Source: Alicyclobacillaceae bacterium (GTDB lineage: Bacteria > Bacillota > Bacilli > Alicyclobacillales > Alicyclobacillaceae). From it: 48,587 nucleotides of DNA. The position numbers and the translations under genes are program-made. Within the stretch, counting starts at the first letter, position 1; each line of letters opens with the position of its first letter. Positions 1 through 48,587 of this stretch are shown here, piece by piece. Location: positions 1-48,587 of the forward strand of contig JADGIC010000003.1 in the NCBI GenBank assembly GCA_019683615.1, in the 5' to 3' direction. The notes under the pieces were generated by a model. That model made no database searches. It was given only the letters and a program-made list of their open reading frames with translations, and was not told the DNA's origin.

Positions 1-22
1 GGAACGGGGGGACGACAGTTGA
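1..22 (+). CDS. C-terminal end of an upstream gene (possibly cas7)
   Basis: A reading frame enters from the left edge and ends at TGA 20-22 (last residues ERGDDS), overlapping the TTG start of cas4 as TTGA. In type I-C operons cas7 normally precedes cas4, so this may be its last codons. Six codons cannot identify the protein; the call rests only on gene order. Confidence 0.25.
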
Positions 23-1086
23 ATGTGCAACGACGGCGAAGCCCGCAGGGCGGTAGACTGTGTGAGCGGCCCCTGGGCATGACTGACGGGGATCCGGTTG
101 ACGCGCCGACGGATAGGCATATCGAAGTGGCCCCCGCCACTCCGGCCGGTGCAGGCGGTAAGCGTGGTCCGCGTGGCGGGGCGCGGAACACTTCCGGCGC
201 GACCTTGACTGCCATCTTGGCCGACGGAGAGCTGGGCCGCCGCACACCCGCGCCCGCCGGCGGGGATGGTGGTTGGGCGGACGACGACTGGGTCGCCATC
301 TCCGCGCTTCAGCACTACAGCTACTGCCCTCGTCAGTGTGGCCTGATCCACGTGGACCAGGTGTGGCTGGACAACTCCCACACGCTGCGGGGGACGTGGT
401 CGCACCAACGCGTCGACGACCAGCATGTGCAGTCGGCCCGCGGCCTTCGCATCGTCACCGCTCTCCCCGTGTGGTCGGAACGGCTGGGATTGGTCGGCAA
501 GTGTGACGCCGTGGAACTGCGGGACGGGGTGCCTTTCCCGGTGGAGTTCAAAATCGGCAGTCTTGATGGCGGACTGCGGGGTCACCGGCGTAATGGCCTG
601 AGGGACAGGGCGGACGACGGTCCGGCAGGCAAACTGGCCAGTGCCGTTGCGGGCGTTGCTGGCAATGGTCATGCCGGCGGTGTTCCGGGAGATTCTGCCG
701 CTGAAGGTGCCCATGTTGCGACGGGTGGCGCATCGGGGCACCGGTGCGCCCAATGGCGGTTGTATCGGCACGCGGACGTGCAGTTGGCCGCCCAGGCTCT
801 CTGCCTCGAGGAGATGTTCGGCGTGCCTGTGCGGGAGGGGGCGGTGTACCATGTGGCATCTCACCGGCGGCGGGCGGTCCGGATTGACGACGCGCTGCGG
901 GAGCGGGTGGCTGATCTTACACAGCGGGTTCGGGAGATGCTCCGGACCGGGACGGTGCCGCCGCCGGTGAACGACGCCCGCTGTGAGGCGTGTTCGCTGA
1001 AACCGGTTTGTGTGCCGGAAATCCCGGAGCAGGAGACCGATTGGGCTGCCTGGTTGGAATGGGAGGCGATCCCGCCGTGCGAGTGA
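19..1086 (+). CDS. cas4: CRISPR-associated Cas4 nuclease with an internal insertion
   Basis: Cas4 is a RecB-like Fe-S exonuclease that helps Cas1-Cas2 trim and orient new spacers. Visible family features are YCPRQC near residues 102-107 (first Fe-S cysteine), the metal-binding Asp in GKCDAVEL (D163), the VEFK motif (175-178), the QLAAQAL motif (from Q255) and the C-terminal cluster C322, C325, C331. Two oddities stand out. About 73 residues separate VEFK from the Gln motif, where Cas4 proteins usually have about ten; the extra stretch is Gly/Ala/Arg-rich. There is also an N-terminal extension of about 95 low-complexity residues if TTG 19 is used (GGGGGGA lies six bases upstream); ATG 79 is an alternative. 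The frame stays open, and the stop overlaps the cas1 start. Identity as Cas4 is sure; whether it is active is not. Confidence 0.88.
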   Translation: MNVQRRRSPQGGRLCERPLGMTDGDPVDAPTDRHIEVAPATPAGAGGKRGPRGGARNTSGATLTAILADGELGRRTPAPAGGDGGWADDDWVAISALQHYSYCPRQCGLIHVDQVWLDNSHTLRGTWSHQRVDDQHVQSARGLRIVTALPVWSERLGLVGKCDAVELRDGVPFPVEFKIGSLDGGLRGHRRNGLRDRADDGPAGKLASAVAGVAGNGHAGGVPGDSAAEGAHVATGGASGHRCAQWRLYRHADVQLAAQALCLEEMFGVPVREGAVYHVASHRRRAVRIDDALRERVADLTQRVREMLRTGTVPPPVNDARCEACSLKPVCVPEIPEQETDWAAWLEWEAIPPCE

Positions 1087-2114
1087 TATCCCAAACCCTC
1101 TATGTGCAACAGGATGGCGCCGTGTTGCGGTTGGACCATGACACCGTCGTGATCGCCCGGGAGAACCAGGGGGCGGTGCGCATCCCGCTGCACCACGTGC
1201 AGTCCATCGTGGCTCTGGGGCGGGTGTCCATGACTTCGCCGCTCTTGGAGCGCTGTGCCCGGGACGGGCGGAGCGTGGTAAGGATGGATGGGCGGGGCCG
1301 CTTTCTGTACCGGTTGCAGGGCCCGGTGTCCGGCAACGTTCTGTTGCGGACGGCGCAACACCGGTTGTTGGGCGAGCCTCATCTGCAGGTGCCGTTGATT
1401 CAAGCGTTCATCGCCGGTAAGCTGCACAATGGTCGGCAGAATCTGCTGCGCGCGGCGCGGGACCGGGCGGATGAGCGGGTGGCGGATCGGCTGCGCCAGG
1501 CTGCGACGGAGATGGGGCGCGATTTGCGCCGGCTGCCTGCCATCCTCGATGCCGACGTGCTGCGCGGCGTCGAAGGCGTCAACGCGCGCCGCTACTTCGC
1601 CTGCTTCCCGGACATGCTGTCCGCTCAGGTGGAAGCGGACTTGGAGCCGTCGGGCAGATCCCGCCGCCCTCCGCGCGACCCGGTGAATGCCGTCCTCTCT
1701 CTGTTGTACGGGCTGCTGCGCCACGACGTGATGGGTGCGCTGGAGAGCGTGGGGCTCGATCCGCAGGTGGGTTTCCTGCACACGGTGCGGCCGGGGCGGC
1801 CGGGCCTGGCGCTCGATTTAATGGAGGAGTTCCGGCCGGTGCTGGCGGACCGGGTTGCGCTGACGTTGTTCAACCGGCGGCAGTTGCGGGGGGACGATTT
1901 TGAGGCACTGCCGGGCGGGGCGGTGACGCTGACGGAGCGAGCCCGGCGGTTGGTGATTGAGGCGTACCAGGACCGCAAGCAGGCCGAGGTGGAACACGTG
2001 CAGCTGAAGTCCCACATCCCGCTTGGCCACGCGTTGCTGGTGCAGGCACAGTTGTTGGCGCGCGCCATTCGGCGCGAAGGGCGCGGCTACGTGCCGTATT
2101 TCCAGCGCGGCTGA
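1077..2114 (+). CDS. cas1: CRISPR-associated endonuclease Cas1 (type I-C-like)
   Basis: Cas1 is the integrase of CRISPR adaptation, acting as a Cas1-Cas2 complex that inserts spacers into the array. At 345 residues it matches the usual type I-C length. Conserved metal-binding positions are visible: E166 in GVEGVNARRYF, H235 in GFLHTVRPGRPG, and the acidic cluster from D247 in LDLMEEFRP. The start chosen is GTG 1077, which has GGGAGG about ten bases upstream and gives the usual family beginning (VRVISQTLYV); it overlaps the end of cas4 by ten bases, indicating translational coupling. Longer upstream starts would run deep into cas4. Subtype is inferred from the cas4-cas1-cas2 order and sequence style. 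Confidence 0.95.
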   Translation: MRVISQTLYVQQDGAVLRLDHDTVVIARENQGAVRIPLHHVQSIVALGRVSMTSPLLERCARDGRSVVRMDGRGRFLYRLQGPVSGNVLLRTAQHRLLGEPHLQVPLIQAFIAGKLHNGRQNLLRAARDRADERVADRLRQAATEMGRDLRRLPAILDADVLRGVEGVNARRYFACFPDMLSAQVEADLEPSGRSRRPPRDPVNAVLSLLYGLLRHDVMGALESVGLDPQVGFLHTVRPGRPGLALDLMEEFRPVLADRVALTLFNRRQLRGDDFEALPGGAVTLTERARRLVIEAYQDRKQAEVEHVQLKSHIPLGHALLVQAQLLARAIRREGRGYVPYFQRG

Positions 2115-2148
2115 AGGTTCGCCGCGGCTCGGGAGGGGAGGGAGTGTC

Positions 2149-2439
2149 GTGAACCTGGTTGTGGCCTACGACATCAGCACGGACAGCAAGGCCGGCGAGA
2201 AGCGGTTGCGAAAAGTCGCCCAGATCTGCCAATCGTTCGGCCAGCGTGTGCAAAAATCGGTGTTCGAGTGCGTTGTCGACGAGGCGGGCTACCTGGAACT
2301 CATCCGCCGCCTGCAGGACGTCGTCCACCCCCGTGAGGACAGCGTCCGCATCTACCGGGTGCACGACTTCTCCCGCAAGACGGTGGCTTCGCTCGGGCGC
2401 GAGGCGCGCATCGACTTCGACCGGCCGCTGATCGTCTGA
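2149..2439 (+). CDS. cas2: CRISPR-associated Cas2
   Basis: Cas2 is the small ferredoxin-fold partner of Cas1 in spacer integration. The protein is 96 residues, the standard size, beginning MNLVVAYDISTD with the conserved Asp at position 8 after the first beta strand, and containing the typical QKSVFEC segment and a C-terminal beta strand. GTG 2149 is preferred because GGGAGGGGAGGGA lies just upstream; the longer open frame would overlap cas1. It is the last gene of the cas operon, 34 bases after cas1. No CRISPR repeat is visible after it, so the array must lie elsewhere (for example upstream of this window) or be missing. Confidence 0.95.
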   Translation: MNLVVAYDISTDSKAGEKRLRKVAQICQSFGQRVQKSVFECVVDEAGYLELIRRLQDVVHPREDSVRIYRVHDFSRKTVASLGREARIDFDRPLIV

Positions 2440-2443
2440 ACCG

Positions 2444-2466
2444 GCCCGGCCGCACCCAGGCCGGGC
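2444..2466. terminator. GC hairpin between convergent cas2 and the next gene
   Basis: Perfect 8-bp stem GCCCGGCC/GGCCGGGC with a 7-base loop directly after the cas2 stop. No T-tract follows on either strand, so it is only a possible transcription barrier between convergent genes. Confidence 0.35.
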
Positions 2467-2528
2467 GGCCATCGCTGAGACGCAGCACGGCCGTGGCCGT
2501 GGCAGTGGGGCGCCGCCGTCAACGCCCG

Positions 2529-2990
2529 TCACCGCCGTTTCTTGCCGCCGTGAAACACCAGACGCACGTGGTCCAGCCCGTGCTTCTCAAATTCCTGGTC
2601 GTACTGCTCTTTCCGGCGCCACAGGCGCATCTCCAGCTCCTTCGTCAATTCCTGCTCCGGGCCCGCAGTGGTCATCACGTCGCGGTACGCCAAGTGGTAG
2701 GAGAGCACGTCCCAGAACGTCTCCTCGTCGTACTCGTCGACAATCGGGAACAGGTCCTCCTCCATCCGCTGGTTTGCGTGGTAGCCGCCGCACTCGTCGC
2801 AGTACTCAACCCAATCCTGCGCGCCGAACTGTCCGGCCAGCGAGTAGATGTAGTCTGCCACATCGCGTACTTCCTTGCGCCGTTCTTCATCCAGCGAGCT
2901 GCCGTTCAGGATCCACTCGCCAAGAAAGACGAGAACCAAGAGTCTCCGGTACTGGTCTTCCGTCAGTTGAATGGAATGTTCGCTTGCCAC
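2529..2990 (-). CDS. conserved acidic protein of unknown function
   Basis: I do not recognise a named domain. The protein has 153 residues, is rich in Glu/Asp and aromatic residues, and looks soluble and helical; no signal peptide or membrane segment is visible. It has a DWVEYCDECGGYHANQR segment with two cysteines (CxxC) that could be a partial metal site, but no second pair. The C-terminus is basic (HGGKKRR). GTG 2990 is preceded by GAGGTG at suitable spacing. It is convergent with cas2 and occupies the place where a type I-C array often lies. Similar small hypothetical proteins occur widely, so a link to CRISPR is not supported beyond position. Confidence 0.75.
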   Translation of the reverse strand: MASEHSIQLTEDQYRRLLVLVFLGEWILNGSSLDEERRKEVRDVADYIYSLAGQFGAQDWVEYCDECGGYHANQRMEEDLFPIVDEYDEETFWDVLSYHLAYRDVMTTAGPEQELTKELEMRLWRRKEQYDQEFEKHGLDHVRLVFHGGKKRR

Positions 2991-3097
2991 TGGCCAGTCA
3001 CCTCAGTCCATGTCCGCGCGTGGTCTCTGACGGGGTCCGCCCGTCACAGGCGGATCGCGGCGGCTTTTGCCCGGCCGGTGGGACCGGGAGCGCCCCA

Positions 3098-3409
3098 TCA
3101 ATGAATCCAGCGATCCGCCCACCGCTGCACCGCGTCCATCACGGGCTCGAGGTCGCGCCCCTTGTCCGTCAGCTCGTATTCAATCCGGACGGGCGTCTCC
3201 GGGTACACGTGGCGCGCGACGATACCTGCCGCCTCCAGCTCCCGCAGCCGTTCCGCCAGCATGCGGTCACTGATCTGCGGAATCATCGCAGATATGTCGG
3301 AAAACCGTTTGCGCCCCTTGGTCATCACCCGGATGATGAGTCCCGTCCAGCGTTTGCCCAACAGTTCAAAGGCGGACTCAAACTTGGGACAAAGCTTCGT
3401 GTCGTCCAC
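3098..3409 (-). CDS. HxlR-family transcriptional regulator, YodB/CatR-like
   Basis: A 103-residue winged-helix repressor of the HxlR family. It has the family pattern CPKFESAFELLGKRW at the N-terminus, then the DNA-binding helix region around ISDRMLAERLRELE and the wing ending RIEYELTDKG. The arrangement closely follows B. subtilis YodB, a redox sensor for quinones, diamide and electrophiles whose single N-terminal cysteine is the switch; here C7 is in the same place. GTG 3409 is chosen because GGAGGTGATC sits five bases upstream; an ATG at 3430 would place that ribosome-binding site inside the gene. It is divergent from yceI, whose promoter region carries inverted repeats that could be its operator. 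Sensing function is by homology. Confidence 0.88.
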   Translation of the reverse strand: MDDTKLCPKFESAFELLGKRWTGLIIRVMTKGRKRFSDISAMIPQISDRMLAERLRELEAAGIVARHVYPETPVRIEYELTDKGRDLEPVMDAVQRWADRWIH

Positions 3410-3498
3410 ATGATCACCTCCGCCTTGCATCCATTATAGGCCGACCGCCCGGCAATGTCATGGCGTATCGTTCCGGAGGCGCGGAGGCAAGCTGACGC

Positions 3499-3527
3499 TT
3501 GACAGACGCGCAGGGCCAGTGCATACT
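3499..3527 (+). promoter_or_regulatory. sigma-A type promoter of yceI
   Basis: TTGACA at 3499-3504 (perfect -35), a 17-base spacer, then CATACT at 3522-3527 (4 of 6 matches to TATAAT). It points toward the YceI gene, leaving a leader of about 60 bases. Confidence 0.65.
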
Positions 3528-3534
3528 GTACGCG

Positions 3535-3577
3535 TATAACTCAAAAATATTTAGCGAGTATCAATCGGTAAGTTATA
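3535..3577. promoter_or_regulatory. candidate HxlR operator: 7-bp inverted repeat
   Basis: TATAACT at 3535-3541 and AGTTATA at 3571-3577 form a perfect 7-bp inverted repeat 29 bases apart, in an AT-rich island just downstream of the yceI promoter. A shorter pair, ACTC 3539-3542 and GAGT 3556-3559, is nested within. Location between a YodB-like regulator and its divergent neighbour suggests repressor binding; this is inference. Confidence 0.45.
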
Positions 3578-3593
3578 AGGGAGGGACTGGAAC

Positions 3594-4130
3594 ATGGCGA
3601 AGGCGAAATGGGCTCTCGACGCGGCGCACAGCAGCTTGGATTTTTCGGTGCGCCACATGATGATTACGAACGTGCGCGGGACGTTTCACAAGTTTGACGC
3701 GACGATTGAGGCAGACCCGGATGACCTGACCGATGCGAAAATCGAATTCACGGTCGATCTCGCCAGCGTCGACACGAACAACGCGGACCGCGATGCGCAC
3801 CTGCGCTCGGCGGATTTCTTCGACGTGGAGCACCACCCCAATATGACGTTCAAGGCCACGCGGATTGTGAAAAAGGGCGACGCTCAGTACGATGTGACGG
3901 GCGATCTGAGCATCCGCGGCGTGACAAAACCGGTGACATTTCAGGTGACATATGAAGGCGGTGGAAAGGACCCTTGGGGCAATGAGCGGGTCGGCTTCAC
4001 CGGCCAAGGCGTGATCAACCGCAGCGAGTTTGGGCTGACCTGGAATGCGGCGTTGGAAACGGGCGGCGTGCTGGTGGCGGATCAGGTGAAAGTCAGCTTC
4101 GACATTCAGGCGACCAAGCAGGCCGGGTGA
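3594..4130 (+). CDS. YceI-family lipocalin-like protein
   Basis: A 178-residue YceI domain protein. This beta-barrel family binds polyprenoid-like or other hydrophobic molecules and is often linked to stress responses. Typical features are ALDAAHSSLDFSVRHM at the start, DVEHHPNMTFKAT in the middle, GDLSIRGVTKPV, and GFTGQGVINRSEFGLTW near the end. No signal peptide is seen, so it should be cytoplasmic, as in many Gram-positive relatives. ATG 3594 follows GGAGGGACTGGAAC. It overlaps the next gene by GTGA. The divergent HxlR gene and the promoter-proximal inverted repeat suggest redox or electrophile control. Confidence 0.93.
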   Translation: MAKAKWALDAAHSSLDFSVRHMMITNVRGTFHKFDATIEADPDDLTDAKIEFTVDLASVDTNNADRDAHLRSADFFDVEHHPNMTFKATRIVKKGDAQYDVTGDLSIRGVTKPVTFQVTYEGGGKDPWGNERVGFTGQGVINRSEFGLTWNAALETGGVLVADQVKVSFDIQATKQAG

Positions 4131-5116
4131 GCCTGGGCTTGGCCGACGGGATGAAGGTGCGCAGCCGCTTCGCGCCGAGCCCCACCGGCCGGCTGCACTT
4201 GGGCAACGCGTGGACCGCACTCATGGCCTGGCTGGATGCCCGTCAGCGCGGCGGTTCGTTTGTTTGGCGGCTGGAGGATTTGGATCCGGCGAGGTCGCGC
4301 GAGGAATATGCGGAAGCGGCGATGGCGGATCTGCGGTGGCTGGGGTTAGATTGGGACGAGGGGCCGGATGTGGGCGGCCCCTTTTCGCCGTACCGGCAAA
4401 GCGCGCGGATGGAACTGTATGCGGCGGCCCTGGCGGATCTGCGCGAACAGGGTCGCCTGTACCCCTGCTTCTGCAGCCGCGCCGAGCTGATGGCGGTGGC
4501 GAGTGCGCCGCACGGACTGCATCTGGAAGGGCCGGTCTACCCGGGTACGTGCCGCCGCTTGGACGCCCGCGAACGGGCGGAGCGGGCGCAACGCAAGCCG
4601 CCGTCCATCCGTTTCATGCTTCCTCGCGATCCGGTCGTCTTCCACGACCTTGCGGCGGGACCGCAGTGCTTTCCGCCCGGGGCGGGGGGCGACTTCATCG
4701 TGAAGCGGGCGGACGGCGTGTTCGCCTACCAGTTGGCGTGTGTCGTCGACGATGCGGCCATGGGTATCACGCACGTCGTGCGCGGGTTTGACCTGTTGGA
4801 TTCCACACCGCGGCAGATTCATTTGTACCGGGCGCTGGGTTGGCGGGTACCGTGGTTTGCGCACGTGCCGTTGCTGCTGGGCACGGGCGGAGAGCGGCTG
4901 TCCAAGCGGGATCGGTCGGTGGAATTGGCTTCCTTGCGCATGCGAGGGATTCGTCCGGAACAAGTCGTGGGGTGTCTGGCGTTGCTGGCGGGATTGACAG
5001 ACCGCCCGGAGCCCGTGCGAGCCAGGGACCTCGTGGGACGCCTGCAGTTACCGCGCTTGCCCAAAGGGCAAGTGGCGCTGAATGAACCGGTGCGAAAGGC
5101 GCTCGGCTTACACTGA
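4127..5116 (+). CDS. gluQ: glutamyl-queuosine tRNA(Asp) synthetase (GluQ-RS)
   Basis: A truncated GluRS paralogue that attaches glutamate to queuosine in tRNA-Asp. It keeps the catalytic half of a class I synthetase: RFAPSPTGRLHLGN (HIGH motif, near residues 14-27), the cysteine set YPCFCSRAE plus YPGTC typical of the zinc site in GluQ-RS, the VVRGFDLLDST segment, and the KMSKS equivalent RLSKRDRS. The anticodon-binding half is absent, as expected at 329 residues. GTG 4127 overlaps the yceI stop (GTGA); ATG 4151 gives a start closer to the family norm and is equally possible. It forms an operon with yceI. Confidence 0.92.
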   Translation: MSLGLADGMKVRSRFAPSPTGRLHLGNAWTALMAWLDARQRGGSFVWRLEDLDPARSREEYAEAAMADLRWLGLDWDEGPDVGGPFSPYRQSARMELYAAALADLREQGRLYPCFCSRAELMAVASAPHGLHLEGPVYPGTCRRLDARERAERAQRKPPSIRFMLPRDPVVFHDLAAGPQCFPPGAGGDFIVKRADGVFAYQLACVVDDAAMGITHVVRGFDLLDSTPRQIHLYRALGWRVPWFAHVPLLLGTGGERLSKRDRSVELASLRMRGIRPEQVVGCLALLAGLTDRPEPVRARDLVGRLQLPRLPKGQVALNEPVRKALGLH

Positions 5117-5189
5117 CGGGCGCGAGGTCCCCGCTGCGCACGGCGGCCGTGTGGACGGCCATGGGCGGCGATGATGGCCGGAGACGGGC

Positions 5190-5219
5190 TTAACCGCCGT
5201 AGAATTAACCGCCGTAGAA
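5190..5219. repeat. 15-bp perfect tandem duplication at a gene end
   Basis: The unit TTAACCGCCGTAGAA occurs at 5190-5204 and again at 5205-5219. On the minus strand it encodes the last four residues (FYGG) and the stop of the flavin reductase, so the last codons and stop are duplicated back to back. Confidence 0.9.
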
Positions 5220-5681
5220 CAATCCCGTTTCGCGCAGAGTCAGCGGATCGCCGGTGCGGTGCACGCCTGCGTCGACCACTTCGCCGACCACCAGCACGTG
5301 GTCGCCGCGGTCAATGACGTCGGTGACTTTGCACTCGAACCAGGACAGCGCGTCTTTCAAGATGGGGCTGCCGGTCGTCGCCGTGTAGAACTCGACGTCA
5401 CCGAATTTGTTCCCGACCCGGGAGACCGGCTTGAAGAAGTGAAACGCCAGGTCCTTCTGCCCTGTCTCAAGGACGTTCACGGAAAACACGCGGCTCTCGA
5501 GAATCCCGTCGCAGGAGCTGGTGCCTTTTTTGACGCCAATCGCGACCAGCGGCGGCGAGAACGAGGTCTGCGTCACCCAGTTGCCGGCGAACGCGTTGAC
5601 GTCGTCGCCGACCTTCGTGCCAATCACGTACAGGCCGTATGTAATGCCCCGCAGTGCTGTCTTTTTCGCTTGTTCGTCCAT
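5205..5681 (-). CDS. flavin reductase domain (FMN-binding split barrel) protein
   Basis: A 158-residue protein of the flavin reductase-like family, which binds FMN and uses NAD(P)H to supply reduced flavin or acts as a small oxidoreductase. Family pattern: TYGLYVIGTKVGDDVNAFAGNW, then QTSFSPPLVAIGVKKGT, then FSVNVLETGQ, and the FECKV ... GDHVLVVGEVVDAG strand pair near the end. ATG 5681 is preferred over GTG 5690 because AAGGAG sits eight bases before it. The substrate cannot be told. The gene ends in a 15-bp tandem duplication that repeats FYGG and the stop codon. Confidence 0.9.
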   Translation of the reverse strand: MDEQAKKTALRGITYGLYVIGTKVGDDVNAFAGNWVTQTSFSPPLVAIGVKKGTSSCDGILESRVFSVNVLETGQKDLAFHFFKPVSRVGNKFGDVEFYTATTGSPILKDALSWFECKVTDVIDRGDHVLVVGEVVDAGVHRTGDPLTLRETGLFYGG

Positions 5682-5788
5682 GGTTTTCACTCCTTGGCCA
5701 CGGCTTCGGGGGGCGCGGCAGGGCTGTTCGCACCCGCTTCAGCCACCCACCTATCCTATTGTGACCGAATCGCTCCGGACCGTCAAAT

Positions 5789-7177
5789 TCAGCGGGCCGG
5801 TTTGTTCGCCAGAGGAACCGAGAACGTCATCGCTGTGCCTGCTCCCGGTTGGCTTTTGGCGGACACGTGGCCGCCGTACATCTCCACCAGTTCCTTGACG
5901 ATGGCCAGGCCCAACCCGGTGCCTCCCTGTCGCCGGCTGCGCGCTTTGTCGACTCGGTAGAACCGCTCGAAGATATGTGGCAGGTCTTCGGGGGGAATGC
6001 CCTCGCCCGTGTCTTCGACGACAACCTCTGCCATGGGGCCGGCGCGCCGGGCCCGGATGGTCACCCGCCCGCCGGGCGGTGTGTGTTTGATGGCGTTGTC
6101 GACCAGGTTGATGAGCACCCGTTTGAGGTGGTCTGCCGCCACGGCCACGTACAAATCCGGCTCCGCTTGTTGTTGAATCGTCAGTTGGGCGTTCAGCGGT
6201 GCGTACGTGTCGACCGCTTCGTCGACCGCCTGGTTCAGGGAACACCGCGTTTCCAGGTCGACCCGCTCCGTCTCCAGGCTGGCCAACGTCAGCAGGTCGT
6301 TGGCCAAATCGCGCAAGCGCGCCGATTCTTTTTGGATGACGCGGATGGCCTGGTCCAACACTTCGGGATCGTGTTTGCCCCAGCGGGCGAGCAAGGACGC
6401 GTAGCCTTGGATGGTTGTCAAGGGGGTGCGAATCTCGTGGGAGGCGTCTGCGACAAACCGGCTCTGCTGGGTGAACGAACGCTCTATCCGATCCAGCATG
6501 CGGTTGAAGGTGACCGCCAAGCGCGCAATTTCGTCCCGCCCGCTCGGCACGTCGACACGCTCGTCGAGGTGGTTGGCTTCAATCCGGTCGACCAGCGCAA
6601 TCATGCGGTTGATGGGACGCACCGCCCAGGTGGAGACCAGGTAGCCGCCGAGGGCGGCCAGCACCGCCGCACCCAACGATCCCAACAGCAACACGGTCAG
6701 CAGGGTGTGCACGTACTCCCGAAGGTTGCTGACGTCGGCGACGACCAGAATGAAACCGCCGACGTCCCCAAACGGCGAGACCAGCGGGACCGAGCTGCTC
6801 ATGTACGTCCCGGCGGGCGATTGGATGAGCTGCGTCTGGGGCTGGAGTGCCGGGTGGAACGCTTGCAGGGCGGCCTGCAGAGGGACATCCCCGGCCTCCG
6901 AGACGACTCGTTGCCCGGACGCGTCCAGGAGAGCGAGCGATTGCCCGTGCTGCACGAGGCTGTTGAGGCGGGCGAACAGGCGAAAGGTGTCGGGCCCGGC
7001 GAACCCGATGCCCAACCCGCGCGTCAGGCTTTGTGCGACCGAGATGGCCTTGCTGGTCAACATGCCGGCCTCTGCGCCGAAGATGTGGCGGTACACCGTC
7101 AAGTAGATGAAGCCGTCCAGCACAAACAGGATGGTGCACAGGACGACGCAGGTCAGCAACGCGATTTTCAGCCTCAT
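5789..7177 (-). CDS. sensor histidine kinase (HAMP, EnvZ/CssS type)
   Basis: A 462-residue membrane sensor kinase. Residues 7-27 form a first membrane helix, an extracytoplasmic sensor region of about 130 residues follows, a second helix lies at about 158-181, then a HAMP linker (WAVRPINRMIALVDRIEANHL), the dimerisation helix with phospho-acceptor H247 in ADASHEIRTPL, and an ATPase domain with the N-box LINLVDNAIKHTPPGG and G-boxes VEDTGEGIPPEDL and GTGLGLAIVKEL. It follows the response regulator on the same strand with a 19-base gap. The signal is unknown; the divergent exporter and nearby HtrA suggest envelope or secretion stress, as with CssRS in B. subtilis. Confidence 0.95.
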   Translation of the reverse strand: MRLKIALLTCVVLCTILFVLDGFIYLTVYRHIFGAEAGMLTSKAISVAQSLTRGLGIGFAGPDTFRLFARLNSLVQHGQSLALLDASGQRVVSEAGDVPLQAALQAFHPALQPQTQLIQSPAGTYMSSSVPLVSPFGDVGGFILVVADVSNLREYVHTLLTVLLLGSLGAAVLAALGGYLVSTWAVRPINRMIALVDRIEANHLDERVDVPSGRDEIARLAVTFNRMLDRIERSFTQQSRFVADASHEIRTPLTTIQGYASLLARWGKHDPEVLDQAIRVIQKESARLRDLANDLLTLASLETERVDLETRCSLNQAVDEAVDTYAPLNAQLTIQQQAEPDLYVAVAADHLKRVLINLVDNAIKHTPPGGRVTIRARRAGPMAEVVVEDTGEGIPPEDLPHIFERFYRVDKARSRRQGGTGLGLAIVKELVEMYGGHVSAKSQPGAGTAMTFSVPLANKPAR

Positions 7178-7196
7178 CGCTCATCCAGCTTCCCGG

Positions 7197-7877
7197 TCAT
7201 TCTTTCAACATGTATCCGACGCCCCGTACGGTGTGGATCAACGGCTTGCCGAAGGGGACGTCAATTTTGCTGCGCAGGTACCGCACGTACACGTCAACGA
7301 CGTTGGTTTGGCCGGAGAAGTCGTACCCCCACACCTTTTCCAGGATGGTCTCCCGGGGCAGCACCCGGTTCTTGTTGCGCACAAACAGCTCCAATAAATC
7401 GAACTCCCGCGCGGTCAGGGTGATGGGTGTGCCGGCGCGCTCCACTTCCCGCGTCGAGAGGTGCATCGTCAGATCGGCGGCGGACAGGTCTTCGTCTTCG
7501 TTGGACGGGCGGGCACGCCGCAGGTGGACGCGGATGCGGGCGAGCAACTCCTCGATGGCGAACGGTTTGGGCAGGTAATCATCCGCGCCGGCGTCCAGTC
7601 CAGCCACGCGGTCTGGTATCGACTGCCGGGCGGTGAGCATGATGATGGGCACTTGGCTGGCGGCGCGGATACGGCGGCAAACTTCCATGCCGCTCAGCTC
7701 AGGCAACATGATGTCCAGCAGGATCAGATCCCACTGCCCTTCCAAGGCCATTTCCAGACCTGTGCGACCGTCAGCGGCGACCGCCACTTCGTACCCTTCG
7801 TGTTTCAGTTCGAGCGACAAAAAGTCGGAGATGTCGGGCTCGTCCTCGATGACGAGGATGCGGTGCGCTTCGCCCAT
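7197..7877 (-). CDS. OmpR-family response regulator
   Basis: A 226-residue DNA-binding response regulator. The receiver domain shows the acidic pair in VIEDEPD, phospho-acceptor D55 in LILLDIMLPELSG, the conserved Thr in IIMLTAR and Lys in DDYLPKPF; the C-terminal half is a winged helix (TLTAREFDLLELFVRNKNRVLPRE ... VVDVYVRYLRSKID). ATG 7877 is preferred to GTG 7886 because GGGGTGA lies five bases before it. It is the first gene of the pair with the histidine kinase and is divergent from the exporter operon; two TCTCATG repeats in the shared upstream region may be its binding sites. Confidence 0.95.
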   Translation of the reverse strand: MGEAHRILVIEDEPDISDFLSLELKHEGYEVAVAADGRTGLEMALEGQWDLILLDIMLPELSGMEVCRRIRAASQVPIIMLTARQSIPDRVAGLDAGADDYLPKPFAIEELLARIRVHLRRARPSNEDEDLSAADLTMHLSTREVERAGTPITLTAREFDLLELFVRNKNRVLPRETILEKVWGYDFSGQTNVVDVYVRYLRSKIDVPFGKPLIHTVRGVGYMLKE

Positions 7878-7953
7878 CCTGTTCACCCCACGTGTCCGGC
7901 TGTCGCCTCCAGTGTAACATCATGGGCGGGCCGGGCAAGCGGGCCGCCTGCAC

Positions 7954-7993
7954 TCTCATGGAATTTTAATCTGCATTTCACGGGAATCTCATG
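7954..7993. promoter_or_regulatory. candidate response-regulator sites: TCTCATG direct repeats
   Basis: TCTCATG occurs at 7954-7960 and 7987-7993, exactly 33 bases (about three helical turns) apart, in the 229-base region between the divergent response-regulator gene and the exporter operon. OmpR-type regulators bind direct repeats in helical phase. Function is inferred from position and spacing only. Confidence 0.4.
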
Positions 7994-8106
7994 TGGCTTT
8001 GTGGGCTCTCTCAGGACGTTGTCTTACGGTATCAGCGAAAGGCTGGCTGGCGGTGGCCGGGGGGGAACCGGTGCAACCGCACAACCCGATGACAGGGGGT
8101 GAGACG

Positions 8107-9609
8107 GTGCAGGCACAGGCAGCAGTTCCAGAGCTGCCGGCGCGGCCGCGGGCGTGGTGGAAGCATCCGCTGGTGTTGTGCGGTGCCGGTGTGATTGTCG
8201 CCGGGGGCGCGGCGGGGGCCGCTTGGTTGCGCCACTACCGGACCGTGTCGGTGACGACGACGCCGGACGTCGTGTGGGTGACAGCGGCCAAAGGCAACGT
8301 GACGGAAAGCGTCAGCCTGAGCGGTACGCTGGAACCAGCGAACACCGCCACGCTGACCGCTTCCGAGCCGGTCTTGAACGTGTTGGTGTCGGCCGGTCAA
8401 GCGGTGCACAAGGGTCAGGTCATTGCCCGGCTGGACGATTCCAGTCTGCAACTTCAACTGCGGTCGGCGAACGCCCAGTTGGCGGCAGCCAAGGCGAAGT
8501 TGGCGGAGGCACAGGCGCCGGCTGCCAATACCACCGCTGCATTGGCGGCGGACGCCGGCGGGCGGGCGGCGTTAAGTCCGGGCGCCGGACAGGCGCGTCA
8601 GGCGTCCCCGGATCCGAGCGAGCTTGCCCAGTTGCAGGCGCAAGTCGAGGAAGCCCAGGCACAGGTCGACCAAATTGAACATGCGATTGCGGCTTGCACG
8701 GTGCGCAGTCCGATGAACGGGACGGTCCTGCAAGTGGGCGGCGTGTCCGGCGGGCTGTCGAGCGCGTCGGCGGGGACCGCATCCGGGCAGTCCGGCTCAG
8801 CAGGGTCGTCCACGCCCGGCGGCACATCCGCGTCCGCGCTCTCCGGCGGCACTGGCGGCGGATCGATATTGGCGGTGATTGCGGACCTCAGTCCGGACGA
8901 CTTCGTCGTGCAGGCCAACGTGGCACAGGCGGACATCGCCGATCTGCGCATCGGCCAGCGGGCCACCGTTACGCTCTCGGCGGCGACCGGCCCCACGCTG
9001 ACCGGGAAGGTGGCGAGCATCGGTTACATGCCGCAGTCACAAGGAGGCGTCACCACGTACCCGGTGACCATCCGGTTGGATCCAGGGCAAAAGCCGGGTG
9101 TCCAGCTGCTGCCGGGCGAGAGCGCGGCGGTGTCCGTGGTGGAGAAATCGGTGCAAAACGTGTTGACCATCCCGACTGCGGCCGTCACCCAGCGCTTTGG
9201 CGTACCGGGCGTGTACGTCAACGCGGATCAGGCCGGAACGTCATCGGACAACCGTGACGTCGACCTGATGAACGGCATTCGGGTACCGAAGGGACTGGTC
9301 TTCCAGCCGATCCAGCTCGGTCTGTACGGGGGCAACGTGGTACAGGTGAAAAGCGGCCTGACCGCGGGCGAGCAGGTGGCGGTGGTTGTCCCGCAGACGA
9401 CCGGCACAGCGGCGGCGGGCGGTTCTGGCAGCCTGTTGGGCGCGAGCCTGGGCGGCCGCACGTTTGTCAGCGGCGGCTTCACCGGCTTCGGCGGGTTTGC
9501 CGGCTTCGGCGGCCGGTTCGGAGGGGACACGGGTCACGGCGGGTACAGCCGCTTCGGTTCGGCCGGCGCTGGCGGCGGCTGGCCTCGAGGCGCAGGGGGT
9601 GGCTTCTGA
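8107..9609 (+). CDS. MacA/HlyD-like efflux adaptor subunit with Gly-rich tail
   Basis: A 500-residue membrane-anchored adaptor for the MacB-like ABC exporter encoded next. One N-terminal membrane helix (about residues 20-40) is followed by a lipoyl/biotinyl-like half domain (SGTLEPANTATLTA ... VLVSAGQAVHKGQVIARLDD), an Ala/Gln-rich alpha hairpin, the second lipoyl half (CTVRSPMNGTVLQVGG) and beta-barrel domains (ATVTLSAATGPTLTGKVASIG). Unusual are a Gly/Ser/Ala-rich insertion after the lipoyl half (about 8740-8870) and a C-terminal tail rich in Gly and Phe. GTG 8107 is chosen because GGGGGTGA is four bases upstream; upstream in-frame starts lack a site. The gene overlaps the ATPase gene (TGATG). 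Confidence 0.88.
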   Translation: MQAQAAVPELPARPRAWWKHPLVLCGAGVIVAGGAAGAAWLRHYRTVSVTTTPDVVWVTAAKGNVTESVSLSGTLEPANTATLTASEPVLNVLVSAGQAVHKGQVIARLDDSSLQLQLRSANAQLAAAKAKLAEAQAPAANTTAALAADAGGRAALSPGAGQARQASPDPSELAQLQAQVEEAQAQVDQIEHAIAACTVRSPMNGTVLQVGGVSGGLSSASAGTASGQSGSAGSSTPGGTSASALSGGTGGGSILAVIADLSPDDFVVQANVAQADIADLRIGQRATVTLSAATGPTLTGKVASIGYMPQSQGGVTTYPVTIRLDPGQKPGVQLLPGESAAVSVVEKSVQNVLTIPTAAVTQRFGVPGVYVNADQAGTSSDNRDVDLMNGIRVPKGLVFQPIQLGLYGGNVVQVKSGLTAGEQVAVVVPQTTGTAAAGGSGSLLGASLGGRTFVSGGFTGFGGFAGFGGRFGGDTGHGGYSRFGSAGAGGGWPRGAGGGF

Positions 9610-10358
9610 TGTTGGAACTGCGGCGGGTCACCAAGCGCTATCAGACCGGCGGCGTGCCGTTCGTCGCCGTACGCGGCGTGAGCTTGCGGATTGACGCGGG
9701 CGAGTACGTCGCCATCATGGGTCCTTCCGGGTCCGGGAAGTCGACGCTGCTGCACCTGTTGGGGCTGCTCGATGTGCCGACGGAGGGTGAGGTGTGGTTG
9801 GCGGGCCAACCGACCCGGCACTTGTCGGACAAAGAGTTTGCGCGGCTGCGGAACGAGAAGATTGGTTTCGTGTTTCAGAATTTCCAACTGCTGCCCCGCA
9901 CCGCCGCGATCGAGAACATCGCCTTGCCGCTGTTGTACGGCCGGCACCGCAAAGCGCGGCCGGAGGTCCTGGCGGCCCGGGCACTGCAGCGGGTGGGCCT
10001 GGATCTGTCGAAGGCGTGGAACTGGCCGAACCAGTTATCCGGCGGCCAACAGCAGCGGGTGGCCATCGCGCGCGCCATCGTGACAGACCCGGAGGTGGTG
10101 TTGGCCGACGAGCCCACGGGGAACCTGGACAGCCGCTCGACGGAAGAAATCTTGGGCTTGTTTCAGTCGTTGAACGACCAAGGCGTGACAGTCGTGATGG
10201 TGACGCATGAACCGTACGTGGCCCAGCACGCCAAGCGAATCGTGCAGATCCGCGACGGCCGGGTGGAGCGTGACGAACCGGTGCACGAGAGGGTCATTGC
10301 GGCGCCCGTGAGTGCGGCGGCGGAGTTCCTGGCGCACGGGGTGGAGGTGAGCGGATGA
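9609..10358 (+). CDS. MacB-like ABC transporter ATP-binding protein
   Basis: A 249-residue ATPase of the LolD/MacB-type family that drives FtsX-type permeases by a mechanotransmission cycle rather than pumping through the membrane. Walker A is GPSGSGKST (residues 38-46), the Q-loop is in [11 protein letters not shown], the signature is LSGGQQQRV (142-151), Walker B is [12 protein letters not shown] (163-174), and the H-loop is in VTHEPYVA. It starts at ATG 9609, overlapping the adaptor stop, and ends overlapping the permease start by ATGA, so the three genes are translationally coupled. Confidence 0.95.
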
Positions 10359-11566
10359 GAGGTTGGCTGATTCGTACGGCACTGCGCAGCCTCGGCAGCA
10401 ACCCGCTGCGGACGGTGCTGACGTTGCTCGGCATCGTCATCGGGGTGGCGTCCGTCGTGACGCTGATGAGTGTCGGCAAGGCGACGGCGTCCAGCGTGAC
10501 GAGCCGCATTCAGGGGCTCGGCACGAACCTGCTGGTGGTCACGCCGGGGCAGGCGGAGCAGGAGGGTATCGGCGAAGGGCTGGGGTCCGCGCAGACCTTG
10601 ACGATGGACGACGCCACCGCGCTGGCCACGCTCCGGCCCCAGGTGGCCGCGGTTGCGCCGGATGTGATCACCCGGGCGCAGGTGGCGTACGGATCGGTCA
10701 ACGAACAGGTGGTTGTGGAGGGCAGCACGCCGGACCTGTTTGCGGTCCGCAACCTGGCGCTGGCGGCAGGGCGAGCCTTCAACGCGGCGGACGAGCAGGC
10801 CCGCGGCAACGTGGCGGTGATTGGCACAACGACGGCGGCCAACCTGTTTGGCACCGCGAATCCGGTCGGCGCGACCATCTGGGTCAACGGCGTGCCGTTT
10901 GAAGTCATCGGCGAACTGGCCGTGCAAGGGTCGAATGGCCTGACGAACAACGACGATCGCGTCATCATCCCGCTGTCCACCTTGCAGGCGCGCTTCACCG
11001 GAACGACGCCGCTGGGCGCTATATACGTGTCGGCAGCGGATGCGTCGCAGATGAGCCAGGTGCAGAACCGGATGGAGGCGGTGCTGCGGCGAAATCACGG
11101 TTTGTCGGGGACGGAGCCGGACGACTTCGTCATCTCCAACCAGGCGTCGCTGCTCTCGGCGTTCCAAGGGGTGTCGCAAACGCTGCAGGCGTTCCTCGGC
11201 GGCATCGCCGGCATTTCGCTGGTGGTGGGCGGCATCGGGATCATGAACATCATGCTGGTGTCGGTGGCGGAACGGACGCGGGAAATTGGGCTGCGCAAGG
11301 CGCTCGGCGCCACGCGTGGCCAGATCCTCAGCCAGTTTTTGTTGGAGAGTGCACTTGTCGGTGTGATTGGCGGGGCTGTCGGGGTTATTGTCGGTGCGGT
11401 GTTGACGGGGATGATGGGGCGGTGGATGAACGCGTCAACCGGTCTCGACGCGTCGTCCATCTGGATCTCCATCCTGGTGTCGTTGATGGTCGGCGTCGGA
11501 TTCGGAATGTATCCGTCCTTTCGGGCGGCCAGACTTTCCCCGATTCACGCACTGCGCTATGAGTAA
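10355..11566 (+). CDS. MacB/FtsX-type ABC transporter permease
   Basis: A 403-residue permease with the MacB layout: one N-terminal membrane helix (near residues 20-42, VLTLLGIVIGVASVVTLMSV), a large extracytoplasmic domain (about 45-270), and three C-terminal helices, the first in GGIAGISLVVGGIGIMNIML and followed by the conserved cytoplasmic TREIGLRKALGATRGQI segment. With the adaptor and ATPase it should form a tripartite-like exporter for peptides, lipids or drugs; the substrate is unknown. In Gram-positive bacteria such systems often handle antimicrobial peptides or lipoproteins. Confidence 0.94.
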   Translation: MRGWLIRTALRSLGSNPLRTVLTLLGIVIGVASVVTLMSVGKATASSVTSRIQGLGTNLLVVTPGQAEQEGIGEGLGSAQTLTMDDATALATLRPQVAAVAPDVITRAQVAYGSVNEQVVVEGSTPDLFAVRNLALAAGRAFNAADEQARGNVAVIGTTTAANLFGTANPVGATIWVNGVPFEVIGELAVQGSNGLTNNDDRVIIPLSTLQARFTGTTPLGAIYVSAADASQMSQVQNRMEAVLRRNHGLSGTEPDDFVISNQASLLSAFQGVSQTLQAFLGGIAGISLVVGGIGIMNIMLVSVAERTREIGLRKALGATRGQILSQFLLESALVGVIGGAVGVIVGAVLTGMMGRWMNASTGLDASSIWISILVSLMVGVGFGMYPSFRAARLSPIHALRYE

Positions 11567-11633
11567 AATAGAATTGTAGGTAGAAAGAGTCGCCGTCCAG
11601 CCGGGGCAGATCGCTGGGAGAGGAGGATACAGA

Positions 11634-13010
11634 ATGGGATACTATCAGAACTTCAACGACTTCGAGGAGGTTCGTCCCCCGAAGCGGCGGAAGCCGCCGC
11701 AGGCGTTTCGCTGGCTCGCTGTCGCAGCGGTGTCAGGGTTGGTGGGATCCGGCGCGACGCTGGCCTGCTTGCCGGCCTTGGCGCGCCAGCTGAACCTGCA
11801 GCCGGCGGTGTCGCCAACGGCCACACAGGAAACGCAGCCGCAGGCGGCGTCGGGCGTGGACGGTACCGAACAGACGTCGAGCAGCGGCCAGCCGGTGGTG
11901 CTGTCTGACGCCTTGGCCACCGCGGCCGCAGGCGGTTCCATCACCAGCGTTTACAAAAAGGCGGAGCCGAGTGTTGTCGCCGTCGTGAACTACGGTACGG
12001 TCTCTAACTTCTTCACGCAACAGGCGCAGCTTCAGGAGACGGGTGTCGGGTCGGGCGTCCTGTTCTATAAAGACAGCCAGTACGGTTACATTGTGACCAA
12101 CAACCACGTGGTGGATGGCGCGGCGAAACTCGAAGTGGTGCTGTACACCGGCAAGCACGTGGCGGCGACGCTGGTGGGCACAGACCCGTTCACTGATTTG
12201 GCGGTGCTCAAGATTCCAGTCAAGAACGTCCAGCGCATCCAGCCGCTGCAGTTCGCCAACTCCGACAACATTCAGGTCGGTGAGCCTGCTATCGCGATCG
12301 GCACGCCGATGGGGCTGGACTTTGCGGAAACGGTGACGGCCGGCATTGTCAGCGGGAAGCAGCGGCTGATGCCGGTGGAGCAGCCGGAAACGCAGCAGGT
12401 GCTCGACTACCAGAGCGTCATTCAGACCGACGCCGCCATTAACCCGGGCAACAGCGGTGGTCCGCTGCTGAACAGCCAAGGCCAGGTCATCGGCATCAAC
12501 AGCAGCAAGATTGCAGCGCAAGGGTTCGAGGGCATGGGCTTTGCCATTCCGTCGAACCAGGTTCAACAGGTTGCCCAGCAGCTCATGAAGAACGGCCACA
12601 TGGTGTACCCGGCGCTCGGCATCGTTCCGTACTCGCTGGAGACTTTGCCGCAACAGTTCTGGCCCAATGTCCCGGTCGATTACGGCGTCTTCGTCTACTC
12701 GGTGACATCCGCTCAGGCGAAGGCGGCCGGACTGAAGGCTGGCGACGTGATTGTCGCCCTCAACGGCCGCACCGTGCAGAACGAGGCTGACCTGCGCACC
12801 GCGTTGTTCAAGCTGAAGCCGGGCGACACGGTCAAACTGACGGTGTACCGGGACAGCCAGCGGCTGACCCTGAGCGTCAAGCTGGGTTCGGTCAACTCGG
12901 ACAGCGTGTCGTCCAACTCGAACACCCAGCCGCAGACCACGGACGGATGGATGTCCGGTTTGCCGGACCTGTTCGGATCTGGCGACGGATCTGGCTTGTT
13001 TGGCTGGTGA
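11634..13010 (+). CDS. htrA: membrane-anchored HtrA/DegP-type serine protease
   Basis: A 458-residue protein-quality-control protease. A cytoplasmic N-terminus and one membrane helix (about residues 27-50) precede a trypsin-like domain with the triad H158 (TNNHVVDGA), D188 (FTDLAVLKI) and S274 (NPGNSGGPLL), then one PDZ domain (about 325-420; SAQAKAAGLKAGDVIVALNGR) that recognises unfolded C-termini. The tail is Ser/Asn/Asp-rich. ATG 11634 follows GAGGAGGAT. It lies 67 bases after the exporter permease on the same strand, so it may share the transcript or have its own promoter. In B. subtilis, HtrA is controlled by the CssRS two-component system, which matches the kinase-regulator pair nearby. 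Confidence 0.95.
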   Translation: MGYYQNFNDFEEVRPPKRRKPPQAFRWLAVAAVSGLVGSGATLACLPALARQLNLQPAVSPTATQETQPQAASGVDGTEQTSSSGQPVVLSDALATAAAGGSITSVYKKAEPSVVAVVNYGTVSNFFTQQAQLQETGVGSGVLFYKDSQYGYIVTNNHVVDGAAKLEVVLYTGKHVAATLVGTDPFTDLAVLKIPVKNVQRIQPLQFANSDNIQVGEPAIAIGTPMGLDFAETVTAGIVSGKQRLMPVEQPETQQVLDYQSVIQTDAAINPGNSGGPLLNSQGQVIGINSSKIAAQGFEGMGFAIPSNQVQQVAQQLMKNGHMVYPALGIVPYSLETLPQQFWPNVPVDYGVFVYSVTSAQAKAAGLKAGDVIVALNGRTVQNEADLRTALFKLKPGDTVKLTVYRDSQRLTLSVKLGSVNSDSVSSNSNTQPQTTDGWMSGLPDLFGSGDGSGLFGW

Positions 13011-13114
13011 GGCGGCCGGGGGCGTGACCTGCACGAGGCGTGCGCTGCACTACGTCTCCATGCCGGCGTTTCTGGCAGCCAGGCTGCATGGGTCTGGCCG
13101 GCACCGACAGTCGG

Positions 13115-14740
13115 CTACCGTGCGCTCACGCCTTGTACGGGGTCTGCTTGGGCCTGTTTGCCTTCGCGCTGTGGCGCCTGTGGGCCTTCGGGCAAGCTGC
13201 GCGCCGCGCCCGTGCCGGGTGACTGAAACTTTTCACCGCCCAGCCACGCTACAAACACCAGCGCCAATGCGGCTAACACGATACCCCAAGTGAACGTGTG
13301 GGCGATGGAAGACGCGAGCGCGCCAGTCAATTTGTCCAAGACGGCTGGCGGAATGGCGGTTCGCGTCTGCGGGGACAGCATTTGGTGCGGATCAGCGCCT
13401 GCCCAAGCTGCGGCCATCCCGGTGTTGCCGCCGAACAACCGCTTCAGCTCCGTGGTGAACGCGCCTCGTTGCACCATGCCAAAGACGGTGATGCCGACTG
13501 TCATGCCCAGCTCGCGGATGAACGACTGCGTAGAGCTGGCGGCGCCGCGCTGGCGTTCGTCGAAGTGGTGCATGCCGGCCATGCTCAAGACCGAAAAGGA
13601 CGGTCCGATGCCCAAACCGACGAGGATCATATCCACAGTCACCCAGTACTTCGGCGTGTCGGTCGTCAGGGTTGCGAGCAGGCACATGGCTGCCAACAGG
13701 ATGGCTGACGACGCGTACATCAGTGTACGGTAGCGGAATCGGCTGGTGAGGGTGCCAGCCACCGGTGCCGCCAGGGAGCTGCTGAGCATCATCGGCAGCA
13801 GCACCAGCCCGGAGTTGGTCGCGGAGCCCCCTTCGACGCCTTGCACAAAGATGGGGATGTAGACCACGGCGACGACAAACGCGGCGCTGGAGAATAATCC
13901 CACCCAGACACTGCCCGCGAACAGGCGGTTGCGGAACATGTCGTAGGACACGATAGGCTCTTCGGCTTTCGCCTCGGCGATAAAAAACAACGCAAACAAC
14001 ACGATCGCCGCGGCGAACAGGCCGAGGATCGGTGCCGAATGCCATGGGTAGCGGACGCCGCCCAGCTCGAGAGCAAACATGAGGCTGACCACCGCTGGCA
14101 CCAATGTGCAGGCGCCCGGCCAGTCCACGACTTGGCGAACGTGTCGGGGCGACTCGCGATAACCGAGCACAACGAGCGCCAAAGCAACCAGACCGATGGG
14201 GACGTTGATGTCGAACACCCATCGCCAGGTGAGATGGTCGGTGATGTACGAGCCAATCAGCGGGCCGACGATGCTGGACGTACCGAACACCGCCCCAAAC
14301 ATCCCGGAAAACCGGCCCCGCTGCTCGGGCGGTACAACGTCGAACAAAACGGTGAACGCGACCGGCATCAGCGCGCCGCCGCCCAATCCCTGCAACGCCC
14401 GGAACAGCGCCAGCTGCGTGATGGAGTGGGCAGTTCCGCACAGCACAGAACCAGCCAGGAAGACCGTGATGCCAAACACGAAAAACCGCTTGCGTCCATA
14501 CATGTCGGACAGTTTGCCGATAATCGGCATCCCGGCCAACTCCGCCACCATGTACGCGGACGTGACCCACACGAACTGGTCGAGTCCGCCGAGTTGCGCC
14601 ACAATCGTTCCCATCGCCGTCGACACGATGGTGTTGTCCATCGCCGAGACGAAAATTCCAAGCAGCAAGCCGATCACAATCAACCCGAGCCGGTTCTGAC
14701 CGGTTTCTCCTCGCGTTCGCGTTTGCGCCGTATTCGCCAT
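13115..14740 (-). CDS. DHA2-family (14-helix) MFS multidrug transporter
   Basis: A 541-residue major facilitator protein of the EmrB/QacA group. It has many hydrophobic helices, the early Asp in FVSAMDNTIVSTAM, motif A GKLSDMYGRKRFFVFG between helices 2 and 3, and motif C-like GPLIGSYI in helix 5, consistent with proton-driven drug export. ATG 14740 is preceded by AAAGGAG. The C-terminal tail is soluble and Pro/Gln-rich. It follows the thioredoxin-like gene on the same strand with a 46-base gap, so the two may be cotranscribed. It is convergent with htrA. The substrate is unknown. Confidence 0.94.
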   Translation of the reverse strand: MANTAQTRTRGETGQNRLGLIVIGLLLGIFVSAMDNTIVSTAMGTIVAQLGGLDQFVWVTSAYMVAELAGMPIIGKLSDMYGRKRFFVFGITVFLAGSVLCGTAHSITQLALFRALQGLGGGALMPVAFTVLFDVVPPEQRGRFSGMFGAVFGTSSIVGPLIGSYITDHLTWRWVFDINVPIGLVALALVVLGYRESPRHVRQVVDWPGACTLVPAVVSLMFALELGGVRYPWHSAPILGLFAAAIVLFALFFIAEAKAEEPIVSYDMFRNRLFAGSVWVGLFSSAAFVVAVVYIPIFVQGVEGGSATNSGLVLLPMMLSSSLAAPVAGTLTSRFRYRTLMYASSAILLAAMCLLATLTTDTPKYWVTVDMILVGLGIGPSFSVLSMAGMHHFDERQRGAASSTQSFIRELGMTVGITVFGMVQRGAFTTELKRLFGGNTGMAAAWAGADPHQMLSPQTRTAIPPAVLDKLTGALASSIAHTFTWGIVLAALALVFVAWLGGEKFQSPGTGAARSLPEGPQAPQREGKQAQADPVQGVSAR

Positions 14741-14786
14741 GTCAGGCTCCTTTCATTCGTCATTCCGTGCGCGGCGGATGGTGTCT

Positions 14787-15416
14787 TCACCGGCCGCGGA
14801 GAGCGGTCTGCCAAACCTGGACAGCATGTTCCCCGTACAGCATCTGGAGCTGGCCTCCGCGCGTGAACACGAGGGTGGGGTACCCGTTGGGAATGTACTG
14901 GTGGGTATTACCGTTCAGCAGGTAGTACGTCTTGCCGAGCCGGGCGAGGTGCAGAGCTGTGACTTCTTCCTCTGTCAGGCGCTTCGCTTCGGCCAGCGAT
15001 GTGCCCTGGACAAACCCCATGCTCACGATGTCAGGTGCGCTGCCGAGTGTCGCGCGGTGGTGGGCGAGAGCCACCAACGTGCGCTGGCAGTGCGGACACC
15101 AGTAGGCCACAAACAGCACCGGGTGCCGGCGGGCGTCCAGCACCACCTGCTCACCGTCGGCGGTGAGCACCGCGACGTGCGTGTACAGCGTGGGATCAGC
15201 CGGGACAGGATCAAACCGGGGATTCGGTGTCACACGGTCGACGCTCAGTTTATTTGCGAACGGCGGGTTGTGCTTCGGCTTCGCCTCGTACCCGCGTATC
15301 CACCAAGCTGCGGCAGCAACGCAGAGAGCGAGGAGTATCAGCAACAGCAACAGTTGTGTGGTTGCCCGCGTCCGCAAGGCCACCTGCCCCCTGTCTGAAT
15401 AAAGCGTTCCGTGCAC
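14787..15416 (-). CDS. membrane-anchored thioredoxin-fold protein (CPHC)
   Basis: A protein of up to 209 residues with an N-terminal membrane helix (LLLLLILLALCVAAAAWWI) and an extracytoplasmic thioredoxin-like domain carrying the active site WCPHC in LFVAYWCPHCQRTLVAL. The CPHC pair is typical of DsbA-like oxidants but also occurs in TlpA-like reductases, so direction of electron flow cannot be told. The cis-Pro position is probably in IPNGYPTLVFTRGG. GTG 15416 starts the longest frame; GTG 15383 is a plausible later start just before the membrane helix. A role in extracytoplasmic disulfide exchange is inferred; the cotranscribed MFS exporter gives no clear link. Confidence 0.82.
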   Translation of the reverse strand: MHGTLYSDRGQVALRTRATTQLLLLLILLALCVAAAAWWIRGYEAKPKHNPPFANKLSVDRVTPNPRFDPVPADPTLYTHVAVLTADGEQVVLDARRHPVLFVAYWCPHCQRTLVALAHHRATLGSAPDIVSMGFVQGTSLAEAKRLTEEEVTALHLARLGKTYYLLNGNTHQYIPNGYPTLVFTRGGQLQMLYGEHAVQVWQTALRGR

Positions 15417-15598
15417 ATCCCCGTGTCAGTTGAGAATGGCGCGGGAGAGGCTGCCTCGGAGGCGAGGCTGCCTTTGAGGAGAGCCTGTTCCCAAGGTTGC
15501 CTCGATGTGTTTGTGACGTCGATTATACCGTCTGGAAGGAAGATTGGCGAGCGAGCGTGCGATGCGCAGGAATGGCCCCGCTCGGACATATAGGCAAA

Positions 15599-15634
15599 GA
15601 GGCCACCTTCCTGTGTATCCAGGCAGGCAGCCTC
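15599..15634 (-). terminator. hairpin downstream of tRNA-Gly
   Basis: A 15-position stem (two G-U wobbles and one mismatch) with a six-base loop lies about 30 bases downstream of the tRNA on the minus strand, followed by a short TTT run. It is the best terminator candidate for the tRNA transcript, though the T-tract is weak. Confidence 0.4.
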
Positions 15635-15662
15635 CTCGCACTTTAGCACCTCAAAGTTTTCA

Positions 15663-15736
15663 TGGAGCGGGTGAGGGGAATCGAACCCCCGCATCCAGCT
15701 TGGAAGGCTGGAGTTCTGCCACTGAACTACACCCGC
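15663..15736 (-). tRNA. tRNA-Gly (anticodon TCC), CCA encoded
   Basis: A 74-nt cloverleaf on the minus strand: acceptor GCGGGTG pairs with CACCCGC, discriminator T followed by genomic CCA; D-arm around TAGTTCAGTGG; anticodon stem-loop CCAGC-CTTCCAAG with anticodon TCC; T-arm GGGGGTTCGATTCCCC. It reads GGA and other Gly codons. It stands alone with its own promoter. Confidence 0.96.
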
Positions 15737-15759
15737 ATTGAAGACTGTGACGACGAATG

Positions 15760-15788
15760 ATTTTACAGCACATGGGGTGCCGTTGCAA
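15760..15788 (-). promoter_or_regulatory. sigma-A promoter of tRNA-Gly
   Basis: On the minus strand TTGCAA (15783-15788) and TAAAAT (15760-15765) are separated by 17 bases, 24 bases before the mature tRNA 5' end. Both hexamers differ from consensus by one or two bases. Confidence 0.7.
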
Positions 15789-15865
15789 TGGGATTCGTTG
15801 GCATGCGCCTGACGGCAGATCCGGGGCCGGGAGATCCGGGATGAGGATGTCGGCTGCCTGAGGTG

Positions 15866-15874
15866 TGGTATACT
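15866..15874 (+). promoter_or_regulatory. extended -10 promoter of the TPR-protein gene
   Basis: TGGTATACT at 15866-15874 matches an extended -10 element (TGn followed by TATACT). No clear -35 box is seen. It lies 35 bases before ATG 15909. Confidence 0.5.
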
Positions 15875-15908
15875 CTTGCTGACAGATTCCGGCTGGGGGG
15901 GTGGCCAC

Positions 15909-17654
15909 ATGGGCCACAAGGGCAAAGACCACCGCCAACTACCGCAACGGCGCGGAGGTAATGTGATCTCCATGCGGCTGGACGCAGCCTTCTTTCACGA
16001 ACGGGGCGTTCGATATCTCCAGCGCAACGACCTCAAGCGCGCGCTGAAGGCATTCCGCAAGACGGTCGAGTACGAGCCGGACAATCCTGTCAACCACTGC
16101 AATCTGGCCGGCGTTCTGTCGGAGTTGGGGGATTTCGAGGCGTCGAACGAAGTTTTGCTGCACATCCTGCGCAACCTCGACCCTTCGATGGCCGAATGCC
16201 AGTTTTATTTGGCGAACAACTACGCGAACATGGGCGAGTACGCCACGGCTGAAGAATACGTGTTGCGGTATTTGGACCAGGCGCCGGATGGTGAGTACGC
16301 CGCCGACGCGGAGGAAATGTTGGATGTCTTGCTGGACGAGTTTGGTGGTGGCAAGGCGTATGCCGAGTGGTCCGAGCGCCACCGTATACGCGAGCGGGCG
16401 CTGGCCGAACGCGACGGACGGCATTTGTTAGAACAAGGTCACTTTGAAGCAGCGGTCGAATGGCTCGAGCAGGTCATCGCACGCGAGCCGAACAACATTC
16501 CGGCCCGCAACAACCTGTCCTTGGCATACTACTACACAGGCCAGTACGACAAAGCGGTGGCGACGGCAGAGTCGGTCCTGTCGGAACACCCCCACAACGT
16601 GCATGCGATGTGCAATCTGGCCGTGTTTTCCGCCCAGCTTGGTTCGAGGGAACGCTTGCAGCAGTGCGTCGCTAAGCTCAAGAAGGTATTTCCCCTGCAC
16701 TATGATCAAGCGATGAAGGTTGGCACAACGCTGGGGCTGATTGGCGAACACGAGGCGGCGTTGGACCTGTTTGCGCGATTGGTCCGGGTGGCTGAGCGGG
16801 TTGACGCGGCGCTGATTCACTCGTTGGCTGCCGCAGCCGCGAACACCGGTAGGTTCGCGCAAGCGCGGCGCTGGTGGAAGGTGCTCAGCCATGAGCGCGA
16901 CATGGCCGAGGTCGCTCAATATTACCTGGAGTTGCTCAATCGTGCCGAGCAACAGGGGAAGCGGACGCTTCGGGCCAGCTACCAGAACGAACTCCCCCTG
17001 CACGTGCAATTGCAGCGGATGAAACGGCGCCTTCATGAAGGTGATTTGACCACGTGGCGGCAAGACCCTGTGATCCGGGCATCACTGTACTGGGGACTGC
17101 GGCACGGGGATGCGGATACGCGCCTGGCGGTGGTGCGCACGTTGGCTCTCATCGCGGACGAAGACGCCGTACAGGCGCTGCGCCTGTTCTTGAAACGGCC
17201 GGATGTGGATGGTTCGCTGCAGGCTGCAGCACTGTGCGCCCTGCGCATGGCGGGATGCCGCGGCCGCGTCGACATTCACCAGGGTGGGGCGTTGGCGACG
17301 GTCCGCATGAGCGATCTGCCGAATGACCTCATCTTGTCGGTGGACCCGGCCTGGGAAGCGGTATGGGAGTTGGCGCAGCGCGGCCTGCGCGAGACGGGAC
17401 ATGCGCGCTTTACAGGCGCCGCGAAACGGATGTGGATCCGGTTTTTGCAACGCCAGTTTTTGCAGTCGGAGTTGCGCATTGCCCGCCCGGAGGTGTGGGC
17501 GGCGGGGCTGGTGTACGCAGTGGTGAAGGGGCAGCGTGCCACGGTACGCCAACGCGATGTGGCCGACCTTTTCCAAGTGTCCGCGTCTTCGGTGAGCAAG
17601 GTGGCAGTGCGCCTGTGGGGTGCTGTCGACCAGGGAGGGGATCATCTGTCTTGA
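15909..17654 (+). CDS. TPR-repeat protein with HTH-like C-terminus
   Basis: A large soluble protein (581 residues from ATG 15909) of unknown specific role. The N-terminal half holds several tetratricopeptide repeats (for example DLKRALKAFRKTVEYEPDNP and NIPARNNLSLAYYYTGQYDK), a fold used for protein binding. The centre is helical and partly HEAT-like (TRLAVVRTLALIADEDAVQALRLFL). The last 50 residues contain QRDVADLFQVSASSVSKVAVRLW, which has the shape of a helix-turn-helix seen at the end of some Bacillales TPR proteins. ATG 15909 has GGGGGTGG upstream; GTG 15963, after CGGAGG, is a good alternative. No signal peptide or membrane segment is seen. It may be an adaptor or regulator. Confidence 0.82.
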   Translation: MGHKGKDHRQLPQRRGGNVISMRLDAAFFHERGVRYLQRNDLKRALKAFRKTVEYEPDNPVNHCNLAGVLSELGDFEASNEVLLHILRNLDPSMAECQFYLANNYANMGEYATAEEYVLRYLDQAPDGEYAADAEEMLDVLLDEFGGGKAYAEWSERHRIRERALAERDGRHLLEQGHFEAAVEWLEQVIAREPNNIPARNNLSLAYYYTGQYDKAVATAESVLSEHPHNVHAMCNLAVFSAQLGSRERLQQCVAKLKKVFPLHYDQAMKVGTTLGLIGEHEAALDLFARLVRVAERVDAALIHSLAAAAANTGRFAQARRWWKVLSHERDMAEVAQYYLELLNRAEQQGKRTLRASYQNELPLHVQLQRMKRRLHEGDLTTWRQDPVIRASLYWGLRHGDADTRLAVVRTLALIADEDAVQALRLFLKRPDVDGSLQAAALCALRMAGCRGRVDIHQGGALATVRMSDLPNDLILSVDPAWEAVWELAQRGLRETGHARFTGAAKRMWIRFLQRQFLQSELRIARPEVWAAGLVYAVVKGQRATVRQRDVADLFQVSASSVSKVAVRLWGAVDQGGDHLS

Positions 17655-17766
17655 CAGCACATTGGGCGTCACAGATCTTTCAATGCCATGTAATCTGAAT
17701 GAAACAAACTGGTCTTACGATAAAGGCACATCACATTTGACCCCCTTTGATATATATCTCAACTTG

Positions 17767-17795
17767 GGCGTCCGTTGTCGGGCGCCTCTTTTTTT
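17767..17795 (+). terminator. intrinsic terminator after the TPR-protein gene
   Basis: Stem GGCGTCCG/CGGGCGCC (8 bp, one G-U), loop TTGT, then a T-rich run ending in seven T at 17789-17795. Typical rho-independent terminator, 112 bases after the TPR gene stop. Confidence 0.85.
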
Positions 17796-17805
17796 GCCCG
17801 CGCCG

Positions 17806-17859
17806 GCCGTGCTATGCTACCCGTAGCAGTTCGCCGTGCAATGCTACCCGTAGCAGTTC
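17806..17859. repeat. 27-bp tandem repeat containing a 14-bp palindrome
   Basis: Two adjacent 27-bp copies (17806-17832 and 17833-17859) differ at one base (T or A). Each contains TGCTACCCGTAGCA, a palindrome with perfect 6-bp arms around CC. The pair lies between the terminator and the ROK start, 58 bases before GTG 17917, so it may be a double operator; this is inference. Confidence 0.85.
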
Positions 17860-17916
17860 AAGGTTCCGCGGCTGACGTCGGTTGGGGGCAGGGTTGTGGT
17901 GCAAGGAGGCGGTTTT

Positions 17917-18861
17917 GTGGCCTGGTTAGGCGTGGACGTCGGCGGAACCCAGGTGAAGACGGCGATGGTCGCTTCCAGCGGGCAAATTCTCAACAAGCGG
18001 TCGTTTGATACCCCTCCGGCGTCAGGCGTGGAACAGCTTTGTGCGTGTCTGAATGAAGCTTTGCGACAACATTTGGCGGCAACCGGGCTGCGGGAGGCGA
18101 ACGTGGCGGGCGCGGGGGTCGGCATACCGGGGTTTCTCGACGTCGACCGCGGGGTCGTCGTGGAGGCGGTTAACCTGGGATGGAGAGATGTCCCCCTGGT
18201 AGCGGAGCTGGAACGCGTGCTGGGCCTTCCTGTGGCGATTGAAAACGACGCCAACCTGGCTGCGTTGGGCGAGGCTTGGACGGGGGCGGGCCGCGGTACC
18301 TATTCGGTATTGTGTGTCACGGTGGGAACCGGTGTCGGCGGCGGCATTGTGATTGGCGGGCGCTTGTACCGGGGAGTGAACGGCATGGCTGGTGAGATTG
18401 GCCACCTGGTCGTCAACCGCGACGGTTTGCCCTGCAATTGCGGAAAGCGCGGCTGTTTGGAGACGGTCGCGTCTGCCAGCGCCATCGTCAGGGCTGCTCG
18501 CGACATGCAGGCTCAGGGTCGCTTGGCCGCAGGGGTCGCGATTGAGGGGGCGCGGGAGGTGTTTGAACTGGCAGCCGCCGGCCACGAGGCTGCCCGCGCG
18601 ATTGTCAACGAGGCGGGCCATTGGCTCGGTTACGGCTTGGCGCTGTGTGCGGACACGCTGAACCCGGATGCGATTGTCGTCGCGGGTGGGGTATCGAAGG
18701 CGCGCGAGGCGTGGCTGCGGCCTGTCCGGGACGCCTTTGCCGCCTATGCACTGCCGCGCACTCGCGCAGCCGCACGCTTGACGTTGGCCGCGTTGGCCAA
18801 CGACGCCGGGGTCATCGGGGCGGCTCGGCTGATTGCGCAGCAGCTGGGGGCCGCGGAGTGA
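17917..18861 (+). CDS. ROK-family sugar kinase (glucokinase-like)
   Basis: A 314-residue ROK kinase, most like Bacillales glucokinase, which phosphorylates glucose to glucose-6-phosphate with ATP in the cytoplasm. Visible are the phosphate-binding LGVDVGGTQVKTAMV near the start, the sugar-binding ENDANLAALGEAW with catalytic Asp, GEIGH, the zinc motif CNCGKRGCLE, and the late glycine-rich NPDAIVVAGGVSK. No N-terminal helix-turn-helix is present, so it is a kinase rather than a ROK repressor. GTG 17917 is supported by AAGGAGG seven bases upstream. It stands 30 bases before rapZ and may head the rapZ-yvcK-whiA-crh operon. Confidence 0.92.
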   Translation: MAWLGVDVGGTQVKTAMVASSGQILNKRSFDTPPASGVEQLCACLNEALRQHLAATGLREANVAGAGVGIPGFLDVDRGVVVEAVNLGWRDVPLVAELERVLGLPVAIENDANLAALGEAWTGAGRGTYSVLCVTVGTGVGGGIVIGGRLYRGVNGMAGEIGHLVVNRDGLPCNCGKRGCLETVASASAIVRAARDMQAQGRLAAGVAIEGAREVFELAAAGHEAARAIVNEAGHWLGYGLALCADTLNPDAIVVAGGVSKAREAWLRPVRDAFAAYALPRTRAAARLTLAALANDAGVIGAARLIAQQLGAAE

Positions 18862-18891
18862 CCGGGAGGTCCGGAAAGAGGGTGGGAGGTC

Positions 18892-19764
18892 GTGGCGGCC
18901 GTGTTTGAGATCCTGATTATCACGGGTCTGTCGGGTGCTGGCAAGACGGTGGCGATGCGGGCGCTGGAGGACATCGGGTATTTTTGCGTCGACAACCTGC
19001 CGCCAGCCCTCATTCCAAAGTTCGTCGAACTGGCCAAGCAGTCGGGCGGTTCGCTGCGTCGCGTGGCGATGGCGTGTGACCTTCGCGGCGGCGCATTGTT
19101 TCAGCCGCTGACCGACACCGTCCGCGCGCTGCGCAGGTTGCCCGACATTCGCCTGCAGGTGGTCTTTTTGGAGGCGGACGACGAGACGCTTGTCCGGCGG
19201 TATAAGGAAACGCGGCGCCGCCACCCGTTCGTCGACGGAGCCCGGCTGCTGGACGGCATCCAGGCCGAGCGGCGCGTGCTTGCCGACGTCTGGCAGGAAG
19301 CGGACGTGGTCATTGACACCAGTTTGCTGACACCCTCCCAGCTGAAGCAGGAGATTGTGCAGCGCTTTTCCCACCTCAACCGGAAACTGCCGGTGCACAT
19401 CATCTCGTTTGGGTTCAAGTACGGGATTCCCATTGATGCTGACATGATATTTGACGTTCGCTTCTTGCCGAACCCGCACTACGTCGATTCGCTGCGGCCG
19501 TACTCCGGAGAGGACGACGCGGTTTACTCGTACGTGATGCAGTGGCCGGCCACCCAGGAGTTTCTGCGGCGAACGGAAGACTTGATTCGGTTCTTGATTC
19601 CTGAATTCGTAAAGGAAGGAAAGAGCCAACTGGTCATCGGCGTCGGCTGCACGGGTGGCCGGCACCGTTCCGTGGCCATCGCACGTCATCTGTACGACAG
19701 CGTGCGGTCCGAGGCAGAGGCCCACTTGGTCCACCGGGATCGGCACCGGGAGGGTTGCCATTGA
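18892..19764 (+). CDS. rapZ: RNase adapter RapZ / YvcJ nucleotide-binding protein
   Basis: A 290-residue P-loop protein of the RapZ/YvcJ family. Walker A is GLSGAGKT (residues 12-19), followed by the family signature ALEDIGYFCVDNLPPALIPKF; the C-terminal half contains SFGFKYGIPIDADMIFDVRFLPNP and the IGVGCTGGRHRSVAIA loop. In enteric bacteria RapZ senses glucosamine-6-phosphate and directs GlmZ RNA decay; the Bacillus YvcJ hydrolyses GTP and its role is less clear. GTG 18892 starts the frame, but GTG 18901 has better spacing from GGGAGG. It overlaps yvcK by TTGA, as in the usual yvcJ-yvcK-yvcL order. Confidence 0.95.
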   Translation: MAAVFEILIITGLSGAGKTVAMRALEDIGYFCVDNLPPALIPKFVELAKQSGGSLRRVAMACDLRGGALFQPLTDTVRALRRLPDIRLQVVFLEADDETLVRRYKETRRRHPFVDGARLLDGIQAERRVLADVWQEADVVIDTSLLTPSQLKQEIVQRFSHLNRKLPVHIISFGFKYGIPIDADMIFDVRFLPNPHYVDSLRPYSGEDDAVYSYVMQWPATQEFLRRTEDLIRFLIPEFVKEGKSQLVIGVGCTGGRHRSVAIARHLYDSVRSEAEAHLVHRDRHREGCH

Positions 19765-20918
19765 AACAGTGGTGGTTGTTGGCGTGGACCATCGGCTGCT
19801 TCGGATGTGGCATTCTCGCCGGGACCCTTGGCATTGCCCGCTGGCAGGGGGCGCTCGGGGCCACGGTGCTGGGCTTGGCCATGGTGCTGTTGGCCATCGG
19901 GTGGTGGCGCGAAATCATGGAAGTCCGGCGCAAGGTGAAAGTCTTGCAGCGGCGGCCCCGTATCGTAGCCGTGGGCGGCGGCACCGGTCTGTCCGTGGTG
20001 CTCAGAGGATTGAAAGAATTCGAAGTGGACCTCACGGCTGTGGTGACGGTGGCCGACGACGGGGGGAGTTCTGGCCGCCTGCGCAACGAGTTCGCCATGC
20101 CCCCGCCGGGAGACATCCGCAACTGCCTTGTTGCTTTGGCTGACACGGAGCCGTTGCTTGAGCGCCTGTTGCAGTTTCGCTTTCCCGCCGGGGAGGGATT
20201 GGCCGGCCACAGTTTTGGCAACCTGTTTCTGGCGGCCATGACTCACATCATGGGCGACTTCGAATCGGCCATCCGGGAGACCAGCCGCGTTTTGGCTGTG
20301 CGCGGCCGGGTTCTGCCGGCGGTGCGGGACATCGTGACCCTGCGCGCGGTGATGGAGGACGGCACGGTCGTCGAGGGAGAGTCGAACATCCCCGCGGCGC
20401 GCAAACGGGTTCGGCGGGTGGAGTTGGTGCCGCGTGACACCGTGCCGCTCCCGGAGGTCCTGGAGGCGATTCGCGAGGCGGACGCCATTGTTGTCGGCCC
20501 GGGAAGTTTGTACACCAGTGTACTGCCCAACCTGTTGGTGCCGGGCATGGCGGAAGCGATTGCCTCCAGCCCCGCCAAGAAGATATACATTTGCAACGTG
20601 ATGACACAGCCTGGCGAAACGGACTCGTTCACGGCTGCGCAACACGTCGAGGTCATTTACGATCACGTCGGCCGGCGGCTGTTTGACTACATCTTGGTGA
20701 ACGCAGCCTCCCTTCCGCCGGAGGCGTTGGAGAAATACCAGACCCAGCAGTCGTATCCGGTGCTGGTCGACATGGAGGCGCTGGGCCGGCTCGGACTGCG
20801 TGTGATTGCGCGGGACTTTGTCCATTATGCGACGTACGCGCGCCACGACAGCCGGTTGCTGGCGGAGCAGATTGTGAGCCTCATCGGTTACGAGCGGCAG
20901 AATCCGACCCGCGGGTGA
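19761..20918 (+). CDS. yvcK: YvcK/GlmR family UDP-sugar-binding regulator
   Basis: A 385-residue protein with the YvcK/CofD-like fold (RIVAVGGGTGLSVVLRGLKEFEVDLTAVVTVADDGGSSGRLR; NCLVALAD; HSFGNLFLAAM; VGPGSLYTSVLPNL). In Bacillus it binds UDP-GlcNAc, stimulates GlmS and is needed for growth on gluconeogenic carbon sources. Compared with the roughly 317-residue B. subtilis protein, this one has an added N-terminus with two predicted membrane helices (about residues 5-25 and 30-48), so it may be membrane-tethered. TTG 19761 is chosen because GGGAGGG lies six bases upstream; it overlaps the rapZ stop. It overlaps the region before whiA closely. Confidence 0.94.
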   Translation: MKQWWLLAWTIGCFGCGILAGTLGIARWQGALGATVLGLAMVLLAIGWWREIMEVRRKVKVLQRRPRIVAVGGGTGLSVVLRGLKEFEVDLTAVVTVADDGGSSGRLRNEFAMPPPGDIRNCLVALADTEPLLERLLQFRFPAGEGLAGHSFGNLFLAAMTHIMGDFESAIRETSRVLAVRGRVLPAVRDIVTLRAVMEDGTVVEGESNIPAARKRVRRVELVPRDTVPLPEVLEAIREADAIVVGPGSLYTSVLPNLLVPGMAEAIASSPAKKIYICNVMTQPGETDSFTAAQHVEVIYDHVGRRLFDYILVNAASLPPEALEKYQTQQSYPVLVDMEALGRLGLRVIARDFVHYATYARHDSRLLAEQIVSLIGYERQNPTRG

Positions 20919-20938
20919 CCGCCCAAGGAGGTGTCACG

Positions 20939-21877
20939 GTGTCGTTTGCGGCCCAGACCAAAAAGGAACTCACTCTGCTGCAGGATCCACCGTGCTGCAT
21001 TCGGGCAGAGCTGGAGGCGATTCTCGCGTTCAACGGTGCCCTCCGCCAGGTGGAGGGGCGGCGAGTGCTGGAGGTTGAAACGGAAAACGTCGCCACAGCT
21101 CGGCGGATTTACACCGGGCTGAAGTCACAATTCGGAGTGCATCCCGAGGTCGTGGTACGCAAGAAGATGCGCTTGAAAAAGAACAACGTGTACGCCTTGC
21201 GGTTGACCGACTTGGAGGCTGACGGGGTGCTGGGATCGCTGGGATGGCAGGCACCGGATGCTGCGGGTGCACTCGCACCGAGTTTTCCGACAGGGCGCAA
21301 GCCGTGTTGCCGGCGGGCATGGCTGCGTGGCGCGTTTCTCGCTGCCGGTTCTGTGAACGACCCGGGCAGCGCTTCCTACCACCTGGAAATCACCGCTGCA
21401 AGCCGAGCGCTCGCTGAACAGGCACGGTCCCTGATGAACCGCGGCTATGGTCTGCACGCGAAACAGATCCAGCGCAAGAAGGGGTACGTGGTATACCTGA
21501 AGGAGGGTGAGAAGATTGTCGAGTTCCTCAGCATCATCGGGGCTCATCAAGCCTTGTTGAAGTTCGAGGACGTCCGCATCCTGAAGGACATGCGCAACCA
21601 GGTCAACCGGTTGGTGAATTGCGAGACGGCCAACATGAACAAGGCCATCGGCGCCGCGGTGCGGCAAATGGAGACGATTCAGTTCATCGATGAACATCTG
21701 GGACTCCACAACCTGCCTGCGCACCTCCGTGAAGCGGCGGAACTCCGGCTCCGTTACCCGGACGTGAACCTGCAGGAGTTGACCGCTCGCATGCCGCATA
21801 AGGTCAGCAAATCCGGGCTGAACCACCGGTTTCGCAGACTGGAACAAATCGCGGAGAGCCTGCGCAAAGGCGGTTGA
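20939..21877 (+). CDS. whiA: WhiA-family DNA-binding regulator
   Basis: A 312-residue WhiA protein (YvcL), with a LAGLIDADG-homing-endonuclease-like N-terminal domain (SFAAQTKKELTLL ... CCIRAELEAILAFNGAL; CCRRAWLRGAFLAAGSVNDP) and a C-terminal helix-turn-helix (NLQELTARMPHKVSKSGLNHRFRRLEQIA). It governs sporulation septation in Streptomyces and affects cell division and chromosome segregation in Bacillus. GTG 20939 follows AAGGAGG by seven bases; the longer frame begins inside yvcK. No residues diagnostic of endonuclease activity are retained in this family, so a DNA-binding role is expected. Confidence 0.95.
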   Translation: MSFAAQTKKELTLLQDPPCCIRAELEAILAFNGALRQVEGRRVLEVETENVATARRIYTGLKSQFGVHPEVVVRKKMRLKKNNVYALRLTDLEADGVLGSLGWQAPDAAGALAPSFPTGRKPCCRRAWLRGAFLAAGSVNDPGSASYHLEITAASRALAEQARSLMNRGYGLHAKQIQRKKGYVVYLKEGEKIVEFLSIIGAHQALLKFEDVRILKDMRNQVNRLVNCETANMNKAIGAAVRQMETIQFIDEHLGLHNLPAHLREAAELRLRYPDVNLQELTARMPHKVSKSGLNHRFRRLEQIAESLRKGG

Positions 21878-21882
21878 ACGCG

Positions 21883-21891
21883 TGTTATACT
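21883..21891 (+). promoter_or_regulatory. extended -10 element before crh
   Basis: TGTTATACT at 21883-21891, just after the whiA stop, fits an extended -10 (TGn-TATACT). No good -35 is visible. It could give crh a transcript independent of the upstream operon. Confidence 0.45.
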
Positions 21892-21934
21892 GAGAGCAAC
21901 TTGGGTGACCAGCACCGGAGGAGGGCATCGGTCA

Positions 21935-22192
21935 ATGGTGGAGCAGAAGGTCGTGGTCCGTCTCCGCTCGGGGTTGTTGGCACGGCCGGCGGCGCTGTTT
22001 GTGCAAGAGGCCAACCGGTTTTCTTGCGACACGTTTGTGGAAAAGGACGGCAAGGAAGTCAACGCGAAGAGTATTATGGGGATCATGTCGTTGGCCATCG
22101 CCCATGGTCAAGAGATCACGATTCGCGCGCAGGGGTCGGACGCCGAAGAGGCGGTGCGGCGCTTGACGGAAATGGTCACAAAGGAAGACTGA
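21935..22192 (+). CDS. crh: Crh, HPr-like catabolite-repression protein
   Basis: An 85-residue HPr-fold protein, the exact length of B. subtilis Crh. It keeps the regulatory Ser46 in NAKSIMG, the target of HPr kinase, and the VEKDGKEVNAKS region. The catalytic His15 of true HPr is replaced by Leu (SGLLARPAA), where B. subtilis Crh has Gln, so it cannot carry phosphate in the sugar phosphotransferase system. Seryl-phosphorylated Crh is a co-repressor with CcpA. ATG 21935 follows GGAGGAGG by ten bases. The position after whiA is the conserved yvcJ-yvcK-yvcL-crh order. Confidence 0.93.
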   Translation: MVEQKVVVRLRSGLLARPAALFVQEANRFSCDTFVEKDGKEVNAKSIMGIMSLAIAHGQEITIRAQGSDAEEAVRRLTEMVTKED

Positions 22193-22290
22193 TGGCGCCG
22201 ATGGGCTATCTTGAGGCGGTCTGACGGACATCGCCGGAGCGCGCGGTTCCGCCGCGGGTGCAGCGGCCGCAGGCTGACCGGTTCTGGTTC

Positions 22291-22337
22291 TGTCCCGCTG
22301 GTTGCGTACATACACTGGCAGTGACAGCGGCGGGACA
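22291..22337. repeat. 8-bp inverted repeat upstream of the membrane-protein gene
   Basis: TGTCCCGC (22291-22298) and GCGGGACA (22330-22337) are perfect inverted repeats, with a small hairpin CACTGGCAGTG between them. They lie 21 bases before GTG 22359 and could form a leader structure or operator. Confidence 0.4.
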
Positions 22338-22358
22338 TTGTCAGCTGGGGGGAGCCCA

Positions 22359-22994
22359 GTGCAGAGCCGATTCCGGGCAAATCCAGGCCGGCGCCGGTGG
22401 ACGTGGGCGTTGTTGGCGTCGGCAGTGGCTGCGGCGATGGTCGGGGGCTTCGAGCTGTACCGCGTGGTGGTCCCGTTTGAGCCGAAGAATCCGCTTTGGC
22501 GCGAGGCGACGATCGGTGAACGCGTGATCGACAACTGGCAGTATGAGGGGTTGAACGAGGAAGGCTATCTGAAGTTCTACAACGAGGGTCAGACCGTTCT
22601 TCTGCCGCCCAGTGCACATCTGTTCGGCGCAGACGGGAAATTCGTCGTCATTGAGGAATACAGCCCGAATTCCCTGACGTTCGCCGAGCCGTACGATGCG
22701 GTGCCGCTGAGCTGGATTTTGGCAGCGATGTTGACCGTCGCACCGGGGATTTGGCTGCTTGTACGGCGCCTGCGCCGCCGCACGTTGCAGCGCTTCCGGA
22801 CCCCGGCAGGTGTGGGACGCCGGCCCATCAACCGGGGATTCGCTGCCGGCGGCGGACGCCGCGCCGAATGGGTGGGAAAGCCGTCCCGGCCGTGGCGGAG
22901 GCCGGCTTTATTCGGGTTGCGCCGGAGGATTGTCGCCCGGCGGCCGTCTCACGCGCCTGGACGATTTCGCCCGAAGCCCGGCCGGCGCCGTTGA
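22359..22994 (+). CDS. hypothetical membrane protein with two helices and basic tail
   Basis: No named family recognised. The protein has 211 residues: a short basic N-terminus, one membrane helix (about residues 14-34), an outside region of about 80 residues, a second helix (LSWILAAMLTVAPGIWLLV) and a long Arg/Gly/Pro-rich cytoplasmic tail. GTG 22359 is chosen since GGGGGGAG is four bases upstream and removes a low-complexity lead. The topology is confident, the function unknown. The very basic tail could bind nucleic acid or lipid head groups, which is speculation. Confidence 0.6.
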   Translation: MQSRFRANPGRRRWTWALLASAVAAAMVGGFELYRVVVPFEPKNPLWREATIGERVIDNWQYEGLNEEGYLKFYNEGQTVLLPPSAHLFGADGKFVVIEEYSPNSLTFAEPYDAVPLSWILAAMLTVAPGIWLLVRRLRRRTLQRFRTPAGVGRRPINRGFAAGGGRRAEWVGKPSRPWRRPALFGLRRRIVARRPSHAPGRFRPKPGRRR

Positions 22995-23237
22995 TTCGGC
23001 CTCCTCCTGGTCTTTCGGAATCCAGTCACCTTCACACCTCGCTCTTCGTGTCAGGTCATCTGCCGTGTCTCCTCTGGCCGGCGTTTCGGGGCCTGCTTCC
23101 CTGCCGCGTGCTGGTTTGAAAATGTGATACCATATAGGCGTTGGACGAGTATCCGGCGGAGTTGCGGATGGCTTGCTCGCCGCCGGCAACGCAAGCAAGT
23201 GCGCTTTCGACCCTTGGAAGGGGTGACCATTCGCCGC

Positions 23238-23753
23238 ATGGCGTTACGTCCTGGCCGTGTGCAACAAATTCACAAGCGAGAGGAACGCGGCATTGATCGG
23301 AGCATGGAGCCGTTTCGTATTGACAAGCTGTTGCGGCGCCCGGGACTGATTGTAATTCAGAGGCCCGCTTTTGAGGCGGGTTACACGCAACACCTGCGGG
23401 AAATTTACCCGTACTGGGGCATCGGTGTCAGCACCTGTATCAACGATGGGGTGCCGGTGAAACATCCGCGGCTTCGGTTCGACCATTACGTCGACTTGGT
23501 GAAGGTGTGGGAGGATCAGGAATACATCTACATTGAGGACATGTACGTGGACGTGTTGTTGTACGAGCGTTCATCGTATCACATCATCGACCTCGATGAG
23601 TTCGGGGAGGCTATTTTCGAGCACCAGTTGAGTTCGGCGGAAGCAAAACGGGTGATGGAGAACACGCAGCGCTTCGTCGACTCGTTCAAACGCAGCAAGT
23701 TGTCGTACAACGTGTGGAAGCAAAAATACGGAATGCGCCGCCGGCGGCCGTGA
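23238..23753 (+). CDS. DUF402 (FomD/Ntdp-like) domain protein
   Basis: A DUF402 protein of about 171 residues from ATG 23238. Family traits are YPYWGIGVSTCINDGVPVKHPRLRFDHYVDLV, then DQEYIYIEDMYVDVLLY, then SYHIIDLDEFGEAI, and a helical C-terminus. Members of this superfamily hydrolyse nucleoside di- or triphosphates or cytidylyl intermediates using metal-bound Asp residues; several conserved Asp residues are present here (IEDMYVD, DLDEFGEA). The substrate is unknown. The start is uncertain: ATG 23238 has AAGGGGTGA upstream, while ATG 23304 would leave a more typical N-terminus. A second, more distant DUF402 gene lies at 33820. Confidence 0.82.
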   Translation: MALRPGRVQQIHKREERGIDRSMEPFRIDKLLRRPGLIVIQRPAFEAGYTQHLREIYPYWGIGVSTCINDGVPVKHPRLRFDHYVDLVKVWEDQEYIYIEDMYVDVLLYERSSYHIIDLDEFGEAIFEHQLSSAEAKRVMENTQRFVDSFKRSKLSYNVWKQKYGMRRRRP

Positions 23754-23814
23754 AGACCGCGCAGACTCGCGAACTCGGTGAGGCAGCAGCAAGCACCAGG
23801 GAGGAGTGAGGTGG

Positions 23815-24372
23815 GTGGCGAAAGCACTGTTGCTGGTCGACATGTCCAAAGACTTCATCTACTTGGATGGCAGCCTCAATTGCGGGCCCGCCGGTATGTC
23901 CATTGTCGGGTACTGCAGGGAACTGGTTCGATCCTTTTTGGATGCCGGTCACATTGTCATCGACGCGCGCGACCTGCATCATCCGGATGATTACGAGATT
24001 CGAAGTGGTCTGTTCCCGCCGCACAACATCGAGGGCACGCACGGCCAGGAGTTGATTGACGAACTGGCGCAGCTGTTGCAGGGACGGCCCGACCTGTGGG
24101 TTCGCGTGTTCAAGAAGCACTACAACGCCTGCTTTCGTACACCGCTGTGCGAGATTTTGCGACAACACGGCGTCAGGCAAGTACACGTGGTGGGCGTGTG
24201 TACGGACATATGCGTGCGGTACACGGTGAGCGGATTGTACGACTGGAAGGTGTCAGAGTATCCGGAGCTGGAGATTGTCGTACACGAGCGGGGCGTGGCG
24301 TCGTTCAACGAGGTGGGTCACGCCGACAGCTTGCGTCACTTTCGGCAGGCGTTCGGGGTCAACGTGTGTTAA
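23815..24372 (+). CDS. nicotinamidase-like cysteine hydrolase
   Basis: A 185-residue isochorismatase-fold hydrolase. The catalytic triad is visible: Asp in LLLVDMSKDFIY, Lys in RVFKKHYNAC, and the nucleophilic Cys in VVGVCTDICVRYT. DARDLHHPDD and RSGLFPPHNIEGTHG carry the metal-binding Asp and His residues of PncA-type nicotinamidases, and the whole is close in layout to B. subtilis YueJ, which converts nicotinamide to nicotinate for NAD salvage. GTG 23815 follows GGGAGGAG by eight bases; GTG 23806 is possible. Substrate assignment is by family resemblance. Confidence 0.88.
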   Translation: MAKALLLVDMSKDFIYLDGSLNCGPAGMSIVGYCRELVRSFLDAGHIVIDARDLHHPDDYEIRSGLFPPHNIEGTHGQELIDELAQLLQGRPDLWVRVFKKHYNACFRTPLCEILRQHGVRQVHVVGVCTDICVRYTVSGLYDWKVSEYPELEIVVHERGVASFNEVGHADSLRHFRQAFGVNVC

Positions 24373-24384
24373 GAATGGGATACA

Positions 24385-24411
24385 GAGGCGGCACAAACTG
24401 CGTGCCGTCTC
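24385..24411. terminator. hairpin between convergent genes
   Basis: Ten-bp stem GAGGCGGCAC/GTGCCGTCTC (one G-U) with a seven-base loop, 12 bases after the nicotinamidase-like gene and before the convergent small gene. No T-tract, so termination is uncertain. Confidence 0.4.
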
Positions 24412-24466
24412 CGTCGGCTGACTGGGGTATCCCGAACTGCGCATGGCTGGATCGCCTCTGCCGGTT

Positions 24467-24682
24467 TCACTCCTGCAGCGACTCCATAACCTCTTCGGCC
24501 ATCTTCTGAGCGCCATCAGACAGGCCGCGGTTCGCCCAGGGTGCCCGGCGAATCGTTTCCCACGCGGCGATCCCGACACTCGCGCCGATCAACATCGCGG
24601 TCATCGTGCCGATGCCGTTCCTGCGCCGCGGCATCATCCGGCTGCGCAAGCCGTCCGCCATCCCGTTCACGAATTCCCACAT
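24467..24682 (-). CDS. small membrane protein of unknown function
   Basis: A 71-residue protein with one hydrophobic segment (TMTAMLIGASVGIAAWETI) between a basic stretch (RSRMMPRRRNG) and an acidic amphipathic C-terminus (AQKMAEEVMESLQE). The start at 24682 follows GGAGGTG, eight bases before ATG, and is far better than the longer frame, which would overlap the aminopeptidase gene on the other strand. It resembles the small YrzQ/YtxH-type proteins of Bacillales in size and layout, but I cannot assign a family. Confidence 0.68.
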   Translation of the reverse strand: MWEFVNGMADGLRSRMMPRRRNGIGTMTAMLIGASVGIAAWETIRRAPWANRGLSDGAQKMAEEVMESLQE

Positions 24683-24782
24683 GGCCAGCACCTCCCGGAC
24701 ATATTGTAACCACTCACCCGGATTGTACTCGTGAAACAGCCGCCGCTGGGGCGGGCGTCGCCAATGAAACTGAAGGGAATGG

Positions 24783-25904
24783 ATGCGGATGATGGATCCT
24801 CGCGTCGAGCAGCTGGCTCGGACAATTCTCGAATACTCGGTGTCCTTGCGGCCGGGCGACAAGGTGTTGATTGACGTCGTCGGCGTCGAGGTGCCGTTGG
24901 CGAAGGCATTGGTTCGCAGGGCTTACGAGCTGGGCGGTGTGCCGTTCCTGCACGTGATGCACGACGAACTGTGGCGTGAACTGTTGCTGGGAGCGCATCC
25001 CGCGCAGATGGCAGACATGGCTCGTTGGGATGCGGCCCGGATGCGGGAGATGGACTGTTACGTCGGGCTGCGGGCCGGAACCAACGTGGCGCAGCTGTCC
25101 GACGTGCCGGCCGAGAGTATGCAAGCGTACCAGGAGCACTACTGGCATCCCGTGCACAGCGAGATCCGCGTGAAGCAGACGCGCTGGGTGGTGTTGCGCT
25201 ATCCGAACGCGGCGATGGCGCAGTTGGCCAATATGAGTACGGAGGCGTTCGAGGACTTTTACTTTCGGGTGTGCAACCTCGATTATCGCCGCATGAGCGA
25301 GGCGATGGACGCGCTCGTCGACCTGATGGAGAGAACGGACACCGTCCACATCACCGGCCCGGGAACCAACTTGACCTTTTCCATCAATGGCATTCCTGCG
25401 GTCAAATGCGCCGGCCGCCGGAACATTCCGGACGGGGAAGTGTTTACCGCCCCTGTACGGGATTCGGTGGAAGGGCACGTGACGTTCAACGTACCGTCGG
25501 TGTACCAGGGGTTTACATTCGAGAACGTCCGGCTCGAATTTGCGCAAGGCCGAGTGGTGAAGGCGACGGCGAACGACACGGACCGAATCAACCGGATCCT
25601 GGACACTGACGAGGGGGCGCGCTACATCGGCGAATTCAGCTTGGGGTTCAACCCGCACATTTTGCATCCCATGAAAGACATTCTGTTTGACGAGAAAATT
25701 GCTGGAAGCTTCCACTTCACGCCGGGCCAAGCATACCAGGAAGCGTGGAATGGCAACACGTCCGCCATTCATTGGGATCTTGTGTGCATCCAGCGCCCCG
25801 AGTTTGGCGGGGGAGAGGTGTATTTTGACGGGCGCCTGATCCGCAAGGATGGATTGTTCGTGGCCCCGGAGTTGGAGTGCTTGAATCCGGATGCGCTCGT
25901 CTGA
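24783..25904 (+). CDS. M29-family metallo-aminopeptidase (AmpS-like)
   Basis: A 373-residue thermophilic-type aminopeptidase of family M29, which removes N-terminal residues from peptides using two metal ions. Conserved pieces are the N-terminal RPGDKVLIDVVG, the metal-site Glu residues in RRNIPDGEVF and IGEFSLGFNP, and the His and Asp residues near the end (FHFTPGQAYQEAW ... SAIHWDLV, EVYFDGRLIRKDG). Length is slightly below the usual 400-410. ATG 24783 follows AAGGGAA. It overlaps the mutY start by 14 bases. Confidence 0.93.
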   Translation: MRMMDPRVEQLARTILEYSVSLRPGDKVLIDVVGVEVPLAKALVRRAYELGGVPFLHVMHDELWRELLLGAHPAQMADMARWDAARMREMDCYVGLRAGTNVAQLSDVPAESMQAYQEHYWHPVHSEIRVKQTRWVVLRYPNAAMAQLANMSTEAFEDFYFRVCNLDYRRMSEAMDALVDLMERTDTVHITGPGTNLTFSINGIPAVKCAGRRNIPDGEVFTAPVRDSVEGHVTFNVPSVYQGFTFENVRLEFAQGRVVKATANDTDRINRILDTDEGARYIGEFSLGFNPHILHPMKDILFDEKIAGSFHFTPGQAYQEAWNGNTSAIHWDLVCIQRPEFGGGEVYFDGRLIRKDGLFVAPELECLNPDALV

Positions 25905-27222
25905 TCACGCATCTTCTGTCGACATGGACATGGCGGATCTTCGGAAGATGGGACATATACTCGTAACGTGGTACCTCGGCGTCCAGCGGCCGTTGCCGTG
26001 GCGGTCGACGCGCGACCCGTATGCGATTTGGGTCAGCGAGACGATGCTCCAACAGACTCGCGTGGAGGCGGTGATCCCGTACTACCACCGGTTTCTGGAG
26101 GCGTTCCCCACGGTGGCGGCGCTGGCCGCTGCCAGCGAGGAGGCGGTGTTGAAGCTGTGGCAGGGGCTGGGCTACTACACCCGCGCGCGCAACCTGCACC
26201 GGGCGGCTCAGCAAGTCGTCCGCGAGCACGGCGGCGTCATTCCGGACAACCCGGAGTCGTTTGCCCGCCTGCCGGGAGTGGGGCCGTACACGTGCGGGGC
26301 GGTGATGAGTATCGCCTTCGGCCGGCCAGAACCTGCCGTCGACGGGAACGTGCTGAGGGTGATGGCGCGCTGTCTGGGTGTGATGGATCCGGTCGATTCG
26401 GTCACCGCTCGGCGCCGCGTCGGGCAAGCCGTCCGGGCCATGATGGAGGAGGCGGCGCCCGGAGCGTTGACGCAGGCGCTGATGGAACTGGGCGCCCTGG
26501 TGTGCGTGCCGCGCACACCGCGCTGTGCGGAATGCCCGCTGGCCGACTGCTGTTACGCCCGCCGCGCCGGCCTGACGGGACAACTGCCCGTGCGCCGGGC
26601 CAAGCCGGCACCGCGTCCGGTGGACGTGGCCGCGCTGTGGTGGCAACAAGGGGACCGGTTGTTGTTGCAACAGAGGCGAGATAGCCGGCTGTTGCGAGGC
26701 ATGTGGCAATTGCCGGCGGTCGAGCTGGAGCTGGCGGACCAGGACAGTGTACCGGAGGAGACGGCTTGGCAGCATTTGCGGGACGCGTTCGCTCCGCTGT
26801 GGCGCGGCCTTGTCCAGCAGTTGCCCGCCGGACAGTTCCCCGCCGCATCGGCGGGCGCGCAGTCGGGGGCTGACGGGATGGATGCGGGCACCGCTTGGCA
26901 CGCGGCTGAGCGGCGGGCGGATGCCTGGGGGACAGGTGAGGTCCGGCAACCCGAACACAGCGAGGGCATCGGCGCGGAGTTCGCGGTGGTGGCCGAGGCC
27001 CACCACGAGTTCAGCCACCTGCGCTGGCGGGTGCGCGTATTCCGCCCTGTCGGCCCGGTTGCTGCCGCCGAAGCGGGTTTGCCTGACGGCTGTCAGTTCG
27101 TCCGCCTCGCGGATCTGCAGCGGCTGCCGTTGGCCAAGGTGTACGACAAACTGGTGGCTCGGCTGCTCAAGCTGCCGCTGCCCGAGGATCCGCACAAAGG
27201 GTTGTTCGGCAGCCAGTTCTGA
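25891..27222 (+). CDS. mutY: A/G-specific adenine DNA glycosylase MutY
   Basis: Removes adenine mispaired with 8-oxoguanine or guanine. The catalytic Glu is E50 in WVSETMLQQTR; the helix-hairpin-helix is LPGVGPYTCGAV with catalytic Asp D151 in AVDGNVLRV; the [4Fe-4S] cluster is C205, C212, C215 and C221 (C-x6-C-x2-C-x5-C); the C-terminal half is NUDIX-like and recognises 8-oxoguanine. The C-terminal domain carries an extra low-complexity stretch of about 50 residues (near 26840-26970), so the protein is 443 residues against about 360 usually. ATG 25891 overlaps the upstream gene; ATG 25924 is an alternative. Confidence 0.95.
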   Translation: MRSSDHASSVDMDMADLRKMGHILVTWYLGVQRPLPWRSTRDPYAIWVSETMLQQTRVEAVIPYYHRFLEAFPTVAALAAASEEAVLKLWQGLGYYTRARNLHRAAQQVVREHGGVIPDNPESFARLPGVGPYTCGAVMSIAFGRPEPAVDGNVLRVMARCLGVMDPVDSVTARRRVGQAVRAMMEEAAPGALTQALMELGALVCVPRTPRCAECPLADCCYARRAGLTGQLPVRRAKPAPRPVDVAALWWQQGDRLLLQQRRDSRLLRGMWQLPAVELELADQDSVPEETAWQHLRDAFAPLWRGLVQQLPAGQFPAASAGAQSGADGMDAGTAWHAAERRADAWGTGEVRQPEHSEGIGAEFAVVAEAHHEFSHLRWRVRVFRPVGPVAAAEAGLPDGCQFVRLADLQRLPLAKVYDKLVARLLKLPLPEDPHKGLFGSQF

Positions 27223-27249
27223 ACCGCAGGGCTGGGGAGGAATGGCCAG

Positions 27250-27894
27250 GTGCGCACGGAGACGTGGATACTGCCGCGCGTGTTGGGCCGCGTGTTCCTT
27301 GGTCTGTGTCTGAGTCTGGTCACGGCGTTGGCGGGTCTGTATGCAGGCCAGTACATTCCGCCCGTCGGGGCGCGGCTGCTCATGCTGGTCGAACTGGCGA
27401 TGCTGGTGATGGCGCTGTGGCTGCAGCGTCGCCGCTCGATTGGCATGCCGTTTGTGTTGTTGTTCACGTTTGTGTCGGGTGCCACCTTGTTTCCTGTGAT
27501 TGCCTATTACGCGACGCTGTTGGGTGCCGCCACGGTGATGAAAGCTGTCGCGGTCAGCGCCGGCGCCTTTCTGGTGGCTGGTTTCGTGGCTTCGCGCAGC
27601 TCATACGACTTCTCGTTCTTGGGCGGATTCCTGCTGGTGGGCCTTGTCGCGGTCTTTCTGATGGGGCTGGTCGCTTGGTTTGTCGGCTTCTCCTCTACGT
27701 CGGAGCTGGTCTACGCCTGGTTGGGCGTCGCGGTGTTCACAGGCTACGTGTTGTTCGACGTGAATCGGTTGGCTCGCCAGGGCGTGTCGGAAGACCAGGT
27801 GGCCTGGGTCGTGTTGTCGCTGTACCTCGACTTCGTCAACCTCCTGCTGTTTGTCTTGCGGTTATTCGGCGTCATGCAGTCTTCGCGGCGATGA
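27250..27894 (+). CDS. Bax inhibitor-1 / YetJ-family membrane protein
   Basis: A 214-residue protein with about seven membrane helices. The last part, LFDVNRLARQG ... LSLYLDFVNLLLFVLRLFG, is the hallmark of the TMBIM/BI-1 family. In B. subtilis YetJ, a pH-gated calcium leak, two Asp residues in the equivalent segments form the proton sensor, and both are present here (FDVNR, YLDFVN). GTG 27250 follows GGGGAGG by nine bases. The calcium function is by homology. Confidence 0.9.
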   Translation: MRTETWILPRVLGRVFLGLCLSLVTALAGLYAGQYIPPVGARLLMLVELAMLVMALWLQRRRSIGMPFVLLFTFVSGATLFPVIAYYATLLGAATVMKAVAVSAGAFLVAGFVASRSSYDFSFLGGFLLVGLVAVFLMGLVAWFVGFSSTSELVYAWLGVAVFTGYVLFDVNRLARQGVSEDQVAWVVLSLYLDFVNLLLFVLRLFGVMQSSRR

Positions 27895-27970
27895 CGGGAG
27901 CGGTTTGAGCTGTCGCCTGCCCGCTGGTGCTGTACTTCTTGACCGGGCTTGCGTTGCGCCTTGGTCCGGC

Positions 27971-28000
27971 TTGACCCTCATCGCCAGTGAGAACTATAAT
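27971..28000 (+). promoter_or_regulatory. sigma-A promoter of leuS
   Basis: TTGACC (27971-27976), an 18-base spacer and a perfect TATAAT (27995-28000). The predicted transcript has a leader of about 130 bases before the leuS start. Confidence 0.78.
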
Positions 28001-28067
28001 ACTCGGTAATTCAGGCAATAACGGAATGTGAAGCCAAGAACGGGCGTTTGCGGCCAGTCGCCGGACC

Positions 28068-28110
28068 GTTGCACGCCTCTCGTCCGCCCAGGGCGAGGGG
28101 CTTTCGATTG
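28068..28110 (+). promoter_or_regulatory. leader hairpin before leuS, possible degenerate attenuator
   Basis: GCCTCTCG and CGAGGGGC form an 8-bp stem (one G-U) at about 28074-28101, followed by CTTTCG. The layout CTCTCGTCC ... GGGCGAGGGGCTTT resembles the terminator half of T-box leaders of aminoacyl-tRNA synthetase genes, but the conserved T-box core and a stem I with a Leu specifier are not seen. It may be a remnant or an unrelated hairpin. Confidence 0.35.
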
Positions 28111-28137
28111 CCCGCTGTCAGGTTGGGAGTGACTGGA

Positions 28138-30642
28138 ATGGAGTATCGTTTTCACGAGATTGAGAAGAAGTGGAAGAAGCGCTGGGAGGAAACCGGCGCC
28201 CACAAGGTACGGGAGGACAGTGGCAAGCCCAAGTATTACTGCCTCGACATGTTTCCATACCCGTCGGGCCAGGGTTTGCACGTGGGACACTGGCGCGGCT
28301 ACACCATCTCCGACGTGTGGAGCCGCTACAAGAAGCTGCAGGGGTACGAGGTCCTGCACCCGATGGGTTGGGACGCGTTTGGTCTGCCGGCCGAAAATTA
28401 CGCCATCCAGACCGGCGTGCATCCGGCTGTCTCCACCGCGCAGAACATCGCCAACTTCAAGCGCCAACTGCAGGAGATTGCCGCCATGTACGACTGGGAT
28501 CGCGAGATCAACACCAGTGATCCCGAGTACTACCGCTGGACGCAGTATCTGTTTGTGAAGATGTTCGAGAAGGGCCTCGCGTACCGCAAGCGGATGCCGA
28601 TCAACTGGTGCCCGAGCTGCAAGACAGGGTTGTCGAACGAGGAGGTGGTCGATGGCAAGTGCGACCGCTGCGGCTCGGACGTGACTAAAAAGGAAATGGA
28701 ACAGTGGATGTTGCGCATCACGGCGTACGCAGACAGGCTGCTGGCGGACCTCGACCGGTTGGACTGGCCGGACAAGGTTAAGCGGATGCAGGCCAACTGG
28801 ATCGGGCGGAGCGAAGGGGCGCGTATCGTGTTCGACGTGGACGGTCATCCGGACGCCCGGATTGAGGTGTTCACCACCAGGCCGGACACGCTGTACGGCG
28901 CCACCTACATGGTGCTGGCGCCGGAACACCCGCTGGTGGCCACCATCACGGCGCCGGAACAGCGGCAGGCGGTGGAGGCGTACGTCCAGGAGACACTGAA
29001 AAAGTCGGCCATCGCCCGGCAGATTGTGGACAAAACGAAGACCGGCGTGTTCACAGGCGCGTACGCGCTGCACCCGTTGACGGGGAGAAAGATCCCGGTG
29101 TGGATTGCCGACTATGTGCTGATGGACTACGGCACGGGGGCCATCATGGCGGTGCCGGCGCATGACGAGCGGGATTACGACTTCGCCTTGGCGTTCGGGC
29201 TGCCGGTGATTCGAGTGATTGAACCTGTGCCGGCGGAAGGCACGAATGAAGGCTCCCCAGCGGGCGGCGGGGCGGCGCTTGCCGGCGGCTTGGAGTTGGG
29301 CGCGGCTGCGGCGGAGGGGGCCGGTACGGCGGACGCGCTCCCATACACCGGGCCGGGGCGGCTGGTCAACTCGGGCCCGTTTGACGGGATGGACAACGAG
29401 GCAGCCAAGCAGGCCATCGTCGCCGAACTGGCGAAGCAGGGGCGCGGCGAGGCGGCGGTCAGCTATCGCATGCGCGACTGGGTGTTCGCGCGGCAGCGCT
29501 ACTGGGGCGAGCCGATCCCGATTGTCTATTGCGACCAATGCGGCACTGTCGCCGTCCCGGAGGACCAGTTGCCGGTGCGGCTGCCCGACGTGGAGCGGTA
29601 CGAGCCGACCGGTACGGGGGAATCCCCGCTGGCCGCGATTGAGTCGTTCGTGCGCACCACCTGTCCGAAGTGCGGCGGACCGGCGCGGCGGGAGACTGAC
29701 ACAATGCCGCAATGGGCGGGATCGAGCTGGTACTTTTTGCGTTACCCGGACCCGCACAACAACCGGGAGCCGTTCAGCCGTGAGGCGGTGAACAAGTGGC
29801 TGCCGGTGGACATGTACGTGGGCGGCGTTGAGCACGCGGTGCTGCATCTTTTGTACGCCCGGTTCTTCACGAAGGTGATCCACGACCTCGGCATGATTGA
29901 CTTCGACGAGCCGTTCCAGCACCTGTTCAACCAAGGGATGATCACGCTTAACGGCGCCAAGATGAGCAAGTCGAAGGGCAACGTGGTGAACCCGGACGAC
30001 ATCATTCGCGACTACGGTGTCGATGTGCTGCGGATGTACGAACTCTTCGTCGGCCCGCCGGAGGAGGACGCGGAGTGGAACGCGAACGGCCTGGAAGGGG
30101 TCAGCCGCTTCGTGAATCGCCTGTACCGCCTGTTCATGGCCCACGCGGAGCATCCGGCACCGCCGAGGGACTCGCTGCGGCGGCTGCGCAACCGCTTCCT
30201 GGCCACCCTCAACGAGCGTATGGAGACGTTCCGGTTGAACACCGCGGTCAGCGCGTTCATGGAATACGTCAACGCCCTGTCGGCTGAAGCGGACAAGGGG
30301 CTGGACCGGGAGACGCTGGAGACGCTGGCTGTGACCATCGCGCCGTTTGCCCCGTACCTGGGCGAGGAGCTGTGGGAGCGGCTGGGACATGACTACAGCG
30401 TGTTTGAGTCGCACTGGCCGGAGGTCGACGAGCGTTGGCTGCGGGACGAGGAGGTAGAGATTGCTGTCCAGGTGAACGGGCGCGTTCGGGCTCGCCTGAA
30501 GATCCCGGCCGACGCGTCGGAAGAGCAGGCGCTGGCGGCGGCAGCTGCGCACCCGGAGGTGGCCGGGTGGCTGGATGGCAAGACGGTGGTGAAGCGCATT
30601 TACGTCCCGGGACGGCTGGTCAACTTCGTGGTAAACGGCTGA
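28138..30642 (+). CDS. leuS: leucyl-tRNA synthetase
   Basis: Class I synthetase that charges tRNA-Leu. At 834 residues it has the HIGH motif in GLHVGHWRGY (HVGH at 48-51), zinc-binding cysteines (WCPSCKTG ... CDRCG), the editing domain with TTRPDTLYGATYMVLAPEHP and the discriminating Asp in VPAHDERDYDFA, a second cysteine set (YCDQCGT ... TTCPKCGGPA), the KMSKS motif (K608-S612 in GAKMSKSKGN) and the C-terminal tRNA-binding domain. The editing region ends with an extra Gly/Ala-rich loop of about 30 residues (29235-29340), not typical of the family. ATG 28138 follows GGGAGTGACTGGA. Its own promoter lies at 27971. Confidence 0.97.
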   Translation: MEYRFHEIEKKWKKRWEETGAHKVREDSGKPKYYCLDMFPYPSGQGLHVGHWRGYTISDVWSRYKKLQGYEVLHPMGWDAFGLPAENYAIQTGVHPAVSTAQNIANFKRQLQEIAAMYDWDREINTSDPEYYRWTQYLFVKMFEKGLAYRKRMPINWCPSCKTGLSNEEVVDGKCDRCGSDVTKKEMEQWMLRITAYADRLLADLDRLDWPDKVKRMQANWIGRSEGARIVFDVDGHPDARIEVFTTRPDTLYGATYMVLAPEHPLVATITAPEQRQAVEAYVQETLKKSAIARQIVDKTKTGVFTGAYALHPLTGRKIPVWIADYVLMDYGTGAIMAVPAHDERDYDFALAFGLPVIRVIEPVPAEGTNEGSPAGGGAALAGGLELGAAAAEGAGTADALPYTGPGRLVNSGPFDGMDNEAAKQAIVAELAKQGRGEAAVSYRMRDWVFARQRYWGEPIPIVYCDQCGTVAVPEDQLPVRLPDVERYEPTGTGESPLAAIESFVRTTCPKCGGPARRETDTMPQWAGSSWYFLRYPDPHNNREPFSREAVNKWLPVDMYVGGVEHAVLHLLYARFFTKVIHDLGMIDFDEPFQHLFNQGMITLNGAKMSKSKGNVVNPDDIIRDYGVDVLRMYELFVGPPEEDAEWNANGLEGVSRFVNRLYRLFMAHAEHPAPPRDSLRRLRNRFLATLNERMETFRLNTAVSAFMEYVNALSAEADKGLDRETLETLAVTIAPFAPYLGEELWERLGHDYSVFESHWPEVDERWLRDEEVEIAVQVNGRVRARLKIPADASEEQALAAAAAHPEVAGWLDGKTVVKRIYVPGRLVNFVVNG

Positions 30643-30849
30643 GTGCCACCGGCGGCCGGGCGGCTGCCTCCGCCGGCTGCCCGGCAGGAATTACCCAGAT
30701 GGGCGGCGAAAATGGGCTGTTGGCGGACCGCGGTGCAGGGGTGTCGGCGACGGGGGCTGCGTCGCTCCTTGGGAAAACGCGCCGCAGCTACGGATGGCTC
30801 TGGCCGGATCCCTGCTTGTTCGTCTGCCAACGGAGGGTGAACCGTACCT
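30643..30849. other. GC-rich gap between leuS and the GntR-type gene
   Basis: No gene is seen. The first part contains complementary GC-rich runs (such as GCCGGCGG and CCGCCGGC) that could form a hairpin after leuS, without a T-tract. Confidence 0.4.
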
Positions 30850-31620
30850 GTGCAGGTGGCGGACGAGGGAAAACTTTACGTGCAGATAGCCCGGAGTATC
30901 CGGGCGACAATTGAGGAGGGTCAGTTTCGTCCGGGCGAGAAACTGCCTTCCCTGGCCCGGCTGGCGCGCGTCTACGGGTGCAGCCGCGCCACAGTGCGGG
31001 AAGCGCTGGGGGCGTTGCGCGGCCAGGGTTTGGTGGAGTTCCGCCATGGCGACGGCGTGTACGTGCGGACAGCGTCGGTGGAGATGTGGATGGAGCCGCT
31101 GGAAGCAGCCATCCTGCTCGGGGAAGGGCAGGCCTTGCAGCTGGTGGAGTTGATGACGTCCATCGTCGCTGGAGTTGCCGCGTTTGCTGCGTCGCGGGGT
31201 GTTCAAGGCGACACAGGCGCACTGTCGGACGCCCTCTTTCAAGTGGAGTGCGCAGCGCCGGGGACGGAAGCGGCGGTGGCCAGCGAGTTGTCGTTTTACG
31301 CGGCGCTCGCCGAGTACTCGGGCAATGCCTTGTTGGCCAACGCCTTGCGAGTGCTGCAGGAGGCCCTGCGCAGCAGCTTGCGCGTGCTGTACGAGGACGA
31401 CGGCGGCGAGGACGGCGGCCGCCGCGGGCCCTCTGCGGTCTCGGCCGGCGTCCCGTCCGCGGCTGAGGTGTGCCGTATGCTGTACGCTGCGGTGTGCGAA
31501 GGCGACGCCGAAGCGGCCTGGCGCATCGCCTTCCGACACGGGACGGCGATGGCGCGGCGTGTGGCGCGCCGGCGGGAGCGGTGGATTGCGTCGGCCTCGC
31601 GTCAGGCCGGCCGCGCATGA
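30850..31620 (+). CDS. GntR-family regulator (FadR/FCD type)
   Basis: A 256-residue regulator. The N-terminal winged helix is typical of GntR (LYVQIARSIRATIEEGQFRPGEKLPSLARLARVYGCSRATVREALGALRGQGLVEFRHGDGVYV, residues 9-75). The C-terminal part is all-helical and Ala-rich, consistent with an FCD effector domain, but the metal-binding His residues of FCD proteins are hard to place, so the effector is unknown. GTG 30850 follows GGAGGGTGA. The gene is alone on its transcript; nearby genes give no clear regulon. Confidence 0.9.
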   Translation: MQVADEGKLYVQIARSIRATIEEGQFRPGEKLPSLARLARVYGCSRATVREALGALRGQGLVEFRHGDGVYVRTASVEMWMEPLEAAILLGEGQALQLVELMTSIVAGVAAFAASRGVQGDTGALSDALFQVECAAPGTEAAVASELSFYAALAEYSGNALLANALRVLQEALRSSLRVLYEDDGGEDGGRRGPSAVSAGVPSAAEVCRMLYAAVCEGDAEAAWRIAFRHGTAMARRVARRRERWIASASRQAGRA

Positions 31621-31664
31621 GCCCAGATTTGCCGCTGCCGCTTCCGCTTTTCGTCGTCTTCGTG

Positions 31665-31670
31665 TATAAT
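31665..31670 (+). promoter_or_regulatory. -10 element before the c-di-AMP riboswitch
   Basis: A perfect TATAAT at 31665-31670; the -35 region is weak (TTCCGC at 31642-31647, 17-base spacer). Transcription would start about ten bases before the riboswitch. Confidence 0.55.
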
Positions 31671-31684
31671 CACATTGTAAGCGC

Positions 31685-31845
31685 TATCATGGATGCCGAA
31701 TTCTCCGCGCGGAGAAACGGGGGAACCATTCTTCGGCGGCTGCGCCGGGTGTTCGGCCGCCGCCATGGGGTGCAGTTCTGCTTTCGGCAGAAGGGGTATC
31801 TCTTGCAGCCCTGACCCGTCAGCTAACCTCGTAGGCAATGCAAGG
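31685..31845 (+). ncRNA. ydaO/yuaA-type c-di-AMP riboswitch
   Basis: The leader shows the hallmark conserved blocks of the ydaO-yuaA riboswitch in order: a short GC hairpin (TCTCCGCGCGGAGA), GGGGGAACCATT, a hairpin rich in GGCGGC/GCCGCC, ATGGGGTG, and the very conserved 3' block CCGTCAGCTAACCTCGTAGGC (31817-31836). This riboswitch binds two c-di-AMP molecules and usually turns off potassium-transport or cell-wall genes. No terminator hairpin with a T-tract follows; the ribosome-binding site AAGGGAG lies only a few bases later, suggesting control of translation. Confidence 0.88.
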
Positions 31846-31857
31846 GAGCGAATTTTC

Positions 31858-32280
31858 ATGTACAGACTGTTGGTCGTGTCGTTTGGCAGGGAAGGATTGG
31901 CGTACGTCCGTTTGGGTCGGCAACGTGGCATGTCAGTGCGGGTACTGGACTGCGTGGACCGCTACCACCGCCAATTGGTGCAATGGTACGGGGACGACGT
32001 CCTGCAGGTGGCCGGGCGGCGTGCGGATGTGCGAGCGGTCGTCGCCAGGGAGGCGTTCGATGCCGCCATCGTGCATGAGGATTCGGATTTCATCCGGACC
32101 GCTTTGATCACCCAGTCTCTTCGCGAAGCCGGCGTCAGGACCATTGTGGTGGTGACACCCGACATCAGCCGGCGCATGATGTACCGCCGCTGCGGGGCGC
32201 ACCGGATTGTGGTGGCGACAACGCCGGAACAGGCATGGACGATGATAGACCGTTATCTGCCCGCGTTTGCCACCGCGTGA
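31858..32280 (+). CDS. stand-alone RCK_N (TrkA-N)-like protein under c-di-AMP control
   Basis: A 140-residue Rossmann-type protein. The order of elements follows the regulator-of-K-conductance N-domain: beta strand and glycine turn (LLVVSFGREGLAYVRLGRQRG), Asp at the end of strand two (VRVLD), then the AAIVHEDSDFIRTALITQSLREAG stretch and MMYRRCGAHRIVV near the end. The glycine motif is degenerate and no C-terminal RCK_C domain is present, which in KtrA binds c-di-AMP. ATG 31858 follows AAGGGAG by nine bases. The upstream c-di-AMP riboswitch strongly supports a role in potassium transport, but no transporter partner is encoded nearby. Confidence 0.75.
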   Translation: MYRLLVVSFGREGLAYVRLGRQRGMSVRVLDCVDRYHRQLVQWYGDDVLQVAGRRADVRAVVAREAFDAAIVHEDSDFIRTALITQSLREAGVRTIVVVTPDISRRMMYRRCGAHRIVVATTPEQAWTMIDRYLPAFATA

Positions 32281-32339
32281 TGTGCACGGGGTTATTGCGG
32301 TCAGGTTTGGTGAGCAAGGGCGGATGACAGCAGGACAGG

Positions 32340-32380
32340 GACGGCGCGGAGCTTTGACCTCCGTGCCGTCCGCAGTTTTT
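32340..32380 (+). terminator. intrinsic terminator after the RCK_N-like gene
   Basis: A 12-bp stem (32340-32351 with 32359-32370, one mismatch) followed by CGCAGTTTTT. Good rho-independent terminator, 60 bases after the gene. Confidence 0.75.
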
Positions 32381-32435
32381 GGGGCGGTCTTGTGGTATGA
32401 TCCGAGGCAGAGATGTCAAAGAAAGAGATGAGAAC

Positions 32436-32639
32436 ATGTCCCGCCTCGCGAAAGGGATGTATTTCGGATTGACGTTGGTCGCTATGGCCGGATTGGCAGG
32501 GGCGGCTGTCCAAATGGCCGAAAACCGCTGGCGGTTCGGATTCCTCCTGGCCGCCGGTGCGTTTGTCTTGATTGGCATTGGTTTCGCCGTCCGGCGCCGC
32601 GTCCTCGGCGAACCGCACAGCACCCGTGCGGGAGTCTGA
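32436..32639 (+). CDS. small protein with two membrane helices
   Basis: A 67-residue protein with two hydrophobic helices (YFGLTLVAMAGLAGAAVQM and FGFLLAAGAFVLIGIGFAV) joined by a short loop (AENRWR), ending in a basic tail. ATG 32436 has GAGATGAG upstream. No family recognised. It lies between the terminator and the YtvI-like gene and is probably cotranscribed with the latter (53-base gap). Confidence 0.65.
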   Translation: MSRLAKGMYFGLTLVAMAGLAGAAVQMAENRWRFGFLLAAGAFVLIGIGFAVRRRVLGEPHSTRAGV

Positions 32640-32692
32640 GAAGCCGGATAGATTGTTTCGGAACGGCCAACAGGAGCTGGGAGGTGTCCGGG

Positions 32693-33823
32693 GTGCCATC
32701 ATCCACCGCGCGTCAAGTGAAGTTGCGGCGTTATCTGTGGCGCCTCGTCGAGGTTGTGTCACTGCTCCTGTTCGTCGTGTTGCTGTTGTGGGTGTTCAGT
32801 TGGTCGCTGCGGTACATCCTTCCATTTGTGCTCGGTTGGTTGATTGCGCTGCTGTTGTGGCCGCTCGTCCGGGCGCTGGAACGGCGCGGCTTGGGCCGCA
32901 TTGCGGCTGTGACCGCGGTAATGACGTTCGTCGTTGCGGCGGTGCTCCTGCTGTCGGTCTACGCCGTCGTGGCACTGGTTCGCGAAGCGTCCGCATTCAG
33001 TACGCACATCGCCCAGTACGCCAGCGCGCTCGACGATTTGGTGCGCGAGCAGATCACGGCCGGCCAGCAGGTGTTCGGCGAACTGCCGCCCAAGGTGTCT
33101 GCCGGAATTGAAGACGCGCTGCTCAGTTCGCTAGGCTCCATGGAAGCCATGTTGCGCGGCTTCGCCCGGTCGCTGGTAGGTTCCCTCACGCACCTGCCGG
33201 AGACTGTGTTTGTCATTGTCATCTCTCTGGTGGCAGCCTTTCTCATGCTGGTACGGCGCGAGCGGATGTACGCGAGCTTTTTGCGGATTCTGCCTCCCGG
33301 CTGGGCTGGCAAGGTGGAGGTGGTAGCCGCCGACGTCACTCGCGCGTTCGTCGGCACCATCCGCGTGCAGGTCGTGTTGATGCTGCTGTCCGCCGTGCTC
33401 GGCGTGATCGGCATGTGGATCATCGGCATTGAGTACTTTGTGATGCTCGGAATTTTGTTCGGTTTGGCCGGCATGGTGCCCATCGTCGGTTCCGCTCTGA
33501 TCACCGTGCCGTGGGCGGTCGGCGCCGCCCTGATGGGCGACATTCCCCTGGCTGTCAAGGTGTTGTTGCTGCAGATTATCATTTCTATCATCCGTCACCT
33601 GGTGGAGCCGAAAATCCTCGCGGACAACGTCGGCCTCGACATGCTCTCGACGTTGTTCGGGTTGTACGTGGGGCTGAAGGTGTTGGGGGTCATCGGGTTG
33701 TTCTTGGGCCCGATTCTGCTGATTGGGATCAAGTCGCTGTTGCGGGCGAGGATGTTTGTGGACTTTCTCCCCGTGGAAGAATTGGACTCTGCGGACGGCG
33801 CCAACGTCGGGGATTCAACATGA
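32693..33823 (+). CDS. ytvI: YtvI-type AI-2E-family membrane protein
   Basis: A 376-residue protein with about eight membrane helices, belonging to the AI-2E transporter superfamily (PF01594-like). Its two-helix start (VVSLLLFVVLLLWVF), extracytoplasmic region of about 100 residues and C-terminal glycine-rich helices (GLAGMVPIVGSALITVPWAVGA; EPKILADNVGLDMLSTLFGLYVGLKVLG) match the sporulation-linked YtvI subgroup. Transport substrate is unknown; some relatives are Na+/H+ antiporters. GTG 32693 follows GGGAGG by eight bases; GTG 32684 is possible. The stop overlaps the next start by ATGA. Confidence 0.85.
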   Translation: MPSSTARQVKLRRYLWRLVEVVSLLLFVVLLLWVFSWSLRYILPFVLGWLIALLLWPLVRALERRGLGRIAAVTAVMTFVVAAVLLLSVYAVVALVREASAFSTHIAQYASALDDLVREQITAGQQVFGELPPKVSAGIEDALLSSLGSMEAMLRGFARSLVGSLTHLPETVFVIVISLVAAFLMLVRRERMYASFLRILPPGWAGKVEVVAADVTRAFVGTIRVQVVLMLLSAVLGVIGMWIIGIEYFVMLGILFGLAGMVPIVGSALITVPWAVGAALMGDIPLAVKVLLLQIIISIIRHLVEPKILADNVGLDMLSTLFGLYVGLKVLGVIGLFLGPILLIGIKSLLRARMFVDFLPVEELDSADGANVGDST

Positions 33824-34437
33824 GGGATGGAGGCAGCCCCGGGGGCGCCGGGCCAGCGCGGCGGAACGGGTCTCCCTGTTCCCCTGTGCGCCTGGTCAGC
33901 CTCCGCGGCGACGGGTCGCCGCACCGGGAGTGGACGTGTGCATGGCCGTCAGCAGATCCGTGGTCGTTTGTCATCCCGCCCGGGAGCGCGGTCCGGGAGT
34001 CCGATGGCCGACAGTGGTCGAGCGACTATCCGGTCGTCGCTTTGTTTGGTCCTGGCCGGTATTACCAAGTGTTTCTGTTGTTAAAGCCGCAGGAAACCCA
34101 CTACTACTGCAACATCATTGTCCCGCCAGCCTACGACGCGGCGGGACGGGTCGTGCGTTTCACTGACCTGGACCTGGACGTGTGGGTGGGTGACTCAGGT
34201 CCTGAGGTGTGGGACGAGGAGGAATTTGCAGACAGGAGCGCACGGTACCCGCCGAGTTGGGTGGAGGAAGCCCGCCGGTCCCGGGACTGGTTGGTCTGCG
34301 CAGCCAAACGGCGCTCGGGGCCGTTCGCTCCCGAGGGTGCCGCGCGCTGGCGGGAACAACTGGAAGGCTTCCCGTTCATCAATCTCCGCGCGGACGGGAA
34401 CCGTCGCTTTCCAACAACTTGCGGGCCCGCTCCATGA
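33820..34437 (+). CDS. YgaC/Ntdp-like DUF402 nucleoside phosphatase
   Basis: A 205-residue DUF402 protein most like B. subtilis YgaC and staphylococcal Ntdp, which hydrolyse nucleoside tri- and diphosphates. Matching segments are HREWTCAWP, PVVALFGPGRYYQVFLLL, ETHYYCNIIVPPAYD, the metal-binding RFTDLDLDVWV, WDEEEFADRS, and RRSGPFAPEGAARWREQLEGF. The N-terminus has about 30 extra low-complexity residues. ATG 33820 overlaps the ytvI stop. Its last 20 codons overlap the convergent rsfA gene by 59 bases. Confidence 0.85.
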   Translation: MRDGGSPGGAGPARRNGSPCSPVRLVSLRGDGSPHREWTCAWPSADPWSFVIPPGSAVRESDGRQWSSDYPVVALFGPGRYYQVFLLLKPQETHYYCNIIVPPAYDAAGRVVRFTDLDLDVWVGDSGPEVWDEEEFADRSARYPPSWVEEARRSRDWLVCAAKRRSGPFAPEGAARWREQLEGFPFINLRADGNRRFPTTCGPAP

Positions 34438-34957
34438 TGGCGAACAGCGTCTTGGAATCTTGTTCGAGCTGTTCCGGCGTCAACGGTGCTTCCGCTGTGT
34501 AGGGTGTGCGGGCCAGCTGCGCTTCCAGCTCGCGGACACGTTCGGCGAGGCGGTTGCGCTCGGCTTCCAAGGCATCGACCTGCTGGCGCAGTTTTTGGTA
34601 TTGGTTGTCAAACGTTTCGAGAAATTTAATCACGTCACGCATGGTGTCGGACGAGGTCATCGTCGTCAGCATCGTCTCCGCATCCTTCCCGGACCCTGAT
34701 TCGCCGCTGGCCTTGTGCAACTGTTTGCGCTCCCGCTTCGCGGCCTCAATCTCGTCCCGGTAGTTTTTCCGGACGACACCGTTCCAACGATATCCGCAGG
34801 CTGCAGCCGTTCGTCCCAATTCCGCTGAGGCTTCTTCAAACGCTTTTAACTGGGTACTGCCGGTACGGATGTGACGCAGAACCACCGATGCGAGGCGTTC
34901 GTCGTCCTCTCGGGTCCATGCGTCGGATCGGGTGACCCAACGTTCCACGGTCTGCAC
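34379..34957 (-). CDS. rsfA: RsfA-family prespore transcription regulator
   Basis: A 192-residue regulator with an N-terminal Myb/SANT-like domain (SDAWTREDDERLASVVLRHIRTGSTQLKAFEEASAELGRTAAACGYRWNGVVRKNY, residues 11-67), a polar linker and a C-terminal coiled coil (YQKLRQQVDALEAERNRLAERVRELEAQL). In B. subtilis RsfA is made in the forespore under sigma-F and tunes its regulon. GTG 34957 is chosen since GGGAGGAATT is ideally spaced upstream; a longer frame to 35008 lacks a site. A sigma-F-like promoter can be drawn upstream. Confidence 0.92.
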   Translation of the reverse strand: MQTVERWVTRSDAWTREDDERLASVVLRHIRTGSTQLKAFEEASAELGRTAAACGYRWNGVVRKNYRDEIEAAKRERKQLHKASGESGSGKDAETMLTTMTSSDTMRDVIKFLETFDNQYQKLRQQVDALEAERNRLAERVRELEAQLARTPYTAEAPLTPEQLEQDSKTLFAIMERARKLLESDGSRPRGD

Positions 34958-34988
34958 AGCCAATTCCTCCCTCAGTTGTGTACTATAC

Positions 34989-35017
34989 TTTATTTCCACG
35001 GTGTACAAGATTCATAC
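34989..35017 (-). promoter_or_regulatory. possible sigma-F promoter of rsfA
   Basis: On the minus strand GTATG (35013-35017), a 15-base spacer and GGAAATAAA (34989-34997) fit the sigma-F pattern (GYWTA-N15-GGHRARHTW) with a few mismatches. TATAGT also occurs nearby. The assignment leans on the known sigma-F control of rsfA in B. subtilis. Confidence 0.35.
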
Positions 35018-35226
35018 GATCCCGGCGGGATATACTCGTTATCATGCTATGTTGCGTTGCCCGAATGGTGACCATCTGAGTGGAATTTTCGTAGAGAGGG
35101 ACATCATGCGCGAAGGGAACGGGCACCCCCAGGGCGGGTTGCGGGCGGCCAGCCGTGCGCAATCCGAACAGGAGTTCGCCTGTGTGCGTCGAATTCACAG
35201 GGTAGACATCGCCCGGGAGGATGGAC
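35018..35226. other. divergent intergenic region before mrfA
   Basis: No gene is supported. TATACT at 35031-35036 could be a -10 for mrfA, but no good -35 is found. The rest is GC-rich with GGGAGG at the end as the mrfA ribosome-binding site. Confidence 0.4.
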
Positions 35227-37716
35227 GTGAATCTACAGAGCTTGTTGGAAGAGTGGCGCAGAACCGAGTCATTCATGGCCCACGTGACGCATTGGGTGGT
35301 GGAGCCGGCGAGCGCAGCCCGGCTTCGGTCGATTCCCGGGTGGATCCACCCGGACGTGCGCAAGGGGCTTCACGCGCGCGGCATCGACGCCTTGTACCAG
35401 CACCAGACCGAGGCGCTGGAGTACACCCGCCGGGGCCGGAACGTGATCGTCGTCACCCCCACCGCGAGCGGAAAGACGTTGTGCTACAACCTGCCCGTGC
35501 TGCATGAAATCTGCCGGGATCCTGCGAGCCGTGCGCTGTACCTGTTTCCGACCAAGGCGCTGGGCCAGGATCAGGTGGCTGAACTGGCGCTGATTGTGCA
35601 GCACCTCGAAACGACGGTGCACACCTACACGTACGACGGGGATACGCCGGCGCCGATGCGCCGTCACATCCGCGAAGCGGGACACGTGGTGGTCACGAAT
35701 CCGGACATGCTGCACGCCGCGATTCTGCCGCACCACACGAAATGGCTGCGCTTGTTCGAAAACTTGCGGTACGTCGTGCTCGACGAAGCGCACGTCTATC
35801 GCGGCGTATTCGGCAGCCACGTCGCGAACGTGATTCGCCGTCTGCTGCGGGTCTGCCGCCACTACGGCAGCCGTCCGCAGTTCATCCTGTGCTCTGCGAC
35901 CATCGCCAACCCGGCGGAACTGGCCCGCGAATTGACCGGCAGCGAGGTGGAGGTCATCGACAAGTCGGGGGCGCCCAGGGGTGAGCGGCACTTCGTGTTC
36001 TACAACCCGCCGCTGGTGCGCAAGGATCTGGGAGTCCGGCGTTCCGCGCTGAGTGAGGCGCGGCGAATTGGTGGCCGTCTGATCCGAGAGGGGATTTCGA
36101 CCATCGCCTTCCTGCCGACCCGCACGCAGGTGGAACTGCTGTCAGCGTACTGGAAGCAGGACGCGCCAGAACGCCTGCGCCAGCGCGTGGCAGGGTACCG
36201 GGGCGGTTATTTGCCAGGTGAGCGGAGGGCGCTGGAGAGGGGCTTGCGAAACGGGGACATCTTGGCTGTGGCCAGCACCAACGCCCTCGAATTGGGGATC
36301 GACATCGGCAGCCTGGAGGTCTCGCTGTCCGTGGGGTACCCCGGTTCGGTCGCGTCCCTGCGACAACAGAGCGGGCGCGCCGGCCGGCGCCACGGTCTGT
36401 CCGCCGCTGTGTTCATCGCCGGCCCGTCCGCACTGGACCAGTATGTCGTCCATCACGCGGATCGTGTGTTGGCGACGTCGCCTGAGGCGGCCCGCATCTA
36501 TCCCGAGAACCTGCTGATTCTGATGGATCACCTGAAATGCGCCGCCTATGAGCTGCCGTTTGCCGCAGACGAACAGTTTGGGGTCGAGACCACCGCCGAG
36601 CTGCTCGCCTACCTGGCGGAACAGCGAGTCGTACACCAAGGGCACGACGGGCGCTTCCACTGGATGGCTGATTCCCTGCCCAGCCACGGTGTATCGCTGC
36701 GCAGTGCGGCCCGCGACAACGTGGTCATCATCAACGTGGAGGGGGTGCCATCGCCAGCCCGCGGGCTGTCCGCGGCAGACGTGCTCGCCTCGGCGGAGCC
36801 GGGTGCCTTGGACGAGGCGGAACGCCGGGCGTTCTTCGCAGGGTCTCGCCTGCCGCGGCCGCAGGTCATCGGCGAGATGGACCGCTTCAGCGCATTGACC
36901 ATGCTGCACCCGCAGGCCATCTACATGCACCAGTCCCGCCTGTACCAAGTGGAAGAGCTGGATTGGGAGAACGGCAAGGCATTCGTGCGGCCGGTTGCCG
37001 CCGATTATTACACCGATGCGGAGCTGGCGGTGACGCTGCGGGTGTTGGACGTGTTTGGCGAGCGTGCGCAGGCGCCGGAAGGCCCTGTGCACCGGTTCGG
37101 CGAGGTGATGGTCACTGCCACCCCCACGGTGTACAAGAAAATCAAGTTGGACACGCATGAAAATGTCGGCTGGGGGAAGATTCACCTGCCAGAGATGGAG
37201 CTGCATACCATGGGCTACTGGTGCGCCTGGCCAAGGGACGCGCTGCCGTTCGCCCGCTCCGAGTGGGAAAGCGCCTTGCGAGGCGCCGCATGGGCGCTGC
37301 GGCACGCCGCGGCGTTGCACTGCATGTGCGCGACCGGCGACATCCAGGTGGCCGTTGAGATCCGCGACGTGCTGTCAGGACTGCCGACGCTGTACTTGTA
37401 CGATACGTACCCGGGCGGCGTGGGGTTGGCGGACCGGGTGTACAGGCAGGCCGAGCAGGTGTTTGCGGCGGCCGTGCAGATGATCCGCGACTGCGGGTGT
37501 GAGGCGGGGTGCCCCGCTTGCGTCGGTCCCGCTTTGCCCGGCGCGGCGGGAGGGGGGCCGCCACTGGCCGCGCCGCCACTGGCCGAGGGCGCCAGCGCAG
37601 AGGTGGCGGCTGGCGGGTTGGCAGACGCCGGCCGGCAGACTCCTGCAGCCACCGCCAAGGAACTGGCGCTGCGCCTGCTGGAGGCAAGGGGTGTGCTGCC
37701 GTGCCCCGTTCCTTGA
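35227..37716 (+). CDS. mrfA: DNA-repair helicase MrfA (YprA)
   Basis: An 829-residue superfamily 2 helicase that acts in the UvrA-independent repair of mitomycin C lesions. Motifs: Q-like YQHQTEALEY, Walker A TPTASGKT, Ia ALYLFPTKALGQDQ, DEAH box VVLDEAHVYRG, SAT in LCSATIAN, and motifs V-VI STNALELGIDIG and QQSGRAGRRHG. The C-terminal domain has the four-cysteine site CGCEAGCPACVG, as in Bacillus MrfA. Extra residues occur before IGEMDRFSA (about 30) and at the C-terminus (Gly/Ala-rich, after the cysteines). GTG 35227 has GGGAGG six bases upstream; ATG 35221 abuts the site. It overlaps mrfB by 16 bases. Confidence 0.96.
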   Translation: MNLQSLLEEWRRTESFMAHVTHWVVEPASAARLRSIPGWIHPDVRKGLHARGIDALYQHQTEALEYTRRGRNVIVVTPTASGKTLCYNLPVLHEICRDPASRALYLFPTKALGQDQVAELALIVQHLETTVHTYTYDGDTPAPMRRHIREAGHVVVTNPDMLHAAILPHHTKWLRLFENLRYVVLDEAHVYRGVFGSHVANVIRRLLRVCRHYGSRPQFILCSATIANPAELARELTGSEVEVIDKSGAPRGERHFVFYNPPLVRKDLGVRRSALSEARRIGGRLIREGISTIAFLPTRTQVELLSAYWKQDAPERLRQRVAGYRGGYLPGERRALERGLRNGDILAVASTNALELGIDIGSLEVSLSVGYPGSVASLRQQSGRAGRRHGLSAAVFIAGPSALDQYVVHHADRVLATSPEAARIYPENLLILMDHLKCAAYELPFAADEQFGVETTAELLAYLAEQRVVHQGHDGRFHWMADSLPSHGVSLRSAARDNVVIINVEGVPSPARGLSAADVLASAEPGALDEAERRAFFAGSRLPRPQVIGEMDRFSALTMLHPQAIYMHQSRLYQVEELDWENGKAFVRPVAADYYTDAELAVTLRVLDVFGERAQAPEGPVHRFGEVMVTATPTVYKKIKLDTHENVGWGKIHLPEMELHTMGYWCAWPRDALPFARSEWESALRGAAWALRHAAALHCMCATGDIQVAVEIRDVLSGLPTLYLYDTYPGGVGLADRVYRQAEQVFAAAVQMIRDCGCEAGCPACVGPALPGAAGGGPPLAAPPLAEGASAEVAAGGLADAGRQTPAATAKELALRLLEARGVLPCPVP

Positions 37717-39008
37717 GAGAGCGCATCGCAGCCTTGGAATCGTCTGTTCGCCAAGGAGGCGCCACAGGCGGTGCGGTTCGGGGCGGCGAGGGCGGCTTCC
37801 CGTCGCCGCCGGGGCGGCTGCAGCAGGCGCCGGACGCGCAACTGGCAGGCGCGGCGCCCGCCCCTTGGCCGCAAGTGCTGGCCGTTTTCGGGTTTGAACG
37901 GGTCGACCAGGGCGGGGGGCCGGTGTGGTGTCGGACACTGCGCTACGACGTACTCACCAGGTACGGACGGCACCGTTTTGCAGACTTGCAGCGATGCGAA
38001 TTGGCAGAATTGTTCAGGGCCGCCGGCCTCGCGGGCATCCGGGCGGACTGGCGGAAGCTGCGGTTTTTCGACACGGAGACAACCGGCCTCGGGTCGGGGG
38101 CGGGTACGTTTCCGTTTTTGTACGCGCTCGGCCAGATGGCGGGCGACGAGCTGGTCATTGACCAGTATCTGTTGGTCGATCACGCCGACGAATCCGCCTT
38201 GCTCCACACGTTGCAGCGCAGGCTTGGCGGGTCCCTGGTCGTCTCGTTCAACGGCAAGGCCTTTGACTGGCCGATGTTGCTCAGCCGCTGTGCGATGCAC
38301 CGGATCGCAGACCCGCCAGACGTGTTTCACGTCGACCTGCTGCCGCCCAGCCGGCGCCTCTGGCGGCAGCGCCTGGCGTCAGTGGCGCTGGCGGAACTGG
38401 AGCGGGCCGTGCTCGGGATGGAGCGGTCGGGCGACCTTCCCGGCCGCGAGGCGCCCGCCCGGTACTTTGCCTTTCTCGACGAGCGCAACCCGGATCTGAT
38501 TCGCGCAGTGCTGGAGCACAATGCTGCGGACGTCTGTGCTTTGGTGGCGTTGGCTGTTCGCATTGCCGACCTGTTATCAGGGCGCCGCGAAGCGCAGGCA
38601 GCTTCCGAACACCTCGCCTTGGCCCGCTGGTATGACGAATGGGGGCAGCACGACCTGGCTGCAAGGGCGTTCGCGGCCGCCGCCGCTGCACCGGATGCGA
38701 CATGGTCGGCAAACTGGCTGCGTGGCTTGCACCACAAGCGCCGCGGCCAGTGGGCCGAGGCGGTGCAGGTGTGGCGGGAAATGGCAGATCGCCATCCGTG
38801 GACAGTGGCGCCTTTGGTGGAGTTGGCGAAGTGGGCGGAACACCACGAACGCCGCCACGATGAGGCTGAGGCGTACGCCATGGAGGCTCTGCGCCGCGCC
38901 CAACTGGCCCTCGGGCGGGTGGCGGGGGCGGCAGATGTGGTCGCCGAGCTGCGGCGGCGCGTCGAGCGTGTTCGCCGCAAGCGCCTGCGGCAAGCGCCGC
39001 CCAATTGA
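37701..39008 (+). CDS. mrfB: MrfB (YprB) RNase H-like DEDD exonuclease
   Basis: A 435-residue 3'-5' exonuclease that works with MrfA in mitomycin repair. The DEDD residues are visible: D124 and E126 in FFDTETTG, Asp in VSFNGKAFDWP, and H/D in LEHNAADVCALVAL. C-terminal helices (ARWYDEWGQHDLAARAF; LRGLHHKRRGQWAEAVQVW) are TPR-like, as in the family. The N-terminal 50 residues before the conserved domain are Gly/Pro-rich. GTG 37701 is the best start; the long upstream open frame lies inside mrfA. Coupling with mrfA by overlap supports a joint function. Confidence 0.93.
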   Translation: MPRSLRERIAALESSVRQGGATGGAVRGGEGGFPSPPGRLQQAPDAQLAGAAPAPWPQVLAVFGFERVDQGGGPVWCRTLRYDVLTRYGRHRFADLQRCELAELFRAAGLAGIRADWRKLRFFDTETTGLGSGAGTFPFLYALGQMAGDELVIDQYLLVDHADESALLHTLQRRLGGSLVVSFNGKAFDWPMLLSRCAMHRIADPPDVFHVDLLPPSRRLWRQRLASVALAELERAVLGMERSGDLPGREAPARYFAFLDERNPDLIRAVLEHNAADVCALVALAVRIADLLSGRREAQAASEHLALARWYDEWGQHDLAARAFAAAAAAPDATWSANWLRGLHHKRRGQWAEAVQVWREMADRHPWTVAPLVELAKWAEHHERRHDEAEAYAMEALRRAQLALGRVAGAADVVAELRRRVERVRRKRLRQAPPN

Positions 39009-39074
39009 GGATGACGCCAACAGGCGGCGGCCGGCCAAGCGCCGGGCTCGGGTGACAGGCGGACGTGCCTGGCG

Positions 39075-42000
39075 TCAGCCGGAGCCCGGTTGCTCGTGCG
39101 CACTGTCGGCCGTCATGAGGGGACCAGAGGCTGGCGCCAGGCCGGTTCGCTCGCGCCGGTGGGTGCGAAGGTGCAGCAGTTCATAGACGATGGGCACGAT
39201 GACCAAGGTCAGCGCTGTCGATGTCACCAACCCGCCAATCACCACCACGGCCAGCCCTTGCGAGATCAACGCGCCTTCCGCGTAACCCGCGGCCAGCGGA
39301 AGGAGGGCGCAGATGGTGGCTGTCGCTGTCATCAGAATCGGCCGCATACGCGTGGTTCCTGCTTCAAGCAGCGCGTCCCGTACGCTGAGGCCCCGCTTGC
39401 GCTGTTGTTCGACGCGGTCGACCAGCACAATCGCATTGGTCACGACAATGCCCATCAACATCAGAATGCCGATGAGAGACGACACGCTGACCGGTTGACG
39501 GCCAATGACGGTTCCGAAGAACGCCCCGATGAGGGCGGCCGGCATGGAAAACAGGATCGCGAAAGGCGCTGACCACTCGCCGAAGGCCACAAGCATCACC
39601 AGGTACACCAGACCACTGGAACCCAGGATGGCTTCTATCAGCTGGGAGAAGCTTTCGTTTTGCTCCTGCGTGTCACCGGTCAGCTCGATGGACACGCCTG
39701 CGGGCAGCCGCAACTGCTGGATCCGCCGCATCGCCTCGGACGAGGTGCGGCCGGTGTTGGCTGTCGTGAAATCGGCGGAGACCTTGGCGTACGGCTCTCC
39801 GTTAAGGTGCAGAATGGACACCGGGGTCTTGGCCATCGACACGTCTGCCACCGCCGACAGCGGCACCGTCTGGCCAGTCGGGGTTTGCAGCGGCAGCGCC
39901 CGGACGGCGGCCAGCGAGACCGGGGCGGGCGAAGGCTGCACGGACACAACGACATCGGTGGACGAGCCGCCCAACCGCACCGAGCCGATGTTTTGGCCTG
40001 TGAGGTACATCCGTACGGCGTTCGCGATTTGATAGTTGGTCAGCCCGTACGGGGCTGCCTTCGCGGAGTCAGGCGTCACGCGGACTTCTGGCTGGGTAAG
40101 GGTGAGGTTGTTTTCCACGTTGGCGAGTCCGGGGACACCTGCCAGGGTGCGGGTGATGGCTGATGCTGCCCGCCGGATGTCGGCGGCCGATCCGCCGTGC
40201 ACCACGACTGTGAACGCACCGGTGGCGCCGCCGAAGGTCACTTCCCGGACCTGTAACTGCGCATCGCCGGCGATGGGTCGCAGTTTCCGGCGCATGTCTT
40301 CGACGAAGCGGGGCACGTCAGTGTCAGGATCCAGTTGCAGAAAAATCGAGGCGGCGTTTTGACCGGAAATGCCGCCGGACATGTTCAACTGGCCGGGATC
40401 ACTGCCGACCATGGTGTCGTACAGGAGGACCGTGTGGCCGAACGACCGGATGACGGCTTCCACCTGCCGCGCTTTCGCATCCGTCTGCTGACGGGTGGCA
40501 CCGTTCGGCAGGGTGACGGAAATGGTCGCGTACTTTTCGGCCGATTCCGGAATGAACGTGCTGCCGGCCAGCGGCAAAACGGCGATGGAGGCCACGAGGG
40601 CCGCGCCGGTCGCAGCCAGGACCCACGCTTTGTGCTCCAGGCTCCACGTCAGCGCGCGGCGGTACGCCTGGTGCAGGCGGGACGGCCGCGCCGCTGCCGC
40701 AGGGGCGTCCGGGCGGACGGGATCGAGCGCAGGGCGCCGGACGACCAGCAACCAGGACAGGACGGGTACGACTGTCAAGGCGACCAGCAAGGATGACACG
40801 AGTGCGACGATGACGGTGACCGCAAACGGCATGAACACGCGCCCGACCACTCCGCTGACAAACCCGAGGGGCAGGAACACGGCAACAGTGGTAATCGTCG
40901 ATGAGGTGATGGCCTGTCCCACCTCGCCGGCGGCAGTGAGGACGAGCGTCTTGCTGCGGGAAGCGGCGGATCGCCAGTGGCGGTAGATGTTCTCGATGAC
41001 GACGATACTGTCGTCCACCACCCGGCCGGTGGCGACGGCAAGACCGCCCAGTGTCATGATGTTGAGGCTGATGTGCAGTCGTCCGAGCACGAGCAACGCG
41101 GTGAGCAGGGACAGCGGAATCGAGACCACCGCAATCAGGGTGGTGCGGAGATTGCGCAAGAACAACAGGATCACGAGCGCCGCGAAGCAGGCCCCGAGCA
41201 CGGCCTCACGGAGCATGCCGAGGATGGAGGCACGAATCACGTGGGAGTCGTCGAACAGCGGGATGATCTGCACGCCTCGGGGCAGTTGCGGTTGCAGTTT
41301 GCGCAGCTCGTCCTGAATGGCCTGGGCCGTGTCGACCGTGTTGGCGTCTTCGGTCTTGGCGACGCCGACGTACACGCTAGGCTGGCCGTTGGTCCGGCTG
41401 ATGGCCATCCCGGCTGGTGGCGCCAGGCGCACGGTGGCCACGTCGGACAGGCGGATGGTGGTCAACCGGGCCGACGTGCCTTCCGTCGGCTTCGGTATCC
41501 TGTTTGCAGCGCCGGCGGCCGCTGGCAGTGCTGCGGCTGACCCAGACACGGCCGGTCTGCCGGGTTGTCTTGCCTGCGGTGAGGTCGACGGCGCCACCTG
41601 CCCCGCCAAAGAGGCAGCTGACGTTTCTCCCCGAGCTGGCTGAAGGGCGTTCCAGCGGGATTCCAGATTGGCTTGTCCGCGCTGCAGTCCTTCAATGGTG
41701 GCCTGCAGTCTGGCGATGGCGACCGGATCCTGCAGGTTGCTCGGTTTGGCTTGTTCGCGGGCAAGTGCCAGTTGGGCTCCGAACAACTGCTCCTGGATGG
41801 ACTGCAGCTGTTTTAACAGCTGTGTTTGCGCCTCTACGAGACCGACGTTCTGTCCGACAGCGCCGACCGCTTGTTGCACCTGGCCGAGGCCCTGCACAAC
41901 CTGACCGACGGCATTGCCCAAGGCGCGGACGGATTGGCCCACACCCTGCAAGCCGGCCGCCGCGTTGGCGGGCACGGGAATGCGCAGGTTGCGCAGGTCG

Positions 42001-42722
42001 TCGACAGACGCCAGGCGCGACTGCAGCTCGACCGAGCGGGTGCGGTCGGACAACGCAACCGTCCCCAGCGGCATCGTCACGTTGTCTGCCTGCAGGGCTT
42101 GGATGACTTGGTCGGCCGTCAAGTGGTAGTGCGCTAGGCGGGCCGGATTCAGCTCAATCGACACTTGGTCGGGCAAGCCAGCCGCCGTCTGCACGCTGCT
42201 CACGCCAGGCACGTTTTGGAGGGCGGGCACGATGACTTGATTGACGAGGCGGCGCAGATGAGGGTCGTCCGTACCGGGGGTGTTGGTAGCCGCCACGGCA
42301 AATTGCACGATAGGCGCGGAGTCGAAAGAAAACTGCTCGACCTTGGGGGTTTCGGCACCGCTCGGCAGCTGGACTTGGGACAACAGCTGCTCTGCCTTCT
42401 GTTGCACGGCAGCCAGATTCGCATTCATGTCCAACTGCAGCTCGATTTCCGAGATGTTCTGCAATGACGTCGAGTTGACGGTACGCACGCCGTCGAGCCC
42501 GCGTAACGCATTTTCCAACGGCTCCGTGACGCTCCGCGCCACCTCTTCAGGGGATGCTCCTGGGTAGGGGGTGACCACGGCGAGGACGGGAAACGAGATA
42601 TCCGGCATCAGTTCCTGTTTCAGTTGGCTAGTGGAAAGGCCGCCGGCCACAGCCAGCAGCAGCGACACGATGGCGACAACGAGCGGGTTTTGCAGGGAAA
42701 AGCGGGTGATGCTGCGTATCAC
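39075..42722 (-). CDS. RND-family efflux transporter (SwrC/HAE1-like)
   Basis: A 1215-residue RND pump, built of two six-helix halves with two large outside domains. The TM4 acidic pair is in GRVVDDSIVVIEN, as in Gram-positive SwrC-type members. The N-terminus is IRSITRFSLQNPLVVAIVSLLLA. The first outer domain contains an extra insertion of about 150 residues (from near 41480 to 41960 in base terms) with a Gln/Leu-rich coiled coil and an Ala/Pro/Ser-rich linker. GTG 42722 is chosen since GAGGTGG lies eight bases before it; GTG 42734 starts the longest frame. Surfactin-type lipopeptides, drugs or fatty acids are possible substrates. It stands alone, divergent from yktB. Confidence 0.93.
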   Translation of the reverse strand: MIRSITRFSLQNPLVVAIVSLLLAVAGGLSTSQLKQELMPDISFPVLAVVTPYPGASPEEVARSVTEPLENALRGLDGVRTVNSTSLQNISEIELQLDMNANLAAVQQKAEQLLSQVQLPSGAETPKVEQFSFDSAPIVQFAVAATNTPGTDDPHLRRLVNQVIVPALQNVPGVSSVQTAAGLPDQVSIELNPARLAHYHLTADQVIQALQADNVTMPLGTVALSDRTRSVELQSRLASVDDLRNLRIPVPANAAAGLQGVGQSVRALGNAVGQVVQGLGQVQQAVGAVGQNVGLVEAQTQLLKQLQSIQEQLFGAQLALAREQAKPSNLQDPVAIARLQATIEGLQRGQANLESRWNALQPARGETSAASLAGQVAPSTSPQARQPGRPAVSGSAAALPAAAGAANRIPKPTEGTSARLTTIRLSDVATVRLAPPAGMAISRTNGQPSVYVGVAKTEDANTVDTAQAIQDELRKLQPQLPRGVQIIPLFDDSHVIRASILGMLREAVLGACFAALVILLFLRNLRTTLIAVVSIPLSLLTALLVLGRLHISLNIMTLGGLAVATGRVVDDSIVVIENIYRHWRSAASRSKTLVLTAAGEVGQAITSSTITTVAVFLPLGFVSGVVGRVFMPFAVTVIVALVSSLLVALTVVPVLSWLLVVRRPALDPVRPDAPAAAARPSRLHQAYRRALTWSLEHKAWVLAATGAALVASIAVLPLAGSTFIPESAEKYATISVTLPNGATRQQTDAKARQVEAVIRSFGHTVLLYDTMVGSDPGQLNMSGGISGQNAASIFLQLDPDTDVPRFVEDMRRKLRPIAGDAQLQVREVTFGGATGAFTVVVHGGSAADIRRAASAITRTLAGVPGLANVENNLTLTQPEVRVTPDSAKAAPYGLTNYQIANAVRMYLTGQNIGSVRLGGSSTDVVVSVQPSPAPVSLAAVRALPLQTPTGQTVPLSAVADVSMAKTPVSILHLNGEPYAKVSADFTTANTGRTSSEAMRRIQQLRLPAGVSIELTGDTQEQNESFSQLIEAILGSSGLVYLVMLVAFGEWSAPFAILFSMPAALIGAFFGTVIGRQPVSVSSLIGILMLMGIVVTNAIVLVDRVEQQRKRGLSVRDALLEAGTTRMRPILMTATATICALLPLAAGYAEGALISQGLAVVVIGGLVTSTALTLVIVPIVYELLHLRTHRRERTGLAPASGPLMTADSAHEQPGSG

Positions 42723-42827
42723 CGAACCAGCCACCTCTCTCCGTCACACACGGATACATTTTAAGTGGTTAAATAAAGTGGGAGCAAGCCCTCTCTGTGT
42801 TATATTTGTGCGTAGGGGGGACGTCGT

Positions 42828-43484
42828 GTGGAGTTCGTCGGGCTTACCGATGCAGATTTTGCGGTGTTTGAGGTTCCAGGGTTGGCGGCTCGCATGGACG
42901 TGCTCAAGGTACGTCTGCGCCCGAAATTGGAACAGCTTGGGCGAGACTTGGTGCCGTACCTTACAGATCTGGTAGGCTGCCCCATGTACGCGCACGTCGC
43001 CAAGCACGCCCGGCGCACAGTCAACCCGCCCGACGACAGCTGGGTCGCCTTTTGTCCCGACCGGCGCGGATACAAGAAACATCCACACTTTCAAATCGGC
43101 TTGTGGCGCACCCACGCGTTCGCCGCGTTTGGGCTGATTTACGAATCCCCGGCGCGCGGTGCGTACGCCGCCCGGTTGAAGGAACGGGCGGGGGATGTGC
43201 TGCGCTGGCTGCCTCCGGATTACGTGTGGATGCCGAATCACATGGACCCAACGGCGATCCCCACGGCCGATTTGGACGAGACCTCCTTTCTTGAACTGGT
43301 GGACAGGCTGGCGGGACGGCACGGGGAACTCCTGGCAGGAATCACGATTCCGCGCGGGCAAGCAGCCGCAATGCCGCCAGCCGAATTTGAAGAGCGCGTG
43401 AAAGAGTGTTTCGCCACCCTTCAGCCGTTGGTCCGCCTGGCCTTGAGCGGAGAGGTTCAGTCGCCCGGGTGGGGCAGAGCGTGA
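42828..43484 (+). CDS. yktB: YktB-family (DUF1054) protein
   Basis: A 218-residue protein of the UPF0637/DUF1054 family, typical of Bacillales. The pattern GLTDADFAVFEVPGLAARMDVLKVRLRPKLEQLG, then YAHVAKHARRTVNPPDDSWVAF, then HFQIGLWRTHAFAAFGLIYE is characteristic. The function is unknown. GTG 42828 follows AGGGGGGA. The stop overlaps the next gene by GTGA, so the two are coupled. An AT-rich region of about 90 bases separates it from the divergent RND gene. Confidence 0.92.
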   Translation: MEFVGLTDADFAVFEVPGLAARMDVLKVRLRPKLEQLGRDLVPYLTDLVGCPMYAHVAKHARRTVNPPDDSWVAFCPDRRGYKKHPHFQIGLWRTHAFAAFGLIYESPARGAYAARLKERAGDVLRWLPPDYVWMPNHMDPTAIPTADLDETSFLELVDRLAGRHGELLAGITIPRGQAAAMPPAEFEERVKECFATLQPLVRLALSGEVQSPGWGRA

Positions 43485-44953
43485 AAATTCATCTGTTGCA
43501 CACCAACGACGTGCACAGTCAATTGGAAAATTTTATGAGACTGGGTGCTTCGCTGCGCCGCTTCCGCCATTCTCTGCGGGAAGCAGGGGAAAGCGTGTTG
43601 ACCGTGGACGTCGGCGACGTGATGGACCGCGTCCGCCCGGAGACGGAAGCCAGTTTTGGCCATGTCAACGCCGCCATGATGGCAGCCTTGGGGTACGACG
43701 CCTGGGTGTTCGGCAATAACGAGGGGTTGACGCTGCCGGTCCGCGAATGGCCGTCAGTAGTGCAGCGGTCCGGGGCGCCGGTGTTGTGCGCCAACCTCTA
43801 CCAACCCGACGGCCGGCGAGTGGACTGTTTTCGCAGCATGCGATGGTTTGACCGCGGCGGCGTCCGCGTCGGCGTGTTCGGGGTTACGCCGAACTACGAG
43901 TCGACGTACCGGGCGATTGGGGTCGAGGCCCGGGATCCGTTCCGCGAGGCAGCCGATGCCGTCGCGCGGCTGCGCGAGGCAGGCTGTCAGATCGTGGTGG
44001 CGCTGTCGCACTTGGGGCTCGGGGCGGACCGCCGGTTGGCCGCCGAGGTAGCAGGTATCGACGTCATCCTGGGCGGACACACCCACCATTTTATGCAGGC
44101 GGCCGAGTTCGTCCACGGCACAGCTGTATTTCAGGCAGGGCGTAACGCCCTTGCGTACGGCCACACGATGATTGAGTACGACGACCGCTCGGGCCGTGTG
44201 GTATGCGTCACCAGCCGGCTCGTCGGAGTGGATCCGTCTGAACCGTACGACGCTCAGATGTTGTCCGCGTACCGCGGGTATTTACCGGATGTGGAACAGC
44301 GCCTCTCTGAACCGGTCGTCCGCTTGAACGAGCGGTTGGCCGTCGATTTTGAGCGCGAGTCGCCGTTTGCCAACGTCTTGGCCGACGCGTTGTACGAAAC
44401 TTATCCGGCTGACCTGTGCATGGTGATGACCGGCGCGTTGACAGCCAGTCTCCTTCCCGGGCAGGTTGAGGTGCGCCACATCCTGGCGGCGTGTTCGACG
44501 CCCACCCGGCCGCTGATGATGACGTTAACGGGGCGGGAGATTCAATCGGTCATTGAGAAGTCCCTCCGTCCCGAGTTTTACGAGCGCATCGGCATTGGCT
44601 TCGGCTTTCGCGGCGCAGTGGTCGGCTTCATGGCGCTGGCCGGTGCCGAGGCGCACGTATGCGGGCACGCGGACGGGACGCTGCGTTTGCATAGCGTTCG
44701 CGTCGCCGGGCAACCTCTGTCGCCAGACCGTCAATACCGGGTGGTGACGTGCGAATACCTGTGGTTGGCACCGGTGTTTGAGGAGTTTCGCCGCGGTCGC
44801 GACATTGAATTCGGAGCGTCGCTCGTGCGGGAGGTCTTGATGGAGCGGATGGCAGACCCGCGCATTCTGCAGCGCGCTCGCCAACCTCGCTACGTGCGTG
44901 CGTCCGGTTGCCCGAGTGGCCCTGCCGTCCGAACGTCTAACAACAGTGTCTGA
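43481..44953 (+). CDS. 5'-nucleotidase family metallophosphatase (YunD-like)
   Basis: A 490-residue phosphoesterase. Domain one is a calcineurin-like metallophosphatase with LLHTNDVHSQLEN (residues 5-17), TVDVGDVMD, FGNNE (an NE motif near the usual GNHE), VALSHLG and LGGHTHHF; domain two is the 5'-nucleotidase C-terminal substrate-binding domain (LAVDFERESPFANVLADALYET ... VMTGALTASLLPG). No signal peptide is seen, so it is cytoplasmic like Bacillus YunD. FGNNE in place of FGNHE changes the catalytic His position and may lower activity. GTG 43481 overlaps yktB. Confidence 0.9.
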   Translation: MKIHLLHTNDVHSQLENFMRLGASLRRFRHSLREAGESVLTVDVGDVMDRVRPETEASFGHVNAAMMAALGYDAWVFGNNEGLTLPVREWPSVVQRSGAPVLCANLYQPDGRRVDCFRSMRWFDRGGVRVGVFGVTPNYESTYRAIGVEARDPFREAADAVARLREAGCQIVVALSHLGLGADRRLAAEVAGIDVILGGHTHHFMQAAEFVHGTAVFQAGRNALAYGHTMIEYDDRSGRVVCVTSRLVGVDPSEPYDAQMLSAYRGYLPDVEQRLSEPVVRLNERLAVDFERESPFANVLADALYETYPADLCMVMTGALTASLLPGQVEVRHILAACSTPTRPLMMTLTGREIQSVIEKSLRPEFYERIGIGFGFRGAVVGFMALAGAEAHVCGHADGTLRLHSVRVAGQPLSPDRQYRVVTCEYLWLAPVFEEFRRGRDIEFGASLVREVLMERMADPRILQRARQPRYVRASGCPSGPAVRTSNNSV

Positions 44954-44977
44954 ACCAGAAGTGTACAAGGGGAATCA

Positions 44978-45670
44978 ATGCTGATGAACCGGTTGCTGTC
45001 GAAGGCCGACACCCGGCGCATGTTGGCGAAGCTGGAAGAGATGTACCCGGATGCCAAGTGCGCGTTGAACTATTCAACGCCGTTCGAGCTGTTGGTGGCC
45101 ACCATTCTCTCGGCCCAGTGCACAGACGACCGCGTGAACATGGTGACGGAACGGTTGTTTCGAAAATACAACGGCCCGGAGGACTATGCGAAAGTCACGC
45201 CGGAAGTCCTCCAGGAGGACATTAAAGAACTCGGCTTGTACCGCGCCAAGGCGGAAAATATCGTGAAGACGTCGCGGATTCTGCTGGAGCGGCACCGCGG
45301 GCAAGTGCCGAAGACACAGGAGGAGTTGATGCGCCTGCCGGGCGTCGGGCGCAAGACGGCCAACGTGGTGCTGTCCAACGCGTACGGGATCCCGGCGCTC
45401 GCCGTGGACACACACGTCCAGCGCGTGTCCAACCGCATCGGCATCGCCAACAGCATGAATCCGGAAATTACTGAAAAACAGGTGTGCCAGCGAATCCCCA
45501 AGCGGTTGTGGTCAAAGGTCCACCACATTTTGATTCACCACGGACGCCGGGTCTGTACAGCCCGCAACCCGAAATGCGACATGTGTCCGATCACGGAGTT
45601 CTGCCGATTCTATCGGAAACTGCAGAGTGAATCGGATCTGCGGGAGAAGGTGTTTAACGCCAAGCGGTAA
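44978..45670 (+). CDS. nth: endonuclease III
   Basis: Bifunctional DNA glycosylase/AP lyase for oxidised pyrimidines. At 230 residues it has the helix-hairpin-helix LPGVGRKTANVV with catalytic Lys K126, catalytic Asp D144 in AVDTHVQRV, and the C-terminal [4Fe-4S] cluster C193, C200, C203 and C209 (C-x6-C-x2-C-x5-C). ATG 44978 follows AAGGGG; ATG 44984 is close. The window thus holds two Fe-S glycosylases (mutY and nth) plus mrfAB. Confidence 0.97.
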   Translation: MLMNRLLSKADTRRMLAKLEEMYPDAKCALNYSTPFELLVATILSAQCTDDRVNMVTERLFRKYNGPEDYAKVTPEVLQEDIKELGLYRAKAENIVKTSRILLERHRGQVPKTQEELMRLPGVGRKTANVVLSNAYGIPALAVDTHVQRVSNRIGIANSMNPEITEKQVCQRIPKRLWSKVHHILIHHGRRVCTARNPKCDMCPITEFCRFYRKLQSESDLREKVFNAKR

Positions 45671-45774
45671 ACGGCGCAGCCCGCGCCTGTCGGCGGTACC
45701 TGCCGTTGGGATATTGTTTGAGCGGTCGCGTCTCACCTTGACGTGCGGCGGCGATCCGCGGCAGCTGTCCTGTG

Positions 45775-46077
45775 TCACTTCACGTACGGTTCGTAGTGTC
45801 CGCCGTCTGTCAATCGCAGCGGTTGCCGGCAGTGGCTGCACGCATCTTCCTTGCCCGTCAGCCGGGTGGCGCGCCCGCAGCGGGGACAGTCGACGGTACG
45901 CACCGAGGGATTGACCGGTCCGTAACGGAAGTACAACAGGATTCCGGCCACCACGCCGGCGCTGCCTGCAGCCAGCAGATATGGCAACAGCCGGGCGCTG
46001 TAGACACCGCAGTACATCAAGAAAAATCCGCCGAACAAAAACACCAGCGACCAGTTGCGCCACCGGTTCGCGTTCAC
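45775..46077 (-). CDS. YgzB-like membrane zinc-ribbon protein (DUF2614)
   Basis: A 100-residue protein with two membrane helices (SLVFLFGGFFLMYCGVY and LLAAGSAGVVAGILLYF) and a C-terminal zinc ribbon with two CxxC pairs (DCPRCGR ... ACSHCRQPL). The arrangement and the YFRYGPVNPSVRTV linker match the Bacillales YgzB family (UPF0295), whose role is unknown. GTG 46077 is chosen over a longer frame because GGTGGGG precedes it and the family starts with MxxxxxxxRxWSLVF. It is convergent with nth. Confidence 0.82.
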   Translation of the reverse strand: MNANRWRNWSLVFLFGGFFLMYCGVYSARLLPYLLAAGSAGVVAGILLYFRYGPVNPSVRTVDCPRCGRATRLTGKEDACSHCRQPLRLTDGGHYEPYVK

Positions 46078-46226
46078 CCGTACCCCACCCTCGCTGCAAT
46101 GGTCCGAACCTTTCACGGGTTATGGTACTGAATGACCGGTGGCCATGTCCAGCGCGAGGGAGCTGCCGGACCGCAAAGGGTTGCCTGCGGGGACCAAGGC
46201 CAAGCGGCCGGAGGAGTGATTGCGCT

Positions 46227-46814
46227 TTGTGGAAGAAGGCGTTTTTGACGTTGTTGTCGCTGAACTTGCTTGTGGTGGTGCTGGTCGCTCTGTGGATTGG
46301 CCTGTTGCCCAAAGAATCGCCTCCCCTTCCGGCCGGCACGTCCTCTTCGTCTGGAAAGTCGGCGACGGTCCAACTGTCGGTGGGTCCCGACGCCATCAAC
46401 ACGTACCTGGACTACGCGGTGTCCCAACAAGCGGATTTGAAGCGGGTATTGTCATATGCTCACGTCCGCTTCAACAGGAGCTGGGACGTCCAAGTCGGCG
46501 TCAAGATGGCGGACAAGATTGTACCTTGTGACGTCGTATTCCAGCCGGACATTCACCAGGGCAACCTGTCGCTGGGGGTGGAAAGCGCTACCATCGGCGA
46601 CATTCCGGTGCCCACCGGCCTGTTGATGATTGTGTTCCGGCACGTCCCGTGGCCGCAGTGGATTGTGGTCGACGCCGAACACGGGCAATTGGACTTGAAA
46701 TTCACGGAGCGCCCGCAGCATCCGTACGGCGTGCGCGTGCTCGGGTATTCGCCCATCACCCGGCAGCTGACGATGGCGGTCAGCATCCAGCCAAAGTCAC
46801 TGTCGCCACCGTGA
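46227..46814 (+). CDS. YpmS-like DUF2140 membrane protein
   Basis: A 195-residue protein with an N-terminal membrane anchor (FLTLLSLNLLVVVLVALWIGLL) and an extracytoplasmic lipid-binding-like domain; SVGPDAINTYL and VQVGVKMADKIVPCDVVFQPDIHQGNLSL fit the YpmS/DUF2140 family. TTG 46227 is chosen since GGAGGAGTGA is seven bases upstream, giving MWKKAFLTLL. A short Ser-rich linker follows the helix. The function is unknown; the beta-rich domain may handle membrane lipids. Confidence 0.82.
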   Translation: MWKKAFLTLLSLNLLVVVLVALWIGLLPKESPPLPAGTSSSSGKSATVQLSVGPDAINTYLDYAVSQQADLKRVLSYAHVRFNRSWDVQVGVKMADKIVPCDVVFQPDIHQGNLSLGVESATIGDIPVPTGLLMIVFRHVPWPQWIVVDAEHGQLDLKFTERPQHPYGVRVLGYSPITRQLTMAVSIQPKSLSPP

Positions 46815-46927
46815 CATGGTGTCCCCTGATGCACCATCGATGGCCCGTCGGGGGACGGGGGGCGTTCCCCGCCGGGAGACGACGGCGCGTCGGCGGAATC
46901 CCGCGGCCTTCCGGCGTTCGCCTTGTC

Positions 46928-47680
46928 TTAGGGGATTCGCACCGGCCCCCGGGTGGGCGTGCGCTCGTCAGCCGGCCGCGTCAACGTCCCAAAATTGGGG
47001 GAAGCGGACGGTCTGTCCGCAGCGATCCCGCGCCCGTTCGGCCAGATTAGGTTAACGCGCCGGTGGAACTCGTTCATGTACCGCGTCATGTCGCCCCCAG
47101 CGCGGACGAATTCCGCGTATCCGTGCAACATGGCGGCGGAGGCGATGTCGGTTGTGATCAAGACAGAGCGGGTTCCGGGGAGTGCGCCCACGACCACCTG
47201 CCGAATGGTTTTCTGTTGCGCCGGACTCATGGTGCCACTGCGTTGGCGCGGGCGGTGATCATAGGTGTCTGCAGCAGGGTACCACTCCTCCAGCGCGCGG
47301 ATCCAAACGTCCGGCGTTTGCTTCGCCAAGTCGGTTCTCGAATCCCAGATTTTCGGACCGCGAAAACCGGTGCGCTGATCTTCCCCCCGCGGAGGCGCGC
47401 CGGTATCTTGAGGGAATACTCCCACGTACACGCGATTCCCTTCCTGAAGGACCACCGGCCACTTGAGACCGGGCATCCGGGCGATGCGCTGTTCGAGTTG
47501 CGGCTGTACCGTGAGCGGTTTGGCTGTGCCGGCCGGCTTGGTGATCTGCGCCGCTCGGCTCGCCTGCTGCCGGTTGACGTCCACCATGGCTGCCCCCGGA
47601 TTGGCAGGAGCCTCGACGCGCCGGCATGCGGGAACCCCCAGCGCCAACAGAGCCAGGACGGCCAGCACGCCCCGAGCCAT
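46928..47680 (-). CDS. YhcN/YlaJ-type sporulation lipoprotein
   Basis: A 250-residue lipoprotein from ATG 47680: hydrophobic signal VLAVLALLALGV with lipobox VPAC, then an exported domain whose PGTRSVLITTDIASAAMLHGYAEFV segment matches spore lipoproteins YhcN and YlaJ; DPxx-like IASA replaces the usual acidic run. A better ribosome-binding site (GGGAGG) belongs to ATG 47794, but that start adds a 38-residue charged lead before the signal, so the shorter form is preferred. Such proteins sit in the spore inner membrane or cortex and aid germination or outgrowth. It is divergent from the GerA-type gene. Confidence 0.83.
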   Translation of the reverse strand: MARGVLAVLALLALGVPACRRVEAPANPGAAMVDVNRQQASRAAQITKPAGTAKPLTVQPQLEQRIARMPGLKWPVVLQEGNRVYVGVFPQDTGAPPRGEDQRTGFRGPKIWDSRTDLAKQTPDVWIRALEEWYPAADTYDHRPRQRSGTMSPAQQKTIRQVVVGALPGTRSVLITTDIASAAMLHGYAEFVRAGGDMTRYMNEFHRRVNLIWPNGRGIAADRPSASPNFGTLTRPADERTPTRGPVRIP

Positions 47681-48062
47681 GCGTACACTCCGCAGCCGAT
47701 CCGCCGGGGAATGATGCCTCCGGCGGGACGGCGCGTAATCCCGGACTTGATCCTTCGCCTGGCATTCCTTCGTACCGTCGACGAGCTTTCGCATGCCTTG
47801 ATCCCTCCCGTCCGTAGTTTGGCCCAGCTTCGGTTGGGGTACGCAGGTGAGGGCGGCGGGTGTACTCCACGCGCCACTCAAAGGCTGTACCGAGGGGCAG
47901 CGGGTGGCAGCGGGCAGGCCGCATAATCCCGCCAAGGTCGTCAAAAGCTAGCAGGAGCGAAACAATCCGGTACACAACGCGATACGGGCGCCGTGCCACC
48001 GCCGTGTGGATGGAACCCGGCGGCAAGCGCGTGAATCGCGGGAGTCTCAGGGAGGTCGGGAG
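47681..48062. other. divergent region between lipoprotein and gerA-type genes
   Basis: Apart from the possible N-terminal extension of the lipoprotein (to 47794), no gene is seen. GCATA at 47921-47925 and AAAGCTA at 47944-47950, 18 bases apart, weakly resemble a sigma-G promoter pointing to the germination gene. Confidence 0.4.
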
Positions 48063-48587
48063 ATGCCAGCAATTAAGCTGGGCTCGTGGCTGAAGCGGCT
48101 GCTGACGGTCGACGAGAGCGAGCTGGGGCACCAGTTTACGCTGCAACAGACGCTGGAGCGCCCGTCTTCCGGTGAATCCGGCACGTCCGCTGCTGAACAG
48201 ACACGGAAACCGGCGGGTGAAGGGCCTGCGGCCGGTGAGGGGTCTGCGCGCGAGTCGCGCGAATCAAACGACGAGTCCGAGAATGGCGTGGAGGTGATCC
48301 GGCCGGTTCCGCTCCGGCAGTTGGTAGAGCAGCGGGCGGCGGAACGGCAAGCGGATCGCCAGCCGGCCGGGCAAGAGCGCACTCCCCGCGCTGACGAACA
48401 AACACCCGCGGCAGACCCGGTCGAAGGCCGCCAAACAGAAGGGGAAGAGCCATCGGCATCGGCCCAGGACAGGCAGCCCATTCCCCGCAGGCTCGATGAG
48501 GTACACGACAGGCTCAAAGAAGTGTTTCATTTGCCGAAAAACAAGGACTTCGTCGTCCGCGACTTCCGCGTCGGCACGCCGGGGGGC
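48063..48587 (+). CDS. GerA-family spore germination receptor subunit A, 3' truncated by window
   Basis: The first 175 codons of a GerA-type germinant receptor subunit; the frame is open at the window edge. The segment LKEVFHLPKNKDFVVRDFRVG, near residues 150-170, is the start of the conserved N-terminal domain. It is preceded by about 145 highly hydrophilic residues rich in Glu, Gln, Arg, Ala and Pro, an extension much longer than in classical GerAA but seen in some Bacillales paralogues. ATG 48063 follows GGGAGGTCGGGAG. The membrane half lies beyond the window. The adjacent spore lipoprotein fits a sporulation role. Confidence 0.85.
   Translation, partial: MPAIKLGSWLKRLLTVDESELGHQFTLQQTLERPSSGESGTSAAEQTRKPAGEGPAAGEGSARESRESNDESENGVEVIRPVPLRQLVEQRAAERQADRQPAGQERTPRADEQTPAADPVEGRQTEGEEPSASAQDRQPIPRRLDEVHDRLKEVFHLPKNKDFVVRDFRVGTPGG

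Follow-up and report, generated by a model that had tools for sequence, protein, structure and literature searches.

What does a c-di-AMP riboswitch control when the gene behind it encodes a protein that has an RCK_N domain but no RCK_C domain, and that has no K+ transporter beside it? We addressed this question at one locus of an Alicyclobacillaceae genome, within a stretch of 48,587 nucleotides (the window), and at the orthologous loci of its relatives. The initial annotation had interpreted the gene as one in which c-di-AMP sensing had moved from protein to RNA. The aptamer, the RCK_N fold, the lack of RCK_C and the probable translational control in that interpretation all stand; the relocation of sensing is not supported. 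We propose instead that a monocistronic gene under a CcpA operator and a c-di-AMP OFF switch encodes a modulator of K+ or osmotic homeostasis, and we put the probability of this model as a whole at about 0.5. The features on which it draws are collected in Table 1.

Table 1 Features of the RCK_N locus, numbered from the first nucleotide of the window
Feature	Position	Strand	Remarks
GntR/FCD regulator	30850–31620	+	Pfam GntR 4.7e-19, FCD 2.5e-8; upstream, syntenic in 40/40 loci
Putative -10 box TATAAT (GTGTATAAT), RCK_N gene promoter	31665–31670	+	Conserved across orthologous loci
Cre-like operator TTGTAAGCGCTATCAT, putative CcpA site	31675–31690	+	Expected to overlap the transcription start
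c-di-AMP (ydaO/yuaA) riboswitch aptamer	31684–31852	+	RF00379, 75.1 bits, E 9.8e-16
Pseudoknot 5' strand UCUCUUGCA	31799–31807	+	9-bp pairing with 31839–31847, one G-U
Conserved ydaO core CAGCUAACCUCG	31820–31831	+	Same sequence in three RCK_N aptamers
Pseudoknot 3' strand UGCAAGGGA	31839–31847	+	Includes most of the Shine-Dalgarno
Shine-Dalgarno AAGGGAG	31842–31848	+	9 nt 5' of ATG; read from sequence
RCK_N-only protein, 140 aa	31858–32280	+	ATG to TGA; orthologues in 40/41 family genomes; KtrA-like fold
Intrinsic terminator 3' of RCK_N gene	32339–32381	+	13-bp stem, U tail

The RCK_N-only protein and its neighbourhood

Taken alone, the window protein scores 18.8 bits against Pfam TrkA_N, under the cutoff of 23.8. 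Its family is recognized more readily: 34 of the 40 orthologues match TrkA_N (best 5.6e-8), and a family profile searched against the PDB retrieves KtrA at 5.5e-8. An AlphaFold2 model with a pLDDT of 92.3 displays the strand and helix alternation typical of RCK_N, and all 50 of the Foldseek matches listed are KtrA, KtrC or MthK RCK chains, headed by a KtrAB chain. The RCK_N domain, first described as degenerate and RCK_N-like, is real, and the chain stops after it with RCK_C absent, as had also been proposed. Four residues (Cys32, Gln86, Gly113 and Ala114) are invariant in the family. The first glycine of the GxGxxG dinucleotide loop is replaced by Ala, Ser or Thr in 40/40 members, and this degenerate loop makes canonical NAD or ATP binding unlikely. 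Our literature search for RCK_N-only proteins, or for ydaO with TrkA-N, found no paper.

Two further observations concern the ends of the protein. The aligned last position of the C-terminal tail is Ala in 38/40 members (tails include PAFATA, PSFQTA, PKHMPA and VQEPAS), and AlphaFold assigns low confidence to the last three residues; the tail may serve for interaction or as a degradation tag. At one or more loci of the L079–L084 group, that of G029 at least, an in-frame ATG lies upstream (MKRRSREIQRTNERLIH...), so the protein there may be longer.

Orthologues occur in 40 of the 41 Alicyclobacillaceae genomes, including Alicyclobacillus tolerans BL-1, and the one genome lacking the gene is 62% complete. 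None was found in 18 genomes of a sister family in the same order, profile search included. The genes for LeuS, the GntR regulator and the RCK_N protein are adjacent in 40/40 loci, and YtvI comes next in all but G005 and G027, whose contigs end before it. The RCK_N gene belongs to the family's syntenic core, arranged as LeuS-GntR-RCK_N-YtvI. A second copy in G006, on contig C156, has uninformative neighbours.

In the window, the neighbours are LeuS, the GntR/FCD regulator, a 67-aa membrane protein and YtvI, with an RsfA-type regulator on the opposite strand. No K+ transporter adjoins the gene, which agrees with the initial annotation, and we found no genomic link of the protein to any transporter. 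The strong terminator that follows the gene indicates that it is probably monocistronic; since this terminator separates ytvI from the RCK_N gene, the synteny with ytvI may be passive.

The aptamer, its pseudoknot and the mode of control

The leader, initially called ydaO-type from its letters, was submitted to a covariance-model check with cmscan and matches the full RF00379 model (positions 1–134) at 75.1 bits, above the gathering score of 38. The limits first given for leader and gene, 31685 and 32280, are correct to within one base. The aptamer is predicted to bind c-di-AMP. Its affinity, and that of the two other RCK_N aptamers described below, could be reduced: the GUGAAU and UAGGG segments of the three depart from the Rfam consensus, and their scores of 64–91 bits compare with up to 118 for the best aptamers of these genomes.

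A solved ydaO RNA structure includes a pseudoknot (PMC5393176), and the pseudoknot between a hairpin loop and the 3' end, a trait of RF00379, is present here with 9 bp. For the trio of aptamer-bearing RCK_N loci, pseudoknot strands match their own partners better than swapped ones (p<=0.002). The Shine-Dalgarno overlaps the 3' strand of the pseudoknot in all three, with partly different bases in G014 and G023, and the distance from core to start codon is 26–27 nt. In the window, the ATG at 31858 lies 6 nt past the aptamer end, and no terminator was found between aptamer and gene. The earlier suggestion of perhaps translational control, made from the missing terminator, is strengthened by the position of the Shine-Dalgarno within the pseudoknot, and translational control is probable.

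We consider it likely that the riboswitch turns translation OFF through ligand-stabilized sequestration of the Shine-Dalgarno. At high c-di-AMP, when K+ is replete, the bound aptamer would stabilize the pairing of UCUCUUGCA with UGCAAGGGA; because this pseudoknot contains the Shine-Dalgarno, translation would be OFF. A fall in c-di-AMP would release the Shine-Dalgarno, and the RCK_N protein would be made. We infer the OFF direction from this arrangement. An ON switch, in which an alternative fold masks the Shine-Dalgarno without ligand, could be argued from the minimum free energy (MFE) fold, in which CUCUUGC is bound to the GCAAGGGAG stretch in an arrangement that departs from the ligand-bound architecture: the Shine-Dalgarno is joined to the same loop, and the remainder of the aptamer is misfolded. 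However, the strands so joined are those of the aptamer's own pseudoknot, which the ligand should stabilize, and we regard an ON switch as improbable. A point against the proposed model is that the MFE fold of the leader, computed with a model lacking pseudoknots, does not exceed those of shuffled sequences in stability (z -0.16).

We also surveyed the layout of 49 aptamers from these genomes. An automatic rule assigned 15 of the 49 to a short layout, one of them (the ktrB locus of G008) possibly in error, and the Shine-Dalgarno overlaps the pseudoknot in 13 of those 15. Most of these precede exported wall-associated proteins, whereas in front of transporter genes a terminator is usual and the start codon lies far from the aptamer in most cases. 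The expression platform thus seems divided by gene class, with the Shine-Dalgarno mostly placed in the pseudoknot for wall-associated exported proteins and terminators mostly used for transporters. Wall-hydrolase genes in the same genome as the window share the riboswitch layout of the RCK_N gene. Separately, at four loci (L007, L109, L125 and L132) a c-di-AMP riboswitch precedes the gene of an uncharacterised but conserved protein, which has a motif resembling NGEFLLASVVQDSL; three of the four have a terminator-like site.

The promoter, the cre-like box and the history of the riboswitch

Upstream of the gene, the 40 loci have in common a near-perfect cre-like box beside a TATAAT-type box. The TGWAARCGYTNYCA box is present in 40/40 orthologous loci, and TATAAT, TATACT or TATAGT lies within 20 nt of it in 37/40, mostly 5–6 nt upstream. 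A match to WTGNNARCGNWWWCAW occurs at this sole place in the window, against 0.02 expected by chance, and the 16-mer TTGTAAGCGCTATCAT (31675–31690) fits the complete Bacillus cre consensus. The locus has a cre-like box at its putative promoter, a trait of the CcpA regulon. The 5' edge of the aptamer match overlaps this box, an overlap absent from the initial annotation. The CcpA-like protein of the genome scores 375 bits, below the TIGR01481 cutoff of 442; we infer that CcpA is the protein that binds the box. In the proposed mechanism, a TATAAT-type promoter would read the gene, a CcpA-type operator would cover the start region, and CcpA, acting separately from the riboswitch, would repress transcription in the presence of a preferred sugar. 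Three strict cre matches lie elsewhere in the genome, one of which (L096, contig C206) is near a branched-chain aminotransferase-like (ilvE) gene.

The GntR gene directly upstream in 40/40 loci raises the alternative that the GntR/FCD protein, in place of CcpA, uses the conserved box as its operator and controls the RCK_N gene. We think this unlikely. FCD operators have the form TNGTNNNACNA and do not fit the box, whereas the box fits the full CcpA cre consensus, and its variants stay within cre-type degeneracy.

The aptamer is far less widespread than the box it adjoins. Among 30 orthologous loci scanned, 3 reach the Rfam cutoff: that of the window genome (G000), G014 and G023. The leaders of the other ten loci were read, and none has a recognisable aptamer; four are shorter than 50 nt, and those of six g5 genomes (L079–L084) comprise 120–133 nt of unrelated sequence from the cre-like box to the start. 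The absence of an aptamer from 37 of 40 loci argues that the protein can do its work without c-di-AMP control. The RCK_N gene is found family-wide, in 40/41 genomes, and so had an origin separate from that of the riboswitch.

The three aptamers begin at the same place, directly 3' of the cre-like box, form one clade in a tree of the 49 aptamers (support 0.89) and have a GCAAGG pseudoknot strand in common. Possible half-aptamer remnants were detected in two relatives by local alignment alone: G013, the sister of G023, has a stretch like the 5' part (p 0.006), and G008 one like the 3' part (p 0.002), both values uncorrected for 37 tests. In four relatives (L015, L017, L018 and L025), Rfam found no residual aptamer at E<=10. 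Equal-weight parsimony prefers three gains (three changes) over one gain and six losses, on a tree whose backbone is weakly supported. We favour, as the likely course of events, one ancient gain with several later losses, on the grounds of aptamer monophyly, the shared GCAAGG strand and the common starting point next to the cre-like box.

The role of the protein and comparison with known systems

Elsewhere in the genome, a KtrA with both RCK_N and RCK_C adjoins KtrB on contig C202, with one of each detected; the sole TrkH match of the genome lies on C202 too, beside this KtrA. Adjacency to ktrB or trkH, a trait of KtrA/TrkA subunits, is absent at the RCK_N-only locus. In at least one other family genome, G015, ktrB itself stands behind the same riboswitch class, which fits a K+ context.

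These findings bear directly on the view that the protein is a KtrA minus its RCK_C, for which the riboswitch took over sensing on behalf of a distant transporter. An RCK_N protein lacking RCK_C behind a c-di-AMP riboswitch is what such a transfer would leave. However, the KtrA retained next to KtrB has its RCK_C, so the ordinary protein sensor was kept; the RCK_N protein is old and family-wide (40/41 genomes), with the aptamer in only 3 of 30 loci scanned; and the family lacks GxGxxG, so its members cannot be regarded as functional KtrA proteins that merely lost a domain. We consider this transfer very improbable.

A soluble modulator of K+ or osmotic homeostasis is the role that we tentatively assign to the protein. 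It could pair, for example, with the RCK_N domains of KtrA encoded elsewhere, and would not be a c-di-AMP sensor itself; it may, as first suggested, be the partner of a K+ transporter encoded at a distance, or regulate one. The main rival on function is a role outside K+ biology, such as a cell-envelope or stationary-phase/sporulation factor. Four wall-hydrolase genes of the genome share the riboswitch and the translational layout, ytvI and rsfA adjoin, and catabolite repression fits late expression; the PDB matches of the fold, however, come from K+ channels and transporters, and we hold such a role to be somewhat unlikely.

Returning to a K+ or osmotic modulator, we offer with some reserve the broader reading that this family-specific RCK_N protein, with its invariant cysteine and no nucleotide loop, represents a new kind of soluble regulator on which CcpA (carbon) and c-di-AMP control converge, with an aptamer gained once and lost repeatedly. 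If true, the operator stayed constant while the riboswitch behind it was lost several times, and two relatives still carry half-aptamers as fossils. Because the riboswitch is intact at some orthologous loci, possibly half-lost at others and absent from the rest, these loci offer material for studying riboswitch loss, and carbon catabolite control would be joined to c-di-AMP on one gene. The analysis further draws attention to an RCK_N-only family, so far uncharacterised, whose members occur in nearly all Alicyclobacillaceae.

Among known systems, KtrA and KtrC of KtrAB (RCK_N plus RCK_C) share the RCK_N Rossmann fold, and KtrA is the best PDB match by profile (5.5e-8) and structure. In contrast to them, the protein described here has no RCK_C and no GxGxxG, carries an invariant Cys32, is not encoded beside ktrB and does not conserve the residue at the position of KtrA Glu125. 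The ydaO/yuaA riboswitches (RF00379), including the leader of B. subtilis ktrA (yuaA), represent the same aptamer class with a KtrA-like product downstream; here there is no terminator, the Shine-Dalgarno lies inside the pseudoknot, the product lacks RCK_C and the leader starts inside a cre-like box. The C. glutamicum nlpC riboswitch likewise has no terminator; reporter data indicate translational control there, and a CTCC/GGAG pseudoknot involving the Shine-Dalgarno has been proposed (PMC9960051). That riboswitch serves an actinobacterial wall peptidase, whereas the RCK_N locus adds comparative evidence that c-di-AMP can act on translation, with the aptamer's own pseudoknot proposed to sequester the Shine-Dalgarno, a pairing supported here by comparing three orthologous leaders.
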